From: Dictyophora rubrovolvata
Lineage: Eukaryota > Basidiomycota > Agaricomycetes > Phallales > Phallaceae
Direction of reading: 5' to 3'
Assembly (NCBI GenBank): GCA_029959195.1
Contig: CP114124.1
Span: forward strand, 620,001 to 684,000
Length of the DNA stretch: 64,000 nt
Of this stretch, positions 1-64,000 are shown one piece after another. Each line of letters begins with the position of its first letter. The stretch's first letter is position 1. The notes under the pieces were generated by a model. It saw only the letters and a program-made list of their open reading frames with translations, was not told the DNA's origin and searched no databases. Position numbers and translations under genes: made by a program.

Positions 1-1729
1 GTAATGAACCACCAGAAACGGCAAGAGATTTGGCAATCGGAGAAAGTGACGCAAACCCAACTGAAGGTGGATCATAGCGAAAGACGGAGTAAACGTTTTT
101 CTGGAAACAGAAAAAAAAAATTCTTGCAATTTAGAAAGAGAAAAAAAAAGACAAGGGAATTTCTTTTTTGAACGAATCCCTTACCAAAAACGTATCTCCG
201 ATGATCCAAGCAGGTACGTTTCCTTGGTTTTCTAATGCGAAAAAGGCGCCAATGCAAATGTTGTCAGCAATTTCCTCAAGCATGAAATCAACTGGTTCAA
301 TGCTCCATATTTGCCCTCCGAATGACAGATTTATAGAAACCTCGGTATCACATGCTGTAAATGAAAACGCATGTCATATTGGGTTACAAATTTTTAAAGA
401 GGGTCCCAAAGACACGAACGGTATGTGTAGTAACTTTCATAATCTCCCGAACCAGGCGCAGATCCCGGAATGTTGTTAAAAATTTCGTTAATAAGCACCG
501 ACGGTCCACCGATTAATGTAGTTCCGGTGTCAATAGCTGCAAATGAAGCTGATCCTGAGGGCAACGAAACATCAGCGCCTTGTACCGTGAGTGCTGTCCC
601 ATAAAAAGAAAAAGAAAAGCGATCAGCTGCTCGAAAACACAAATGATTCACAAAATTGAAACATGATGAGACTGACAGGTTAAGGTCAGGATCCAGTATG
701 ATTCCAGTCCTTGAGGTAATGGTAGATATTCGATTTCACCACTATAGAGACTCGCACTATGAAAAATTCCCAAAGTGAGGAAAAATGAGGAAAATCACAT
801 GTTACAAGGGGAATAAAATTGTATTACTTGGTTGCGCCCAATGTAAATAAACCGCCGGGTTCATCCGATTCAGCGTGAGGATCGTCAACAAACCTAAATC
901 ACACAAGAACAAAGAAAAACATGTCATTCGCAGTGACTAGAAAAGTTTTCCAAGGAATACAAATACCTCGTTAGGAAAAAACTGAACAGGGGAGACTCCA
1001 GTGCACCTCCAGCTGCGAGATTTTGCCAAAACGGATTAGCTCGGGAGATTGCGATACTTTCGAAGGCAAGACCAAGCAAGCCAGCTACGGGATCAAATAA
1101 AAGGGTGGAAGAAATGACATCACAGACAGCTAAAGGAAACACGAATAGAGAGAAAAAGGTGCTCAATAAAATGACTGGAGCTTAGAAAAGGAGAGGCTCT
1201 CACCAAAGGTTTGCCCCGTAACTTGAAAATCTGACATCTGAACAACGTCCTGAGCCAGCGTCCCCGATGCTTCACCACTACCATACGTAATTCTGAAAGG
1301 CTGTGAAAGGTTTTTGAATGTTGAAGAAGCGGAGCCACTGAATCCGGAAAGCCCTTCATCGCAGACATCGCAATTCTTCCCTAATAACCATAAGTCGGAT
1401 GACCCAGTGTCGAGGACGACATTGAATGGCTTTGGAGGAGTTCCGACTTCAATAGTACCGTAATAACTGCTATCGCTGTTCTGGTTAACAAGTTGGGTAC
1501 TACCAGACAAGGAGCGTCTCGAAGGACGATGCGGGGTAGAAGATGGGTCACGAGCCCCGTATTTTGAGCGGAGGTGCGCCCCTTGTTCGCGAAACCAGGT
1601 TGAATCGCGATAAGACTTTTGTCTTTTAATTAATGGAATATCAAGCCCGTCTGCTGAGGTGAGAATTGGCCGGATAAGCAGAAGCAGCAAACACAAAACA
1701 ATAGATGTTGATTGGAAGACCGTCGTCAT
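1..1729 (-). CDS. Secreted pepsin-like aspartic protease (family A1), 3' end outside the window
   Basis: Acid endopeptidase of family A1, probably secreted. The ATG at 1729 is followed by a hydrophobic signal peptide (MTTVFQSTSIVLCLLLLLI) and a basic propeptide with a KRQ processing-like site. The first catalytic motif is canonical, VVLDTGSSDLWLLG, and a Cys pair follows (NCDVC). Tyr-flap residues are seen in ITYGSGEASG. The second catalytic motif is AAIDTGTTLIGGP near 510-540. Several short introns split the gene. The last exon visible on the reverse strand (about 1-112) reads NVYSVFRYDPPSVGFASLS, which is the usual C-terminal block of the family, so only a short tail is missing beyond base 1. 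An in-frame TTG upstream at 1762 is not used as the start because ATG 1729 gives a good signal peptide. Unlike the two A1-like genes at 36-43 kb, both catalytic Asp-Thr-Gly triads are intact. Confidence 0.9.
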
Positions 1730-2296
1730 GATTCTGGTCGACCTGGACCTAAAAAAACGCAACGAAACGGACAGGTGAGTTCAATAGCACATTGACGAGA
1801 GAATGTGGAAAGGAGTGAGCGATTTATTTTTGAAAAATAATGAAAAAGGTGGAGAGGGTAGAAGGAGCGGATTTTTCGGAGCGGAGAAGGATCTAGAGGT
1901 ATGCCTTGGCTCTTCCGACAAACTTGGGAATGCCGTGATGCCGTTCTGCGCTAGCAACCGGAATCACTCACGTCATTGTCACACGATGCCAACATCGCAG
2001 TCCCATCCTGGTTGAAATGTCCTCACAACCAGACGAAAGAAGAAAAAACAAAAATCGCGTGGTGTTGGTCAGCGCAACAAGGAGAAAACAACATACAAAC
2101 GGCGGTAAACCATTCCCGAACATCGATTAGAATACTGTGTTCTTGTTTATAAATAAAGTAAGCGACTGAATACAAGAATACAAGATGGCGATAGTCAAAT
2201 TCACTAGTGGAGCGCTCCTCCTCGTGCAATAAAGGTTTGACATGACATGACATGATGTCCCATACATAGGAGCCATTTTCAAAATTAAAACGTCAA
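1730..2296. other. Intergenic stretch, no gene seen
   Basis: It lies between the 5' end of the protease gene (minus strand) and the 3' end of the methyltransferase gene (minus strand). It must hold the protease promoter and the methyltransferase 3' UTR. Short open frames here have no recognisable domain. A small direct repeat (CATGACATGACATGATG) lies near 2239. Confidence 0.5.
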
Positions 2297-4006
2297 TTAA
2301 GGAAACCACGCCCATATCTCAATATCCTCGTCAGCTCCAAATCCAGAACCGGAGTTTGAGCAGTTGTCCTGCACACCGCATTGCGCAGTAATCTTATCAA
2401 TCAAAATCAAGACAACTCCTTTTTCTTCAAGCATACCCCAAAGACTTCGTTCCGCCTCCTCCCGTTGCTTATAAGCCATTAGAACATAAGGGCGACTAAT
2501 AGGAGTCTCGCCATCGTTATCGGATGCCTTGTCTGGGGGTTGTTTAACAAGGTTACAGATAGTCTGCACGAGAGAGGGGAAAGATGCAGTGTTATAAGTC
2601 ACATCTGCCATACTACAATTGGTATCAATAATGAGCCTTCATAATTACCGTTTAAGTTCGACGATCACAGACATTACCAGGTCAAATGGCATAGCGGCTT
2701 CCGGGGGAAAACGGTCACAATCCCAGTCTAAGACTAATGACTTGATATCGACAGACGGAAATGCATGTTTGTTTACAGAGATATTGTGATTAATAATCGA
2801 AATCGCGGACGCTGGAAATAAAATTATTATTATTACTGTAGTGGGATATATGACATTTAGGTCAAAGCCCCTGCGACACACCTTGATCACTAGCAAGGAC
2901 TTCCGTAAATCGTTCCGAACAAAACCGATTAAATAAAGCGGCTAGGCAAATAGAAACTATTCCAGTTCCACAACCTATAGATAAATGCCGTTTATATTAC
3001 CAAGGGAAGATGTTTTCTTTTTCAGGCTGCCTACCTAATTCAAGAACACGGATTCGCGAAGACGCATTGCCGGAATATATTCGTTTCCATAAACGGGAAC
3101 GGGTTTTCGACGGATTAAATATATCCTCGGCTTTCTCATGTGTTGTAAAGAGCTGGGAGAGCCATGAGCTGAGCATTAGTCCGCTGTCCCAGATTTTCTA
3201 GTGTGACACATGAGAGAAGCAGATGAATGTGAGTCGTTTAAGCTCGCCTTATCCAAATCGAAAGAGGTATCTTCTCTGAGACATATCACGGTGGAAGTGC
3301 AAGAATTCGCCAAATCCAACTCGACAGCTGTGGCTGAATTGGCTGAAGAATCGAGAATATTATGGGCAACAGACGCTGGTATCAAATAGAACCTCTCGAT
3401 CTGACTTTGTTTGGCAGTGTAGGAATTGGTTTCTTTGCCAAAATTTTTAGCCAGGGTAATATTGCCTTTGCCTTTATTCTTCTTTAGTGAACTCGGCGCG
3501 GAAAAATCGTTCTCGATTCTAATAGGCATACTAAAGACAGGGAAAGGCAAATTACCCAGATCTCGTTTCGTCAAATCGATGAGAACGGAGTTGGGCGAGT
3601 TTTTCGAAGGGGATATATTACTTCCAACGGAGGCTGATGATTGGCAAAACAAGGCCAGCCTCCATTCTTCACCCCGTGCACCGGTATGAGGGAATGGAAC
3701 AGAAAGAGCCTTGTACATGGATGAAACGTGCCATGTTGTCAGTTTTATTTTAGGTCCCATGAATTGAAACGAATCCATAATCGAGTTGGATTGACCATTG
3801 GCAACTGCCGGCGTTCCTGGAGATGAGACCCGTATCCATGAATAAAATATGTCAATTGCCTCCTCAAGAAACGCGATTCGCAAATCATTGGCAATTTGAG
3901 GAGTGAAAGTTATTTCAATAGATCTCGGCGGCAAGTTTCCTTTGCCATTCGAGCCAATATAAACGGATTGAGGAGGTGGTCGGAGAAAACTCAGGTAGAA
4001 AAACAT
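2297..4006 (-). CDS. METTL21/EFM-type protein-lysine methyltransferase (Methyltransf_16)
   Basis: Predicted SAM-dependent methyltransferase of the METTL21/Efm lysine-methyltransferase group, acting on a cytosolic or nuclear protein that I cannot name. ATG at 4006; stop at 2297-2299. After an N-terminal region (SIEITFTPQIANDLR) the family hallmarks appear in order: IWDSGLMLSSWLSQLF, then the SAM-binding motif I, RVLELGCGTGIVSICLAALF, split by a short intron after LELG. Next are LASDQG, the acidic loop LVLDWDCDRFP, and the post-I motif FDLVMADVTYNTASFPSLV after another intron. The C-terminus contains ISRPYVLMAYKQREEAERSLW and ends IEIWAWFP. The junction between DLDK and KIWDSG needs removal of a 50-nt segment that begins GC and ends AG (about 3200-3249 on the reverse strand), so a GC-AG intron is inferred. 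The domain order and length fit the family. The precise substrate is unknown. Confidence 0.85.
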
Positions 4007-4465
4007 TCTTAGTCAGCTCAGTGCTGTCCGTCTCTTCCGTTTTCTACCATAAAACTTGACAATACTGTCGTTACACGCATAAATCTGTCTTTGGTTTGTT
4101 CGTATTTCAACCCTTTTGCAGTACGAGCTTATAATCATATTACATCTCAGAAAACGATTAGGGGTCGCCACCGACACCTGCACCAATTCCGCGACCGTTC
4201 ATTGACGATTAATCTCCAATCTCGGTGAATTTCCAAAGTGTTCACTGATACTCTTGTACCCAGGTCAACCCCTGATAACACAGGGTATATTATGCCACTG
4301 GCATGACCTTTCTCCCGCGGACGGATCCTGAAATACAAAAGCCCAGTTCAACGAGCTCGTGACAGTGTACCTCCTTTCAGCTGTACCCGTACTGTGTGAT
4401 AGGACTGCCACCTATCACATTTAAAAAACACTCACAACTCTACATACGTCAACAACTAAATCAAA
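4007..4465. promoter_or_regulatory. Shared intergenic region between two divergent genes
   Basis: 459 bp separate the start of the methyltransferase gene (minus) from the start of the small gene (plus), so this must be a bidirectional promoter region. No TATA box or repeated binding site stands out. Short open frames here have no recognised domain. Confidence 0.45.
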
Positions 4466-5019
4466 ATGTCCACACTTTCAAATTCCAATTCGTGCTGTTT
4501 TTCTCCCAAAATGGAGGTAAGAATCCCGGTTTTCATCATTCGTCCGCCACCCTGCCTAAGCTCATCTCTTTATGCAGAAAATTGCGGAAACCGCTAAAGA
4601 ACTTGACGTCTCTGAACGGTCTAAAGGTTCCATAACTCTTTCTAATACTCAAGGACTAAGCTTTTTGGATCAAATGTATCCAGAACCGCGGCTTTTACAA
4701 ATTGAGTGCGAGAGATTGAGAGTGAACAGGGTAAGTTATTTTTCACCACTGTGCTTAATATCGGACTAATAACAAATGTTTTATCATTATATTTAGCCAT
4801 TTGTTCAAGCTGACCGAGATCCTGCAAACTTAGGAATGGGATTCGCACCTTCCGTCCTACGACAGCGCGCCACTGCATCCGTGAGCATCAGTTCTGTAAG
4901 AATACCGAACCACCTCAAATAAACTATCACTGACGTATTCTTAGATGCGCCCTTCCAAACCTACATGGGAGAAAAGTTATGACTCGCTGGCGCTTTTCGA
5001 AGTTCTGTTCAAGGCTTGA
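4466..5019 (+). CDS. Small four-exon protein of unknown function
   Basis: I do not recognise this gene. It is supported by consistent splicing: four short exons, all with phase-0 junctions and good GT...AG borders. Exon 1 starts at ATG 4466 (MSTLSNSNSCCFSPKME), exon 2 starts at 4578 (KIAETAKELDVSERSKGS), exon 3 at 4798 (PFVQADRDPANLGMGFAPSV) and exon 4 at 4945 (MRPSKPTWEKSYDSLALFEV), with TGA at 5017-5019. The spliced product is about 125 residues, soluble, with no signal peptide or membrane segment. Exon 2 contains a short amphipathic stretch, LDQMYPEPRLLQIECERLRV. It starts divergently from the methyltransferase gene. The call rests on splice structure only, so a non-coding transcript is not excluded. 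Confidence 0.55.
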
Positions 5020-5508
5020 TTTTCAGTCCTTCAGCTTCATTTACACAACGACGCACTTGTTTGGTTTTGCCATTCTTGTTTTCTTGGTTTTGACACATTG
5101 CTTAAGTTAATAAACACTGCTGTATTTTTATGTTTTATGTATTTGTACAACTACGTTTCTAATTCACAAAGATGTTTTAAAGTCTTATTTATTCCTTTAT
5201 TCCTATTTGTATCCAAAAAGTTACTACAATATAATATGCTACTATTACAGATATTCTTATTGTCCAGATTCCTCCGTTCCGTAATCGTATATAATAGGGG
5301 TGATTAATCAAATATATATAAGTATAAGAGTGGGTAGATGTGCTCAGATTGTTCAAATGATGAAGGGAATGCGGTATGGTGGCACTGGTAAGGGTATACT
5401 CCAAAAAAGAAGCCAGCGGATATGCTTAGATATGAGGAATATGAGGAATAGGTGGAAGGAAAAAAGAGATGATTATGAATCAAATGAGAATAGATGGGCG
5501 TTGAAAAA
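5020..5508. other. Convergent 3' intergenic region
   Basis: It lies between the 3' ends of the small plus-strand gene and the large minus-strand kinase gene. AT-rich, with runs such as ATATATATAAGTATAAG near 5312. It must contain both polyadenylation regions. No gene is seen. Confidence 0.5.
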
Positions 5509-8500
5509 TCACTGCAAAACACATTTATCGGAGTTTCCGTCCTGGCGACCTTTCCGGCTTGACCGCTGAATAGGCTTTCCAGGCGTATTATTATTATCAT
5601 CAGTACCAGACGATGGCACAGTCGTTTCCGTTTCAGGAATCGGATCATATTCCGAACCACGGTTACTTCCGCTCAGACGACTAGACCGTGTCATAACACT
5701 TCGTGAGCTCGTAGAATGGTCGCTACCCCCAATGCTGGCCTGCCACTGTCCGTTATCTTGACTCGGAGAGTGAACAATCCTACGGGGTGTCGTCTTCTGC
5801 GCACCATTCATGAATGAAACGGGAGGCGGTGATGACCCAGTAGCTTTAAGGTCTTCGGTCGAAACACTCATCATCCCGGATGCCTTCGACCGTTTCCGAC
5901 CAAAGAGACGGAAGCGGTCATTCGCACCTGGAGATGATGGCGAAGAAGATACGTCTCCTATTGGTGTTGTCGAGGGAGAGACAGGAGTACGACCAGATTG
6001 AATAGGACTGTTTGAATGTAAATCACTTGTGGGAGTATGCTGTCGAATTACATCTGCCGAAAGACGTATCATACGACCATGAGGTTCGCAAGAATCCGAG
6101 GCATCAGCGGCACATCTGGCGTGCGCAATAAGGCTGCATTCCTTGCAAAATAGAACGCTCTTCTTAACTGCTTGATTACATATACGACAGGTAACCGCTA
6201 TTTGAAAAAAAAAACGAACAGTCATGTGAGATACATCGGCTGGGCCTTGGAATGTCACTTGACTTAAAACCGTACCTTGACTGAAACTAGACTTCACAAA
6301 TTCATGAGGTCGGAAGACAGCCTCTAGGGGACTGTTGAAGGTAGGTGAGCTTGGTGGGATCGAACGGGGAGAATTAGATCGATCGTCGTCAGCGAAAGAC
6401 AAGCGTCTAACATCCGTTCTCTGAAGATCCGCGCTAACACGCCTCAAGAAAGGAATACTATCCTGTGGGCGCAACTCCTAGAGAACCAGACAAGACAATA
6501 AGATAAAATGAACGGATGATTGAAAAGCCTGTCAAACCTTATACATTCCCCATTCATTCTTCAACCATGGATGTTCGAATAGGGTCTCCGCATTCGGTCT
6601 TTTCGTGGGATCTTTATTAAAGCACAGAGTTAGAAAGTCCCTTAGGTCGTCTGACAGGTCTTCTGGAAGCGGCGGCATGGGATCTTCAACAATTCGAAAC
6701 ATAACTAACGAAGAGGATAATGTTCAATGAACTATAAATGTGACTGATGTATTCTTTTACCTGTCATCCCATTCTGAATATCGGCGTATGGCGGTCGACC
6801 AGTAGATAATTCTATTATAGTGCAAGCCAATGACCAGATATCAGAAGCCGGCGATGCACCCTTTAGTTCAATTACTTCGGGAGCCACTTCAAAGAAAAGC
6901 TTAGTAATATGTATTGAAGAAAAAAGATCTCAAGATACGACATACTCCAGTTAGGAGTTCCGGCCACATCGTTGTTCATTTGTTCCATAGCTCGGAGATT
7001 TAGAGAGACGCCGAAATCGGATAGTTTGACATTTCCAGTCTTTGTCGTAAGGATGTTAGCCGCTTTAAGATCACAATGAACAACCTATAAACAGCGGAAG
7101 GTTAATTAGCGAATAGGCCAAGGGCGAAACTAGCCCGCGAGACAAGTGAAATGAAAACCGCACCTGAGACGTGTGTAGGTAGTGTAAACCCTCTAGCACT
7201 TTGGTTACAAAACTCGCCACCAAACTCTCGTTCAACTTTCCAAAAGCTTTCAAGGTCTGTGACAATGATCCATTCTCTGCGTACCTGAATTGATAGATCT
7301 CGATGAGTTCCCATGGATACACAGGACAGGATATATAACATAACTTACTCAAGAACAATGCTCAGGATATCGGGATCACGCGCCATTCCTTCGTATTTGA
7401 CAATGCTAGGATGCGATAACTGCTTAACGATCTCGACTTCATGCATAAGCTGCTTGATTTCCTTCTCGCTTAATCCTTCTAAACGGATCCGTTTAACAGC
7501 TACGGTTTGACCCGTGTTCAAATTCAAAGCACGGTATACAGTCCCAAATTGACCACGTCCAATACAATTCCCAAGTTGCTGCAATTAAGAAAGAAGGGTT
7601 CGTGTGGTCAGTCAGCATGCATGTTCTCCTGAGCGCAGCCCGCGCGCACTCTCCTCTCCTAACAGAGCTCGAGCGCTAGCAAAGGCCAAGAACAAAAAAA
7701 AACAAAAACAAAACTCACGTAATGTGTGGCAGGTTTACCATCCTCTTTCACAATTAGGGTCTTGCGTACTTGACTGCCGTCCATACCACCGATTAAAGAT
7801 CTCTCCGCTTTGGATTCACCCGGTGAAACATTAATGCTCTCGTGGCGAGGACGCATGGGTATACGAGGATTAGGATTATCTCCGAACGAGCTTCGTCTAT
7901 CTTTCAAAGGTTCAGCCTCTAGCCTCACTTTCGTGGGCGTCGGTGACTCCCTTGGCGACTTCTTCGTAGTTTGCGGCAAAAGTAGCGTTTCAGAAGAGGA
8001 AGGCAGCGTAGAAAGCTGTGAGAGGGGGGGTGCCCTCGGGAATGGAACAGGGGGGGAGAGCTCTCCATCTAATGATGTACGGACAGGAACCGGGGAATGT
8101 TGGGAGGGTCGTCGAACAGGAGAATATTCAAGACTGGATCGAGGGCTTACTCTGCTACCTAACTCGGCGGCAGCAGCAGCAGTCGCGACGCGATGTTGAG
8201 AATTACGGGGCCTCACGCGAGAAATAGGCGAAGGCGAAGGTGGTGCAATAACAGGTTCTGTCGACTCTAGTGATCGACGGGAACGAACAAGTGAAGGTTT
8301 TCTCTTCGCCACCGAATCATCCAGGTTCACCGTTCCGCTACACCCTCCCCGTTCGGTCTCGCCACCTTCTCCACTTGACTGTTTAACGGGGCTTGCTCTA
8401 TCTTTATCCAAATCAAACACTTTCATGAAGTCATCCGGCCACTTCGCCTGTCCGAGTTTGATAACCCTTTGTGGCTGAGGGCTACCACTATCATTCCCAT

Positions 8501-11500
8501 TCCCATTCAGGCGACGAGTCGGAATTGTTCCCTCTTCCGACTCTTCTGCAACTCTCGATAGATCAATTGAATCGCTTCTCCTTCGATCCTTCCTACGAGG
8601 AAACTCATCCACAGGGGAATTCGGAGAACTCAGTCTACGAATCCTTTGTTGCGGAGACTCTTTAGCCAAAGCAGCCTTCACCACGCTCCCTTCAGTATGC
8701 GTTAACGATGGCGTGTCGCTTGCCAAAGACGTAGCTTCGGTTGTGATAGACTTGATGGTTTCATACCGCGTGGAACGGTTATCCAGGAGACTGGAGTAAA
8801 CAGAAGTATCTGTATGCGTAGAAGCCATAGAAGCTCTTGACGTTGTCGACAGTTTCACAATTGGTCGAGTACGAATGTTACTGTCCACAGGCCCAAAGAC
8901 ATCTTCTTCATCAGCTGCAGCCGATGGGGACACATCAACGGACGCTTGAGTAGACGAGGACACGGCCGCAGGGACGACTTGTCGCGGACGTTTTGCAGGA
9001 ATTGGAGGAATAGGACTGGTAGGACTGGTAGGACTGGTAGAACGCGACAGATTGGGCGTAGAAGCGGAAGCCGAACCAACGTTCGACGAGATATATATAT
9101 TATGATTCCTTCCTTGAGCAGTAGGAGATTTTGGAGTTGTAGGAGAAACAGGTGGAGATCCGGCATTGATATTTTTAGAAGGCGGAGACGAACCTGAAGG
9201 TGAAGATTGTTTAGTCTCAACTTTCAGCTGAAACTTTTGAGGAGGCGGGCTATCCTGAAGCTTCTTCACGGCCAAAATCGTCAGCGCTACCCTTGCTAGA
9301 CCATCCGATGTAAATGGGACAGCGACAAGATCCTCAATATCAAATATCTCGTCCGACGACACACCGAATGCCGCCACAGCAGCCAGAAACTTGGAAATAT
9401 TCAACTGCTTCGCCTCTAAAGTAGACGTTAAACTGTCTATCCGAATAACACTGCCCGGGCACACTTTGTTGATATATCTGCGACAAAGTAATTGATTTCA
9501 CCATATAAGATTCGGATCATCACAAATTAAAAAAAAAAGTAAATAAAACTACTTACTGGCACAGCACATAACCGTCTTTCAGCGCATCACCAAAATACCT
9601 CCGCTCTTTCTCTTCACCATTGGCAGTCATGATATTCGTACTCCACGTTCGCTCCAATCGTACCAGACTACCCATCCGCGAGTCGATTTCTTCATTGTTC
9701 ATCTCAGTCTTGATACCGGAACCAGAACCAGAACCAGAACCAGAACTGCCGGCGACATGCTTCCGGTGTACAACCTCCTTAACGAGAGCAGAAGTAGCAC
9801 GACGTATCGTAATCCGCTGCGGAGATGGAACATAGTTACATCCAGACAATACATTTGACGTGCTTTCACTCGTGCCCCGCTCCTTTGGCGTCGTCACCGT
9901 CGGAGACGAAGGCGAATCTGGTGGCACTGGACTGACACTGGGCAGTGGTGGCGGCGTCGAAGTCACAGAACCAGAACGAGACTGAACTTGAACCTGAACC
10001 TGAGCCTGAGGCGAATCATTCCTCTTAGACGACAACAACCCGGTCGTTTTCAATTGTAGTTGTAATTTAGACGACCGTTGTTTACTTTCTTCGTCTTTTT
10101 TCGACAAGCCCACCGCAACAGATGCTGATGCTGATGCTGAATGCGAAGGCGAAGGCGAAGGCAAATGCGAATACGCCGGGCGGCTGGAAGAACTACCACC
10201 CCTCTGAACACATGACCCTGACCCTGCACGAGCGGGACCAGAAATGGGACTAGGGCTTGGGCTCGGGGATGACGATGAAGGGAGCGGGCTCGTATTTCTG
10301 ACTTCTAAAGGAAGATGCGAAGTGGAGACTGAACCAACGCCACGTCCGAGCCGAGAAGAGCGTGTTGGAGATGACGTCGGCGTCGGCGAAGGACTGAGTG
10401 CAGGCCGAATCACACTGGATGAAGACGCTCTACGCTGTTTAGTTCCCGTAGACGGGCTAGTCGCGCGGGGTACGACATGACCTCCTCCTCCTCCTCGTGC
10501 GGTTTCCAAACTGCTGCGATTTCCTGAGATAGAAGAAGACGGAGATGCTGCTCTAGCTCTGGATGCTGCGGTGGAGGTAGTCGCCCGTACTCTCGGTGAC
10601 CACCGCCCCGAAACACCATCCGCAGTTCGCGACACAGAGTTTTGGCGAGACATCGAGGGAGAGGACGCTGAAGCTCGAATAGTAGGTGCATCTTCTGACA
10701 GACGACGAGGCTGCAATGAGTCAGACGGAGCAGCTTTCGCTGTCGACGACGAGATCCGATCTTCAGTAGCGGTAGAAGGAAGGTCAGAAGTTGAAGCACT
10801 AGGAGCCTTTCGCATCGTCGACGGATGTCCCACGCCAATTATACGCGACGAGATCTTTGATTTGGAATTAGGTTCCTTAATACCATTTCCCTTCTCCGCC
10901 TTCTTCACTTCCTTCCCCTTCGTCGGCGATGACGGCGCATCTTCTTTCTTCTTGACTAGGTTTTCCAACTGCGACGTTGACGCACTGGCCTGGGAGCGCA
11001 ACAGCCGTGACGGTGACTTGGGAGGTACCACCGGAGGAGAAGTAACACTGGGACTCCCCGAAGTCACCATTTTCGGACGTGATACCGATGACGGAGAGGT
11101 GGAGGAGGTAGTGGAGGAGGAGGAAGGTGCTTGTTGTTTCAATTGTGAGGAAGTAGCAGCAGACGGCGTGCCAGATGATTTTGTATGTGTTGGGGTACTA
11201 CCTCCTGAAGCCTTGACTGTCCCACTCAATAACCTTGATGACAGAATTGAGCTTGAGACACGCTTCCTGAGCTCCCCCTTTTCGGCTATGGGAGACTTCT
11301 CAGAATCCTTGCGCGATGAACTTCGTAGGGTTGGAGCGGGTGGCTCTACTATGCTTAGCTTGCGGATACGGGCGGGGGGAAATAATCCACCGAGCGATAA
11401 AAGAGGGGAACGAGTTTTAGAGGATGAGGGGACTTGATCATCAGAACCTTGTTTGGCATTTTCGGCAATGTGCTGAAGCAGAGTGGGCGATGACATTGAC

Positions 11501-12345
11501 GCTTTTGATAAAGACGGTGCCACGAAGGGTGACCAGCCACCAACATTCTCATTCTCAGCATTTGACTGGTGGTGTTGGTCATGTCGCGGCATAGAGGGGC
11601 CACTGGACAACCGCTGAATTCCTTCCGTGGGACTGGGCGCTAGCGAGTGACGAACAAAAAAGTAAGTATGCGTGCGTGTGGAGGAGAAAATCCAGGAGAC
11701 AGGGGTAATAACAAGCCGGACAGGTGAAATTGACAAACAAACACAAAACATACCGGTTGAATTGTTCTTAGGCGGGTGATGAGAACCCGAAGCACGTGTC
11801 TTAACGCGATTGCTATGTTTGCGAAGTACGCGAGGACGATGTGGCTCAGCAGAGTGCGGGGAAATGTCGTTGGATTTGATGGTTAAGGAGTGTGAATTGA
11901 CATTATAGTCTGCAGATCTGCGATGGACGGGAGTTGATGTGCCAGAGGATGTACCAGAGGGGATATCGATGCTACCATTGCTGTTGTTATTATTCTCAGG
12001 CCCGGGGGATCGACGAAAAATGGAAGGTCGATGGAAATGACTGCTGAATGCGGACGGGGGGGGAGCCTGTGGTCGTTGGGTATGTGTTTTCTCTATTTCG
12101 CTTCTATTATTGTCACTGGAGTCGTTCGATTCCTGGGAAATCTTTTCTCGACTCTTTTTTGCGAGAGTAACATTGCGGATGGTCTCTTGCAAAGACGAGC
12201 GGAAGATACGCTTGAGAGTCTTCGGCTGCGAAGTTGCTTTCCCAGCACCAGGAGACGAAGCAACGACAGGAGACCGGCGAGATTCTACTTGCTCTTGAAC
12301 AAAATGAGTTGAAATATTACGAACAGGACTAAGAACCGTAGCCAT
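5509..12345 (-). CDS. Giant Cdc7/SepH-like (septation initiation) Ser/Thr kinase with CH domain, C1-like module and CaaX box
   Basis: Protein of about 2,050 residues starting at ATG 12345. Order of parts: (1) about 850 residues rich in Ser, Pro and basic runs, apparently disordered; (2) a calponin-homology domain crossing an intron near 9480-9550 ([50 protein letters not shown]); (3) about 500 more disordered residues; (4) a kinase domain from 7580, with [17 protein letters not shown], Lys in [10 protein letters not shown], catalytic loop [16 protein letters not shown], and GTPNWMAPEVIEL; (5) a C1-like zinc module [20 protein letters not shown]; (6) a disordered tail ending DKCVLQ, a CaaX motif. 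Kinase plus C1-like module match the fungal Cdc7/SepH group of the septation initiation network, which signals cytokinesis from the spindle pole body. The HCD form of the catalytic loop is usual in that group. Introns interrupt the kinase domain several times; one at about 11640-11755 and one inside the C1 region are inferred. Confidence 0.85.
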
Positions 12346-12875
12346 TTGTTTTTTATAAGAGTCGCGAAAGAATAGAATATCCCAGAGCTTGTAATTAGAC
12401 CGAAATTGTTTGGGAAGTGACTCTCAAAGTGTCCATGAACAACAGCTAGGGCACATGAGAATCGTTCGGGAATTCACCAGCGGGCGGGTTAGAAATGACG
12501 TTGTCAAGGAGGAGAAAACAGAAAGAAAAGAAGAAAAAAACCTTCACCGCCCCTCCGACCCGAAGGTCACTATTTCGTGGTTGACGGTGACACAAACACG
12601 GGGCCGAGCAATTACAGTAATCCGTTCCCACGGTCCAATGTGCCTTGTGTTCAGACTTTGATCGAAGCTTTGCTTCTCTGCGCCCGGGTGTCTTTGGTAC
12701 ACACACGCGCACAGGATTATATTTTTACTTGGAGAGTGCTAAACGCAACTTTGTAATTGGAAACATAACAAGATAGTTCAAATTGTAACGAGACATTTGC
12801 TATGCCAAAAAGACACCTGTTTATTGCACCAAGACTACATAGAATTGGAGCTAGGCTAGGCCTCGGATGCTAATC
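12346..12875. promoter_or_regulatory. 5' region of the kinase gene
   Basis: About 530 bp upstream of the kinase start codon. It must hold the promoter and leader. A purine-rich stretch on the plus strand (GGAGGAGAAAACAGAAAG, near 12510) is a pyrimidine run on the coding strand, common in fungal promoters. Open frames here are not convincing. Confidence 0.4.
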
Positions 12876-13659
12876 TCAAAGGGTAGTCAGGGTCCGTAGG
12901 AAGAGGCTCAAAGCCGATAGAACGGCCACCACCCCCGGATTCACAGTATTCTGATCATGACGCAGATATGACGCATTTGTATCAATGCCATCTGAATGAC
13001 TTAGGAGAACTATCGCTTCGAACGCAACGCAGCTAAATTGTCGCTCCACATTGCAAAACTGGATCAACAAAGGCTCAATGGTATATGCAAGACATGCAAA
13101 CGCAACGCTCGGCAGTGAAGACATAGCTACCTGGAAAAGTAGAAAAAGGTGTTATCAGTGATATCAGCCACCAGAGGAAGCAGCCTGACTCATTAATAGT
13201 TGATAATACCATTACTCACCAATGTGAAAAGGGGAGACACACAGCATACATATAGTACGCGGGAATTCTGGCTTGAAAGGTATCTGAAGTATGTACCGTG
13301 AGGAACACTCCCGCGCACTCTCCCTTCTCTCCCTTCAACCTGCCCATACAGCCAATTTAAATCGATTTCGGTCATCCCAGCCAAGCGACACACGTGCAAA
13401 ATGCCGAAACATTGATTTCTGAATGCAGTTAGGACTTGTGACTAACGATCCCACATTTTGGCTCAGACAATAGGGTATTCGACTTCTTTCCCGACGACTG
13501 CCATTGCCACCTTCGTAAAGGTAAAACTAGATCCGGATAGAAGACCAACAGCCTCCCCCAGCTAACGCATTGACCAGTTGTCAAACAGATATCAAGGGCG
13601 GGTATCATTCGTGTTTTCCTTCTATGTAAAGGTGCAAGAATTGAGAAGTTGGGCACCAT
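12876..13659 (-). other. Possible unrecognised minus-strand gene or its remnant
   Basis: Three minus-strand open stretches lie in series (12876-13124, 13193-13399, 13429-13659). The first is preceded by a good polypyrimidine acceptor (TTTTTCTACTTTTCCAG) and encodes a fairly hydrophobic peptide beginning MSSLPSVAFACLAYTIEPLL. I cannot match it to a family, and no clear start-to-stop model emerges. It could be a real small gene, a non-coding RNA or chance. Confidence 0.2.
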
Positions 13660-16600
13660 TCCTAACTCGACTTAGTTTCAAGCCTGAGTGACCCTGTTTT
13701 GCTGACATACATACAATGCAGCTTCAAGACAAGTCTTATATGATCCTGTTTAAAACAACGCAACACAAATCGGACCCACGTACAATCATATATCAATAAG
13801 CACGATCTCTATTCAAGACACCATGATATGTCAAAGGGACGCTATTAGTAGCACCGGCTAGCACCTTCACACTGCAGAAAGATAGCGAATGCCTCGTTGC
13901 CTGTGATTTAAAGTTTGCTAAGATTCAGAGTCACACTCTGATTGGTTCACAGTTCCTTCGGCGACTTCAAGCTACTACCGCTGTATTCGCCAGTCAAAGA
14001 GATGCATCATACTCACATACTCACATACATACCTAGGAACATCATGCTTAATTGGGCATGGACGTCTTACCTATCGGAATGCAAAGCCGGACAGTATGGC
14101 AGTAGTTTTGATCCCGGTAGGCAGAAAGGAAGAATGGAACCTAATCCCACAAATGATAGCAAATGATCTGTCAGCGCTTCAGCGACCGAGGTCAAACCCG
14201 ATTCGTCGAATTTCATAGACCTTTAGGAGTTTCATTTTACCATATTCGAGAGTTTTTTAATCTACATACTAAGTATAGGGCCTGAGGTTTAACCGTTACT
14301 GCGCAAATTGAACCGTATTGACGTTTAAGTATAACGAACCAGCCACAAAACAAGGTTTACTAACCCGTGCCAGTGGTGGTGGTCAATTTGTTGGCGTCCA
14401 GACTTTTAGATTTCAACCGCGATTCCCCCTTTACTCAGTTCATAAAGTCAAACTTGGAAAAAACTCACACATCATGCGCAGCGATATCGACCCTGTAGTA
14501 ACAGCCACGGCTGCACTACGTAATAAAACTTGATGTCTATGAGAAGATTCTCAGAGTTTCCTCACAATGATCGAGATCTGCTATTGAACTGCGAAAACGA
14601 GTCAATATATTCCGGTGAAATCAGTGGTGCGATTCCTAAAGCAGGAGAATCTCAGCAATCAGAGTTGAAAAGGCACTTCGTCGTGCAAGAAGAACTTACC
14701 ATTAGGCTAAACATTAATTGAAGACGGTGGTACCGCATTTGCTTCATTTGATAAAAGTCCGACTTTTTTTCAAGACTTGAAATCCGTGATCCCGTCGACA
14801 TGAATGCCGTCGGAGTTATAAACTGAACGGAGTTGGCGGAGAGTGAAAAAAGACGTTGGCAGCTTCAGCCAAACTTCAGCCCTTTAACAAGGATATTCAT
14901 TGATGCCATGCATTCCTTTTACATCTACTCTTTCACACGAAATATCGTTCTTAATCTACGTGGGCGATTTTTGATTAGTGAACTTGACCCTTAGCCTCGG
15001 ACTGGCCGGAATGCGCATGCTCAAGCATAGTTCTCAATCATGACATTTCTGGCAACGATTTACTCTATATGTCAGTGTGATTTGTCCTATAAAAATCTCA
15101 TTTCACTAAAATCTCGCCCTAATTTCGCACAAACTGTGTTTCTTTCTTGGCCTGTTTCTTTTTCCCGTCACGGTGACTGGTCTTTGAATTAAAATTCTTT
15201 TCTCGGCGAAGAAGGATGAAACGCCCAAAAATTTGGGAGCTGGAAGAAAGGAAGTTGAATTTTAAATCTCGAATCTCGATATACATATATCAAGGTCTAA
15301 CACTTTGTTACTTTCACGTCCGCTCGTTGCTGTGTTATGTTCCTAAATTCTCCGAAAGGGGTTTCATAGAAATGAGGGAACTACTAATGAACTGAACTAT
15401 GAACGTTATATGAACTATGAACTATTTAATGAAACAGGAAACGAATTTGACGCGTATTCGGCCCCCCTTCTTCATGCATGCACTCGAAAAACATTCACAT
15501 TTTCGAATCCCCGTTCGGGAATTGGTTTTATCCGAAATTTAAAAGTCTTTTGATTAATGCTAGTATGCCGCCGCTATAGCTACGATCACTCTCCGCTGAC
15601 TGTTTTTTTTGGTTTAGGAAGTATGTATGTATCCGCGCGCCACTTCCGAGTCTACTACACTCGGTACAACGGTTTAATACACCATATCTGCAAACCTAAT
15701 TAAATAGCTGGAACGCAACTATCTACCTGAACTTAATCTACACATGTATCAAAAACCAAACCAAACCAAACCTCCGCCCGACCGATCGCGAGTCCGCTCA
15801 TCGGTCCTAATGGTGCTCATCATCACATCGAGGCACGCTGACCTAACTTGGCATTCACTCACCTTATACCTCCCTGCCTTTTTTCGCATTCCTGGGCCTT
15901 GTTATTATAACGGAAAGCAGGATCTAGCGTGTATATGTATGCCTGTCTGTGTTTCTCGTGCAGACCATGCAGATCATCATGATCTAGTCGCGCAACCAAC
16001 TCATCAAGATGCACAACTACTTCGTATCATGTATATCCATTGGACATTGGATTATGCAATCATGTTTCACGGGAGTGCGTGCCGGATGTATCGAAAATAT
16101 ACTGTAGAAACTTGCAGGCGAGGAGCAGAAGTATCGATAACGATTTGAATCACATGCTACCTATTCAGTTGGTCCTAATTCGAAGGGGGTGCCGCAGTGC
16201 TTCTATCTTGTGCTTTCCTAATTTGATCCTTCATCGACATCAGGTGGACGAAAAAAAAAATTTTAGACGCGTATTGGGAAGATGGGACATAGGTATGTAT
16301 GTATGTATGCAACAACAAAAGTGCCGGTTGCGCCACCCATATAAAAATTGATTAAACGTATATTCTTATATACCTAATGCAGTGCAGTGGTGTTTTTTTT
16401 TTTGGGTTTTTCGCTTGTGAACATATTATGCGCGCGCTAGTACTACCTCTTTTCTGATCGCCCTTTCCTTCCGTTCTTCGGTCTTCGGTCTTGGTGTTCT
16501 TTTTCCTTTTTCTCTCTTTTCCATGATGTCACGACCCATACCACCAGTCTTGGTATCGGTACCTTATGCATTATGTATTGGCGTCACCAGTCATACGTGC

Positions 16601-18588
16601 ATGCATGCACCGCACAATACATCGAAGTCCGAGTCGCAATTATGTATAATTCGCGCATATATATATTCTTTCTTTCCTCTATAATAGATGGTTGCCGATC
16701 TTTCTTAGATCTACATATACATATGGAATTTGCTCAAACAACCCTGCCCTGCCCTGCTTCAAGTTATAACCATAGCCATAGCCATGGCTATAATTCCACA
16801 CAATCATCGAAATTCGAATGAATGCTATTTCTAGCTCGCCTAGTCGGCCCGTATCCACAGCAAAAACAGCAAGAAAAAAAGAAAAAAAGAACTCGAACTT
16901 CTCAACTGGCCATGCGTGCATGTCAGTGCACGAGTCATGGATCTTCTCAGACGAAGACAAAGATTCCAAACGCAGTGCCACGCACATACATAATACATAA
17001 TACATACATGGTACATCCGTATATCCGTACTTACATCCGTTACATCTGGCAAGTCCTACCACAAAAGGCCTTCCCTCCGCCGTCCCTTTGTATACATATG
17101 TACTATCACGCAGGTTAGCCGATGTCGATGATCCAGATATGTACTTATGTATATATACATACATACTTAGTGGGGCCTGATGGCAGATGGAAGATCTCCT
17201 AGATCCTTATTATAGATCGTCCTTGGACGCTGATAATTGCACTATAATTGGAACATCATCTATCCAAGCATGCGCGTGTACTATTAGCGGACTATTACGG
17301 ACCTGTATGTATGTACGCACGCATTGCCTGTGATGAAAGTCACTTTTCCCCTGCGCGGTATGTACGTTATTCGATAATTCTCCACACGTAGATAATTGAT
17401 TCTAAGTACTATGTATATAGTTTAGATGCGTACATAGTACTGCGTTCTTACCGATTCCAGGTTGGATGATCTTGGATGTCCGTGATGTGTATATGTATGT
17501 ATTTAACTACGGTTCTCTCGTAAAAAAAAGAAAACATCTGAACACCGGGTCGACATATGCAATCAAATTTTTAATAATAATCAAGACACTGAACAACCTC
17601 GTTTAGTATCCGCATTTTTCGTATTAATTAAAGTCAGGTTCACAATGCTATTCAAAAGAGTGCGTATATCACCATTACCATTAGCCCCAAGTTTTTCTCC
17701 ATACTAGTTCCTGACTGATGAGGATAGACTAAGGGGGTGTTATCATCTCTGCAGAAAGACTTTCCTCACTGGGTTCGGGCGATACATACATAGTATAGTT
17801 ATATAAATATGTGTGCAGGTAAACGTTAGTACATACTAGCAACTAAAAGAAAAACTCCTCCTTATGTTAATTAAAATATCTATCTAGTCTAGGCTACTTA
17901 GCTGCTTGGCTCATAATTTCTTGTCTGGATATTCTGCAAATTCAGATAGCTTCCCTCTTCGCTCGCTCACGCTCAAGATTCGGCGCTCTGCAGTGGAAAA
18001 ATTATCATTATACAGCGGTGAGGTGGAAGGTGATGTATACATACATATAATATCGCTAAAAAAATATATAACTTCACCGTAATAGAACGAAAATCGGATC
18101 CCCGATCGATATCCTTTCCTTTTTTTGAATGAAGCTGTCACAAAAATAATATAGGACCGGGTTGACGATCGTATTCATTTGTTTTTTCTTTCTTCCTTTC
18201 CTTTCCTTTCAAAACCAGAAAGGAATGTCAATGTCAATCGGTCAAAATCGACAATTTGAAGTCAAGCCGAACCATTGAAACCAAACCAAAAACAATCGAG
18301 TGGGAAGTCTCCGTATTTTTTATTATTATAATATTATTGTTATTACTTTTTTAATGTTACAGGTGCGGCGTTGGCCAAGGACTCATTATTATTATCTCTA
18401 CCCTCACCCTCAGCTCTCCGAGTCCGTCTATTGAAATTGAAGTACTATTACTCATTAGGTCGTAGATGATTTGCCAAGTTTTAAGGATCCGAACGTCGAA
18501 CGAACGAAGGCTATTCTTGTTTAGCAAATAGAGTTTTTTTCTTGTGGTACCCGGTAGGTCAAATTCATTTTATTGCATCAGCAGAGAG

Positions 18589-18623
18589 TAGATGTTAGAT
18601 GTTAGATGTTAGATGTTAGATAG
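18589..18623. repeat. TAGATGT heptanucleotide tandem repeat
   Basis: About five head-to-tail copies of TAGATGT in the non-coding region upstream of the Zn-cluster regulator. No spacer structure, so not a CRISPR; an ordinary minisatellite seed. Confidence 0.85.
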
Positions 18624-20519
18624 AACAGATCAGCTGACAACTTGGTTTCTTTTTTTTCGTTTTCGGAGTTTCGCTGCCAAGGACTATGTATGTATGTACG
18701 TATCACAGCACGGGTGACGCGATTTCCTTTTTTTGTCGTCTGTTTTCCTGTAGGGGGAAGGGGCCAAGGACGAACGAAGGACGAGTTATGACGCGGACGA
18801 ACGAGCCGGGTCTTCTGACCACTGGCAGGGTATGTACATATGTATATACATTTTTGTCAGCGCGTCATAAAAGTAATACATTATCAATCACAATTGGGAG
18901 AGGAAGGGGGATCTCAAATCTTGAACACGTGAATCTGTCAAATCATTCGATCTGAGTAGTTGAATTGCCAGTTAACTTGTGGATGTGGTGTGAGATTCAA
19001 GTTCGCCAGAATACTCACACGAAAAAAACAGTAGACTCGGAAGGAGAGAGAGAGAAGAAGAAGAAGAAGAAGAATTTTTCTCGGGACTTGTTCTGTCCAG
19101 GATCCGGAGCGATTAAAATTAGGATACTACGTCGGATACGTTTAGAAGCTGAGCTGGGTAATTCTGGTCTAGTCCATAGGTAGCAAGGGTAAGGGCATCA
19201 TCACTGTCGCGCGTGATTTGTACTATGGGGTACGCGACATTCACTACTAAACAGTATTCACTTAAGTATATAGTAGGTATGTATAGGTACTTATTTATAT
19301 ATTCTATTTTGATTCTGCCCCACCTGCCGGCTCGTTATTTCAATTACGATTGCAATTGCGATTGCGATGTCACCCCCATCATTTTCATTATCATTCTACG
19401 GAACGAGTCGCGATGGTCATGGTCGTAAGGGGTTGGTAGTACAGTACTTGTCCATCATCATTGTATGACCCACCACCCCGCCCCGACCGCGCCGTGTATA
19501 CCTTAGGCAATGCTACATACTTGGAAATTCTCCCTTTGGTTTTTCCGACAAAGTTTCGTGGTAGGATGGAGATAAGCGAGATGCTCGTTTATGATTTGTG
19601 GATGTGTTTTTTCTTCGGAGAAATGAAGGGTATACACTACTATAACGCTAGCTTCGAGATACGGCGTCCGATCCGCTCCCTCCCTCTGTCAAATGTGTGT
19701 GGTGTGTGTGTGTGTGTGTATGGCATAAATGTCCATGTCAGAGCTGGCTACTAATAGTGCGCGCGCGGGGGTTTCCGAGCTAGAACGCGCAATAAAACAC
19801 CTCGTGTAAAACACGTTTTCGACGAGTTGGTAATAACCAATTTCCAACTGCTTTGAACTTTCCTCATCAATGCTGCATCATTATCATCATCAATCATCGT
19901 CATCGTTATCATTTCGGAACTTAGACTCTCCATCGATGGAGGATCAGCGAGAGAAAATGTTTCATTTTTATCTATTGAAAGAAAAAGGACTGGGTTTTCT
20001 TCTATCTGGAGCCTGGTTTGGGAAGTTGAACCGAGGTTTCCCAGAAAAAGAAAAAGGAAGAGGAAGAGTATATTAAAAAAAGATGATCATGCCAGAAAGA
20101 ACTGATATATCGGTAAAGCGATTTTTTGTTTTTGTAAGTAAGGTTGACAATGCACAGTTTTTTTTGCGAGAAAGAGAAGGAAAGAGAGGGAAGAGGAAGA
20201 AGAAGCTCCGATCTGCGATATCTTGATATCCCAGCCGCTGAAAGCTAATCGCCGTTCCGGAAGAGATGGCCGGTTTGGGGAAAAAAAAATACAATTCAAG
20301 AGTGAAGAAAACTGTCGATGACTTTTCCATCCTCGGATTTTAGTTTTCCTTGTGAATTTTTTTTTCTCTCGTTGTCATCAGCTTTTGGCGGCCCTCCGCC
20401 AACCTGTATGTATGTAATAAAGAAATGCACAAGGGAAGAAAAAAGGTTAGAGTTTTAGAAATGGGAGGGACGATGAGTCCATTATTTGCAGGGTGGAAAT
20501 GCAATAAGAAGAAAGAAGA

Positions 20520-20539
20520 AATATATATATATATATATT
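20520..20539. repeat. AT dinucleotide microsatellite
   Basis: An uninterrupted alternating A/T run of about 18-20 bases within the same gene-free stretch. Confidence 0.85.
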
Positions 20540-21824
20540 ATTTGTTTACTCTGGATTATTAAAATATGATGTGTATGGCGTGTGCATAACCAATTGGAAG
20601 GACTATTATGCTTCGATAACTCGGTTTAGTCCTGGTGAGCTGGCAAGGGTAGTAATATGATCATTCGGTACAGTGCTAAGTTCATATTAGAACGGGTGTG
20701 TTATGAATGTAGCAATACGACATCCCAAAGGTTGACATCATCCATATCCATCTGCATCAGCATTCTGCTCATGATCATATACCTTGCTTACACGTAACCG
20801 GCCGGACAACGTTGTTGGCAACTCGTGTGTTTTCTGTGTTCTGACCACCGCCTTCCAAACCAGTGCCGAAGAGATTCAGAGAGTGTGTGTGCGTGTGTGT
20901 GCAGCCAAGACGGACGGGCGAATTACGTGTAAGGTTTAAAGAAATGTAGGTATGTGTACGTTTGGAGAAGTAAGCGGAATGGGAGATATTTATATATGAG
21001 AAATGAGTAGTATGTAATGACGAGTAACTAGTGATTATTGCTGTTGGAGGGGTGAAAGGGCACATCACTAGTATTAGTAGTTATTATTGCCGCGCACGAC
21101 CGAGTCAACTGGCGAGCCCGGCCCAGCCCAGCCCAGGCTGAGTATGTGTAGCAAGCGTTTTTTTCCAGTGGGAAAGTAAGTGTGCCGGCATCAGAATTCT
21201 TCTCTCGGGAATAATTAATGTGATATTGCCAGAAAAGGGGCGGATCGAACATATGGACGAATTATACTACATATATAATAGAACCGACGGCGTCGGTAGA
21301 TGAGGAATGTATACAATTTCAATATACAATTAGCATGTGTGTGTTTGTGTGTATGTTATGATAATATAGCAGGACTAGTCTATTGGGTGTATAGCACACA
21401 TGTCCAAAGCAGCTGTAGCCTTTTTATTCTCTCCAGGTTTTGTTCCCAGGCACACCAGACCCATGGAAATACAACCTAGCTCACGAAATATAAAACTATT
21501 TATTTTATTTTATTCCATTTTATTTTCCCCGTGCGGCGCCTAAAGAGTCCGCAAGGAGAGAGACCCAAGGGGAAATAATATACCACGCATCATTTGCATT
21601 TGCACACACACACACACCCTGCAGCTGTTTGCTGATTTTTGATTTGTTTTTGATTTTCTTGTGATCGGCTTTCGGTTTCTTTTTGGGAACTTTATTATAC
21701 GAGGAGAGGAGAGAAGAAGGACTGCAGGCAACGAGGTCCCTGCGGACTTGGCCACTTGACTTGTCGTTGTCACGCACTGTGTCACACTGTCATCAACCTC
21801 ATTGAATGCACTTGAAACACTCGG

Positions 21825-22085
21825 TCTGAATCGCTCTCTCTCCCTTTTATTCCTTTCTTCTTTTATATCCTCTCTCATCTCGTCCTCCCAACCCATTGTC
21901 TTCCTTTTCTCCTCAACCATCTCATCATCCTCATCTCCATCTTCATCTTCACCATCTCCGTGTCGACACACAAAAACCCACCACCTTGTCCAATTTGCTA
22001 TAAAATCCCACCCTTTAAACTTTTCTCTTTTTCTCTCTCTCCGTCTGACCATACTTTTTTTCCCGACACCTCTTTTGACCGTTAT
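21825..22085 (+). promoter_or_regulatory. Pyrimidine-rich leader/promoter of the Zn-cluster regulator
   Basis: About 260 bases made almost entirely of C and T on the coding strand (runs such as CTCTCTCTCCCTTTTATTCC). CT-rich tracts just upstream of the start are a known feature of fungal promoters and leaders. The long complementary minus-strand open frame is a by-product of this composition. Confidence 0.55.
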
Positions 22086-22141
22086 TCCCCGTGGCGCAAA
22101 TAATTTCTCCGTTCTTGTCGGCGGCTCAGCCCGCCGTGCCC

Positions 22142-25100
22142 ATGGGGGCATCGCGTCTCGATTCGTGGCAGCAAGGTGGTAATCGTAGCCGCAGGAAGGC
22201 TTGTGGTGAATGCAGAAGGTTGAAGCTTCGTTGCGAAAAGGTAATTCGTCTGCATTTGTCCAATTTCATCCTACTGGGGTCTCTCGCTTAACCGCCGTTT
22301 TTTTTAAAAACATCGTTTCACAGGTATTTCCATGTAAGTTCATATCCTGCTTTTCATCCTCCTCGCGTTCTGTACACTCCATGACATGCATACTCAAATA
22401 CCTCTCTCTTAATCCCTAGGTGAAAGCTGTCAAAAGCGAGGGTAAATAAATCACCGCTCTATTTCGAGAAAAGAAATCGCTTCTTTGCTCATGAATTTCA
22501 TTCGATGTTGTTTACTCCAGTTGTGCTGCAATATGTCCCGATGGATCATTCATGAAGGGCACGCGGTATGCATGAGTTTCCCCTTTTTCCCTCTTTCCCG
22601 TTTCCCCCTTCCGATTTGGCAGAATTCATCCACCCAACCTTCTTCTCTTCACTCATGCCCTATACCTCTATAGATCTCTCAAGACAAGCGCCCTAAAACT
22701 CCACGAGAAGATGGCTCAGATGTCCGCTAGGATTCACGAGCTAGAAGAAGCTCTCGCCCGAATACAGGCTTCCGTATCCGCCGAGCCCCACCCTCTACTC
22801 CAGCCCATCGACGACGACGACGAACGCTCCAAGAGTCCTATCCCCATCGCCGCCCTTATCGAGGCCAACGTGCCTCCCACTGAAACACCCGATGATCTGG
22901 CTGAAGCTTTAGGCACTCTGACCATCCGCCCGTTTGGCGAATCACAGTTCCATGGTGATACTGCTTCCTCCGAGGTTAGCCCTTTCGTCCGTTCGTCACC
23001 CGATAATGCTGATAATAACTGAATCCACATCATCACCATCAAATCTCTAGTACTTGTTACAGGTACATTGTCCCCTCATCTCTCTCTCTCTCTCGCGTGT
23101 ACTAACCAAGCTATATCACCTCTGCTCCCCCCCCTAGGTAAACTCGGATCAACACATCCTCGCATCTCATGGCAGCTGGGATCAAAGCACCCGCGCATCG
23201 AAATTACCTCCCGATCTCATCCTCTTCAGCGTCCTCTTCCCGTTTCCCCCTTCTATCATGGGCGAACCGGTAGGCACAGACCGTTTCCTCCCATTCCTAC
23301 CGGACTACCAAGAAGCGCTTCGAATATCCGAAGTATACTTTGACCATTTCTCTTGGTGGTACGTACACTACTACCGCACATCTCTCGATCACATCACATC
23401 ACATCACTCAATAATAACCTCTTTTTTAATTTTTTTTATATATCTTTTCTTTTCTTTATTCTCACGCTCATTGTTACCTTCTATTTACAGCAGTCTTCCC
23501 GTTTCGCGAGAGGAGCTATACGACATATTAAGAAACGAGATTTACATTGACACACAGCACCCTCATACACTTAACAAGATCAGTCTTCATAAGCTCGCGG
23601 TGGTGTTAATGGTTTTCGCCGTTGGCTGTCTTTTCGATATTGAGCGGCCTGTTTGTTCGTCGGATGCGGAAGATTATCATTCGCTTGCTCGTGCGGCGCT
23701 TTGCGGAGAGCAGATCTTTAATAGTACTTCAATTGAATGTGTTCAAGCAATGGTTCGTTTTTTGGGTTCCTCCTCTTGCCAAGAATTTTTTTTTTTTTTT
23801 TTTCTGATTTGTGTTTTTTTTTTTCAGTCTCTTATGGTTTGGTACATGCGGATGTACGTCGATCGTGTCTCTTCCTTTCCTCTTTTCTTTACCTTTTTGT
23901 TCATCCGTATATATTTAGGTGTCCTGGACAACGAAGCACCGGATATTTATGGTCATTCTCAGGACTCTTATCAAAACTTGTGCAAGCGGTGCGTGTTTTT
24001 GATTGATTCTTCGAGATTATTCTTCTTCTCCACTGTTTATCCTTTTTGCGTGTGGGGTTTTAATATTGATTCTCATATTTTATTTATTTTTAGATCGGTC
24101 TACGTTAGTGTTTTTTTTTAAAAAAAATTGTCGTTCTTGGTTTGCTAAAAATATACGGATGCCTTGTGTTTTTTTTTAGATCGAGAGCCAACAATGAAGT
24201 TTTTTTCTCCTGCTGAGATTTTACGACGGCAGACGACGTTTTGGGAATATATCAGGTGCATTTTTTATTATTTGAGTTTTCAAGTTAGGAGGGTGATTTA
24301 TTCTTTTGTTTAGTGGTGACGTTTGGCAGGTAATGTCATTGTTGTTGGTCAAACATATTGTTCTATATTTTTATACGTATTCTGCGGTAGAGCTTTGTGT
24401 TTGGACGACCTAGTAGCATGGTCTTTACTCAAATTGATTGTAAAAAACCTCGCGAGGTTCCAGGGCACGTAGGTGCTCCACAAGGACTATGTACGTTACG
24501 CCGGTATTTTCTCTCTTTCTTCAAGAGCCCCGTGACTCAAATCCCTGGTTTTCTAGTTTATCGGTAACCTTTTTTTTTTCCCCTTCGGATGGTGCTGTTC
24601 TAACCATTTCTCAACAAAAACACCCTGGTTTTTTTCTTTCTTAGATGGAAATACGGATTCACTAATCTGGTGGGAGACGTACTTTCATCGACAACAGGCG
24701 CGACGACGACGAATTATAAAGGGATATGCGAACTGGAACGAAAAATCCGGGAATATCCCATTCCACCGGAATTGCATTTCCCAGAAGATGTATCCCCTAC
24801 TACACTGTTCAACGAAGAACATATTACACAGACGTTACAACGGTTTATCATCCGATTATGGCAAAACGCTAGTACGTGCTTTCATCATCTCATTTTCTCT
24901 TGTTCTAAAAAAAAAAATTAATTGGATTTTGTTTGTTTGTTTGTCTGTGCGCAGCAATTATGTACATTCATCGGCGGTTCGTCGTTCAGGCTATTCGAAT
25001 TAATGCAGAAGATCCGGCAAAATCGCCGTATGGACAATCTGTTCATTCTGCGTTTGATAGTGCATGCAAGCATATTCAGGATTTGATCACTTTGTATTCT

Positions 25101-26180
25101 GCCCATCCGAGACTTGTGGCGAGGATGCATCCTTATTGGACACATTCGTTTTCCGCGGCGGTGAGTAATTTTTTTTTTTTTGGCATTAGCCGGGATAACG
25201 GAATGTCCGCTGACTGTTTCTTTCTTCCTTCTTTTCCGGTTAGATTGTGCTTGGTGCGTTGGTAGCCCGTAGTCCGTCGTGTGCATATGCACCTGAGGCG
25301 ATGCACTATCTCGAAGAAGCGCTTGTTATCTTCCGGGATGGGGACGGCCAGACTGTTCAACCTCCGACGGCTGTTGTACGTGTTTTTCATTTCATATAAT
25401 AATATTCGTCCTCTTTGATTCTCACTTTTGATTCTTCTTTTCTTTTTTTTTTCTTTTGACCAAATATAGGAAGTATTAAACAATTTGCATCGGAAAGCTT
25501 TGCATGCCCTTTCGCAACGAGAGAGCTTCCATGAATCCGAACAACATATTTCGGAGGAGTATGTTGCTCTTGGTGCGTTAGGGCAGGTTTTGGAACCTGT
25601 TAGTGTTGGTGTTGGTGTTGGTGTTAATGGCATGAACGGATCTTCATCTCCTCCTTCGTCTTCGTCCGTTCATCCCGCGAACGGAAACGGGGAAGATGCA
25701 TACGTGTACGGACCCGGGAACCATAATAATAGTCATAGCCATAACCACGCCCATCATAACGGACATCATAATAATCACAATCACACTCACAATCACGTAC
25801 ATCCCCACTCGCATTCTCACAGTCACAATCACCACAATCATCACACCAATCATCGAGGTCTTCCGACATCCTCACCGACAGAGATATATCATCAAGGAGG
25901 TGGTGGTGGTGGTAATGGTGGTGGTGGAAGTGGATCAAGACAAGGGTTGTCGCATCAGGATCATGCGGCACATGCTGCGCAGTGGATGCAGCAGCAGGCT
26001 TATTTCCCTTCGCGATCGAGTATGGATGCTAGTAGTAATAGTAATAATGGTGGTGGTAGTAATGCGGGTTTGGATGTTCCGGATACGCCCTCGTCGAGTG
26101 GAACTGGGTATGATGTTGTACCCGGCTTGGAAGGACAGGCGGATTGGCAGCATGGGTTTATGGAGTCTATGGGTGTTTGA
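22142..26180 (+). CDS. Zn2Cys6 fungal-specific transcription factor with His/Asn-rich tail
   Basis: Nuclear DNA-binding regulator. The start is taken at ATG 22142; an in-frame GTG at 22091 is not used in eukaryotes. The zinc cluster is built from four exons: RKACGECRRLKLRCEK, then VFPC from a 10-nt microexon (22324-22333), CESCQKRG, and GCAAICPDGSFMKGTR, giving the six cysteines. A coiled-coil linker follows (HEKMAQMSARIHELEEALAR), then the Fungal_trans middle homology domain: FLPFLPDYQEALRISEVYFD, HKLAVVLMVFAVGCLFDIER, GLHREPTMKFFSPAE (with a second 10-nt microexon at 24094-24103) and WQSFVFGRPSSM. The C-terminal exon (25470-26180) has a tract of about 40 residues dominated by His and Asn, then Gly/Ser-rich sequence, ending MESMGV. 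Target genes are unknown. More than ten short introns; a few internal borders (24.2-24.65 kb) are uncertain. Confidence 0.9.
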
Positions 26181-29100
26181 ACAGGCGTAGGCGTGTGTGT
26201 TTGTGTGATGCTTTGAGTCGGGTGTTCTTTTCTTTTTTTTTTCCCTTGTTTTTTTTTTTGCTTTCATTATTGGTGTTGGTGTTGTTGTTGTTCATACGTT
26301 TCATTTGTTTTTTTCTCTTTGCTCTTTTCTCTGTCCATCTGTCGCGTCCTTTTCTTTTTCTCTTTCTATATTCATATATCCTTTTTTTTTCATTTTTCTT
26401 TCCCAATTTCAATGTCAATCAATGAATCAAATGAATCCATCAATTCAATATCTCGTATTACGAATCTCTTTTGACTTTCGTCGTCTCATTCATGTTTATC
26501 AGTTCAGCTTGTGGTTTTTTTCTTCTTTTGTTCCACCTCACACATTTGTTCGAGTTCATATATCCTTTGCTGTGTACAATTCGCCTCATTGTGCTTTTTT
26601 TTCCCCACTTGCTAGGTATATTTTTACGTGTCGTGTCGTCGGTTTCGTCGCATCTTCTCAAAAAACGAGTGTACATTTTTTTTCCCCCTTTCACTTATAG
26701 TTCCCCCTTCCCTCCCTTCTTCCTTGGTCGTTGTTGAAACGCATTCATCCACATCGTTTAATGCCATTCCCACTCCCATTTGCATAATATATTTCAATCT
26801 CATGATCATGATATATCTATCACCTGTCCTTCGTCCACCCATTCTCTTACTCTCTTTTTTGTTTACTGTCCCCTTATATGCTATATGCCATATACTTGTA
26901 CTCAGGATATCGATAATAATTAGCTATCTAGGAAAACTTTCGGGAAACATCGGAAATTGTCGGAGGGAGCGGTTGGGTTTTTGATTGTTTTTGATTTGGT
27001 TTGGCGCGAATTCGAAGCTTGGTTTTTTTATTTTATTTTACTCAAATTTACTTACGTTTGTTGTTGCGTGCATTTTTGATTGTTTGACTGAATTTCTATA
27101 TATTAAGTAACCTTGTTAAATAATTAATTCATTTGGGTGGGGGCCATTGTACACGCACGCATGATGCGTGATGCATGCTACATGCTACATAGTGGCAGTG
27201 TCAGTGATAGATTGATGGATTACGAGCTGTATGTATGTATGTAGGAGATTTCCCTACGGGACTGTTCCATTTGGCGATGCGATTTGTGTGAATAAAGTTT
27301 TTGCCTTCCGGTCCGTGTGCGTTTATGCAGTATTGAATAAGCCAAACGGAGACAAGTGTATGTATTTATGTATGTATTGAGTTGAATTAGACGTGTGATT
27401 GAGTTTGCCAAATTGAAGATGAATTCCATTCCAGCTTCTAAAACGAGAGCAGTGCACTTAGCCGCTACATAATGGGGTTCAGTGCGATTTCCCCGGCGCC
27501 CCACGAAGTGATTCGCGATAAAAAAAACTCTAATTGAACATACCCTGTTTAGTCAATCTGTGTAGTACATTTGATAGTAGAGTAGAATCCGGGGGATGAA
27601 GTAAAGAAGGGTTTTTTTTAGGGTCTTCGGATTTTGGCTGGATGTTTTGTCAGAAGGAAAACCTCCGACTCCGGAGTTGCTCCCGAGGTCCGAGAATAAT
27701 GTGACATGTTTGGTTTTTTGCGAGTCACGAGTTGTCGTGTTTGTTCATTCACCCCGCGGCTCAACGTCAACGGTCAACCTGGCAATCAGGCCTGTCTTAA
27801 CAGTCTTACTACAGGAAAGGCTTTCGAGTCGGCTTCTATATGACCACCTAATACGATTAGCAAGTTTGAATGAGAGGGTTGATGAGTAAGTTGTTTCGTG
27901 AACCATTTACATTGATCGTTCCCTTTGTATTGACGCTTCCTTAAAACCAGACACTTTGTCTTTGAATCCGGAACATCACAGTGTGGAAAGTCAATTTGAA
28001 TACAGAAGAGAGCTTATAACAAAAACAAACATCCTTAATGTATAAAGCTCTCTTGCTTCAGAGTCCCGCCTCGCTTTTTTTTTGGTTTGCTATGCAAGAG
28101 AGTTTCGTCCGCTCAGCCTGCCGCCTGATCACATGTTACCCAGAGACATTAGGTTTCATTGCCGTTCCTATCCAATAAAGCTCAACCCTGCTGAATCCTG
28201 CCGATCGCTGATTCCGGGTGAAGCGCTTTTTAGCAAGGTCCGGCCTGAACAGGCCGTATCGTGGGTCCGAATGCGCATATAAATTGGGTAGCCAGAAAAA
28301 AAAAAGCGCAATTTTTTCAGCACGGTGTCTTTATTTCAGAATCTCCTTTAATTTCCTTCTTCTTTCTTCATTTTTTTAATATGCATACCACTACCATCTT
28401 CTATAGCGTTTTCTCTTTGCTCACTTCAGTCAATCCTTTGAAATCTTCCCCATTGGACGATGCGCCCTCCGTGGCGAACAAAATATTCAGTCTGTCTTCT
28501 GTGTTTTTAACCTATGTACCAGAAATGAAGTTTGTATAACCTATGGCATTTTTAGATATTTATGGCGCTGGCGAGAAGCTGATGATACAATTCTTGGAAA
28601 CAGCATCTTTGGAAATCAGTTCCGGTCTCCCGTCTTCCGACGCCATACTCCAGTATGTGTCAGGTTTGGAGATGAGAGACGTTTCTGATTGAATTTCTAT
28701 AGGGAGGCTAGAAACCTGTATTATGAATGGGCTTTGAATGACCAGTAAAGCTCTTGTTTGATTATCAGAAATTTCTTTGTTGTGTTTACCATGCATTCAT
28801 CAGGTTCGGTCAAGTACGTACAGGCATGATTTGGATGTACGTAAATTACACGCCTAACGGCGATTAATCTAGCTCGACGACGATTGTACTTTCGATGTTA
28901 CGGATTCCGAGCGCGGCCAATCTCCCAATCTCACACACTCTTGTCTAGAAAGTGTACGATGCTCTATTTCATTAATTGAGTGCTTGTAATTTGCTTCACC
29001 CTCCAAAGATTCGAGAACGAACTTGCACCCAAAACGCTTCTGAACCCGTTCTGGCTACCCGGCCTTCCGATGAAAGTGCGTTGTCGATGGTAACGACGCC

Positions 29101-29587
29101 TTCCAACTTGGATAACACACCTTCATCCTCAAACGTTATGGAATCGGATGGCTTCTCGCAAAAACCACACTTGACAAGTACTAAATCTCAATCGATTTTT
29201 GTTGGTCTGTCAGCTTTGTTTTTTGTTATGCAAATTCTCAGTGACCATCATCGTGGTTGGTCAATATCGGCGTTAGCTGTCGGTGGATGTCGTTGCACTT
29301 TGCATATTGAACAAGCTCGGCGATGCAGAACCAGGAAGCATTGATTTCATTTTTTGCCTTTTTCAAATTGTGCAATGTGGACCCAGGACGCTGTGCGTTG
29401 TATGATCGTGCCTGTCATTATAGTGTAATATTTATACTTTATCTTGAAAATAACTATAATCTTTTCTAAGAAGTTCCCTCTTGGCAAACCACTTTAGCAA
29501 CACACTTTTTTGACAATTCAGAATGCCCGTATTCGTTAGAAGCACCGCGCCTAAATGTGACATGTGTTACTTTTCCTTTAGACTCGG
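26181..29587. other. Gene-poor spacer between regulator and sirtuin
   Basis: The first 700 bases are T-rich and probably the 3' UTR of the regulator. Short open frames at 27647-27889 and 28082-28282 have no recognised domain. A plus-strand frame ending at 29344 contains a hydrophobic segment (SIFVGLSALFFVMQILSDH) but no convincing start, splice model or family. A signal-peptide-like frame starts at ATG 28381 (MHTTTIFYSVFSLLTSVNPL) and stops after about 52 codons. I do not call a gene here. Confidence 0.4.
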
Positions 29588-31278
29588 ATGCGACTCTCCG
29601 TCCCAAATATCCCCCTCAACATCATAAATGCCGTAGGAAAAACCCAACAAGTTCCTTTTCAAACTGCCACAGAACGCATCGTCAACTTCCTAACACCCGG
29701 AAACACAACCGTTTTAACTGGAGCTGGTGTAAGCGTTGATTCAGGCATTCGTGCTTACCGCGGTAAAGATGGACGGTATATGAATCCGAATTATAAGTGA
29801 GACCGAGCGGGGTGGGATAGGCAAAAAAAAACACGTATTGATCATTTTTTTTGTAGACCTATCTTTGTAAGATGTAATCTTGGGTTTGTTGTATTTCGAG
29901 ATTGACAATAAGGTGTTTGGAACAGTTTCAAGATTTGGTTGAAAATAGCCCGAGGGGCCATTCGTTCAGGTAATCCTGCTATACTCTCGTGTGATAATCT
30001 TTCTTTTTTACTCATATGCTCTATTTGAGACAACGATACTGGAGTCGCGCCTATATGGGATATCAACCTATCTACCGCGCCCAACCAAACCCAACACACT
30101 ACGCTCTTGCAGCACTATTGTACACCACGTTCATCAAGGACATTATCACGCAAAACGTCGACGGCTTGCATTCTAAAGCAAGCTCGTTACCCCTTGAAGA
30201 AGAGGATCCTCAAATATTGCAGTTACACGGTAGTCTTCATGTGAGTGTACCCCATCCAAGTGTAATTCTACGCTGAGCGCTCACTTTCTTACGCCGCCTC
30301 CTCCTTTTTTTTCGTTTTGAACAGAAAGTACATTGTCAGAAGTATCATTTTGAATCCAGAGCACGATATCAACATGCTATATCAATAGCAAACCCGAAAT
30401 GGAAACTCTTAGCTGACGATTTGGAGAATTCGCGTATTCAGCTACGTACTAACCCCGACGGTGATGTTCGAATACTTTTTCTTTGGTGTCGTTGATTGAT
30501 GTCTCCAGTCTGACCATGCTCCTTTTGGCTCTTCTTCAAATTCAGATTGAGCTTCCTGGCATTCGCTTTGACGATTTTCAAATACCACCTTGCGAAGTAT
30601 GCCTGAAGGAAGGTGTCATTGAAACTACAGTACGTTCGCCGTTCGGATTGTGTTGTACATCTACGATCTTTTCTGAACTTTTTGAGAAGATGAAACCCTC
30701 CGTCGTTTTCTTCGGAGAATCATTATCGGATTCCGTACGGGACAACTCGTACGTAAACTTTCACCCTCCACGAGGCTTTATCTTACCTGGCCCGCTGTCT
30801 TTTTACAGATTCTCTAGGATAGAAAGCTGCGATCAATTATTGGTCATCGGAACAACTCTAGCAACCTATTCTGCCTTTCGGTACGTTTTTGGTGTTTATT
30901 AAACTCTAAACAAATCAAAAATCGGTTTTTTGAGTTTTGATTGAGAATGATGAAAAGAAGAGAAAAAGCAATCTGACTGCGCTTTCCGCAGGCTTGTCAA
31001 ACGTGCTTTGGAACTTAAGAAGCCTGTCCTACTCTTGAATTACGGCCCTACACGTGCAGATAACCTTCCTGGAATTGAAAAGATTGAGGTGCATAGTAGT
31101 CAGGTTTTGCATGCGGCTGCAGAACTTTTGACGTACGTTATCATTTTTGAATATTATTTTTTTTGAGTTTTACGTTCCTTTTTTTTTCTCAAAATGTCTG
31201 TTTAGGGCTGGAATAGCTGATGAAGAAGTTGATCGAATGTTGTCAAGTGGCGCGATAACCCCCATTCCACCTGAATAA
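29588..31278 (+). CDS. SIRT4-like NAD-dependent sirtuin (Sir2 family)
   Basis: Sir2-family NAD-dependent protein deacylase of the class II, SIRT4-like, type, which in many eukaryotes is mitochondrial. ATG 29588 and TAA 31276-31278. NAD-binding motifs: TVLTGAGVSVDSGIRAYRG, ITQNVDGLHSKA (with the catalytic His in LQLHGSLH), VVFFGESLSD, and LLVIGTTLATYSAFR, followed by LLLNYGPTRAD. The family signature RQRYWSRAYMGYQPIYRAQP is present. A 10-nt microexon (29857-29866) supplies part of NYKPIF, and the next exon starts FQDLVENSPRGHSFR. The zinc module reads KVHCQKY in its first half and PPCEVC in its second, so one of the four usual Cys positions is Tyr. The N-terminus (MRLSVPNIPLNIINAVGKTQ) has few acidic residues but is not a clear presequence. 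Substrate unknown. Introns 50-130 nt. Confidence 0.9.
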
Positions 31279-32092
31279 GGTTATATTTTCTCAAAACCCT
31301 ATGTCGGCAGCGCCCTTTCTAATCTGCCGTGCTTTATGTGGACATGCCATATGGTATGTTTCTTCCTGCTTACATTATTTCATTAATATAATATATATAA
31401 CTTGAAAAAAAATAAGCTTAAAGTTGGTGTTCCCCCGTATTTCTCCCACTTTTTTCATACAAGCGCTTCAAAATTGGCTTGACTGCTAGCTCTGAATGTT
31501 CTACCAGCGGCATCCGGGGAATCAAAAGGCTGCTTTTGAGTAAATAATGGAATCAATACGATGCTCCGTTTCGAGGTCGTGTTAAAACTTAAAGGAAAGG
31601 CGTCTAATATATATTATGTCAATAAGAACACATCAGCTTCGAGGTTTGTTCACTTGGAGCCCGGAAGTTTTTCGAGGATTCAGACTTTTTGCTAGTCGGG
31701 TGTGTTGTCTATTTAGTTCATTCGACGTTGTCGATAAGTATCGAGCAGCACGGCATCTAGTATCGTCAAGGGTACTCACATTGTTCATGCTGCGTGCTGT
31801 TTGTTAAGACATCTTATCACTTAGCTATAGTCGAACCCCACGATCGGCCACATTTCTGTCTTATGAGATATTGATAGAAACTGCTTAAAACTCTCTACTG
31901 TGCATGGATCTAATTATACAGAATTTAGATAAAGCAGAAGCGAAAAAGCAAACAACACAAATCGAAATAAACGCCTGACAAAAAAAAATGCCAGCCCGAA
32001 TTTCGAGTCTAATTATCAAATCGTGGATCATTAATCAAAGATTCCATTCTTTCTATTCCACATACATCTCCGGGTCATCATCGGATTTCTGT
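31279..32092. other. Convergent intergenic region
   Basis: Lies between the 3' ends of the sirtuin (plus) and transporter 1 (minus). The frame at 31616-31807 has no recognised domain. No gene is seen. Confidence 0.5.
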
Positions 32093-34714
32093 TTATGATA
32101 TTGTTGATTTTTTCCTCCGTTCGTTCGTTCGTTCAGCTTCTAATAACAACTGTGCAATTTTCGATTTAGATCGTATCCAAGGGCCGTAACGGTATAAAAT
32201 GAACGGGACGACGGCTAGCAGAGCTGCGATACATCCGAAGAGTGTTGAAGCCCAGTGGAATGTCAGTCGGTTGTACATCTACATACATATTCATGCGGAG
32301 TTGTCAGTCACATGGTTTGCAAAGAGTGGGGGGGAAACAAACCTGGGTGGTGAATAATGGAAAGATCGTTGCCATTGAATTTCCTTAATAATAACTTGAG
32401 TATAAAAACAAATTTTTTATAAAATGGCACCAAACCAAAACTCACGAAACAGACTCTGACCAGCCAACGCAGACGAAGCATAAATATTATAACAATCCGC
32501 TAGATACGTGAACGAAGCGAGGTAGATCGTAAATACAGCTGTCATGAACACGAGTAATCCACACATGGGCGCGATCCAGGCGTGAACTGAAGGGATCGCG
32601 GTCCAAGCGTAGATGAAACAGCCTATGGGGAGGATTACGGCTGCTGCCATTGGGGCATATAGTCTCGCTTCTGGTCCCCTTCGGGCTACGTTTCGACTAG
32701 AAGGTTCAATTGAGAAGTGTGAATGGCGGGGATTTACGTAAAAAAACGTACACGTATAGTTTGTCTTGATATAAGTTAACGATGAATCCGATAACGCAGC
32801 CAAAGCTTTGGGTAGATGGTTTTTGAGACGGGAAATTCAGATGAAATGATCGACTTACAATAGAGGTAAAAATGCGAGTCCGATTTCTGCGCTGTTGAAT
32901 TGATATAGTGTTGAGAAGACTAAACCAATGGATCTGAAACATAGATAAGATTCGGTATAAACCGATGGCGGGTTTACTCACTCCAATTGGCTATAGACGA
33001 TGCCCCATCTAAGTAGAACACGAAAGAAATGAGATGTACGGACGAAAGTGTTTTGTCTTTGTCTTACCCCACACCAATCCATAACTGAAAAGAGTGACGT
33101 GTGAGTCAAACGGACTAGAGACGACAGTGTGTAAACTCACGCTAATACTGAGCACGACCGGTTCGTTTACAAGCATATCTGAGAAATGATCTTCAAGCGA
33201 TCATCGATACGCATACGCAAAGGAAGCTCACATATGGGTCGAGTACATGAGATACTGATAAGACTCCATAAACTTGAATTCTCATCTTCAACACGAGCTC
33301 TGTATCTAGGGTTTCCTGTCTCTTGACGCAACTTTTTCGCTTCTTTGGTTAGGATGACACCAGCTGACGAAAAACGAAGTAAGCCCAATATAGAAATGAT
33401 TTCAAAACGAGAGTAAAATACCTCTTGTTTCTTGAAAAAATAAGAATATGGCTACTGCATAGATACCTCCCACACTGCACACGTCGAGTTTTAGCGCGAA
33501 AAAGGAAAAAAAAATTTTTTTTGTGCAGATTTCTTTCTCACATTAGATGTAACCATTGAATCCATCTCCACTGCAAATGAGGATTCTGTTCGATCAGACC
33601 CGCGAAGGTTGGAGCCAAACCAGTAGATCCAACTGCGGTCAACGCATATATTGACATGGGCACACCTCGACTTAGTGGTACAGAATCAAAGATTAAGGAA
33701 TCTCGATGAGCGATGAAGGATGAACAAATCTTACTCGTAAGGAGCCCAGATATCAGCAACCACTCCTGCAGCCTATATGTAATCAAATCACCTTATTTAG
33801 CTTTGAGAGAATAAAATCTAAAAATAGAACCACGTACGACAGTCGCACCAGTTGAGCCGGCTGCCCCGGCCAGAACACGGGCAGCAATGACGGTTGACAT
33901 GTTTTTGGCCCTAGACATGAATCATTGAATTTTGTCCGATAGAAGATCTCTTAATTGAACCATTGACATACTCGGCGACCATGATATGCATTGCTGCGAA
34001 TATTATCATTGATATGATAAAGAGCGGTCTTCGTCCTAGTTCTTCACTTAGTGGGGCGGTAAAAAGTGGCGTGATACCGAAGCCAAGGCAATAGAGACTT
34101 TGTTAAAAATCAAAATGTCGGTTATTTTTACTTAGGGCAATAGGTTCACGAGGGTAGACTTACCCTAAGCCGGCCGCTCCCTGTTCCGTCGTTCCTCGAA
34201 GATCTCGTAGCATTGATGGTAAGCCGGATGAGAAGCTGGATCCCACGGATGCTAGACATTCATACGCTGATATTAGGGGATAAAGAAAACCAAGTGCAGC
34301 GAGTATAATATTTACCACTGAGAATGGTAAATGTACAAGCTATCCATGTTGTAATCCACTTTTGTAGACGGGGTTTGTTCATAGGATTTCGTGGGTCTCC
34401 TTCGCTGAATTCCACCTGTTAAACATAACATTATGAAGGAGTGAGTAGAGTACATATGATCCTTCTTTTTTCAGCAGACGTACATATATCGGACTAGCCT
34501 CCTTCTTAGAGTCTTCTTGAGTCCACGATTCTCGACTTTTTTGAGTAAACCCCGACTTCTCAACATCAGCTACTTCTTGAACACCCGTGTTAACGTGAGC
34601 GTGAACACGGGGATCCACAATCTCATGCGGTTCAGAAGTAAGAACATATCCGTCGGCGGTCGCTGAGCTCGACCTCGACCAAGAACTCGAACTCGAGGTT
34701 GGCCCGGGAATCAT
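32093..34714 (-). CDS. MFS transporter 1, DHA1 (drug/polyamine:H+ antiporter) type
   Basis: Twelve-helix plasma-membrane exporter of the DHA1 group (Tpo1/Flr1-like). ATG 34712-34714; stop at 32093. The cytosolic N-terminus (MIPGPTSSSSSWSRSSSATA) is followed by RNPMNKPRLQKWITTWI before helix 1. Motif A between helices 2 and 3 reads APLSEELGRRPLF. Then VIAARVLAGAAGSTGATV, VVADIWAPYE, SRGVPMSIYALTAVGSTGLA and QWRWIQWLHLM, all usual for this group. The central loop carries LTKEAKKLRQETGNPRYRAR. The C-terminal half ends FHWASTLFGCIAALLAVVPF and a charged tail. More than ten short introns. Paralogue of the gene at 44364-47509 with the same exon layout. The substrate cannot be told; polyamines, drugs or organic acids are all possible. 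Confidence 0.88.
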
Positions 34715-35860
34715 GGTTAGCCTGAGACTGAGAGAGAAGGGTTATGCAGGAAGGACGAAGCTCAAATTGTGGTCATGACTCCGCGATGATTTCACTGGTC
34801 TTTTTAGGTGAAGGCAAGGTGCGGATGGGATGACAAGCGAGGGGGGCGACCCACACGGCCATTGACGGCACAAACACGGCACAAGACTTTTGATGACAAA
34901 ACATGCTGGCCGGCTCAAAAATAATATATATTTTTGGGTTGGGTCTTTGCTCAGTCTTTCTTAGTAGTCTCTTTTCCAAGAACAGATTTCATATCTCGTC
35001 AATTCAGACTTCCCCATGCGAAATTAAAAACGTACATACTTTTCAAAATGTGTCTCTCGTACGCCTTGAAGTTTTCGTAATCGTCCGAGTCGAGTCATAA
35101 ACCATGATACTAAAAGTGCGTTTTTTTTCAATTGAGCTCAGGAACCATAAACGTATTTCCATTTTATTATTATTTCAATTCAGCGAAGGAGATGTATGTG
35201 TTTTTAGGACAGTCCGATAAAGTCTATCGGACAAGCAAGTAAGCAGGTTGGCGATGACATATCTCCGAGATTCGGACGACGCCCAAAACTGTCTTGTACG
35301 TCTCACCGGCACGATTCACTTAGACGGCACGAGCAAAGCAAAGCATCTCAGTTCGAGTTGTCAAAAACTTTAACTAACAGCGTGCAGTCTGAATCCTCAA
35401 GCTGCGTTTATTCTATTTAATCTTCCAACATACACGCCCGGGCCCGTTACTCCACACGCACCAAAACCAGGAGACTCACAGAACACAAAACATACAACCC
35501 AATCTGATCCAAATTTCCTTTCGGAATTACTTTTCATCTTTATCTTCATCTTTATCTCCATCTCCACCAACCGCATCAGGTTCGCTAGGCACATGCGCTA
35601 GAAGCTGAGGGCTCAAATGACGTACGGCATCAATCAAGCTACATATAGACTCTTGTTTTCCCGTTTAATCAGTCTTCATTGAATGGTATTTAATCATGTG
35701 ATTAACTTGATTATTGCGTCTTCAGTCCTGGGAGCGATGGTTACTATGTTACAATCCCCCTTTCTTCATCCTTTTTTCATGTTTGTCTGCATATCTACGC
35801 CGTCTTAGATCATATCTCCCAACCAGATTTCAGCTCCTTTTTGTTCACACTTTGAAATTT
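34715..35860. promoter_or_regulatory. 5' region of transporter 1
   Basis: Upstream of transporter 1 and before the duplicated unit. Short open frames on both strands show no domain. An inverted motif is visible at about 35210-35235 (GTCCGATAAAG, CTATCGGAC). No gene is seen. Confidence 0.4.
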
Positions 35861-36495
35861 GAGGTTTACTTTCTGATTCTGGACGGCATAGCAGAATAAC
35901 AATGAACGCTTAACTTACATATCTCTAGTAGTACTACCAGTTCACTGAGTAACAAAAACGTACAAATTTTTCAGATTCAAGCAGAGTAGTTGAAGCCGGA
36001 AACCCAGTATTCCCATCACTTCTTACCAACCACCGTCCACCAGTCGGTTTAGAAGAAAAAAACATAGTTGAAGATGACTTGTTGAGTTTCATTGAATCTC
36101 CCTTCCATACGTGCCAGTTCCACTACCACCATCTCCATCAAAAATGCCTGCTGCCGACGCGTCACCTTGACGTGTACTTACTACTTACTATTATCGGACC
36201 AAACTCAACGCCATGCTACTTCAGTGATTCGCAGTCAGATCAGGCCGGACAAGATGGCGCTGCGATCACCCTAAACAGTTTAGAAAACCTTTCCCGGAAA
36301 AAAAAAAGAACTAGATGGAAAATAATACTGATTAGGTTTTTCCTCCAGCTGAGGGCGGTTCTAACTTCAAAAGTAAAAGTTGAGATCAGTTCAATTATAT
36401 CAATAAATTATCGGGACAAGGCATTGCTTCTAATGATATTTGTAGCTAACGACAGGAAGGTTGCAACTGGCAATCAATTTCTTAACAAAGCAAAA

Positions 36496-38143
36496 TTACG
36501 GTGATCTTATTTCATTAAGGACCGCAAAAGTATAGTTCGTTTGAGCGAATCCTACCATGCCATTGTCATCGTCTAACACAACATAGTGACGTTGCCTGCG
36601 CGTTCATTTGCAGTGATGAGAAAACAAAACCGAGTAAACGACAAAAAGGAGATACATACATATAGGTCAACCCCATTGTACACACATTCGTTGCGATGGC
36701 ATCAGCGATGATGAGATATATCCCATCCTGTTCTCCATCAATCATAGAATTAATCGCTGTAGGCCATATTTGAGCATCAGGTACGAGTTCGTAGTCACTC
36801 TAAAAAAAAGTGGTTCAGAAGCTTGGAATTGTCCTGTTAGACCGTCGTACTTCTCCAATATGATAGGTCATGTTTTGCAATTGACTGGAATCATTGACCC
36901 TCAAGAAACCGTTGCTTTGATCTTGTACAGCACCAGTTACTTCGATGTACTTTTCCCATGCCGGATGGGGTAAAAGCGTCAATGGCTCCGCTATGGTAAA
37001 TAGTACAATCAGGTAAATAGAACAAAAAGTAGCATGTCATCACAAAGAGCTCACTCGATTGAACAAGGCATGGTCCTTCGAATATTTGTGATTCACCAAC
37101 CCTAAAGCAGAAAATATTAAATTGACTTGGGTTGCAGTGTGTATATATCCTCACGTGATTGAGACGTCAACAGAAAAGGTAGTATTGAACACAGGTTGGT
37201 TCGTAATCGGGACAAATTTGACGTCTGAAATTAGACTTTCGTTATTGATCGAGCCCCAATCTAGGCGTCCCGTCTCGTTCGCAGGTGTCATGAGTACACC
37301 TACTAAATTCTTTTGAATTATATTATCCTTGGCCAGGTTTTGCGGTATGGTAGGAATAACCTCAGTTGTGTTGGGGCTTAAAATACCAACGGTTTGCACA
37401 GACCTGCCGATACCCAAGACACCGTCATGACCTAGAAAATAGAATTCCGAATTTGTAAAAATGGCTAGAGTACCGATACATCCTACCGTCAAACCCAGTT
37501 GTTATTTTTGTGGAGGATGCTACCCCAATGGATTGCATGAATTGTCCTTTAATACCCGGAAGCTGCATAATGTCGATAACTAATAATATTTAGAATAAGG
37601 TGATAGTTCCTTTTTCGCGCGAGAGTTTTTCTTACATTCTTCACCAGAGGCAACTTCTTCAATACCATAGCTGACAACAACACTCTGTCCAGTATTGGTG
37701 GACGAGCCCGAAGGACGATAGGGATGTGTCGTATTGGCTCCAATCCATATATTCGCCGTGAAAGTGTCAACAAAGAGTTTGTACGACCCGTCTCCGATTT
37801 CAACATCTATAGTAGTTACGGCTATTAGCTAAAGCATATTAGTTAGCGAAAACATTATTCTAAACGTGAAACGAAGGCAATATGCTGTATTTACGTTGTT
37901 TGCCACCGGAGATGAGTCCGGAGGTTGGTCGCTCGATGAAGAGCGAGCGTATTTGCGATCTTGTTTGATAATATCACGCCCAGTTAATTTCGTGTCAGGA
38001 AAGACGAAACGTGTCTTCAATTCTGTGGAGTACGGGTCTGGGTTTGGTCCCGGCTCGTCAGAAGCCCGACTCGAGAAACGTTGTGGATTGCAAACCGCAA
38101 GACTGCTAATGCATAGAGTAAAGAGCAATGTATAGCCTTTCAT
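36496..38143 (-). CDS. Pseudo-aspartic-protease A (polyporopepsin-like A1 fold, catalytic motifs lost)
   Basis: A1-fold secreted protein related to polyporopepsin. ATG 38143 gives a signal peptide (MKGYTLLFTLCISSLAVCNP); an in-frame ATG at 38188 is a weaker alternative. Family blocks in order: GDGSYKLFVDTFTANIWIGA, DGVLGIGRSVQTVGILSPNT, ETGRLDWGSINNESLISDVK, then EGPCLVQSTEPLTLLPHPAW across an intron, AQIWPTAINSMIDGEQDGIY and, after the last intron, QRHYVVLDDDNGMVGFAQTN, ending at TAA 36496-36498. The first catalytic triad is Asp-Thr-Phe where Asp-Thr-Gly is expected; the second aligns as Gln-Ser-Thr, so the second catalytic Asp is gone. All exons read through with good splice sites. It is therefore probably expressed but unable to cut peptides, perhaps a binding protein or inhibitor. 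Sister of gene B at 40988. Confidence 0.8.
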
Positions 38144-38188
38144 GTGTGTGAGACTGAGGAAACAAAGCGAGGTGCTGGACAGACACAT

Positions 38189-38880
38189 CTCTGGTTCTTA
38201 TATTTATACTATGTAGCATAGTACCGCATACGCCGTTTAAGGAGTTTTAAGACCGTTTAGTGATGGTTTCACTGGTCCTAGTATGCACCGCAAGGACAGG
38301 CAAGGACCTGTCGATTGTTTTTATGCATACAATCCCCTTGTCTCTTCGCATACTGATTCGGACAGGGGGCGCAGTATTCACAGTATGGATCTCTACTGTA
38401 CATTGTTTTATGTATCGCATTTCGTTGCCCGTTGCCCGTTGCCCGTTGCCCGGATTCGACTCGACTCTCCGCATACACACATCCGCAAGGCTGGCCCGGC
38501 CAACGGGCATTACCTCCAAACACGGCGGCGTAAGGACCTCTCATATCCACTGCAAAATGGCCTAGATTGTTTTATGCATTGCATACGATCCCCCGTTTCC
38601 CGGATTCAGCTTGACCGCCCAGGGGTACGGTGCATGACCTCCGAGCACGACGGTGTTTCTACGACAGCCTTGAAACACAGCTTCGGACAAGGTAATAGAA
38701 AGAAAAAGTTCAAAGAAAGGTGATAGTCAGACTCCCGCCCAGTCGCTTTTTGTGTTATGTCTCACAGTCTGAGCCCGTTGTTATATATACAGTATATATG
38801 TGGTTCAAAAATATATTATAACAAAAAGGAGATATGTACATACATCCAACGGTCAACCAATATCGCTGATGATGATGAGG
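38189..38880. promoter_or_regulatory. 5' region of gene A
   Basis: The first 180 bases are nearly identical to the region upstream of gene B. A 7-bp tandem GTTGCCC (three to four copies, about 38423-38450) is found only in unit 1. Short frames here have no recognised domain. Confidence 0.5.
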
Positions 38881-39895
38881 GAATACGAACTTCGTGAGAG
38901 TGGCACTCGGCAAAGGAGTTCGGACTTCCATGCCCGTAGACGATGAAAACCCTTCAAAGGCGTCAAGTGATTTTATTTTTAGAAAGCTAGTTAACCGGCG
39001 ACCCACCTATCATTCCGCCCGCCCCAAACCTAAGAGATATGGGCGGGATGAGCTGAAAATGCCTTAAGTAGAGGCGGGGTGGTAGTTCCCCACGCCAAAC
39101 CCTCCAACGTCTCCACCCGCTGCTAGCTTCGAGACCAGATGCGTAGACGACAAAACGAGTGGGCAGGCAGGTAACATTCAATCTGAACAGTCCTCCCGCC
39201 GCCGACGATTTAATCTGCACCATGCACAACTGCCATAGCTTAGATATTTCAAATTTACTAATTTACTTATTTACACCAAAATCTATCTAATGTTTGATGG
39301 AATATGCCAGCATTAGGGTTTACAAACCTACCGTCACATCCAGCCCCCACCACCCAGCAAACCCGCCAAAGAGGAGCTGAAACCTAAAAATGAGCCATGT
39401 ATGAGGGGGAGAGGGGAGAGGGGAGAGGAGAGGTTGCAGCGTCCACTCTAGCTAAAACCGAGGTACATGAACAAAAAAAACGTTAAAAAGGTGAAAAAAA
39501 TTTTCACTAGGCAGATGCTTACTATTGATCCATTGCCGGCCCTCATCCATACATATCTATCCGAATGCTGCACATTTTCGCATCTACTAAAAGATGCAAA
39601 CGCGGGGAGATGGGCGCAGTTGGGAAAGGAGGTAGTGATGGTCGAGAAAAGGTTTGGGCCGTTCGGCGCCTGTCGACTTGGTCACGTGATGGAACTTTCC
39701 TCGGTTGCGCCTCTTGTACCATAGTCAACTAGTCGCCCCGCCCTGTCGGTTCCCGCCTCCCGCTTAATTTGGGCGCACACGGGCATCTGCACGCGCCTAC
39801 GGTGAAAAAAATAGCTATATACACGCTGCGTGATACTCGATTATATAATAGCTATCTACGAGGAGCTCGGACTTACGAGTACCACGTATCTCGTA
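38881..39895. other. Segment present in unit 1 but absent from unit 2
   Basis: About 1 kb bounded on both sides by GATGATGATG-type sequence, which in unit 2 (43128-43140) occurs once. It is GC-richer than its surroundings and carries clusters of GGCGGG/CCCGCC and a GGGGAGA tandem (39398-39432). No transposase frame or clear terminal repeats are visible. It may be an insertion in unit 1 or a loss from unit 2. Confidence 0.4.
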
Positions 39896-40329
39896 CGATG
39901 ATGATGGGGTATATTGTTTATATTCAATGGTTCCTGCTTCGGCTTAGAGTCTACCGTGGCCGAATCAACGTATATAAATATAGTAGCAGTAGCAGACAGT
40001 AGCAGACCCGGACTGGCAGTGTTTTTTAAAATTCCGGTACGGCGTAGTAAGCCAAGCTTCTCTCCTTCTCGTAATTGCCTTATTCACATCGACTTATTTA
40101 TATAATCCAATCAATCCAACCCATTGTATTAGCCAGGTGGACATTCATACCAAGTTAACAAGCTTCGAGTCCTTCCTATTTTTTTAATAATTTGAGGGAG
40201 GCGAACAACAAGCTATTATTTCTCTAAGTTGTTACATAAAAAAAACTGTGGACAAAAACGAAGTTTGAAGTCGAAAAGAACCGAAAGAAAACTGTTCAGC
40301 TCTTTTTGGTTTGAGCTTAAAAATTCGTG

Positions 40330-43300
40330 GTTTGCTTTCTGATTATGGACGACATAACAGGATGACATTCTAAAAATTGATAAATGAACGCTCAACTTGT
40401 CTCTAGTAGTAGCGGCTCAGTAACAAACACGTACAAATTTTCTAGATTCCAGCAGAGTTCTGAGTAGTTGAAACAGGAATCCTGGAAGTATTGCCATTAC
40501 ATACTTCCAACTACGAGTATAGTCGGTTTAGAAGAATACATGATTGGAGATGACCTTTTGAACCCTCTACATGAATATCGCCAGTTCCATCGCCACCATC
40601 TTCATTACTGCTGATGTGTCACCCTGACGTGTGCTTATTGTTATTGGATCAAACTCGGTGTCATGTTATTTCAATGATTCGCAGTCAGATCAGCTGGTAT
40701 GGTAAACTTGTGATGCCGGACCAGACATCGATGGTGCTGCGACCACTGTAATTGAAACTGTTTCGGGGGGTATTCCCGAAACAAAAAAAACTACATAAAA
40801 AAGTAGTGCTTATAGGGTTTTTCTCCAGTTGAGGGCGGTTCGAACTTCAAAAAGTAAAAGTTGAGATCAGTTCAATTATATCAATAAATTATCGGGACAA
40901 GACATTGCTTCTAATGATATTTATAGCTAACGACAGGAAGGTTGCAACTGGCAATCAATTCCTTAACAAAGCAAATTTACGGTGATCCTATTCATTAATG
41001 ACCGCAAAAGTATTGTTCGTATTAGCGATTCCTACCGAGTTACTCTCATTGTCTAACATCACATAAAAACGTCCCCTGCACGTTCATTTGCAATGATGAG
41101 AAAACAAAGCCGAGTAAAGGACAAAAAGGAGATACATACATAAAGGTCTGTGCCAGTACACACGTATTATTTGATCCGGCGGGTTCAGCGAAGATGAGAT
41201 ACGTCTCATTGTGTACTCCATTTGCAATAGCAGTATTGATCGACCTAGGCCATATTTGGGCATCAGATATGAGGTCGTATGTATTCTAAAAAACGTGGTT
41301 CAGAAACTTATAATTGTCGTGAAAGATCAGGTTAGACCGTCGTACATTTCCAATAGCAAAGGACAAGGTTCGCAATCGACTGGTATCATTGATCCTCAAG
41401 AAATGTGTGTTGTTATCCATTACAGCACCAACTAGTTTGGCGTACAGGTTGAAGGCGGCAGTGGGCAAGAGCGTTTGTGTATTCACTATGGTGAATAGTG
41501 CAATCAGGTAAATAGAATAAAAAGCGGCACGTTATCTTGAAGAGCTCACGCGTATCCAAAATGCATTGTACTCCTTCGACTAACGTTACTGATTGGTTTC
41601 CGTCACCAAACCTAGAACAGCACATATTGAATTGAGTTGGGTTGCAGTATGTATACATCCTTACTTGATTGAAGATACATCAACGTTCCAGGATGACTGT
41701 AAACCAGGAACTTCCGTATTCGGGACAAAATTGACCGGTGAAGTTAGCTGCTCGTCACTGATCCCGCCCCAATCTATGCGCCCCACAGTGTTCGTACCCG
41801 GGGGCGGTATGAATATACCTGTCCTATTTTTTTGTATTAAATCATTATTGAGCAGATTTTCCGTTATTGTAGGAATAAGGCTTTCGTTGGGGCTTAAAGT
41901 AATAATTGTCTGTATAGGCTTGCCAATACCCAAGACACCGTCAACACCTAGAAAATACAATTGAGAATTTGTAAGAATAGAGTGCCAATACATACCCTCA
42001 AACCCTTCCGAGGCACTTGCCACCCCGAAGGATTGTACGAATCGGGTTGGTATATTCGTAACCTCTACAAGGTCGACAACTAATAAATAATATTTGGAAC
42101 AAGAATATGATAGTTTTCCCTTTTTTTTTCGCGCGGGAGTTTTTCTTACATTCTGTACCGGTGACGCTACCGATGAAGTTACCAACACTATATTGGACAC
42201 GAACATTTCGACCAGTATTGATAGACGAGCTCGAAGGACGATAGGGACTTGACGAATCGACTCCAATCCATGTATTCGAGTCTGTAATGTCGAGAGCGGC
42301 TTTGTACGTCCCATTTCCGACTTGAAAGCCCTCTATCGTAACAAGCAGGCTGAATAACTAAAGCCTATTAGTTAGCAAAGACCATCATTCTAGATGTTGT
42401 TGAACGAAGGCAATATGTTATATTTACGTCATACGTCAACGGAGTTTGCGGGGGTTGGTCGCTCGATGAAGAGCGAGCGTATTTGCGATCTTGTTTGATA
42501 ATATCACGCCCAGTTAATTTCGTGTCAGGAAAGACGAAACGTGTCTTCAATTCTGTGGAGTACGGGTCTGGGTTTGGTCCCGGCTCGTCAGAAGCCCGAC
42601 TCGAGAAACGTTGTGGATTGCAAACCGCAAGACTGCTAATGCATAGAGTAAAGAGCAATGTATAGCCTTTCATGTGTGTGAGACTGAGGAAACAAAGCGA
42701 GGTGCTGGACAGACACATCTCTGGTTCTTATATTTATACTGTGTAGCATAGTACCGCATACGCCGTTTAAGGAGTTTTAAGGCCGTTTAGTGATGGTTTC
42801 ACTGGTCCTAGTATGCACCGCAAGGACAGGCAAGGACCTGTCGATTGTTTTTATGCATACAATCCCCCTGTCTCTTCGCATACTGATTCGGACAGAGGCG
42901 CATTGCTGTTCCACGGCCATGACCGGGACCTCCGACGAGCGCGACGGTGTTTCTAAGACAGCCTCGAAACACACCTTTGGACAAAAAGTTAATGAAAGAA
43001 AGGTGATAGTTAGACTCCTACCCAGTAGCTCTTTGGATCACAGTCCGAGCCTGTTGTTATGTGATTTGAAGGATATATTGTGACAAAGGAGATTAATACA
43101 TACATACATACATCCAACCAATATCGCCGACGATGATGAGGTATATTATTTATATTTGATTGGTTCCTGCTTCGGCTTAGAGTATGCCGTGGCCGAATCA
43201 GGAAAACATACATAAATAAATATAGTAGCAGGAACTTGCAGTGTCTTCACGGCCGCGGGCATAATAAAGCCAAATTCTAGTAATTGCCTTATTCACGTTG

Positions 43301-43489
43301 TCTGTCCAGGACATTCATACCAGACTAATAAACTCCGAGTTCCTTCCTATTTTTTTTTTTCAATTTTAAGGGAGGCGACCAACAAGTTATTATTTCTTTT
43401 ACTCTAACTGGTGTTACAAAAACAGCTGAAAAAACTGCGAAAAAAAACGAAAGTTTGAAGTCGAAAAGAACTGAAAGAAAACTATACAA
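40330..43489. repeat. Tandem duplication, unit 2 (carries A1-like gene B)
   Basis: Second copy of the block at 35860-40298, same orientation. It lies directly next to unit 1 and before transporter 2. The promoter and signal-peptide exon match unit 1 almost perfectly, while the mature-protein exons have diverged strongly. Confidence 0.75.
40988..42673 (-). CDS. Pseudo-aspartic-protease B (polyporopepsin-like A1 fold, catalytic motifs altered)
   Basis: Paralogue of gene A. ATG 42673 and the first exon are nearly identical to gene A (same signal peptide). Mature blocks: GNGTYKAALDITDSNTWIGV, VDGVLGIGKPIQTIITLSPN, NTVGRIDWGGISDEQLTSPV, then VQCILDTLNTQTLLPTAAFN across an intron, and after the last intron GRFYVMLDNESNSVGIANTN, ending at TAG 40988-40990. 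The first catalytic triad is Asp-Ile-Thr and the second Asp-Thr-Leu: both Asp remain but both Gly residues of the Asp-Thr-Gly triads are lost. All exon junctions read in frame. As with gene A, weak or no protease activity is inferred. Its changes differ from those in gene A, so the two lost the canonical motifs separately or kept changing after duplication. Confidence 0.8.
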
Positions 43490-44363
43490 ACGAAAGGATA
43501 ATTGCTAACATCTACTTTGAAATGATTGGATTTGGTATATATGTACCTTCAAAAACGATCAACGCATATTTTACCACTTGAAAAAAAAAAAGAAGGAAAA
43601 AAAAAGGTCGACCGTTCCCTGGAATGAAAATGACAAATTTGATTTGTTTGATGTCGAATGTTGACGAGAGTGAGGAGAAGAGAAAAGAAAATAAAGGAAA
43701 GGATAAAAAATGTCACAGTTGAATGAGAAAAATGAACGTGTACATGGAAAGAAAGAAAAGGCGTGCTCGAAAAAAAAAACAAAGAATAAGAGAATAATCA
43801 ATAAGAAATTCATTAGCACAGTAAAGTATAATTATGGATATTGATATTGATAGTTTCATTTTAATTGCCACCGTCATAAGAGAGCTCAAAAACGAGGATT
43901 TTCTTGTAATATAGGGTTATTCGTATTTCGAATTGCTTTGCTTCGCTTCGATATTCTGTTACGTTGGTGTTCCGCTTCGTAATGCCCCGCCAATCGCTCA
44001 AAAGGCCAGTGGGGGGAACGATAATCTTCATCTTCATCATCTCCTCTCGTTCTTGACTCCCGTAATAATAAAACGTACGCGTAATATAGACCTCCCCGAT
44101 CGAAGAAAAATGGAACTTTGAGCGACAGAGAAAAGAAAATAGGGATTAAACTGATATAAAAATAAGAACTTCGTAAGTGCCGGAGAAAAAAGAAAATAGA
44201 GGGGGGGGGGCATTCATGGAATATGGTTTATGATAGTATACGATCGTATGCTCGGCACCGGTGGTGTGGTGGAGAATTGGAACGGATGGAGGGATGGAGG
44301 GAAGAAAACCCAAATTTGTCGAAATAAAGAGCAGAGGGAGAGGGAGAGTATGCCATATACACT
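43490..44363. other. Spacer 3' of transporter 2
   Basis: AT-rich, with poly-A and poly-G runs (a run of eight or more G near 44203). Probably the 3' UTR of transporter 2. Open frames at 43549-43819 are low-complexity Phe/Ser products of T-rich sequence. No gene is seen. Confidence 0.5.
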
Positions 44364-47300
44364 TTACACTTGGCTACTTGGATCGGATGCAGATGGGGAT
44401 AAAGTCGATTGTGACATTGGAATAGCACCACCGGTAGACTTGTTTAAAGGCTTCTCGACCATTGTAGTTGGAGATACGGGCGCCGACGACGACAACTGTG
44501 ACAACAACTGTGCCTCAACAAGCTGCGACTCCCGTTTCAAAATCGTAGTAGCAAAATTTGAACGTGCACGAATTTCGCGTCCCTTCCAGAATAGAATGAA
44601 AGGTACTACTGCTAGGAGTGTAGCGAGGCATGCGAAGATGGTGGATGCCCATTGGAATGGAAGACGGGCGTACATCTATTTAAAAGTTAACGATTCTTCG
44701 CTTGGCAATGTGAGAATGTGCGCACCTTGGTTGTGAACAACGGGAAAATAGTAGCCATGATATTCCCTAAATAAAAGAACATCAACAATGAAACAAGCAT
44801 AATACACGACCTTCAACAATTAACTTACTGCAAAGACTCTGACCGGCCAACGCCGACGATGCATATATACCATACGAATCAGCAAGATACGTAAAAGACG
44901 CCAAATACATTATAAAAAGTGCAACGAAGAACGCGAAAATGCCACACATCGGTCCAATCCAGGCGTGTACGGAGTGCAGAGCTGTCCAAGCGTATATGAA
45001 ACAGCCGACGGGGAATAAGACGGCTGCTACCATTGCGGCGTATAGACGCGCTTCGGGGCCAATGCGTTTTACGTTACGTCTGATTTGATTTAATTCAATT
45101 TTTGGATATTTGATGTGCAGAAAGAGGATAAGTTTGAATGGGAAGGATGTGTCAAGGGGCAGCCGCGTGTAATCCGTTAGCGACGGCAAATGAAAAGTGA
45201 ATGATTTTAGGACTTACAGGTATAAGCGGTCTTGGTAAAAGTTAGCTGCGTATCCGACTAGACATCCAATGCTGCGTTAGGTTAAAATGAGAAAATCGGA
45301 ACTCGTGTAATGCGTCTGTTAGGAAGGCTCACGTCATAGGGAGAAATGCCAAGCCGACTTGGGCACTGTTGAATTGGTATAACGTTTGGAAAACCAAACC
45401 AATGGATCTTAATAAATAAATAAACGCGGAATGTGAATGTGAAATTCTCAAGGGAAAAAAGGGAAAACCACGCACTCGAGCAGGCTGTACAATACACCCC
45501 AACTAAAGAATAGCCGTCGTCAATAATGAAGCAAAAAAAAGTAAAGCAGATTCCTAGACATACGCAACGCCTATCCATAACTAAAAGAAGCGCAATAGCC
45601 AGATTAGAATTCGAAACCGGGAATAAAACAAAAGGGACGAAGAAGAATACGCACACTAATACTCAATACAATAGGTTCAGTAGCGAGAAGATCTACAGAA
45701 AGCAAAGCTCAGATTTATTTGCAAAGATAAACTCAACTTGAAAAATAACCCACATAAAGGTCTTGTACAAGAAGTAGAAATAAGCTGACGCAAACTTGTT
45801 CGTTCATCTTCGACTCGTGCGCGGTATCTGGTATCACCCGTTTCCTTTCGGAGCTTGTGGGCTTCCCGAGTTAAAATGACATCGCCTGTTTGACAAAACA
45901 AAAACAAAAGCGACACATCAGTTCCGAGTTCGACAAAAAGGAAGCGGAAGCGGAAGCATCAGGCTCTGGTCATGAGCGTCTTCCAGGCTTTGATTAGGTT
46001 CCCCTCTCTTATTTCCGTCGCGGGCATCACGCATCAAGCCAGAACCAATTTTGCTTTTTGCACGACATACCTCGAGTCTCGTCAAAAAATAATAATACGG
46101 CAAATGCATACGCGCCCGAAAATCTTTAAAAAAAAAGAAAAACACGCGTTTTAGCAGACTTTTAAGCGAAAAATGGCGTAACGCGTCACTACTACTTGCA
46201 TGAGGTTAAGCCATTGAATCCATCTCCACTGCAAATGGGGATTTTGCTCGATTAAACCGGCAAATGTAGGAGCTAGACCTGCTGCACCGACTGCGGATAA
46301 AGCGAATAACGACATCGGAGCTCCTCGACTAAACAAGATCAAAAGTCAGGTTTTTTTTTCAATTGTAGCCCCCAAAAAGGAAAACGGGTTTCGCTTACTC
46401 GCTAGGAGCCCATATATCCGCTACAACTCCTGCAGCCTAAGGATGTATAGGAAGGTCATTAATAATATGATATAATGACATGAAGGTCGGGACGGATAGG
46501 AGATTGATGCACTCACGACAGTGGCACCTGTCGAACCTGCAGCCCCGGCGATGAACCGGGCAATAATGACTGTAGCCATGTTTTTCGCTCTATAAAAGAA
46601 AGAAAAAAGAATTAAAAGTCAATCAATTGAAATGAATGAGGCAGAATTGGCTTATTACTCTGCGGCTACAACGTGGATGAGAGCAAATATGATGATGGAG
46701 GCGATGAATAGGGGTCGTCTTCCGAGGTCTTCACTGAGAGGAGCGGTGAGGAGCGGTACTACGCCGAATCCTAGACCAAATAGACTAGTGGAAAAAATTC
46801 TGTCAGTGAAGAATGGGGGATCAAAGCGACTGAGATGACGGACCTGAGTGTTGCTGCGCCCTCTTCTTCAGTGCCACGCAGGTCTCGTAACATTGATGGA
46901 AAACCGAGTGCAATACTAGAGCCGGCTCCAGCTATAAGAGAATAGTTAAAAAGAAGAACGGTAGGTTTGGGTAGACGGATATGCGTACCAGCCAAGATTG
47001 TAAAACTACAGGCAATAATCGTAATGACCCATTTTCGAAAACGTGAAGCGTTGCGAGGATTTCTTACGTCGCTTGGCATGAATTCGACCTAATTTCGTGC
47101 AGTGTGCATGTTAGAATTTTCCACGAGCGGATTGTCTCTTTCTACGCACATATATCGGACTGGTGGCGGCCTCTGGTTGCATGACCACTTCAAAGGAGGA
47201 GGCAGAGGGCTGACTACGGAAGCTGAGAGCAGTCTTCTCTGCATCGGATTTATCCTGCGCACAAGTCTGGCAAAGCGGTTGCATTTGGTGTTGATGATGA

Positions 47301-47509
47301 TGATGGTGGTGGTGTTGGTGGTGGTGGGGGTGATGGTGATAATGATGAGGGTTCTGGAGACTGGCGATGGGCTGTGGATGGACGGGTCGAAGATGCTGTT
47401 CGTCATTAGAAGATTCATGAATGCCGAAGCCGAGAACGGTGTCACATTTTGTCGTTAATAAGCTGCTTGTACTGTCTGGTGAAGAAGAGGGTGACATTGG
47501 AGAGGACAT
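44364..47509 (-). CDS. MFS transporter 2, DHA1 type, with His-rich N-terminus
   Basis: Paralogue of transporter 1 with the same motif order and intron layout. ATG 47507-47509. The cytosolic N-terminus of about 130 residues carries a run of about 22 residues that is mostly His, followed by MQPLCQTCAQD; transporter 1 lacks both. Membrane-domain motifs: RNPRNASRFRKWVITIIACS, FPSMLRDLRGTEEEGAA, APLSEDLGRRPLF (motif A), ARFIAGAAGSTGATV, ADIWAPSE, SRGAPMSLFALSAVGAAGLA, QWRWIQWLNLM, LTREAHKLRKETGDTRYRAR, GWGVLYSLL, and YARLPFQWASTIFACLATLL. The cytosolic tail ends DPSSQV. Probably a proton antiporter exporting drugs, polyamines or metabolites. The His tract suggests metal binding or sensing, an inference only. 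It sits beyond gene B, mirroring transporter 1 beyond gene A. Confidence 0.88.
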
Positions 47510-50500
47510 TTCTTTGAAGGAAAGGAAGAGATATAGAGAAGGAAGGGGAGGGACTAGTACTGAGCTTTCGGAGACAGAGAGGCGAGTCGATGAGTGATGG
47601 GGTCGTGAAAATGTCCTCGAGGAAGTTCATTTACATGTTTTGGCCTGCCTTATGAATGCCAGAAACGGCCGCACAAAAAGAGCCCATGTGTTTTTTTTGT
47701 TTCTCGGGAAAAAATAAAAAATAAAAAATAATATTATTACTATGTGATATTATTATTGTATGGGCGCGCGCCCTTCCAGGAAAAAAAAAAATCAAAAAGA
47801 AATCACGCACCAAGTCATCCGCGGGTTCGATACGATGATTCCAAGCGTTGGTACTTCTCTTTTTATCCCGACATTTCGGGCTTTGTTGTTCTGCGAAATG
47901 TGCAAGGGAAGGGAAGGGAAGGGTTTGTGCTGCAAGGGTCGTGTCGATTCTCCACAGGTGGCGCCGTGGCCCATTGCCGTGTTGCGGCGTCACAGTCAAG
48001 TCACACACTCCTCTGCCGTTCGTTCCGATCATTAATCAAGCTAAAAACCGATATGGCGAATAATAAAATATGTCTCGTCTTGGTCATGAGAGCATACTTT
48101 TTTCGCTTTTTTTATTTCTACAAAAGGACAGGTTAGGATTGGACTGGACTGGATCCTGAAAAAAAAAAGCTGGCAATAATAGTACATACCAAGCTAAGTA
48201 TGCGTGTACCTGCCTGCCGGCACGTCTTGAAGTTGCGCGTTTTGAATTCAAATTGCCAGAATGCTATGTATCATATTGCACCTGAACTAAGTACGTGCCG
48301 TCCTTTCCTTCCTATCATAGTCCTTCCGATTCCTTCGAATCATCTCACCTTCGGAAATGCCCAAACAGCGCACCTTACCGGCCTTACCCATGACCTCGAC
48401 TCATCTTTCGTTTGCATCAACACCAATGTGACACTGACGAGGTGCAACGTCGAAGATGCGTAGCTAGGTGGCAGCTATATATATATCTCCTCTTTCCTTG
48501 AACCTATAAATTTCGTTTTTCATCAGATCTCACACTTAATCACCTGTACCGAAATGAATTAAAACATTAAGCACTATCTCCATGAAACTCTAAAAAAATA
48601 ATCATCCGTCGAGTCGGTCTTCAATCCCATAACTGAAATCGAAATTCAACATAATATACATGACGCCATTTGAAGAAAAAAATAAACGATGACTAGCAAC
48701 ACGTTCAAGGGGACCGGGGACCGCTGAGGTGACAGGTCGCGCACGCGGATGGCGCCGTGGCGGGTTCCGGTTCGCGTCCGAGTATCGATAGAAAAAGCCA
48801 GAAGGCGGTACAAACTAAAGTAAGTAGTTTTTTTAGTCACAGTAAGCGATATACGTACTTACATACATACAATACATATCGCCATTCATTTTACACCCGA
48901 CCGACATGATGCATGATGATTGTTTGGTAGTTCTTACACTCAGCGTAATCCCCTGTAATCCCTTCCGAGTGGGTCTCGACTGCTTTGATTCAATTTAAAG
49001 TGAATTTCGGCCATTGTCATGTCGTCCAAAGATTGTTATTCATCATATGTATCAAGATTATTAAACACCGTTTTTGAAAAAGAGGCGGAGAGCTTTGTAC
49101 ATATGTATTCAATTCAGTCATGTTGATGGTCGCAAAATTTTAACTAGCTTTGGGAGAGAGTTATAGTACTATAGGAGATTTCTCGAATTTGGAACCCGGA
49201 CCGCCACGACGCCAAACTTGAGCTTCAGTTCTTTCACACTTTCTTCGCAGTCGCGTATGTATATCGGCTTCTTAAACAAAAACATACATTCAATCATTGG
49301 AATTCCTGAATTCTTTAATTCACAATTATAATTTATTTTCGCGCGCGCACGAAAGAAGAGTCAGAAGACAACTTTTCATAATATCTATGGAGATATGGAA
49401 TTAATATAATCTCGAGTCGGTTATGATTGAATAAAAGGGTTCCGATGCCGGTGAAATCACAAACATATATCGTTTACCTACATATTCAAAAAGTTCAAAA
49501 GGGTTGGCTAACAGACAAACCCGACGAGGATATGCCAGACGTCTAAAAATAAAAACAGAACAATAACAATAATAATAAATGATTATCGCCCGCGGCCGCC
49601 GTCACTGTTCCAGCGCCCAGCGCCACAAAGCCATAAACATGGCACGGCATGACATGACACCGCCACAAAACCCATCTTTTTCTGACTACGCCATTCCGAT
49701 TTTCTCGCGTAGACCCGCTCGCCATATATAATATAATAACACCTCGGAAGGGAGGCCGTATAATGCGACGGGATCTACCCCCTCGAGCCAATAATGGTAC
49801 AAAAGTCATAATTTAAACCCATCGATTTAACGCATGAAATATGACCAGTTCGCGCGCGCGTGCATGCCAATTTCAGATCCAGAGATAGGAGTACGAGTCG
49901 GAAATTGCGAACCAAAGAATATTAAAAAAAAACCTCGTTAGAAATTTCATGGTTCATGGTTCATGAACTCCATGAACAAAGCCGGGTCTCCCTTCCTCAG
50001 GTTCGTTTTCGTCTTCGTATCTTATCTTCTCTGGATAAATAAAATAAAATAAAATTCATCCAACAAACCCCTATATCCCTATTGTTTCCATTCATTCCCA
50101 AATCATCTCATTATAAGCGTCTACCACGAGGACGAGAAGAACCATGATGATGATGATGATGAGTGCCGGCACGTGAACAAACAACCTGTACGAAGTCGGA
50201 AAGAAGTGTATGTCTGTATAAGTAGAATGCCGCTTCTTTAAAAGGGTTCGAAGAATCCGAAGCACGATTAGGGTGGTGTATGGTGTGTGAATGTACGTAT
50301 CTTGTGCCAAACGCGGCTTCCAAACCCATGTTGATCTAGTCCATCTATTAAATTTGGCTCGAACCTGATGATATCTCCGGAACGAAATGAAAACAAGATG
50401 AGATCAGGTGAGATTGAGACCATATGAGTGCCTGATTAATGGTTGATTTTGGTCTAATGTGGGGTGTATTAGCGTGTGATCGTGTTTATCAATGATGATG

Positions 50501-50779
50501 AGGAGATTTGTTTAGTTGATTTTTTTTTTGAAGAAAATCGTTCAGTTTGACTGGGAATCATGCTGTGTAGGCTTGATGCTTGAGAACATTGTGAAGAATC
50601 AACCAACGACTGCCACTGTATATAAATTCCTCAGACATAAATCAACTTACCGAAGCAAATAAAATCACCATATCATATACATTTATCCACCTTTCTCCAA
50701 ACCTGTCAAGATCCGAAATCGTTCGAGATCATGAAATTGATAAAATGAGTCTAACAAGGAACCTGGCTTCAACTTGTGT
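47510..50779. other. 3.3-kb gene-free stretch before the repeat cluster
   Basis: Holds the promoter of transporter 2 and simple repeats: AAAAAT-type runs (near 47710), GGGAA tandem (47908-47922), TATATATATAT (near 48478), CATACATACATAC (near 48860), GCGCGCGCG (near 49854) and GATGATGATGATGATGATG (about 50141-50161). Open frames have no recognised domain. No RNA gene is seen. Confidence 0.45.
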
Positions 50780-52062
50780 GTTGTGCCCACTCCAAAGACT
50801 TGAAATGTTCCTCAATTTGAATTGTGATGAACATACATTCACAAAGATGGAAATCGAAGACGGAGATTTCGAGAAAATGGGAGTTCAAGATAGAAATGAT
50901 TTGTAACACAAATAAGAATTTAACAAGATAATATTGAATCGAATCAAAGTTTGATTTCAAGACAACTTTAACTACATATTTACAGTAAGTTTTAAATACT
51001 AGTTAAATCATCCAGGGTCAAGAACAAAGAAAGTACAAAAATAGAATAGTACTTAATAGTTCTTGTCTACATCGTGTTTCATTAGAATCTTATAGAATGC
51101 AATGGAAAACATTCTATATATATCATGTGAACTTTACAATTAATCATTGAATTTGGTGGTTCGCGGTAAAGTTCGGTTGTAATTCGTATAACGGTAAATC
51201 GTTATAATTCGTGAGTATGGAAAATGAGTGTCATGAGAAAACGGCTCATGACAGTACTCCCTCCTGTTACGAGCTGGAACATGCGTACTGTCAGGGCTAC
51301 TCACTCAGACTAGAGGGAGGGGATCCTAAGTAACTGTATTGGATAAATACTAACTAACTCACCTAGAGGGAGGGGATCCTAAGAGAACAAACTTAGGGAT
51401 CCCTCCTCTAGGGCTACTAACTATATACTATGAAAAACGGCGAAGGTCATACGCGGCCTTCGGTTCATGGACTAGGCGCCGATACGCGCCGGTCCCAGGC
51501 TTTTAGTTGGGGCCTAGGCCATGGCTCTGATGGAACAGGTGCTCAGTGCCCGTTGAAGGGAAAAATGGGAATATGGAAGGAGAGGGAAATGCAAGAGATG
51601 GGATAAAATATGAGAAATATGGAAATGAATAAAATAGACCAGAACCAAAGATAAACAGAGGAAAAGAAGGGGACAACGTGTTAAGTACCGATACCCGGTT
51701 TGGGTTGTCACGTGTATCTAAGTCAACTATCGTAACTAAAGTATACAGTATGATGGCCCCGACGATGTAGAGTGTGACCTCAACCTGAGTGGGTTGTGTC
51801 ACGACAGTCCTCTTGGATAGTTTGCTCTACTAGTCGTCACGATGTTCGAGATCTTCTAAATGTCGCCTGATATTCTTAAGACGAAGCTCTAGGAAGTCGA
51901 TGACTATCTGGTAAAAGATATCGTCGACTAAGAAACAGAAGAAGAGTAGATGGAAGAGATAGCGTAGCCAACGCCTTGTGGGTGCTGACGGTTTAGACTT
52001 AAAGAATTTAGGCGTGATAGAAACGAATGTAGAATGGGTAGACTATATTGAGATATCGAACT

Positions 52063-52468
52063 TGTCAGGGTACGCTAGCGTCGTCCCCTTATTTTTCTAC
52101 ATTTATCTTCGGTTCTGGTCTATTTTATTTATTTCCATATTTCTCGTATTCTATCCCATCTCTTGCATTTCCCTCTCCTTCCGTATTCCCATTTTTCCTC
52201 CAACAGGCGCTGAGCACCCGTTCTCATCAGAGCCATGGCCTAGGCCCCAGCTAAAAGTCCGGGACCAGCGCGTATCCGCACCCAGTCCATGAACTGAAGG
52301 CTGCGTGTGGCCTTCGCCGTTTTTCATAGTATATAGTTAGTAGCCCTAGAGGAGGGATCCCTAAGTTTGTTCTCTTAGGATCCCCTCTCTCTAGGTGAGT
52401 TAGTATTATTCCTAGAATATATTTTGCTTAGGATCCCCTCCCTCTAGTCTGAGAGAGTAGCCCTGACA
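52063..52468 (+). mobile_element. TGTCAGGG element, short form 2, complete (406 bp)
   Basis: Exactly 406 bp from TGTCAGGGTACGC to GTAGCCCTGACA, flanked on both sides by GAACT (52058-52062 and 52469-52473). The related LTR at 62441-63287 shows the same place without insertion, with GAACT once (near 62824). It is the youngest of the nested insertions here. No coding potential. It contains the subterminal inverted and direct repeats listed separately. Confidence 0.92.
52345..52395. repeat. Subterminal hairpin of the TGTCAGGG element
   Basis: CCTAGAGGAGGGATCCCTAA and, after a short T-rich loop, CTTAGGATCCCCTCTCTCTA form an imperfect stem of about 20 bp. A third copy of the motif, CTTAGGATCCCCTCCCTCTA, lies in direct orientation at 52427-52446. 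The same arrangement recurs in every family member with this end: short form 3, and elements X, Y and Z. Confidence 0.85.
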
Positions 52469-53867
52469 GAACTAGGTTCGATATTAAGTCTAAGGAAAAG
52501 TCTAGCTACAATGTATAGAGCTTTATATACATGTACGCTAGTTAATTGAATCTCAGTTCGAAATAGGATTCGAACTTGAGAACGTATACAAGACATAACA
52601 GATTCATAGGATTCGTAAGTATATGCAGGGTTGGTTTGCCATGTAGCAAATATGAGGCAACAAGAACAAAGGAAAACACATACAGGGACCCATGGTCGTC
52701 ATAGATGATATCATGTGCAGTTTGAGTCTAGAGTATAGACCCAAGGTCTAACCGTGGATGTACAAGGATAGAACTAGTTGCGTTGTCTAGATCTTCCTGA
52801 GACGAAGTGTTGAAGTCCAGGGGACTTCGACCGTGGCGTCTATGTAATATCACAAAGATAAGAAAACAATTAGATATGATAATGAATGTGATAGGATAAG
52901 AAAAATGTAAGCGCTAGTGATGTTATGAATCGGATCATGACACAATGCTAGCATACCCTGACATGTACAAAGTCTGGTGAGGTTAATGTGAGAGATAAAC
53001 GGTAGGCTTCAACTTGCTCTTGAGTTGTGCCCTCACTGTGCGCATCCATTAACTTCAAGCCATGTGGTCGAGACGTCTGATGCGCAAGCACATGGTTCAG
53101 ATGATGCGTTATGATGTTGGGAAACGTCGTTCCGAGCGAGACAGGGAACACGGGTTACAACCACGTCGTACGATGGGTGAGAGAGTTTTGGCGACGTCAT
53201 GCACGTCACCCCAAATGTTGAGATAGAGATTTTAAGATTTGAGATGAAACATTGGCAGCATCTGCAATGCCACCCATGGTGAAACAAGAGATTAAGAAGA
53301 AGAGAAGGTGTTTCAAAGAAGCTCAGTGTAACAAGTAACAAGGTGAAACTTCTATTGATATCAGAACGGAAAAAGTAGATACATTTAAATTGATCCTTTT
53401 ATAGAAATGAAATGTGATGACCAATATGAAAAAAGGATGGTGCAGACAAGTTTGGAAATGGTGACTTCAGGGAGTTGCCCAATAAGGAATGAGTGGGGTT
53501 TTGGAAAGTTAAGCAAGGTTATGTACGCACTAAGCGGGCATAACGCCTCCTTAAGATCAAGCCCTCAAGATCCCTGTGTCCAAAAATACCTAAAATACTT
53601 ATGTTTCTGTCATGAAACATTTCCAAAAATGCAAGAGAAAAGAAATGCAGGGATTCACTTAATGCATACTGAAACAACGGTGTTGATCATTATTACCACA
53701 AAAGGAATTGGTAAAAATATAGCTGGGTGGAAATTAACATGTGACTCAGCTTTGCTGAAAATTCTGAAAAGCAAAAAAAAGCCTATAAAGTCAGTGTTGT
53801 TCAACATTGTTTCTTCAAGCTTTCTTGCTTATTTCTCCCCACCATCTTCATTGCCTTTCCTTAGCAA

Positions 53868-54214
53868 ATGTCTTCTCCCTCTTCTCCTCATCTTAATTCA
53901 TTCGAGGCCTGCATTCAATGGGCTATCAAACATTGTCGTGTTTACGTGTTTCCAGACAACAACAAGGTCAGAATTTGCGTTAAAAAATTCAATGATGGTG
54001 ATGATGACGATGATGTTCATTATGTGCAAAAAAGTTTCGAAAAGAAATTCGAGGACATGAAACAAAAATTAGAGGAGGAGAAAAAACAGGAGGAAGAGAG
54101 GAAGAGGGAGCAGGAGAGAAAATAGAAGGAGGAGGAGAAGTATCATGAGGAAGAAAAGGCAGTGCAGCAAATGAGAGAGTTGCTAGCTTGGTATCCAGCC
54201 CTTGGAGAGGGTTC
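53868..54214 (+). other. Acidic, charged coiled-coil open frame next to element X, unknown
   Basis: A frame from ATG 53868 (MSSPSSPHLNSFEACIQWAI) leads to an acidic run (DGDDDDDVHYVQ) and a strongly charged Glu/Lys coiled coil. It ends before element X. It lies in the repeat cluster and may be the start of a retroelement gag-like gene, or an unrelated gene. I cannot assign it. Confidence 0.3.
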
Positions 54215-54821
54215 TGTCAGGGTACACTAGCGTCGTCCCCTTCTTTTCCTCTGTTTATCTTCAGTTCTGGTCTATTTTATTCTTTTCCATATTTCTCATA
54301 TTTCATCCCATCTCTTGCTTTCCCCTTTCCTTCCGTATTCCCATTTTTCCCTTCAACAGATGCTGAGCGCCCATTCCCATCAGAGCCATGGCCTAGGCCC
54401 TGGCTAAAAGCCCGGGACCGGTGCTGTAAGCTTCACTATGCGCAAAAGGAAAATAATATGCCTAGTGAAATACACAAGAAAAGAATGGATGAGGTAGTCA
54501 ATCTCCGCGGAGCAAGTCCAGGTGCTGCTTAGTACAAAATAGGAGGGGGGAGGTGATGGAAACAACAACAAATAACAACAACCAAAAGACGGTTACTGTT
54601 AACAAATCAAGGGTTGCTTGTGAGGCAAAGTACGATAATCGCGATAACTCAGATCGCAAGTTTATACTCCGAAATGTACAGTCTCAGAGTTTTCCAAAGG
54701 TAAAGACGTGAGCGTAGAGATAGACAAGAGGCAAAACCAAAAACACTAAACAAAAACCACAAACTTAAACTTGAGTCAAACCAACATAGGTATTGCTGCT
54801 GTTACAGGTATTTATATGCAG

Positions 54822-54829
54822 TATTTATA
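54822..54829 (-). promoter_or_regulatory. Conserved TATA-like block of element X
   Basis: On the minus strand ATATAAATACTGCAT is followed by TGTAACAGCAGCAAT. The same block occurs in element Y at about 61632-61673, with much less similarity around it. It lies downstream of both open frames, so it cannot drive them. Confidence 0.5.
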
Positions 54830-55320
54830 TGCTTTGGAACAATAAGAATGTTTTTGGACTTTGAGTGGCAACACAATTAGTAATTGTGAGCTGGATTTGT
54901 AATAAAGAAGGAAAAGAAACAAAGAGAAAAGCGAGTAATAAAAAAAAGGGGCATATGAGTCAGTGAGGCTATACTATTATAAAGAGTGAACAAAAGAATT
55001 TCAAGGCAATGACAAAACAAAAGAAAGAAAGGAGCAACACAAAAGAATGGATTTAGAATCAATACAAGTACAAAAGGAAAGAAAAAGGAGCAAACAAGAA
55101 AGGAAACGATGAGGATAGGAGGTCATTTTATTCATCCTTACTAATTTTCCCAAAATAGACATCACCATTGATAAGCACTTCACAGCCTCAGAATTTTGAT
55201 CCCCATCTCCTTCCTTTAACCTCGGAAACAATGTGCGTTCGCCACTGCCATATGTATCCACGTATTTTTTCATTGTTGAACTCTTGTTAAAGAGCTCCAA
55301 TCGTATGGAACTAAAGGTCT

Positions 55321-55779
55321 TCATTCAAGGTACTCAGGAAGCGGTTGGGAAGTATCAACCTCTAGCGGACAGTAGTCAGGGGCAGGGTGATTGTCGATCG
55401 CATTAGTGGGAGCATCCATGAAAAGAAATTCATCATGATAAAGAAGTGGTCGATGGAATATGAACCGCCAAACAGGTTGTTCGCTACGATGAAACTGGCA
55501 AATCTGAACCAATTCATATGAATGAGTGAGTATGTTGATATGGATTATTTTGTTCACTTTTGGATTCTCTGGGAATTCCAGTTTCTCGTAGGGTACCTGG
55601 TATTCTTGAATGGGGACTAGAGAATGCAGCCATAACATACTTCTGTCTACCTCGATGTTTGTACCAGAGATGTGATAAATCCGTATTGTTAATATGAAGT
55701 TGGTATATCGTTCATCCAAAGTTATCCCTGTAAAAGGGGTAAGGAAGGAAGGAAGTGGGGGCAAGTGATTTGTAGCCAA
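55321..55779 (-). CDS. Element X open frame 2, unknown family
   Basis: About 150 codons, related to element Y open frame 2 (60736-61314) along most of its length. Shared blocks: IEVDRSMLWLHSLVP against IDVDPSTMLPITPQP; VPYEKLEFP against IPYDDLEIG; HSYELVQICQF against ELYEFVEFLST; EQPVWRFIFHRPLL against EESIWRLVFRHQFQ; and DEFLFMDAPTNAI against TQFLFIDAPLSAI. No signal peptide, membrane helix, zinc motif, DDE or reverse-transcriptase motif is seen. The exact start in this copy is not clear. Function unknown. The preserved frame and the pattern of conserved aromatic and acidic residues suggest it was once under selection as a protein. Confidence 0.6.
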   Translation of the reverse strand: MATNHLPPLPSFLTPFTGITLDERYTNFILTIRIYHISGTNIEVDRSMLWLHSLVPIQEYQVPYEKLEFPENPKVNKIIHINILTHSYELVQICQFHRSEQPVWRFIFHRPLLYHDEFLFMDAPTNAIDNHPAPDYCPLEVDTSQPLPEYLE

Positions 55780-55940
55780 GAGGTTGCACAGAGCTCATGA
55801 TGGAAGAGAAGGATAAGAAAGGATGGAATTAATTTAGACTCCGAAAGAAAAGAAACAAGACAACAAAAGAGGGGAATAAAAAATAAAGAATTCCTTGTTT
55901 TTCGTTTTAATTAGTCCTGATTATTCAAATGAAGTACTTC

Positions 55941-56633
55941 CTATGGCATTATCCCAGATGTCTTAAATATAGCCGAACAGAATTTCCGAAGTCGATGTAG
56001 CTTGGGGACAGTAGAAACAGGAGTCGTAGGACAAAAAGAAGGTGATGAAGGTTCGGTGGGAGGATCAAAGGTGGAGATAGGAGGTTTAGGAGTCATGGGA
56101 AATTGCGGAGTACCAGAATCATAGAAAGGAAGGAAAAATTCAGGTTCTGGCGTGTGCTGATATTGATGACGAATCCATGAACAAGGGACATCGAATACAA
56201 TGTGCCAGAATGCATGTCCATGTTCAGCAGTAGCCCATATCCTAGTAACCGTGTCCAGTAGACCTATGTGAATCATGTCCAGTAGACCTATGTGAATCAT
56301 GTACATATTCACCACAATGAACCATTCTTCATATCCTGCTAACCATAATCGTGTTCCAAAAGAAACCTTCTTATCGTCCGCATCTGAATACAAGATCAGA
56401 TCCGAAGCTTTATGTCGACTGATAATAATGGGGTTCGGGTATAATGGTAATAAGGTGGAGGGATCGAGGTTGAGGTGCGCATAGGATGTGAAGTAGACGT
56501 AGTGCTGAGTATCCAAATCACAGAGATTGATATCAGGAGTAGGAGGGACAAAATGAAAACAATCAGAGTTATCGATAGAAGGAGCATGAAGGGATGGCAG
56601 GGAACGAGAAGAGCGAATCTGGAGTGAGGACAT
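55941..56633 (-). CDS. Element X open frame 1, unknown family
   Basis: About 230 codons from ATG 56633 (MSSLQIRSSRSLPSLHAPSI). Related to element Y open frame 1. Shared blocks: LCDLDTQHYVYFTSYAHLNL against DLDLHTTLYIYSSQYVSLDI; STLLPLYPNPIIIS against TYLPKFPPPLIIHQ; EEWFIVVNMY against LDWFTIINVY; and RIWATAEHGHAFWHIVFDVP against RIWLVTQEGFEFTFLVLDVP. It also resembles open frame 2 (DPSTLLPLYPNP against DPSTMLPITPQP, and the Asp-Val-Pro motif). The tail is Pro/Thr/Ser-rich, ending in a basic stretch (KLHRLRKFCSAIFK). A 24-bp in-frame tandem duplication gives MIHIGLLD twice. No known domain is recognised. Confidence 0.65.
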   Translation of the reverse strand: MSSLQIRSSRSLPSLHAPSIDNSDCFHFVPPTPDINLCDLDTQHYVYFTSYAHLNLDPSTLLPLYPNPIIISRHKASDLILYSDADDKKVSFGTRLWLAGYEEWFIVVNMYMIHIGLLDMIHIGLLDTVTRIWATAEHGHAFWHIVFDVPCSWIRHQYQHTPEPEFFLPFYDSGTPQFPMTPKPPISTFDPPTEPSSPSFCPTTPVSTVPKLHRLRKFCSAIFKTSGIMP

Positions 56634-56966
56634 ATCTTTTGTATCAATGTTTTTGGGATAAAAAAATGTTTGGACGTGGGTTTTGGGTAGTTGCAAAAGT
56701 AAATTCAAGCTCCGAGGGACATATCATGGGATTAGGGAATCTTCGGAACATTTACCCTAATTTTTGCCAAATATAGATTTTGGTGCGCGACAGCACGTAT
56801 CTGTGCCCAGTCCATGAACCGAAGGCTGTGTATGACCTTTGTCGTTTTTCATAGTATATAGTTAGTAGCCCTAGAGGAAGGATCCCTAAGTTTGTTCTCT
56901 TGGGATCCCCTCTCTCTAGGTGAGTTAGTATCTTTCCCAAAATATATTCTCTTAGGATCCCCTCCC

Positions 56967-57372
56967 TGTCAGGGTACGCTAGCGTCGTCCCCTTATTTTT
57001 CTATATTTATCTTCGGTTCTGGTCTATTTTATTTATTTCCATATTTCTCGTATTCTATCCCATCTCTTGCATTTCCCTCTCCTTCCATATTCCCATTTTT
57101 CCTCCAACGGGCGCTGAGCGCCCATTCTCATCAGAGCCATGGCCTAGGCCCCGGCTAAAGGTTCGGGACCAGCGCGTATCCGCGCCCAGTCCATGAACCA
57201 AAGGCCGCGTGTGGCCTTCGTCGTTTTTCATAGTATATAGTTAGTAGCCCTAGAGGAGGGATCCCTAAGTTTGTTCTCTTAGGATCCCCTCCCTCTAGGT
57301 GAGTTAGTATTATTCCTAGAATATATCTTGCTTAGGATCCCCTCCCTCTAGTCTGAGAGAGTAGCCCTGACA
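56967..57372 (+). mobile_element. TGTCAGGG element, short form 3, complete (406 bp), nested in X
   Basis: Exactly 406 bp, TGTCAGGGTACGC to GTAGCCCTGACA, flanked by CTCCC at 56962-56966 and 57373-57377. The target is the subterminal repeat of element X itself. It closely resembles short form 2. No coding potential. Confidence 0.92.
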
Positions 57373-57403
57373 CTCCCTCTAGTCTGAGTGAGTAGCCCTG
57401 ACA

Positions 57404-58278
57404 GAATTTCTGCCCTTAACCAAATGCGACGACACCCTCAACCTCCTCCTATCCGGCAGATATGCTCAAGGAGGTCAAACTGTAGAGGATTATGTGGACT
57501 CCTTCAATGTCCTCATAGAGCGTGCTGGCTTCATGGATGGCTTCGCCATCACAATGCACTTTCAGCAGGGATTAGACCCGACAATTCAGTCCAAGGTTGC
57601 TACCATGCAGAGCCGACCCACATATGAGGATTTCGAAGGCTGGATCAAGGCTGCACGTGTTTTTGATCAAGATAGAAGAGCAAACGAAGCCTTCAGTGCC
57701 ACTTGACATTGCCAACTCCCAACCCCATCGGTTCCTAATCCCTTGACGATGGCTCCTATGTCTTGTCCTAGACCGGTACCCTTCCTACCTTTAAGACCCA
57801 CTATCCCCCAGTATCAACCACCTCCATTCCCACCTCCTAGGCCAGTTACTCCTGGGTTTGCTGCTGCCCCATCTAGGCCGTCAATTCCGGTTCAACCTCC
57901 TCAACAACGTCATGACCCGATGGACATTGATGCCACACGTTGATGGATGACCAGGGAATCCACTAGATGTTACTATTGTGGACAAGCTGGGCATCTCATG
58001 TGTGACTGTCCTCGCATGCATGACATTCGTTTCGTGAACACAGATGAGATTGGCAACCTTGTTGAACTGCTCCTTGCCCAGAAGGATGTTGCAGAAGCAC
58101 AGAGTCGTGCAGGGCCTGGACCAACAGAGGAAGAAGAGACTCCTGCATCAGTAGCAACAGAGGATTTTCAGGAAGGCAGCGAGTGAAGGATACACCCTTG
58201 TTGCCGACATTTAATAGATTTGATGTTTTGTACATAGATCGTGAACAAAATGATGATAGTAATTTGAATCCTATTACC
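57404..58278 (+). mobile_element. Gag-like fragment of a Gypsy-type LTR-retrotransposon
   Basis: A piece of a gag-type gene: the region starting LSGRYAQGGQTVEDYVDSFN resembles the gag domain of Gypsy-type elements in mushrooms (QGLDPTIQSKVATM, ARVFDQDRRANEAF). It is followed by a Pro-rich linker and a retroviral-type zinc knuckle, CYYCGQAGHLMCDC (Cys-x2-Cys-x4-His-x4-Cys). No protease, reverse transcriptase or integrase follows. The element is broken and incomplete. It lies between element X and element Z. Confidence 0.75.
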
Positions 58279-59242
58279 TGTCAGGGTATGCTAGTGTCAT
58301 CCCCTTCTTTTCCTCTGTTTATCTTTGGTTCTGGTCTATTTTATTCATTTCTATATTTCTCGTATTTCATCCCATCTCTTGCTTTCCCCTTTCCTTCTGT
58401 ATTCCCATCTTTCCCTCCAACGGGCGCTGAGCGCCCATTCCCATCAGAGCCACGGCCTAGGCCCCGGCTAAAAGTCCGGGACCGGTGTCATGTATTTCAT
58501 GATTTCCTCCCTTATCTACCCAAAAACAAGTATTTTCTTTATTCTTTTTTTAGTTCCTGCTTGCTTTAATAATCCTTTATTTGTAATGTATCTTATCTTT
58601 CAGGAACAGTCAGATGACTTAGTTCCAGGAACCCCTTTATTTTCTTATCATCTCTCTCCACTTCCCTGTCTCACTATAATTTTCCCTGATCCACTATTAT
58701 TCATTCACTTCCTTTTTAAGTAATTTCTTATCTTTCACATGATATTTCTCTTACTAATGTTTGGAGCTATTTGTACTTGCTCAAGGTGTATAAATAGGGG
58801 CTCATTTCTCTTGTAAATAATCTATCTTGTAACTACTGTTGTGCACTAAAGTGCTTACCAATCAAATTGGTCTTTTTCCTCTTATCTTTTTCTATTCTCA
58901 AGGACTTAGTAATAAGTCCCTATCTATCTCTACTAATTTGAACTTAATTCTTAAGTTCAAATCTTCCTTCAAGAGTCTCACCTTCAATAACAGGACTTTT
59001 AGTTGCTGAACAATCCCTAAACAAAACTCCATTATATTTTATTAGAAACTAAGCCTATTCTAAATCTAAAACAAATCCCTCACACCTTCGCCGTTTTTCA
59101 TAGTATATAGTTAGTAGCTCTAGAGGAAGGATCCCTAAGTTTGTTCTCTTAGGATCCCCTCCCTCTAGGTGAGTTAGTTAGTATTTATCTAATATAGTTA
59201 CTTAGGATCCCCTCCCTCTAGTCTGAGTGAGTAGCCCTGACA
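58279..59242 (+). mobile_element. TGTCAGGG element, variant Z with a different interior
   Basis: Both ends belong to the TGTCAGGG family (TGTCAGGGTATGC at 58279, GTAGCCCTGACA at 59242, with subterminal repeats). The interior at about 58487-59089 is unlike X, Y or the short forms. That interior itself begins TGTCATG and ends CCCTCACA, and has a TATAAATAGGGGC motif near 58790, so it may be a solo LTR that entered a short form with loss of about 45 bp. Outer flanks (TTACC and AATAC) do not match. Confidence 0.65.
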
Positions 59243-59536
59243 AATACATAATACAATAATGATGTAATAATAACAAAGGAAAAATACATGAGTCTGAATA
59301 AACGTAACTTTTTCCTACTATTTTCCCTTGGCTAAAGTGTTTTTCCCAATTGTGTCGTGTATAATGTTATCGGCAAAAAGGATTGGAAAAGAAGTAGAAG
59401 TGGAAGACAAAAAGTGTAGAAGTCAGAGTTAATTTGGTTTTGCTGATTTTCTGTTATGTTTTTTCAGTTTTTGTTGTTAGAAACATTATCTTCATGTTTT
59501 TGGTGAGAGAGGTGAAGTGGTTACATAACATCATTG
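59243..59536. other. AT-rich spacer between Z and the retroelement fragment
   Basis: About 290 bases with no recognised coding potential. Possibly more of the retroelement internal region, too diverged to align by eye. Confidence 0.4.
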
Positions 59537-60081
59537 TATGATGTGGTGGTACCATGTGTTCCCCGTCTCCCATGTAACGATGTCTCCCGACATTATAATG
59601 CATTGTCTGAACCATGTGCTCCCCGCGTCAGACATCGTGACCACGTGACTTGAAGTTAATGGATGCGCACAGTGAGTGTCAGGACTACTCACTCAGACTA
59701 GAGGGAGGGGATCCTAAGTAATTATATTTTGGGAAAAATACTAACTCACCTAGAGGGAGGGGATCCTAAGAGAACAAACTTAGGGATCCCTCCTCTAGGG
59801 CTACTAACTATATACTATGAAAAACAGCGAAGGCCATACACGGCCGTTGGTTCATGGACTGGGCGCGGATACGCGCTGTCGCGCACCAAAATCTTCCTAA
59901 TAAGGAAACGTTCCAATTTTTGGTTCAAAGTGGAGTTTCAAACTACCAAAAACTTAACCGATACACCACAGCCTCTCGAAATCAAAACCCTTACGAAAAA
60001 TGGCCGCATTTTCATTTCACTATACATCATCAATCTCTTTGCCCATTCCAGCATCTCCCACCGAGTCATTACCCCCCTCTG

Positions 60082-60624
60082 ATGATGAATCTATCGCCTT
60101 TTCGTTTTTCGCCTTCCAGTCCAAGGACATACGATTTGGATCTGCATACGACTCTTTATATCTATAGTTCCCAATATGTGAGTCTCGACATCGACGAAGA
60201 AACATACCTCCCAAAGTTCCCTCCACCTCTTATTATTCATCAATGCAGAAGTTCGGATTTGGTTCACCCCGGTCTCATGTTTGGAGAAAAGGTTTATATT
60301 GAGGAACGATTAGACTGGTTTACAATTATCAACGTTTATTCTACACCCAAATCAGCCATTAAAGACTCATATCGGATTTGGTTAGTGACACAAGAAGGGT
60401 TCGAATTTACATTCCTGGTTCTAGATGTGCCAAGTTGTTGGGTTGTCATGAAAAACATGAAAACGCAAAAACATAGCCCATATAGACTGGCCAATCTTGT
60501 TCCTGTAGATCCTCAAATGTCTTGTTTTTCACCCCATTCGCCAGAACCAATATCTCTCCCCTCTTCTCCGTCCAAACGATCCTTCCGAAAGATCCAACGT
60601 GTTTGCTCAAACCTTCTTGGATGA
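60082..60624 (+). CDS. Element Y open frame 1, unknown family
   Basis: 180 codons if started at ATG 60082 (MMNLSPFRFSPSSPRTYDLD); the frame is open upstream to 59854 through the element end. Related to open frame 1 of X. Conserved points: the YDLDLHTTLYIYSSQYVSLD block, PPPLIIHQCRSSDL, LDWFTIINVY, and RIWLVTQEGFEFTFLVLDVP followed by SCW. The C-terminus is Ser/Pro-rich, then basic (KRSFRKIQRVCSNLLG). It has no signal peptide or transmembrane helix. I recognise no domain. The alternating hydrophobic pattern suggests a compact beta-rich fold, which is inference. 111 bp separate it from open frame 2, same strand. Confidence 0.65.
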   Translation: MMNLSPFRFSPSSPRTYDLDLHTTLYIYSSQYVSLDIDEETYLPKFPPPLIIHQCRSSDLVHPGLMFGEKVYIEERLDWFTIINVYSTPKSAIKDSYRIWLVTQEGFEFTFLVLDVPSCWVVMKNMKTQKHSPYRLANLVPVDPQMSCFSPHSPEPISLPSSPSKRSFRKIQRVCSNLLG

Positions 60625-60735
60625 AATTAGAACAAAAGGCTTGTTTAGGATAAGCGATTAGATTTGTATTTCATCTCCTTCTTTCCTTCTGGACATTTCA
60701 TTAGCGCTTGAAAATTTTGGTTAACTCATATCATC

Positions 60736-61314
60736 ATGTCGGACAATAACGATACTCCTACTTCCCCTATTCCCCTTTTTCAACTCCCTTTCTTCCCTTT
60801 TGAATATTGTTCTTCTCTCAGATTTGGACCCAACCCTAATTTCCTCTCACGACTTTGCGTTTACAATACTCTTGTTTCTGAAATTGATGTCGATCCCTCC
60901 ACAATGCTTCCGATTACTCCACAGCCACTAATGGAGATTACTATTCCTTACGACGATCTGGAGATAGGATATCCACGAGCTTTAACCCTGTACGAACGAA
61001 CTAACGTCAATGTCATGGATGAATTGTATGAGTTTGTTGAGTTCCTTTCAACAAATCGTCAAGAAGAATCAATCTGGAGACTGGTCTTTCGTCATCAATT
61101 TCAAAGTTATACTCAATTCTTATTCATAGACGCACCCCTATCTGCCATCCCATCCCCTCCCGACTACTCTGTTGGAAATCAAACCCTCCCTTCTTATTCC
61201 AATCTCCAATCCAATCTCGTTCAAGATCTGATATTGTTAAGTGTTGCCATAGCCATTATTATTACGCCACAGCCACGAAGAAGAAGATCTCGTCAACAAG
61301 AACCAGATCAGTAA
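60736..61314 (+). CDS. Element Y open frame 2, unknown family
   Basis: 192 codons from ATG 60736 (MSDNNDTPTSPIPLFQLPFF). Related to open frame 2 of X and, more distantly, to open frame 1 of both elements. Conserved points: SEIDVDPSTMLPITPQP, ITIPYDDLEIG, MDELYEFVEFL, EESIWRLVFRH, and TQFLFIDAPLSAIPSPPDY. The C-terminal part, not matched in X, has a hydrophobic stretch (LVQDLILLSVAIAIIITPQP) followed by a basic run (RRRRSRQQ), which could be a single membrane anchor with a cytosolic basic tail or a localisation signal. Function unknown. Confidence 0.65.
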   Translation: MSDNNDTPTSPIPLFQLPFFPFEYCSSLRFGPNPNFLSRLCVYNTLVSEIDVDPSTMLPITPQPLMEITIPYDDLEIGYPRALTLYERTNVNVMDELYEFVEFLSTNRQEESIWRLVFRHQFQSYTQFLFIDAPLSAIPSPPDYSVGNQTLPSYSNLQSNLVQDLILLSVAIAIIITPQPRRRRSRQQEPDQ

Positions 61315-61630
61315 GAAGTTTGGGATGGTAAGGTTATAGTTTTGGGTAAGAGGTAGCATGAGAAGTGCCAGATGGTGATTTTGGTAAAGCTATGCTGGGA
61401 ATCCGGTTTCATCGTTTTCTTTTGATTTCTCTTTTGTTTCTCTTTTGTTTCTCTTTTGTTTCAACATATTTCTCCTATTCCCCCTAACCACATATGCGAT
61501 TCCCCTTTTTCTGTAATTGTATCCTCCATCATTTTCTCCTTTTTCTTTTGTTCCTTTGTTCTCTTTTGTTTCCTTTTGTTATCATGATGAATGATGAGTG
61601 ATCATTCCGCTTTCCTTTATGTTTCCAAAC

Positions 61631-61673
61631 GGTATAAATACTGCATGTAAATACATGTAACAGCAGCAATCTA
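61631..61673 (+). promoter_or_regulatory. Conserved TATA block of element Y
   Basis: GGTATAAATACTGCATG followed by TGTAACAGCAGCAAT, shared with element X. It lies about 320 bp after open frame 2 and reads towards the nearer end of the element. A TATA box followed by several hundred bases to a CA end is the layout of U3-R-U5 in an LTR. Confidence 0.5.
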
Positions 61674-62440
61674 CCAGAACGGTTGTCTCAAGTTTTAGTT
61701 CAGTTTAAGTCAAGTTCAAGTCAAGTTTCGTCTCTAGTCTATTTCTACGCTCATGTCTATTTCTTTGGATTACTCTGAGTGAGGCCTCAGAGTATAAACT
61801 CAACGATTTGTATTGTTGTTAAAGCCTTACTAACTTTAAACAGAATATCATTGCTGTATTATCAATGGCGTATTGACACACGATTTTATCGTAAACTCAC
61901 ATTTATCGTCCCCCTCACACACACATGATTTTAGGATCATCATTTTTTTATTGTTGTTGGTTTTATATCAACGCACACACACTCGCTAAATATCATATTA
62001 TTCCCCCACCCTCCTCCTTACGAAATCAGCACCAGGACCCGCTCCACAGAGACTAGACGGCCTCAAACAAAATATCTTCATAGTTTTTCCGATTGTATAT
62101 ATAGCTACGACATTTAGCTTTTATCTTTGGATCGTTACAGTGCCAGTCCTGGACTTTTAGCCAGGGCCTAGGCCATGGCTCTGATGGGAATGGGCACTCA
62201 GCGCCCGTTGAAGGGAAAAATGGGAATATGAAAGGAGAGGGGAAAGCAAGAAATGAAATGAAATACGATAAATATGGAAGTGAATAAAATAAACCAGAAC
62301 CGAAGATATACGGAGGAAAAGGAGGGGACAACGTTAGCATACCCTGACAGTGAGGGCACAACTCAAGAGCAAGTTGAAACCTACCATTTATCTCTTGTGC
62401 TAACCTCGCCAGACTTCGTACATGCGTTCCAGCATGTAAC

Positions 62441-63287
62441 ATTAAGTACTGATACTTGGGTATTGACAATGCTTGTATAGATGTTAATAATTGTATTCAA
62501 GAACAATACAAATGTCACCGGGGGTGTAGAGCGCGACCTCAACCTGAGTGGGTTGTGTCATGACAGTCCTCTTAAAGATTAGCTCTACTAGTCTTCATGA
62601 TTGTTGGGATCTTCAAGTCTTCTTTGGATGTACCCGAGATGAAGCTCTAGAAAGTCTAGGACAATCTGGAAGAAGAGATCGTCGACAAGGAAACAGAAAA
62701 AGAGGAGGTTGAAGAAGTAACAAATCCAATGCTGGAACGGCATTGTTTCAGGAAGCGGTTTAGATGAGAAACACTTTGCAATGGTGGAATCGTATAAAGG
62801 AAAGAAGACTCTATTGAGATATTGAACTAGGTTTGATATTAAGTCTGAAGAAGAGTCTAGCTACGATGTATAGAATGGTTTATATACATGTACATATGCT
62901 AGATGTTTGGATCTCAGTTCAAAATAGATAATGAACTTAAGAACATATACAAGTCATAACAATTCATGAGTATCATAAGTATATGCAGGGTCAATTTGCC
63001 ATGTGGCAAGAACAAAGGAAATTCCTATGACAACTCATGGTCGTCATAGATGATCTCATGTGTGGTTAGGGACTAGAATATAGATCTAAGGTCTATCCGC
63101 GGCTTACTGTAAGTCCTAGGAAGACAACAGCATCTAGGATATGGTAGAATGGCAATGAAGTCTGGTGAGACTTCCGATCATGGCATCTGTGAAGCAATAT
63201 TAATAAGATGCAGATAAAATACAATAATAATAGGTAATATTGTTATTAATTCGTATTACTAAAGTGTCATGAATTCGGGTCATGACA
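62441..63287 (+). mobile_element. LTR of the second retrotransposon family, without the nested insertion
   Basis: Aligns with 51679-52942 apart from the 406-bp insertion and its target duplication. It ends GGGTCATGACA at 63287. A sharp internal inverted pair (TGTCATGACAG near 62556 and GTCATGACA at the end) may mark an alternative start of the LTR. Many differences from the other copy, so it is old. No matching target duplication is seen. Confidence 0.65.
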
Positions 63288-64000
63288 CTTGGCTTTAGCT
63301 TATATATTGTCATGTATCTGACTATCCCGTCTACAAAAACAATATAAAAATAAGTAAATCATTATTTCTTTAATTCTTTCTCATTTTTCTTTATTTCACC
63401 TCGATTTGTACTAGTATGACATCATAGATACAGTAGTTTAGCCTCTCTAGAATGTATTTCCCGTGACCTATTGTGAGGCGGCTATCTCTTCTGTAGATAG
63501 TCGTCATCATAATTGAAATAAAATCTGATGAATGAAGGTGACTGAAAGTCTCAAGACTAATCTGAGAGGATAAAACGATGCTAATCTATTAATCAAATGT
63601 AAGCTTAAATACACATAGGACTTGTGGACAATAAACAAGGCTGAGGAAATAAAGGAAGAAAAGAAAGAAAGAAAGATGGACATAAAGGAAATGGGGACAT
63701 AAAAGAGTGTCCATAAGGACAAATGAATGATGGATGTGGACAAAGATACTAAGATATACTCTGACGGGTGCTAGCAAGCCATGCGAAGGGAGCTACACTC
63801 CCTTACACTATATAAGTCGCAGAATCTCTTTATAAGTAGATAGCTTTTAATATATTACAATCTTGATCAACTGTTCTCAGAATTCTTCTCGGTAATTAAC
63901 TCTTTTCTAATCTATAACTCAACTTGTGGATCTTGTCTATTAAGTCATAATCTGATTTTATCTTGTTCTCAAACCTCTCAACTTTGACAACAAGCCTTTG
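63288..64000. other. AT-rich right edge, possibly part of another retroelement
   Basis: No open frame with a recognised domain. CACTATATAAGTCGCAG near 63808 is a TATA-like motif and may belong to an LTR running off the window. Nothing else can be supported. Confidence 0.35.

Follow-up and report, generated by a model that had tools for sequence, protein, structure and literature searches.

The element Y in the genome of Dictyophora rubrovolvata is, at minimum in its outer frame, a true insertion, and it belongs to a repeat family whose members have been found with and without genes in a single 64,000-nucleotide stretch of DNA (the window). Insertions with matching empty sites, common ends, a fixed inner junction and an old homologous gene pair were all directly observed. 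Judged by sequence, the gene pair split long ago while staying coding, and yet it now appears to sit in young frames. A reading with about an even chance of being correct is that Y and its relative X are composite structures of the LTR type, in which an older module (M) with accessory genes in its U3 part is nested in a 406-bp LTR-like unit (S).

A repeat family with and without genes

The members of the family, with the relevant parts of Y and its empty site, are located as follows.

59677-62349, plus strand: element Y, 2673 bp, TGTCAGGA...CCCTGACA, with GTGAG on either side
59677-59876, plus strand: left (L) end of Y, with TATATA at element position 133
62140-62349, plus strand: right (R) end of Y, containing AATAAA
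52964-53175, minus strand: paralogous empty site of Y, with a single GTGAG
54215-57403, minus strand: element X, 2778 bp once the nested S2 is discounted, lacking a target duplication
52063-52468, minus strand: S1, 406 bp, gene-less, GAACT duplication; empty site (paralogous) at about 62660-62980
56967-57372, minus strand: S2, 406 bp, gene-less, nested in X, CTCCC duplication
51289-52963, plus strand: S3, 406 bp apart from a TGT..ACA unit nested in it, gene-less, with CGTAC/TGTAC as outer repeat; empty site (paralogous) at 62350-62441
51679-52942: TGTTAAG..CATGACA unit nested in S3, repeat CAACG/CAATG, with S1 inside
58279-59242, minus strand: Z, with the family ends, a different 604-bp middle and no duplication

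The conclusion that Y was inserted follows from its GTGAG duplication and its paralogous empty site: when the two flanks of Y are joined at one GTGAG, they align across the junction with the minus strand of 52964-53175 at 178 of 215 columns. The initial annotation had proposed these boundaries, the 5-bp duplication and the mobility of Y. Inspection of both flanks bore out the first two, and the duplication together with the empty site supports the third. The end sequences needed one correction, in that the bounds hold but the left end reads TGTCAGGA rather than TGTCAGGG. The latter motif is nonetheless abundant, with 11 occurrences in the window against 1.41 expected and no more than five in any of 100 shuffles.

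Y had been described as one of two inverted copies. Self-comparison and inspection instead revealed at least six family members within about 11 kb (S1, S2, S3, X, Y and Z), three of which (S1-S3) are without genes. The empty site of S1 is 72.8% identical over 323 columns, and that of S3 is 83.7% identical over 92 columns with a left flank there of only 24 bp. Once its nested unit is removed, S3 measures exactly 406 bp, the same as S1 and S2. A relative of that nested unit, 73% identical, lies at 62512-63102. X is itself split by S2, a complete 406-bp member with its own CTCCC duplication, and the outer flanks of X (GGTTC/GAATT) do not form a duplication. In the middle of Z (58481-59084) the TATA box points the opposite way, and similarity to M is no higher than chance; this middle looks like a different LTR-like unit, reversed. 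This stretch has the form TGTCATG..CTCACA with TATAAATAG and is not bordered by a clear duplication.

Pairwise identity among the six members is 88.1-97.5% in the L end and 84.7-96.1% in the R end, and Y compares with the other five at 91.1-93.6% and 84.7-87.7%, respectively. All six have TG..CA ends. Four carry a 5-bp duplication, exact in Y, S1 and S2 and with one C/T difference in S3, whereas X and Z are without one. As short patterns only, TATATA is present at position 133-134 in 6/6 members (for Z, once its ends are placed in register), and the R end of all six contains AATAAA, near position 340 in the short form. TG..CA ends and a short target duplication of 4-6 bp are the hallmark of a solo LTR. 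With these ends, 5-bp duplications and the TATATA and AATAAA patterns, the short form resembles a solo LTR, and S1-S3 do look like solo LTRs from their sequences. The resemblance to the solo LTRs of Ty3/gypsy or Ty1/copia elements includes the TG..CA, short inverted termini, 5-bp duplications, TATA and AATAAA patterns and mutual nesting. The family differs from them in that X and Y are 2.7-2.8 kb long with two genes inside, and no gag-pol body was seen in 50-64 kb of the window.

As single-stranded DNA, the 406-bp unit S1 (52063-52468) folds better than 100 of 100 shuffles (z -3.06), an effect mostly owed to inverted CTAGAGG/GGATCC motifs.

The inner module, its genes and their age

X and Y each consist of the 406-bp unit plus M, which interrupts the unit at the same nucleotide both times and measures about 2.37 kb in X and about 2.26 kb in Y. 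The parts of M are as follows.

59877-62139, plus strand: module M of Y, about 2.26 kb, TGTCGCGCACC...TTACA, GCGC on the left and GTGC on the right
60082-60624, plus strand: Y ORF1, 180 aa from ATG
60736-61314, plus strand: Y ORF2, 192 aa, with a C-terminal hydrophobic segment and basic tail
61616-61800, plus strand: TATA/leader block, the part of M best conserved between X and Y, at 68.6% identity
55941-56633, minus strand: X ORF1, 230 aa from ATG
55321-55794, minus strand: frame of X ORF2, 157 codons, lacking an in-frame ATG ahead of the conserved part

The left junction of M in X and Y reads GATACG(C/T)GC|TGTCGCGCACCAAAATCT and the right junction TTACA|G(T/C)(G/A)CC, and the uninterrupted site in S1-S3 reads GATACGCGC(C/T)GG. 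In both copies M starts with TGTCGCGCACC, stops with TTACA and is bordered by GCGC or its CpG-decay products; between the TGT..ACA ends lie the two ORFs and then the conserved TATA/leader block. X and Y agree at each of the initial 18 bp of M. Such a junction is consistent with the insertion of a TGT..ACA unit and a GCGC duplication that decayed at CpG sites. By a crude uniform-base model, framed post hoc, TG..CA plus such a repeat has a probability of about 3e-5 per registration. The 4-bp repeat could also be the microhomology of a deletion, which would not explain the TGT..ACA ends.

Two adjacent open frames on one strand are confirmed in each of X and Y. The claim that X has the same ends and the same two frames as Y thus holds for the outer ends and for the arrangement of the frames, but the second frame of X is probably broken, as read from its sequence, because no ATG in that frame precedes the conserved part. 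At 260 and 248 codons, the longest open frames of the two middles, which are the ORF1 frames, exceed those in all 500 dinucleotide shuffles. Within X ORF1, at 56247-56294, a 24-bp tandem duplication keeps the frame and encodes MIHIGLLD twice.

The four protein sequences (X1, X2, Y1 and Y2) are related by BLAST, with X1-Y1 at 28% identity (E 2.5e-21) and X2-Y2 at 29% identity (E 6.3e-20). Matches between the two ORFs were also obtained (X1-Y2, E 9.6e-6; Y1-Y2, E 2.3e-4), with no significant BLAST similarity for X1-X2 or X2-Y1, and on these scores ORF1 and ORF2 are taken to be paralogues. The homology rests on the BLAST scores, since global-alignment identity (31%, 31%) does not rise above a shuffled-codon null (means 28%, 27%; maxima 37%, 43%). 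Six columns are invariant across the four sequences, and two of these are aspartates, which do not look like a DDE site, with the caveat that an alignment of four sequences excludes little.

The initial annotation could place neither protein in a family, and this is upheld by searches of the four frames against Pfam, NCBIfam (best E 0.13) and PHROGs (best E 0.08), none of which gave a significant match. A PDB sequence search with Y2 reached a best E of 0.58, and a PDB search with the four-row profile gave nothing convincing, the top hit being coagulation factor IX (E 0.015). AlphaFold models built on the four-sequence alignment have a mean pLDDT of 56.4 for Y2 and 51.7 for X1; the best blocks (pLDDT 74-83) fall in a beta core with weaker stretches between. 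With moderate confidence at best, they predict a beta domain with strands at 37-134 in Y2 and 41-150 in X1. Neither model had a fold match in the PDB at E<=0.001, and the Y2 model had none among viral models. The order of the strands and a Pfam hit for Y1 that fell below threshold (E 0.042) prompted consideration of an SH3-like fold, which was then dropped. Relatives were also absent from two non-fungal collections, one of viral contigs (searched with a protein profile and a DNA motif) and one of genome contigs (one protein and one motif).

The ends and the middle of these elements differ greatly in age. The ends of X and Y are 91.0% (left) and 87.0% (right) identical. Through M the identity falls to 47.0% before ORF1, 47.8% in ORF1, 45.6% between the ORFs, 48.3% in ORF2 and 45.6% after it, then rises to 68.6% in the TATA/leader block and is 55.6% from there to the right end; five shuffled controls run through the same aligner gave 40.0-43.7%. 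The matching non-coding stretches claimed for X and Y therefore comprise the two ends of about 200 bp and one promoter block of about 185 bp, with most of the remainder near random. Deviations from the majority base are 72 transitions and 10 transversions in the R ends and 40 and 18 in the L ends. This excess of transitions is as expected if the end differences are mostly post-insertion decay.

Within the genes, 95 of 299 aligned residues are identical, and among identical residues the fourfold sites agree at 15 of 38, with about 10.5 expected from base make-up. Silent divergence is saturated (pS 0.84 and 0.83; pN 0.49 and 0.47), and hence no dN/dS value is given. A codon-position pattern was dropped as evidence when shuffled codons gave nearly equal values. 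The order of ORF1 and ORF2 has been kept in both copies across near-saturated silent sites, which argues that they were coding for most of their divergence, and purifying selection on the gene pair is suggested.

Possible retroelement remnants and the search for mobility enzymes

The lack of any recognised DDE, reverse transcriptase, integrase or tyrosine-recombinase motif, already asserted for the two copies, extends to their surroundings: 0 of 30 ORFs of at least 80 aa in 50-64 kb matched a transposase, reverse transcriptase, integrase or tyrosine recombinase in Pfam. An LTR pair enclosing a primer-binding site, gag-pol (with reverse transcriptase and integrase) and a polypurine tract is not present in the same interval; inspection by eye beside the members revealed neither a primer-binding site nor a polypurine tract. 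The missing gag-pol makes a complete element less probable, and does not do so for a solo LTR, which lacks these parts by nature. An Rfam scan (51-63 kb) and a tRNA scan returned nothing.

One possible retroelement remnant lies between X and Z.

57404-58186, plus strand: gag-like fragment with a CCHC knuckle

Its Pfam matches (zf-CCHC, E 9.8e-4; Retrotrans_gag, E 0.038) both fall short of the curated cut-offs, and nothing downstream was recognised as pol. The frame seems to begin mid-protein at the border of X, with profile position 57 of 97 reached at residue 25. X was considered as the LTR of this neighbouring gag and rejected, since the X promoter points the other way and gag seems to begin mid-protein. 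An aspartyl protease gene is also present in the window, and with the gag-like fragment it gives this DNA a fungal look. Elsewhere in it, a host duplication (36291-38373 and 40773-42902) is patchy, with 300 nt at 99% identity, 143 nt at 97% and other blocks at 72-82%, and looks like gene conversion active nearby.

Possible origins of X and Y

The initial annotation offered two explanations. The first, a two-gene element that mobilises itself by some novel chemistry, is not supported, because S1-S3 inserted without the genes, TG..CA, TATATA and AATAAA occur in 6/6 members and the module sits at one fixed site. The second, a giant LTR or non-autonomous element whose cargo has persisted, comes closer, but the gene pair appears to be nested in LTR-like units.

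In the composite model favoured here, the frame would be the 406-bp LTR-like unit S, which inserts with a 5-bp duplication, and M (about 2.3 kb, TGT..ACA) would be an older LTR-like module residing in S at one fixed nucleotide. In M, the U3 part would bear both accessory genes, which are paralogues, ahead of a TATA/leader block of LTR type. S and M may both be LTRs left after LTR-LTR recombination, with a reverse transcriptase and integrase that acted in trans or were lost, and the genes may be retroelement accessory genes maintained by selection. The ends of X and Y could have been homogenised by recombination among copies that was unable to extend into the diverged M. It is very unlikely that M inserted at random twice at the same nucleotide and in the same orientation, so nesting needs shared ancestry plus such homogenisation of the ends.

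Several observations count against nesting. That X and Y have an identical inner junction is not easily explained by it when ends and middles are of such different ages. No LTR pair, reverse transcriptase or integrase was found in 50-64 kb. Furthermore, the inner repeat is 4 bp, whereas the outer family and the nested unit of S3 have 5 bp; X and Z are without target duplications; and the gag fragment beside X runs opposite to the direction of the X promoter. Free conversion between long and short copies is argued against by R-end sites 97, 100 and 115, which set X, Y and Z apart from S1-S3, and by two further sites, one in each end, at which X goes with Z. End trees, built on six short sequences, have weak support.

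The three R-end variants just named, together with those that X and Y have in common (56 and 61 in the L end, 18 in the R end), are what might be expected if X and Y were single giant LTRs, without nesting and with two genes in U3, the 406-bp copies being one amplified internal-deletion lineage. The R-end sites would then separate long from short copies, the variants common to X and Y would mark the long copies as one lineage, and the TATA/leader block is conserved. This alternative is unlikely in light of the very different divergence of ends and middle, the inner junction with its TGT..ACA ends and 4-bp repeat, and the TATATA and AATAAA that the 406-bp copies retain, which make them look complete.

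A somewhat less probable alternative is a non-autonomous TIR DNA transposon, with ends recognised by a transposase in trans and exchangeable cargo in the middle. Pack-type elements combine TIR ends with exchangeable cargo in just this manner. The conserved ends of about 200 bp do contain foldback motifs (0 of 100 S1 shuffles fold as well as single-stranded DNA), there is an 8-bp terminal inverted repeat (7/8 in Y), and the middle of Z differs from that of X and Y. However, an inverted repeat of only about 8 bp is short for such an element, the combination of TG..CA, 5-bp duplications, TATATA and AATAAA is LTR-like, and a transposase of known superfamily was absent from 30 of 30 ORFs in 50-64 kb. 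The available part of one report notes hAT lineages with 5-bp duplications, and also PlavakaA, which has TGT..ACA ends like those seen here and belongs to the Plavaka/CMCT group with an EnSpm-like transposase (PMC12730594). PlavakaA makes 2-bp duplications; the 5-bp duplications described here fall outside the 2-3 bp expected of that group, and no transposase was recognised. In the accessible part of a second report, short hAT families of a mushroom have ends in common with a longer, transposase-bearing one (PMC9674265).

It is improbable that M is a guest with site specificity, belonging to an old two-gene lineage and entering the GCGC site of young S units independently in X and Y. Such a guest would account for the equal nucleotide and orientation, for old middles in young frames and for the 18 initial bp of M being the same in X and Y when most of the remainder is not; against it, no recombinase or endonuclease was recognised in M, the ends of X and Y have variants in common and there are two cases only. 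Host genes captured once and now decaying as passengers are highly improbable: one of the four frames is without a start, but the ORF1-ORF2 order was kept in both copies across near-saturated silent sites.

For the composite reading, a parallel exists in mouse mammary tumour virus, whose sag is an accessory gene in the U3 of the LTR. In both copies the ORFs of M lie upstream of the TATA/leader block on the same strand, a sag-like position if M is indeed an LTR, with the coding sequence preceding the promoter and read in the same direction. The difference is that here there are two paralogous genes, without a library match, in a fungus. To our knowledge genes within LTRs are rare, and solo LTRs would be expected to lose internal genes quickly. 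For the modular arrangement, the available part of a study of crapaud in Podospora anserina describes LTR subfamilies of 339-443 bp whose variation lies mostly in the part of U3 ahead of the TATA box, and proposes recombinants between subfamilies (PMC10787394). As far as that part goes, crapaud is likewise one LTR family with one highly variable and one conserved LTR part, but in the present family both ends are conserved and the gene-bearing middle differs. In the open PMC literature, at the level of titles and abstract openings, none of the matches listed concerned these ends or this gene pair.

A gene pair that kept its order and frame to near silent saturation must, over most of that period, have been of use to an element or to the host. 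Only tentatively, we suggest an LTR-type family with two long-lived paralogous U3 accessory genes of a new protein family and with much younger ends, a modular LTR in which the ends and the coding middle evolve separately. If genome data bear this out, fungi would supply an instance of accessory genes encoded in an LTR, and the family would illustrate cleanly how the ends and the middle of an LTR can have separate histories.
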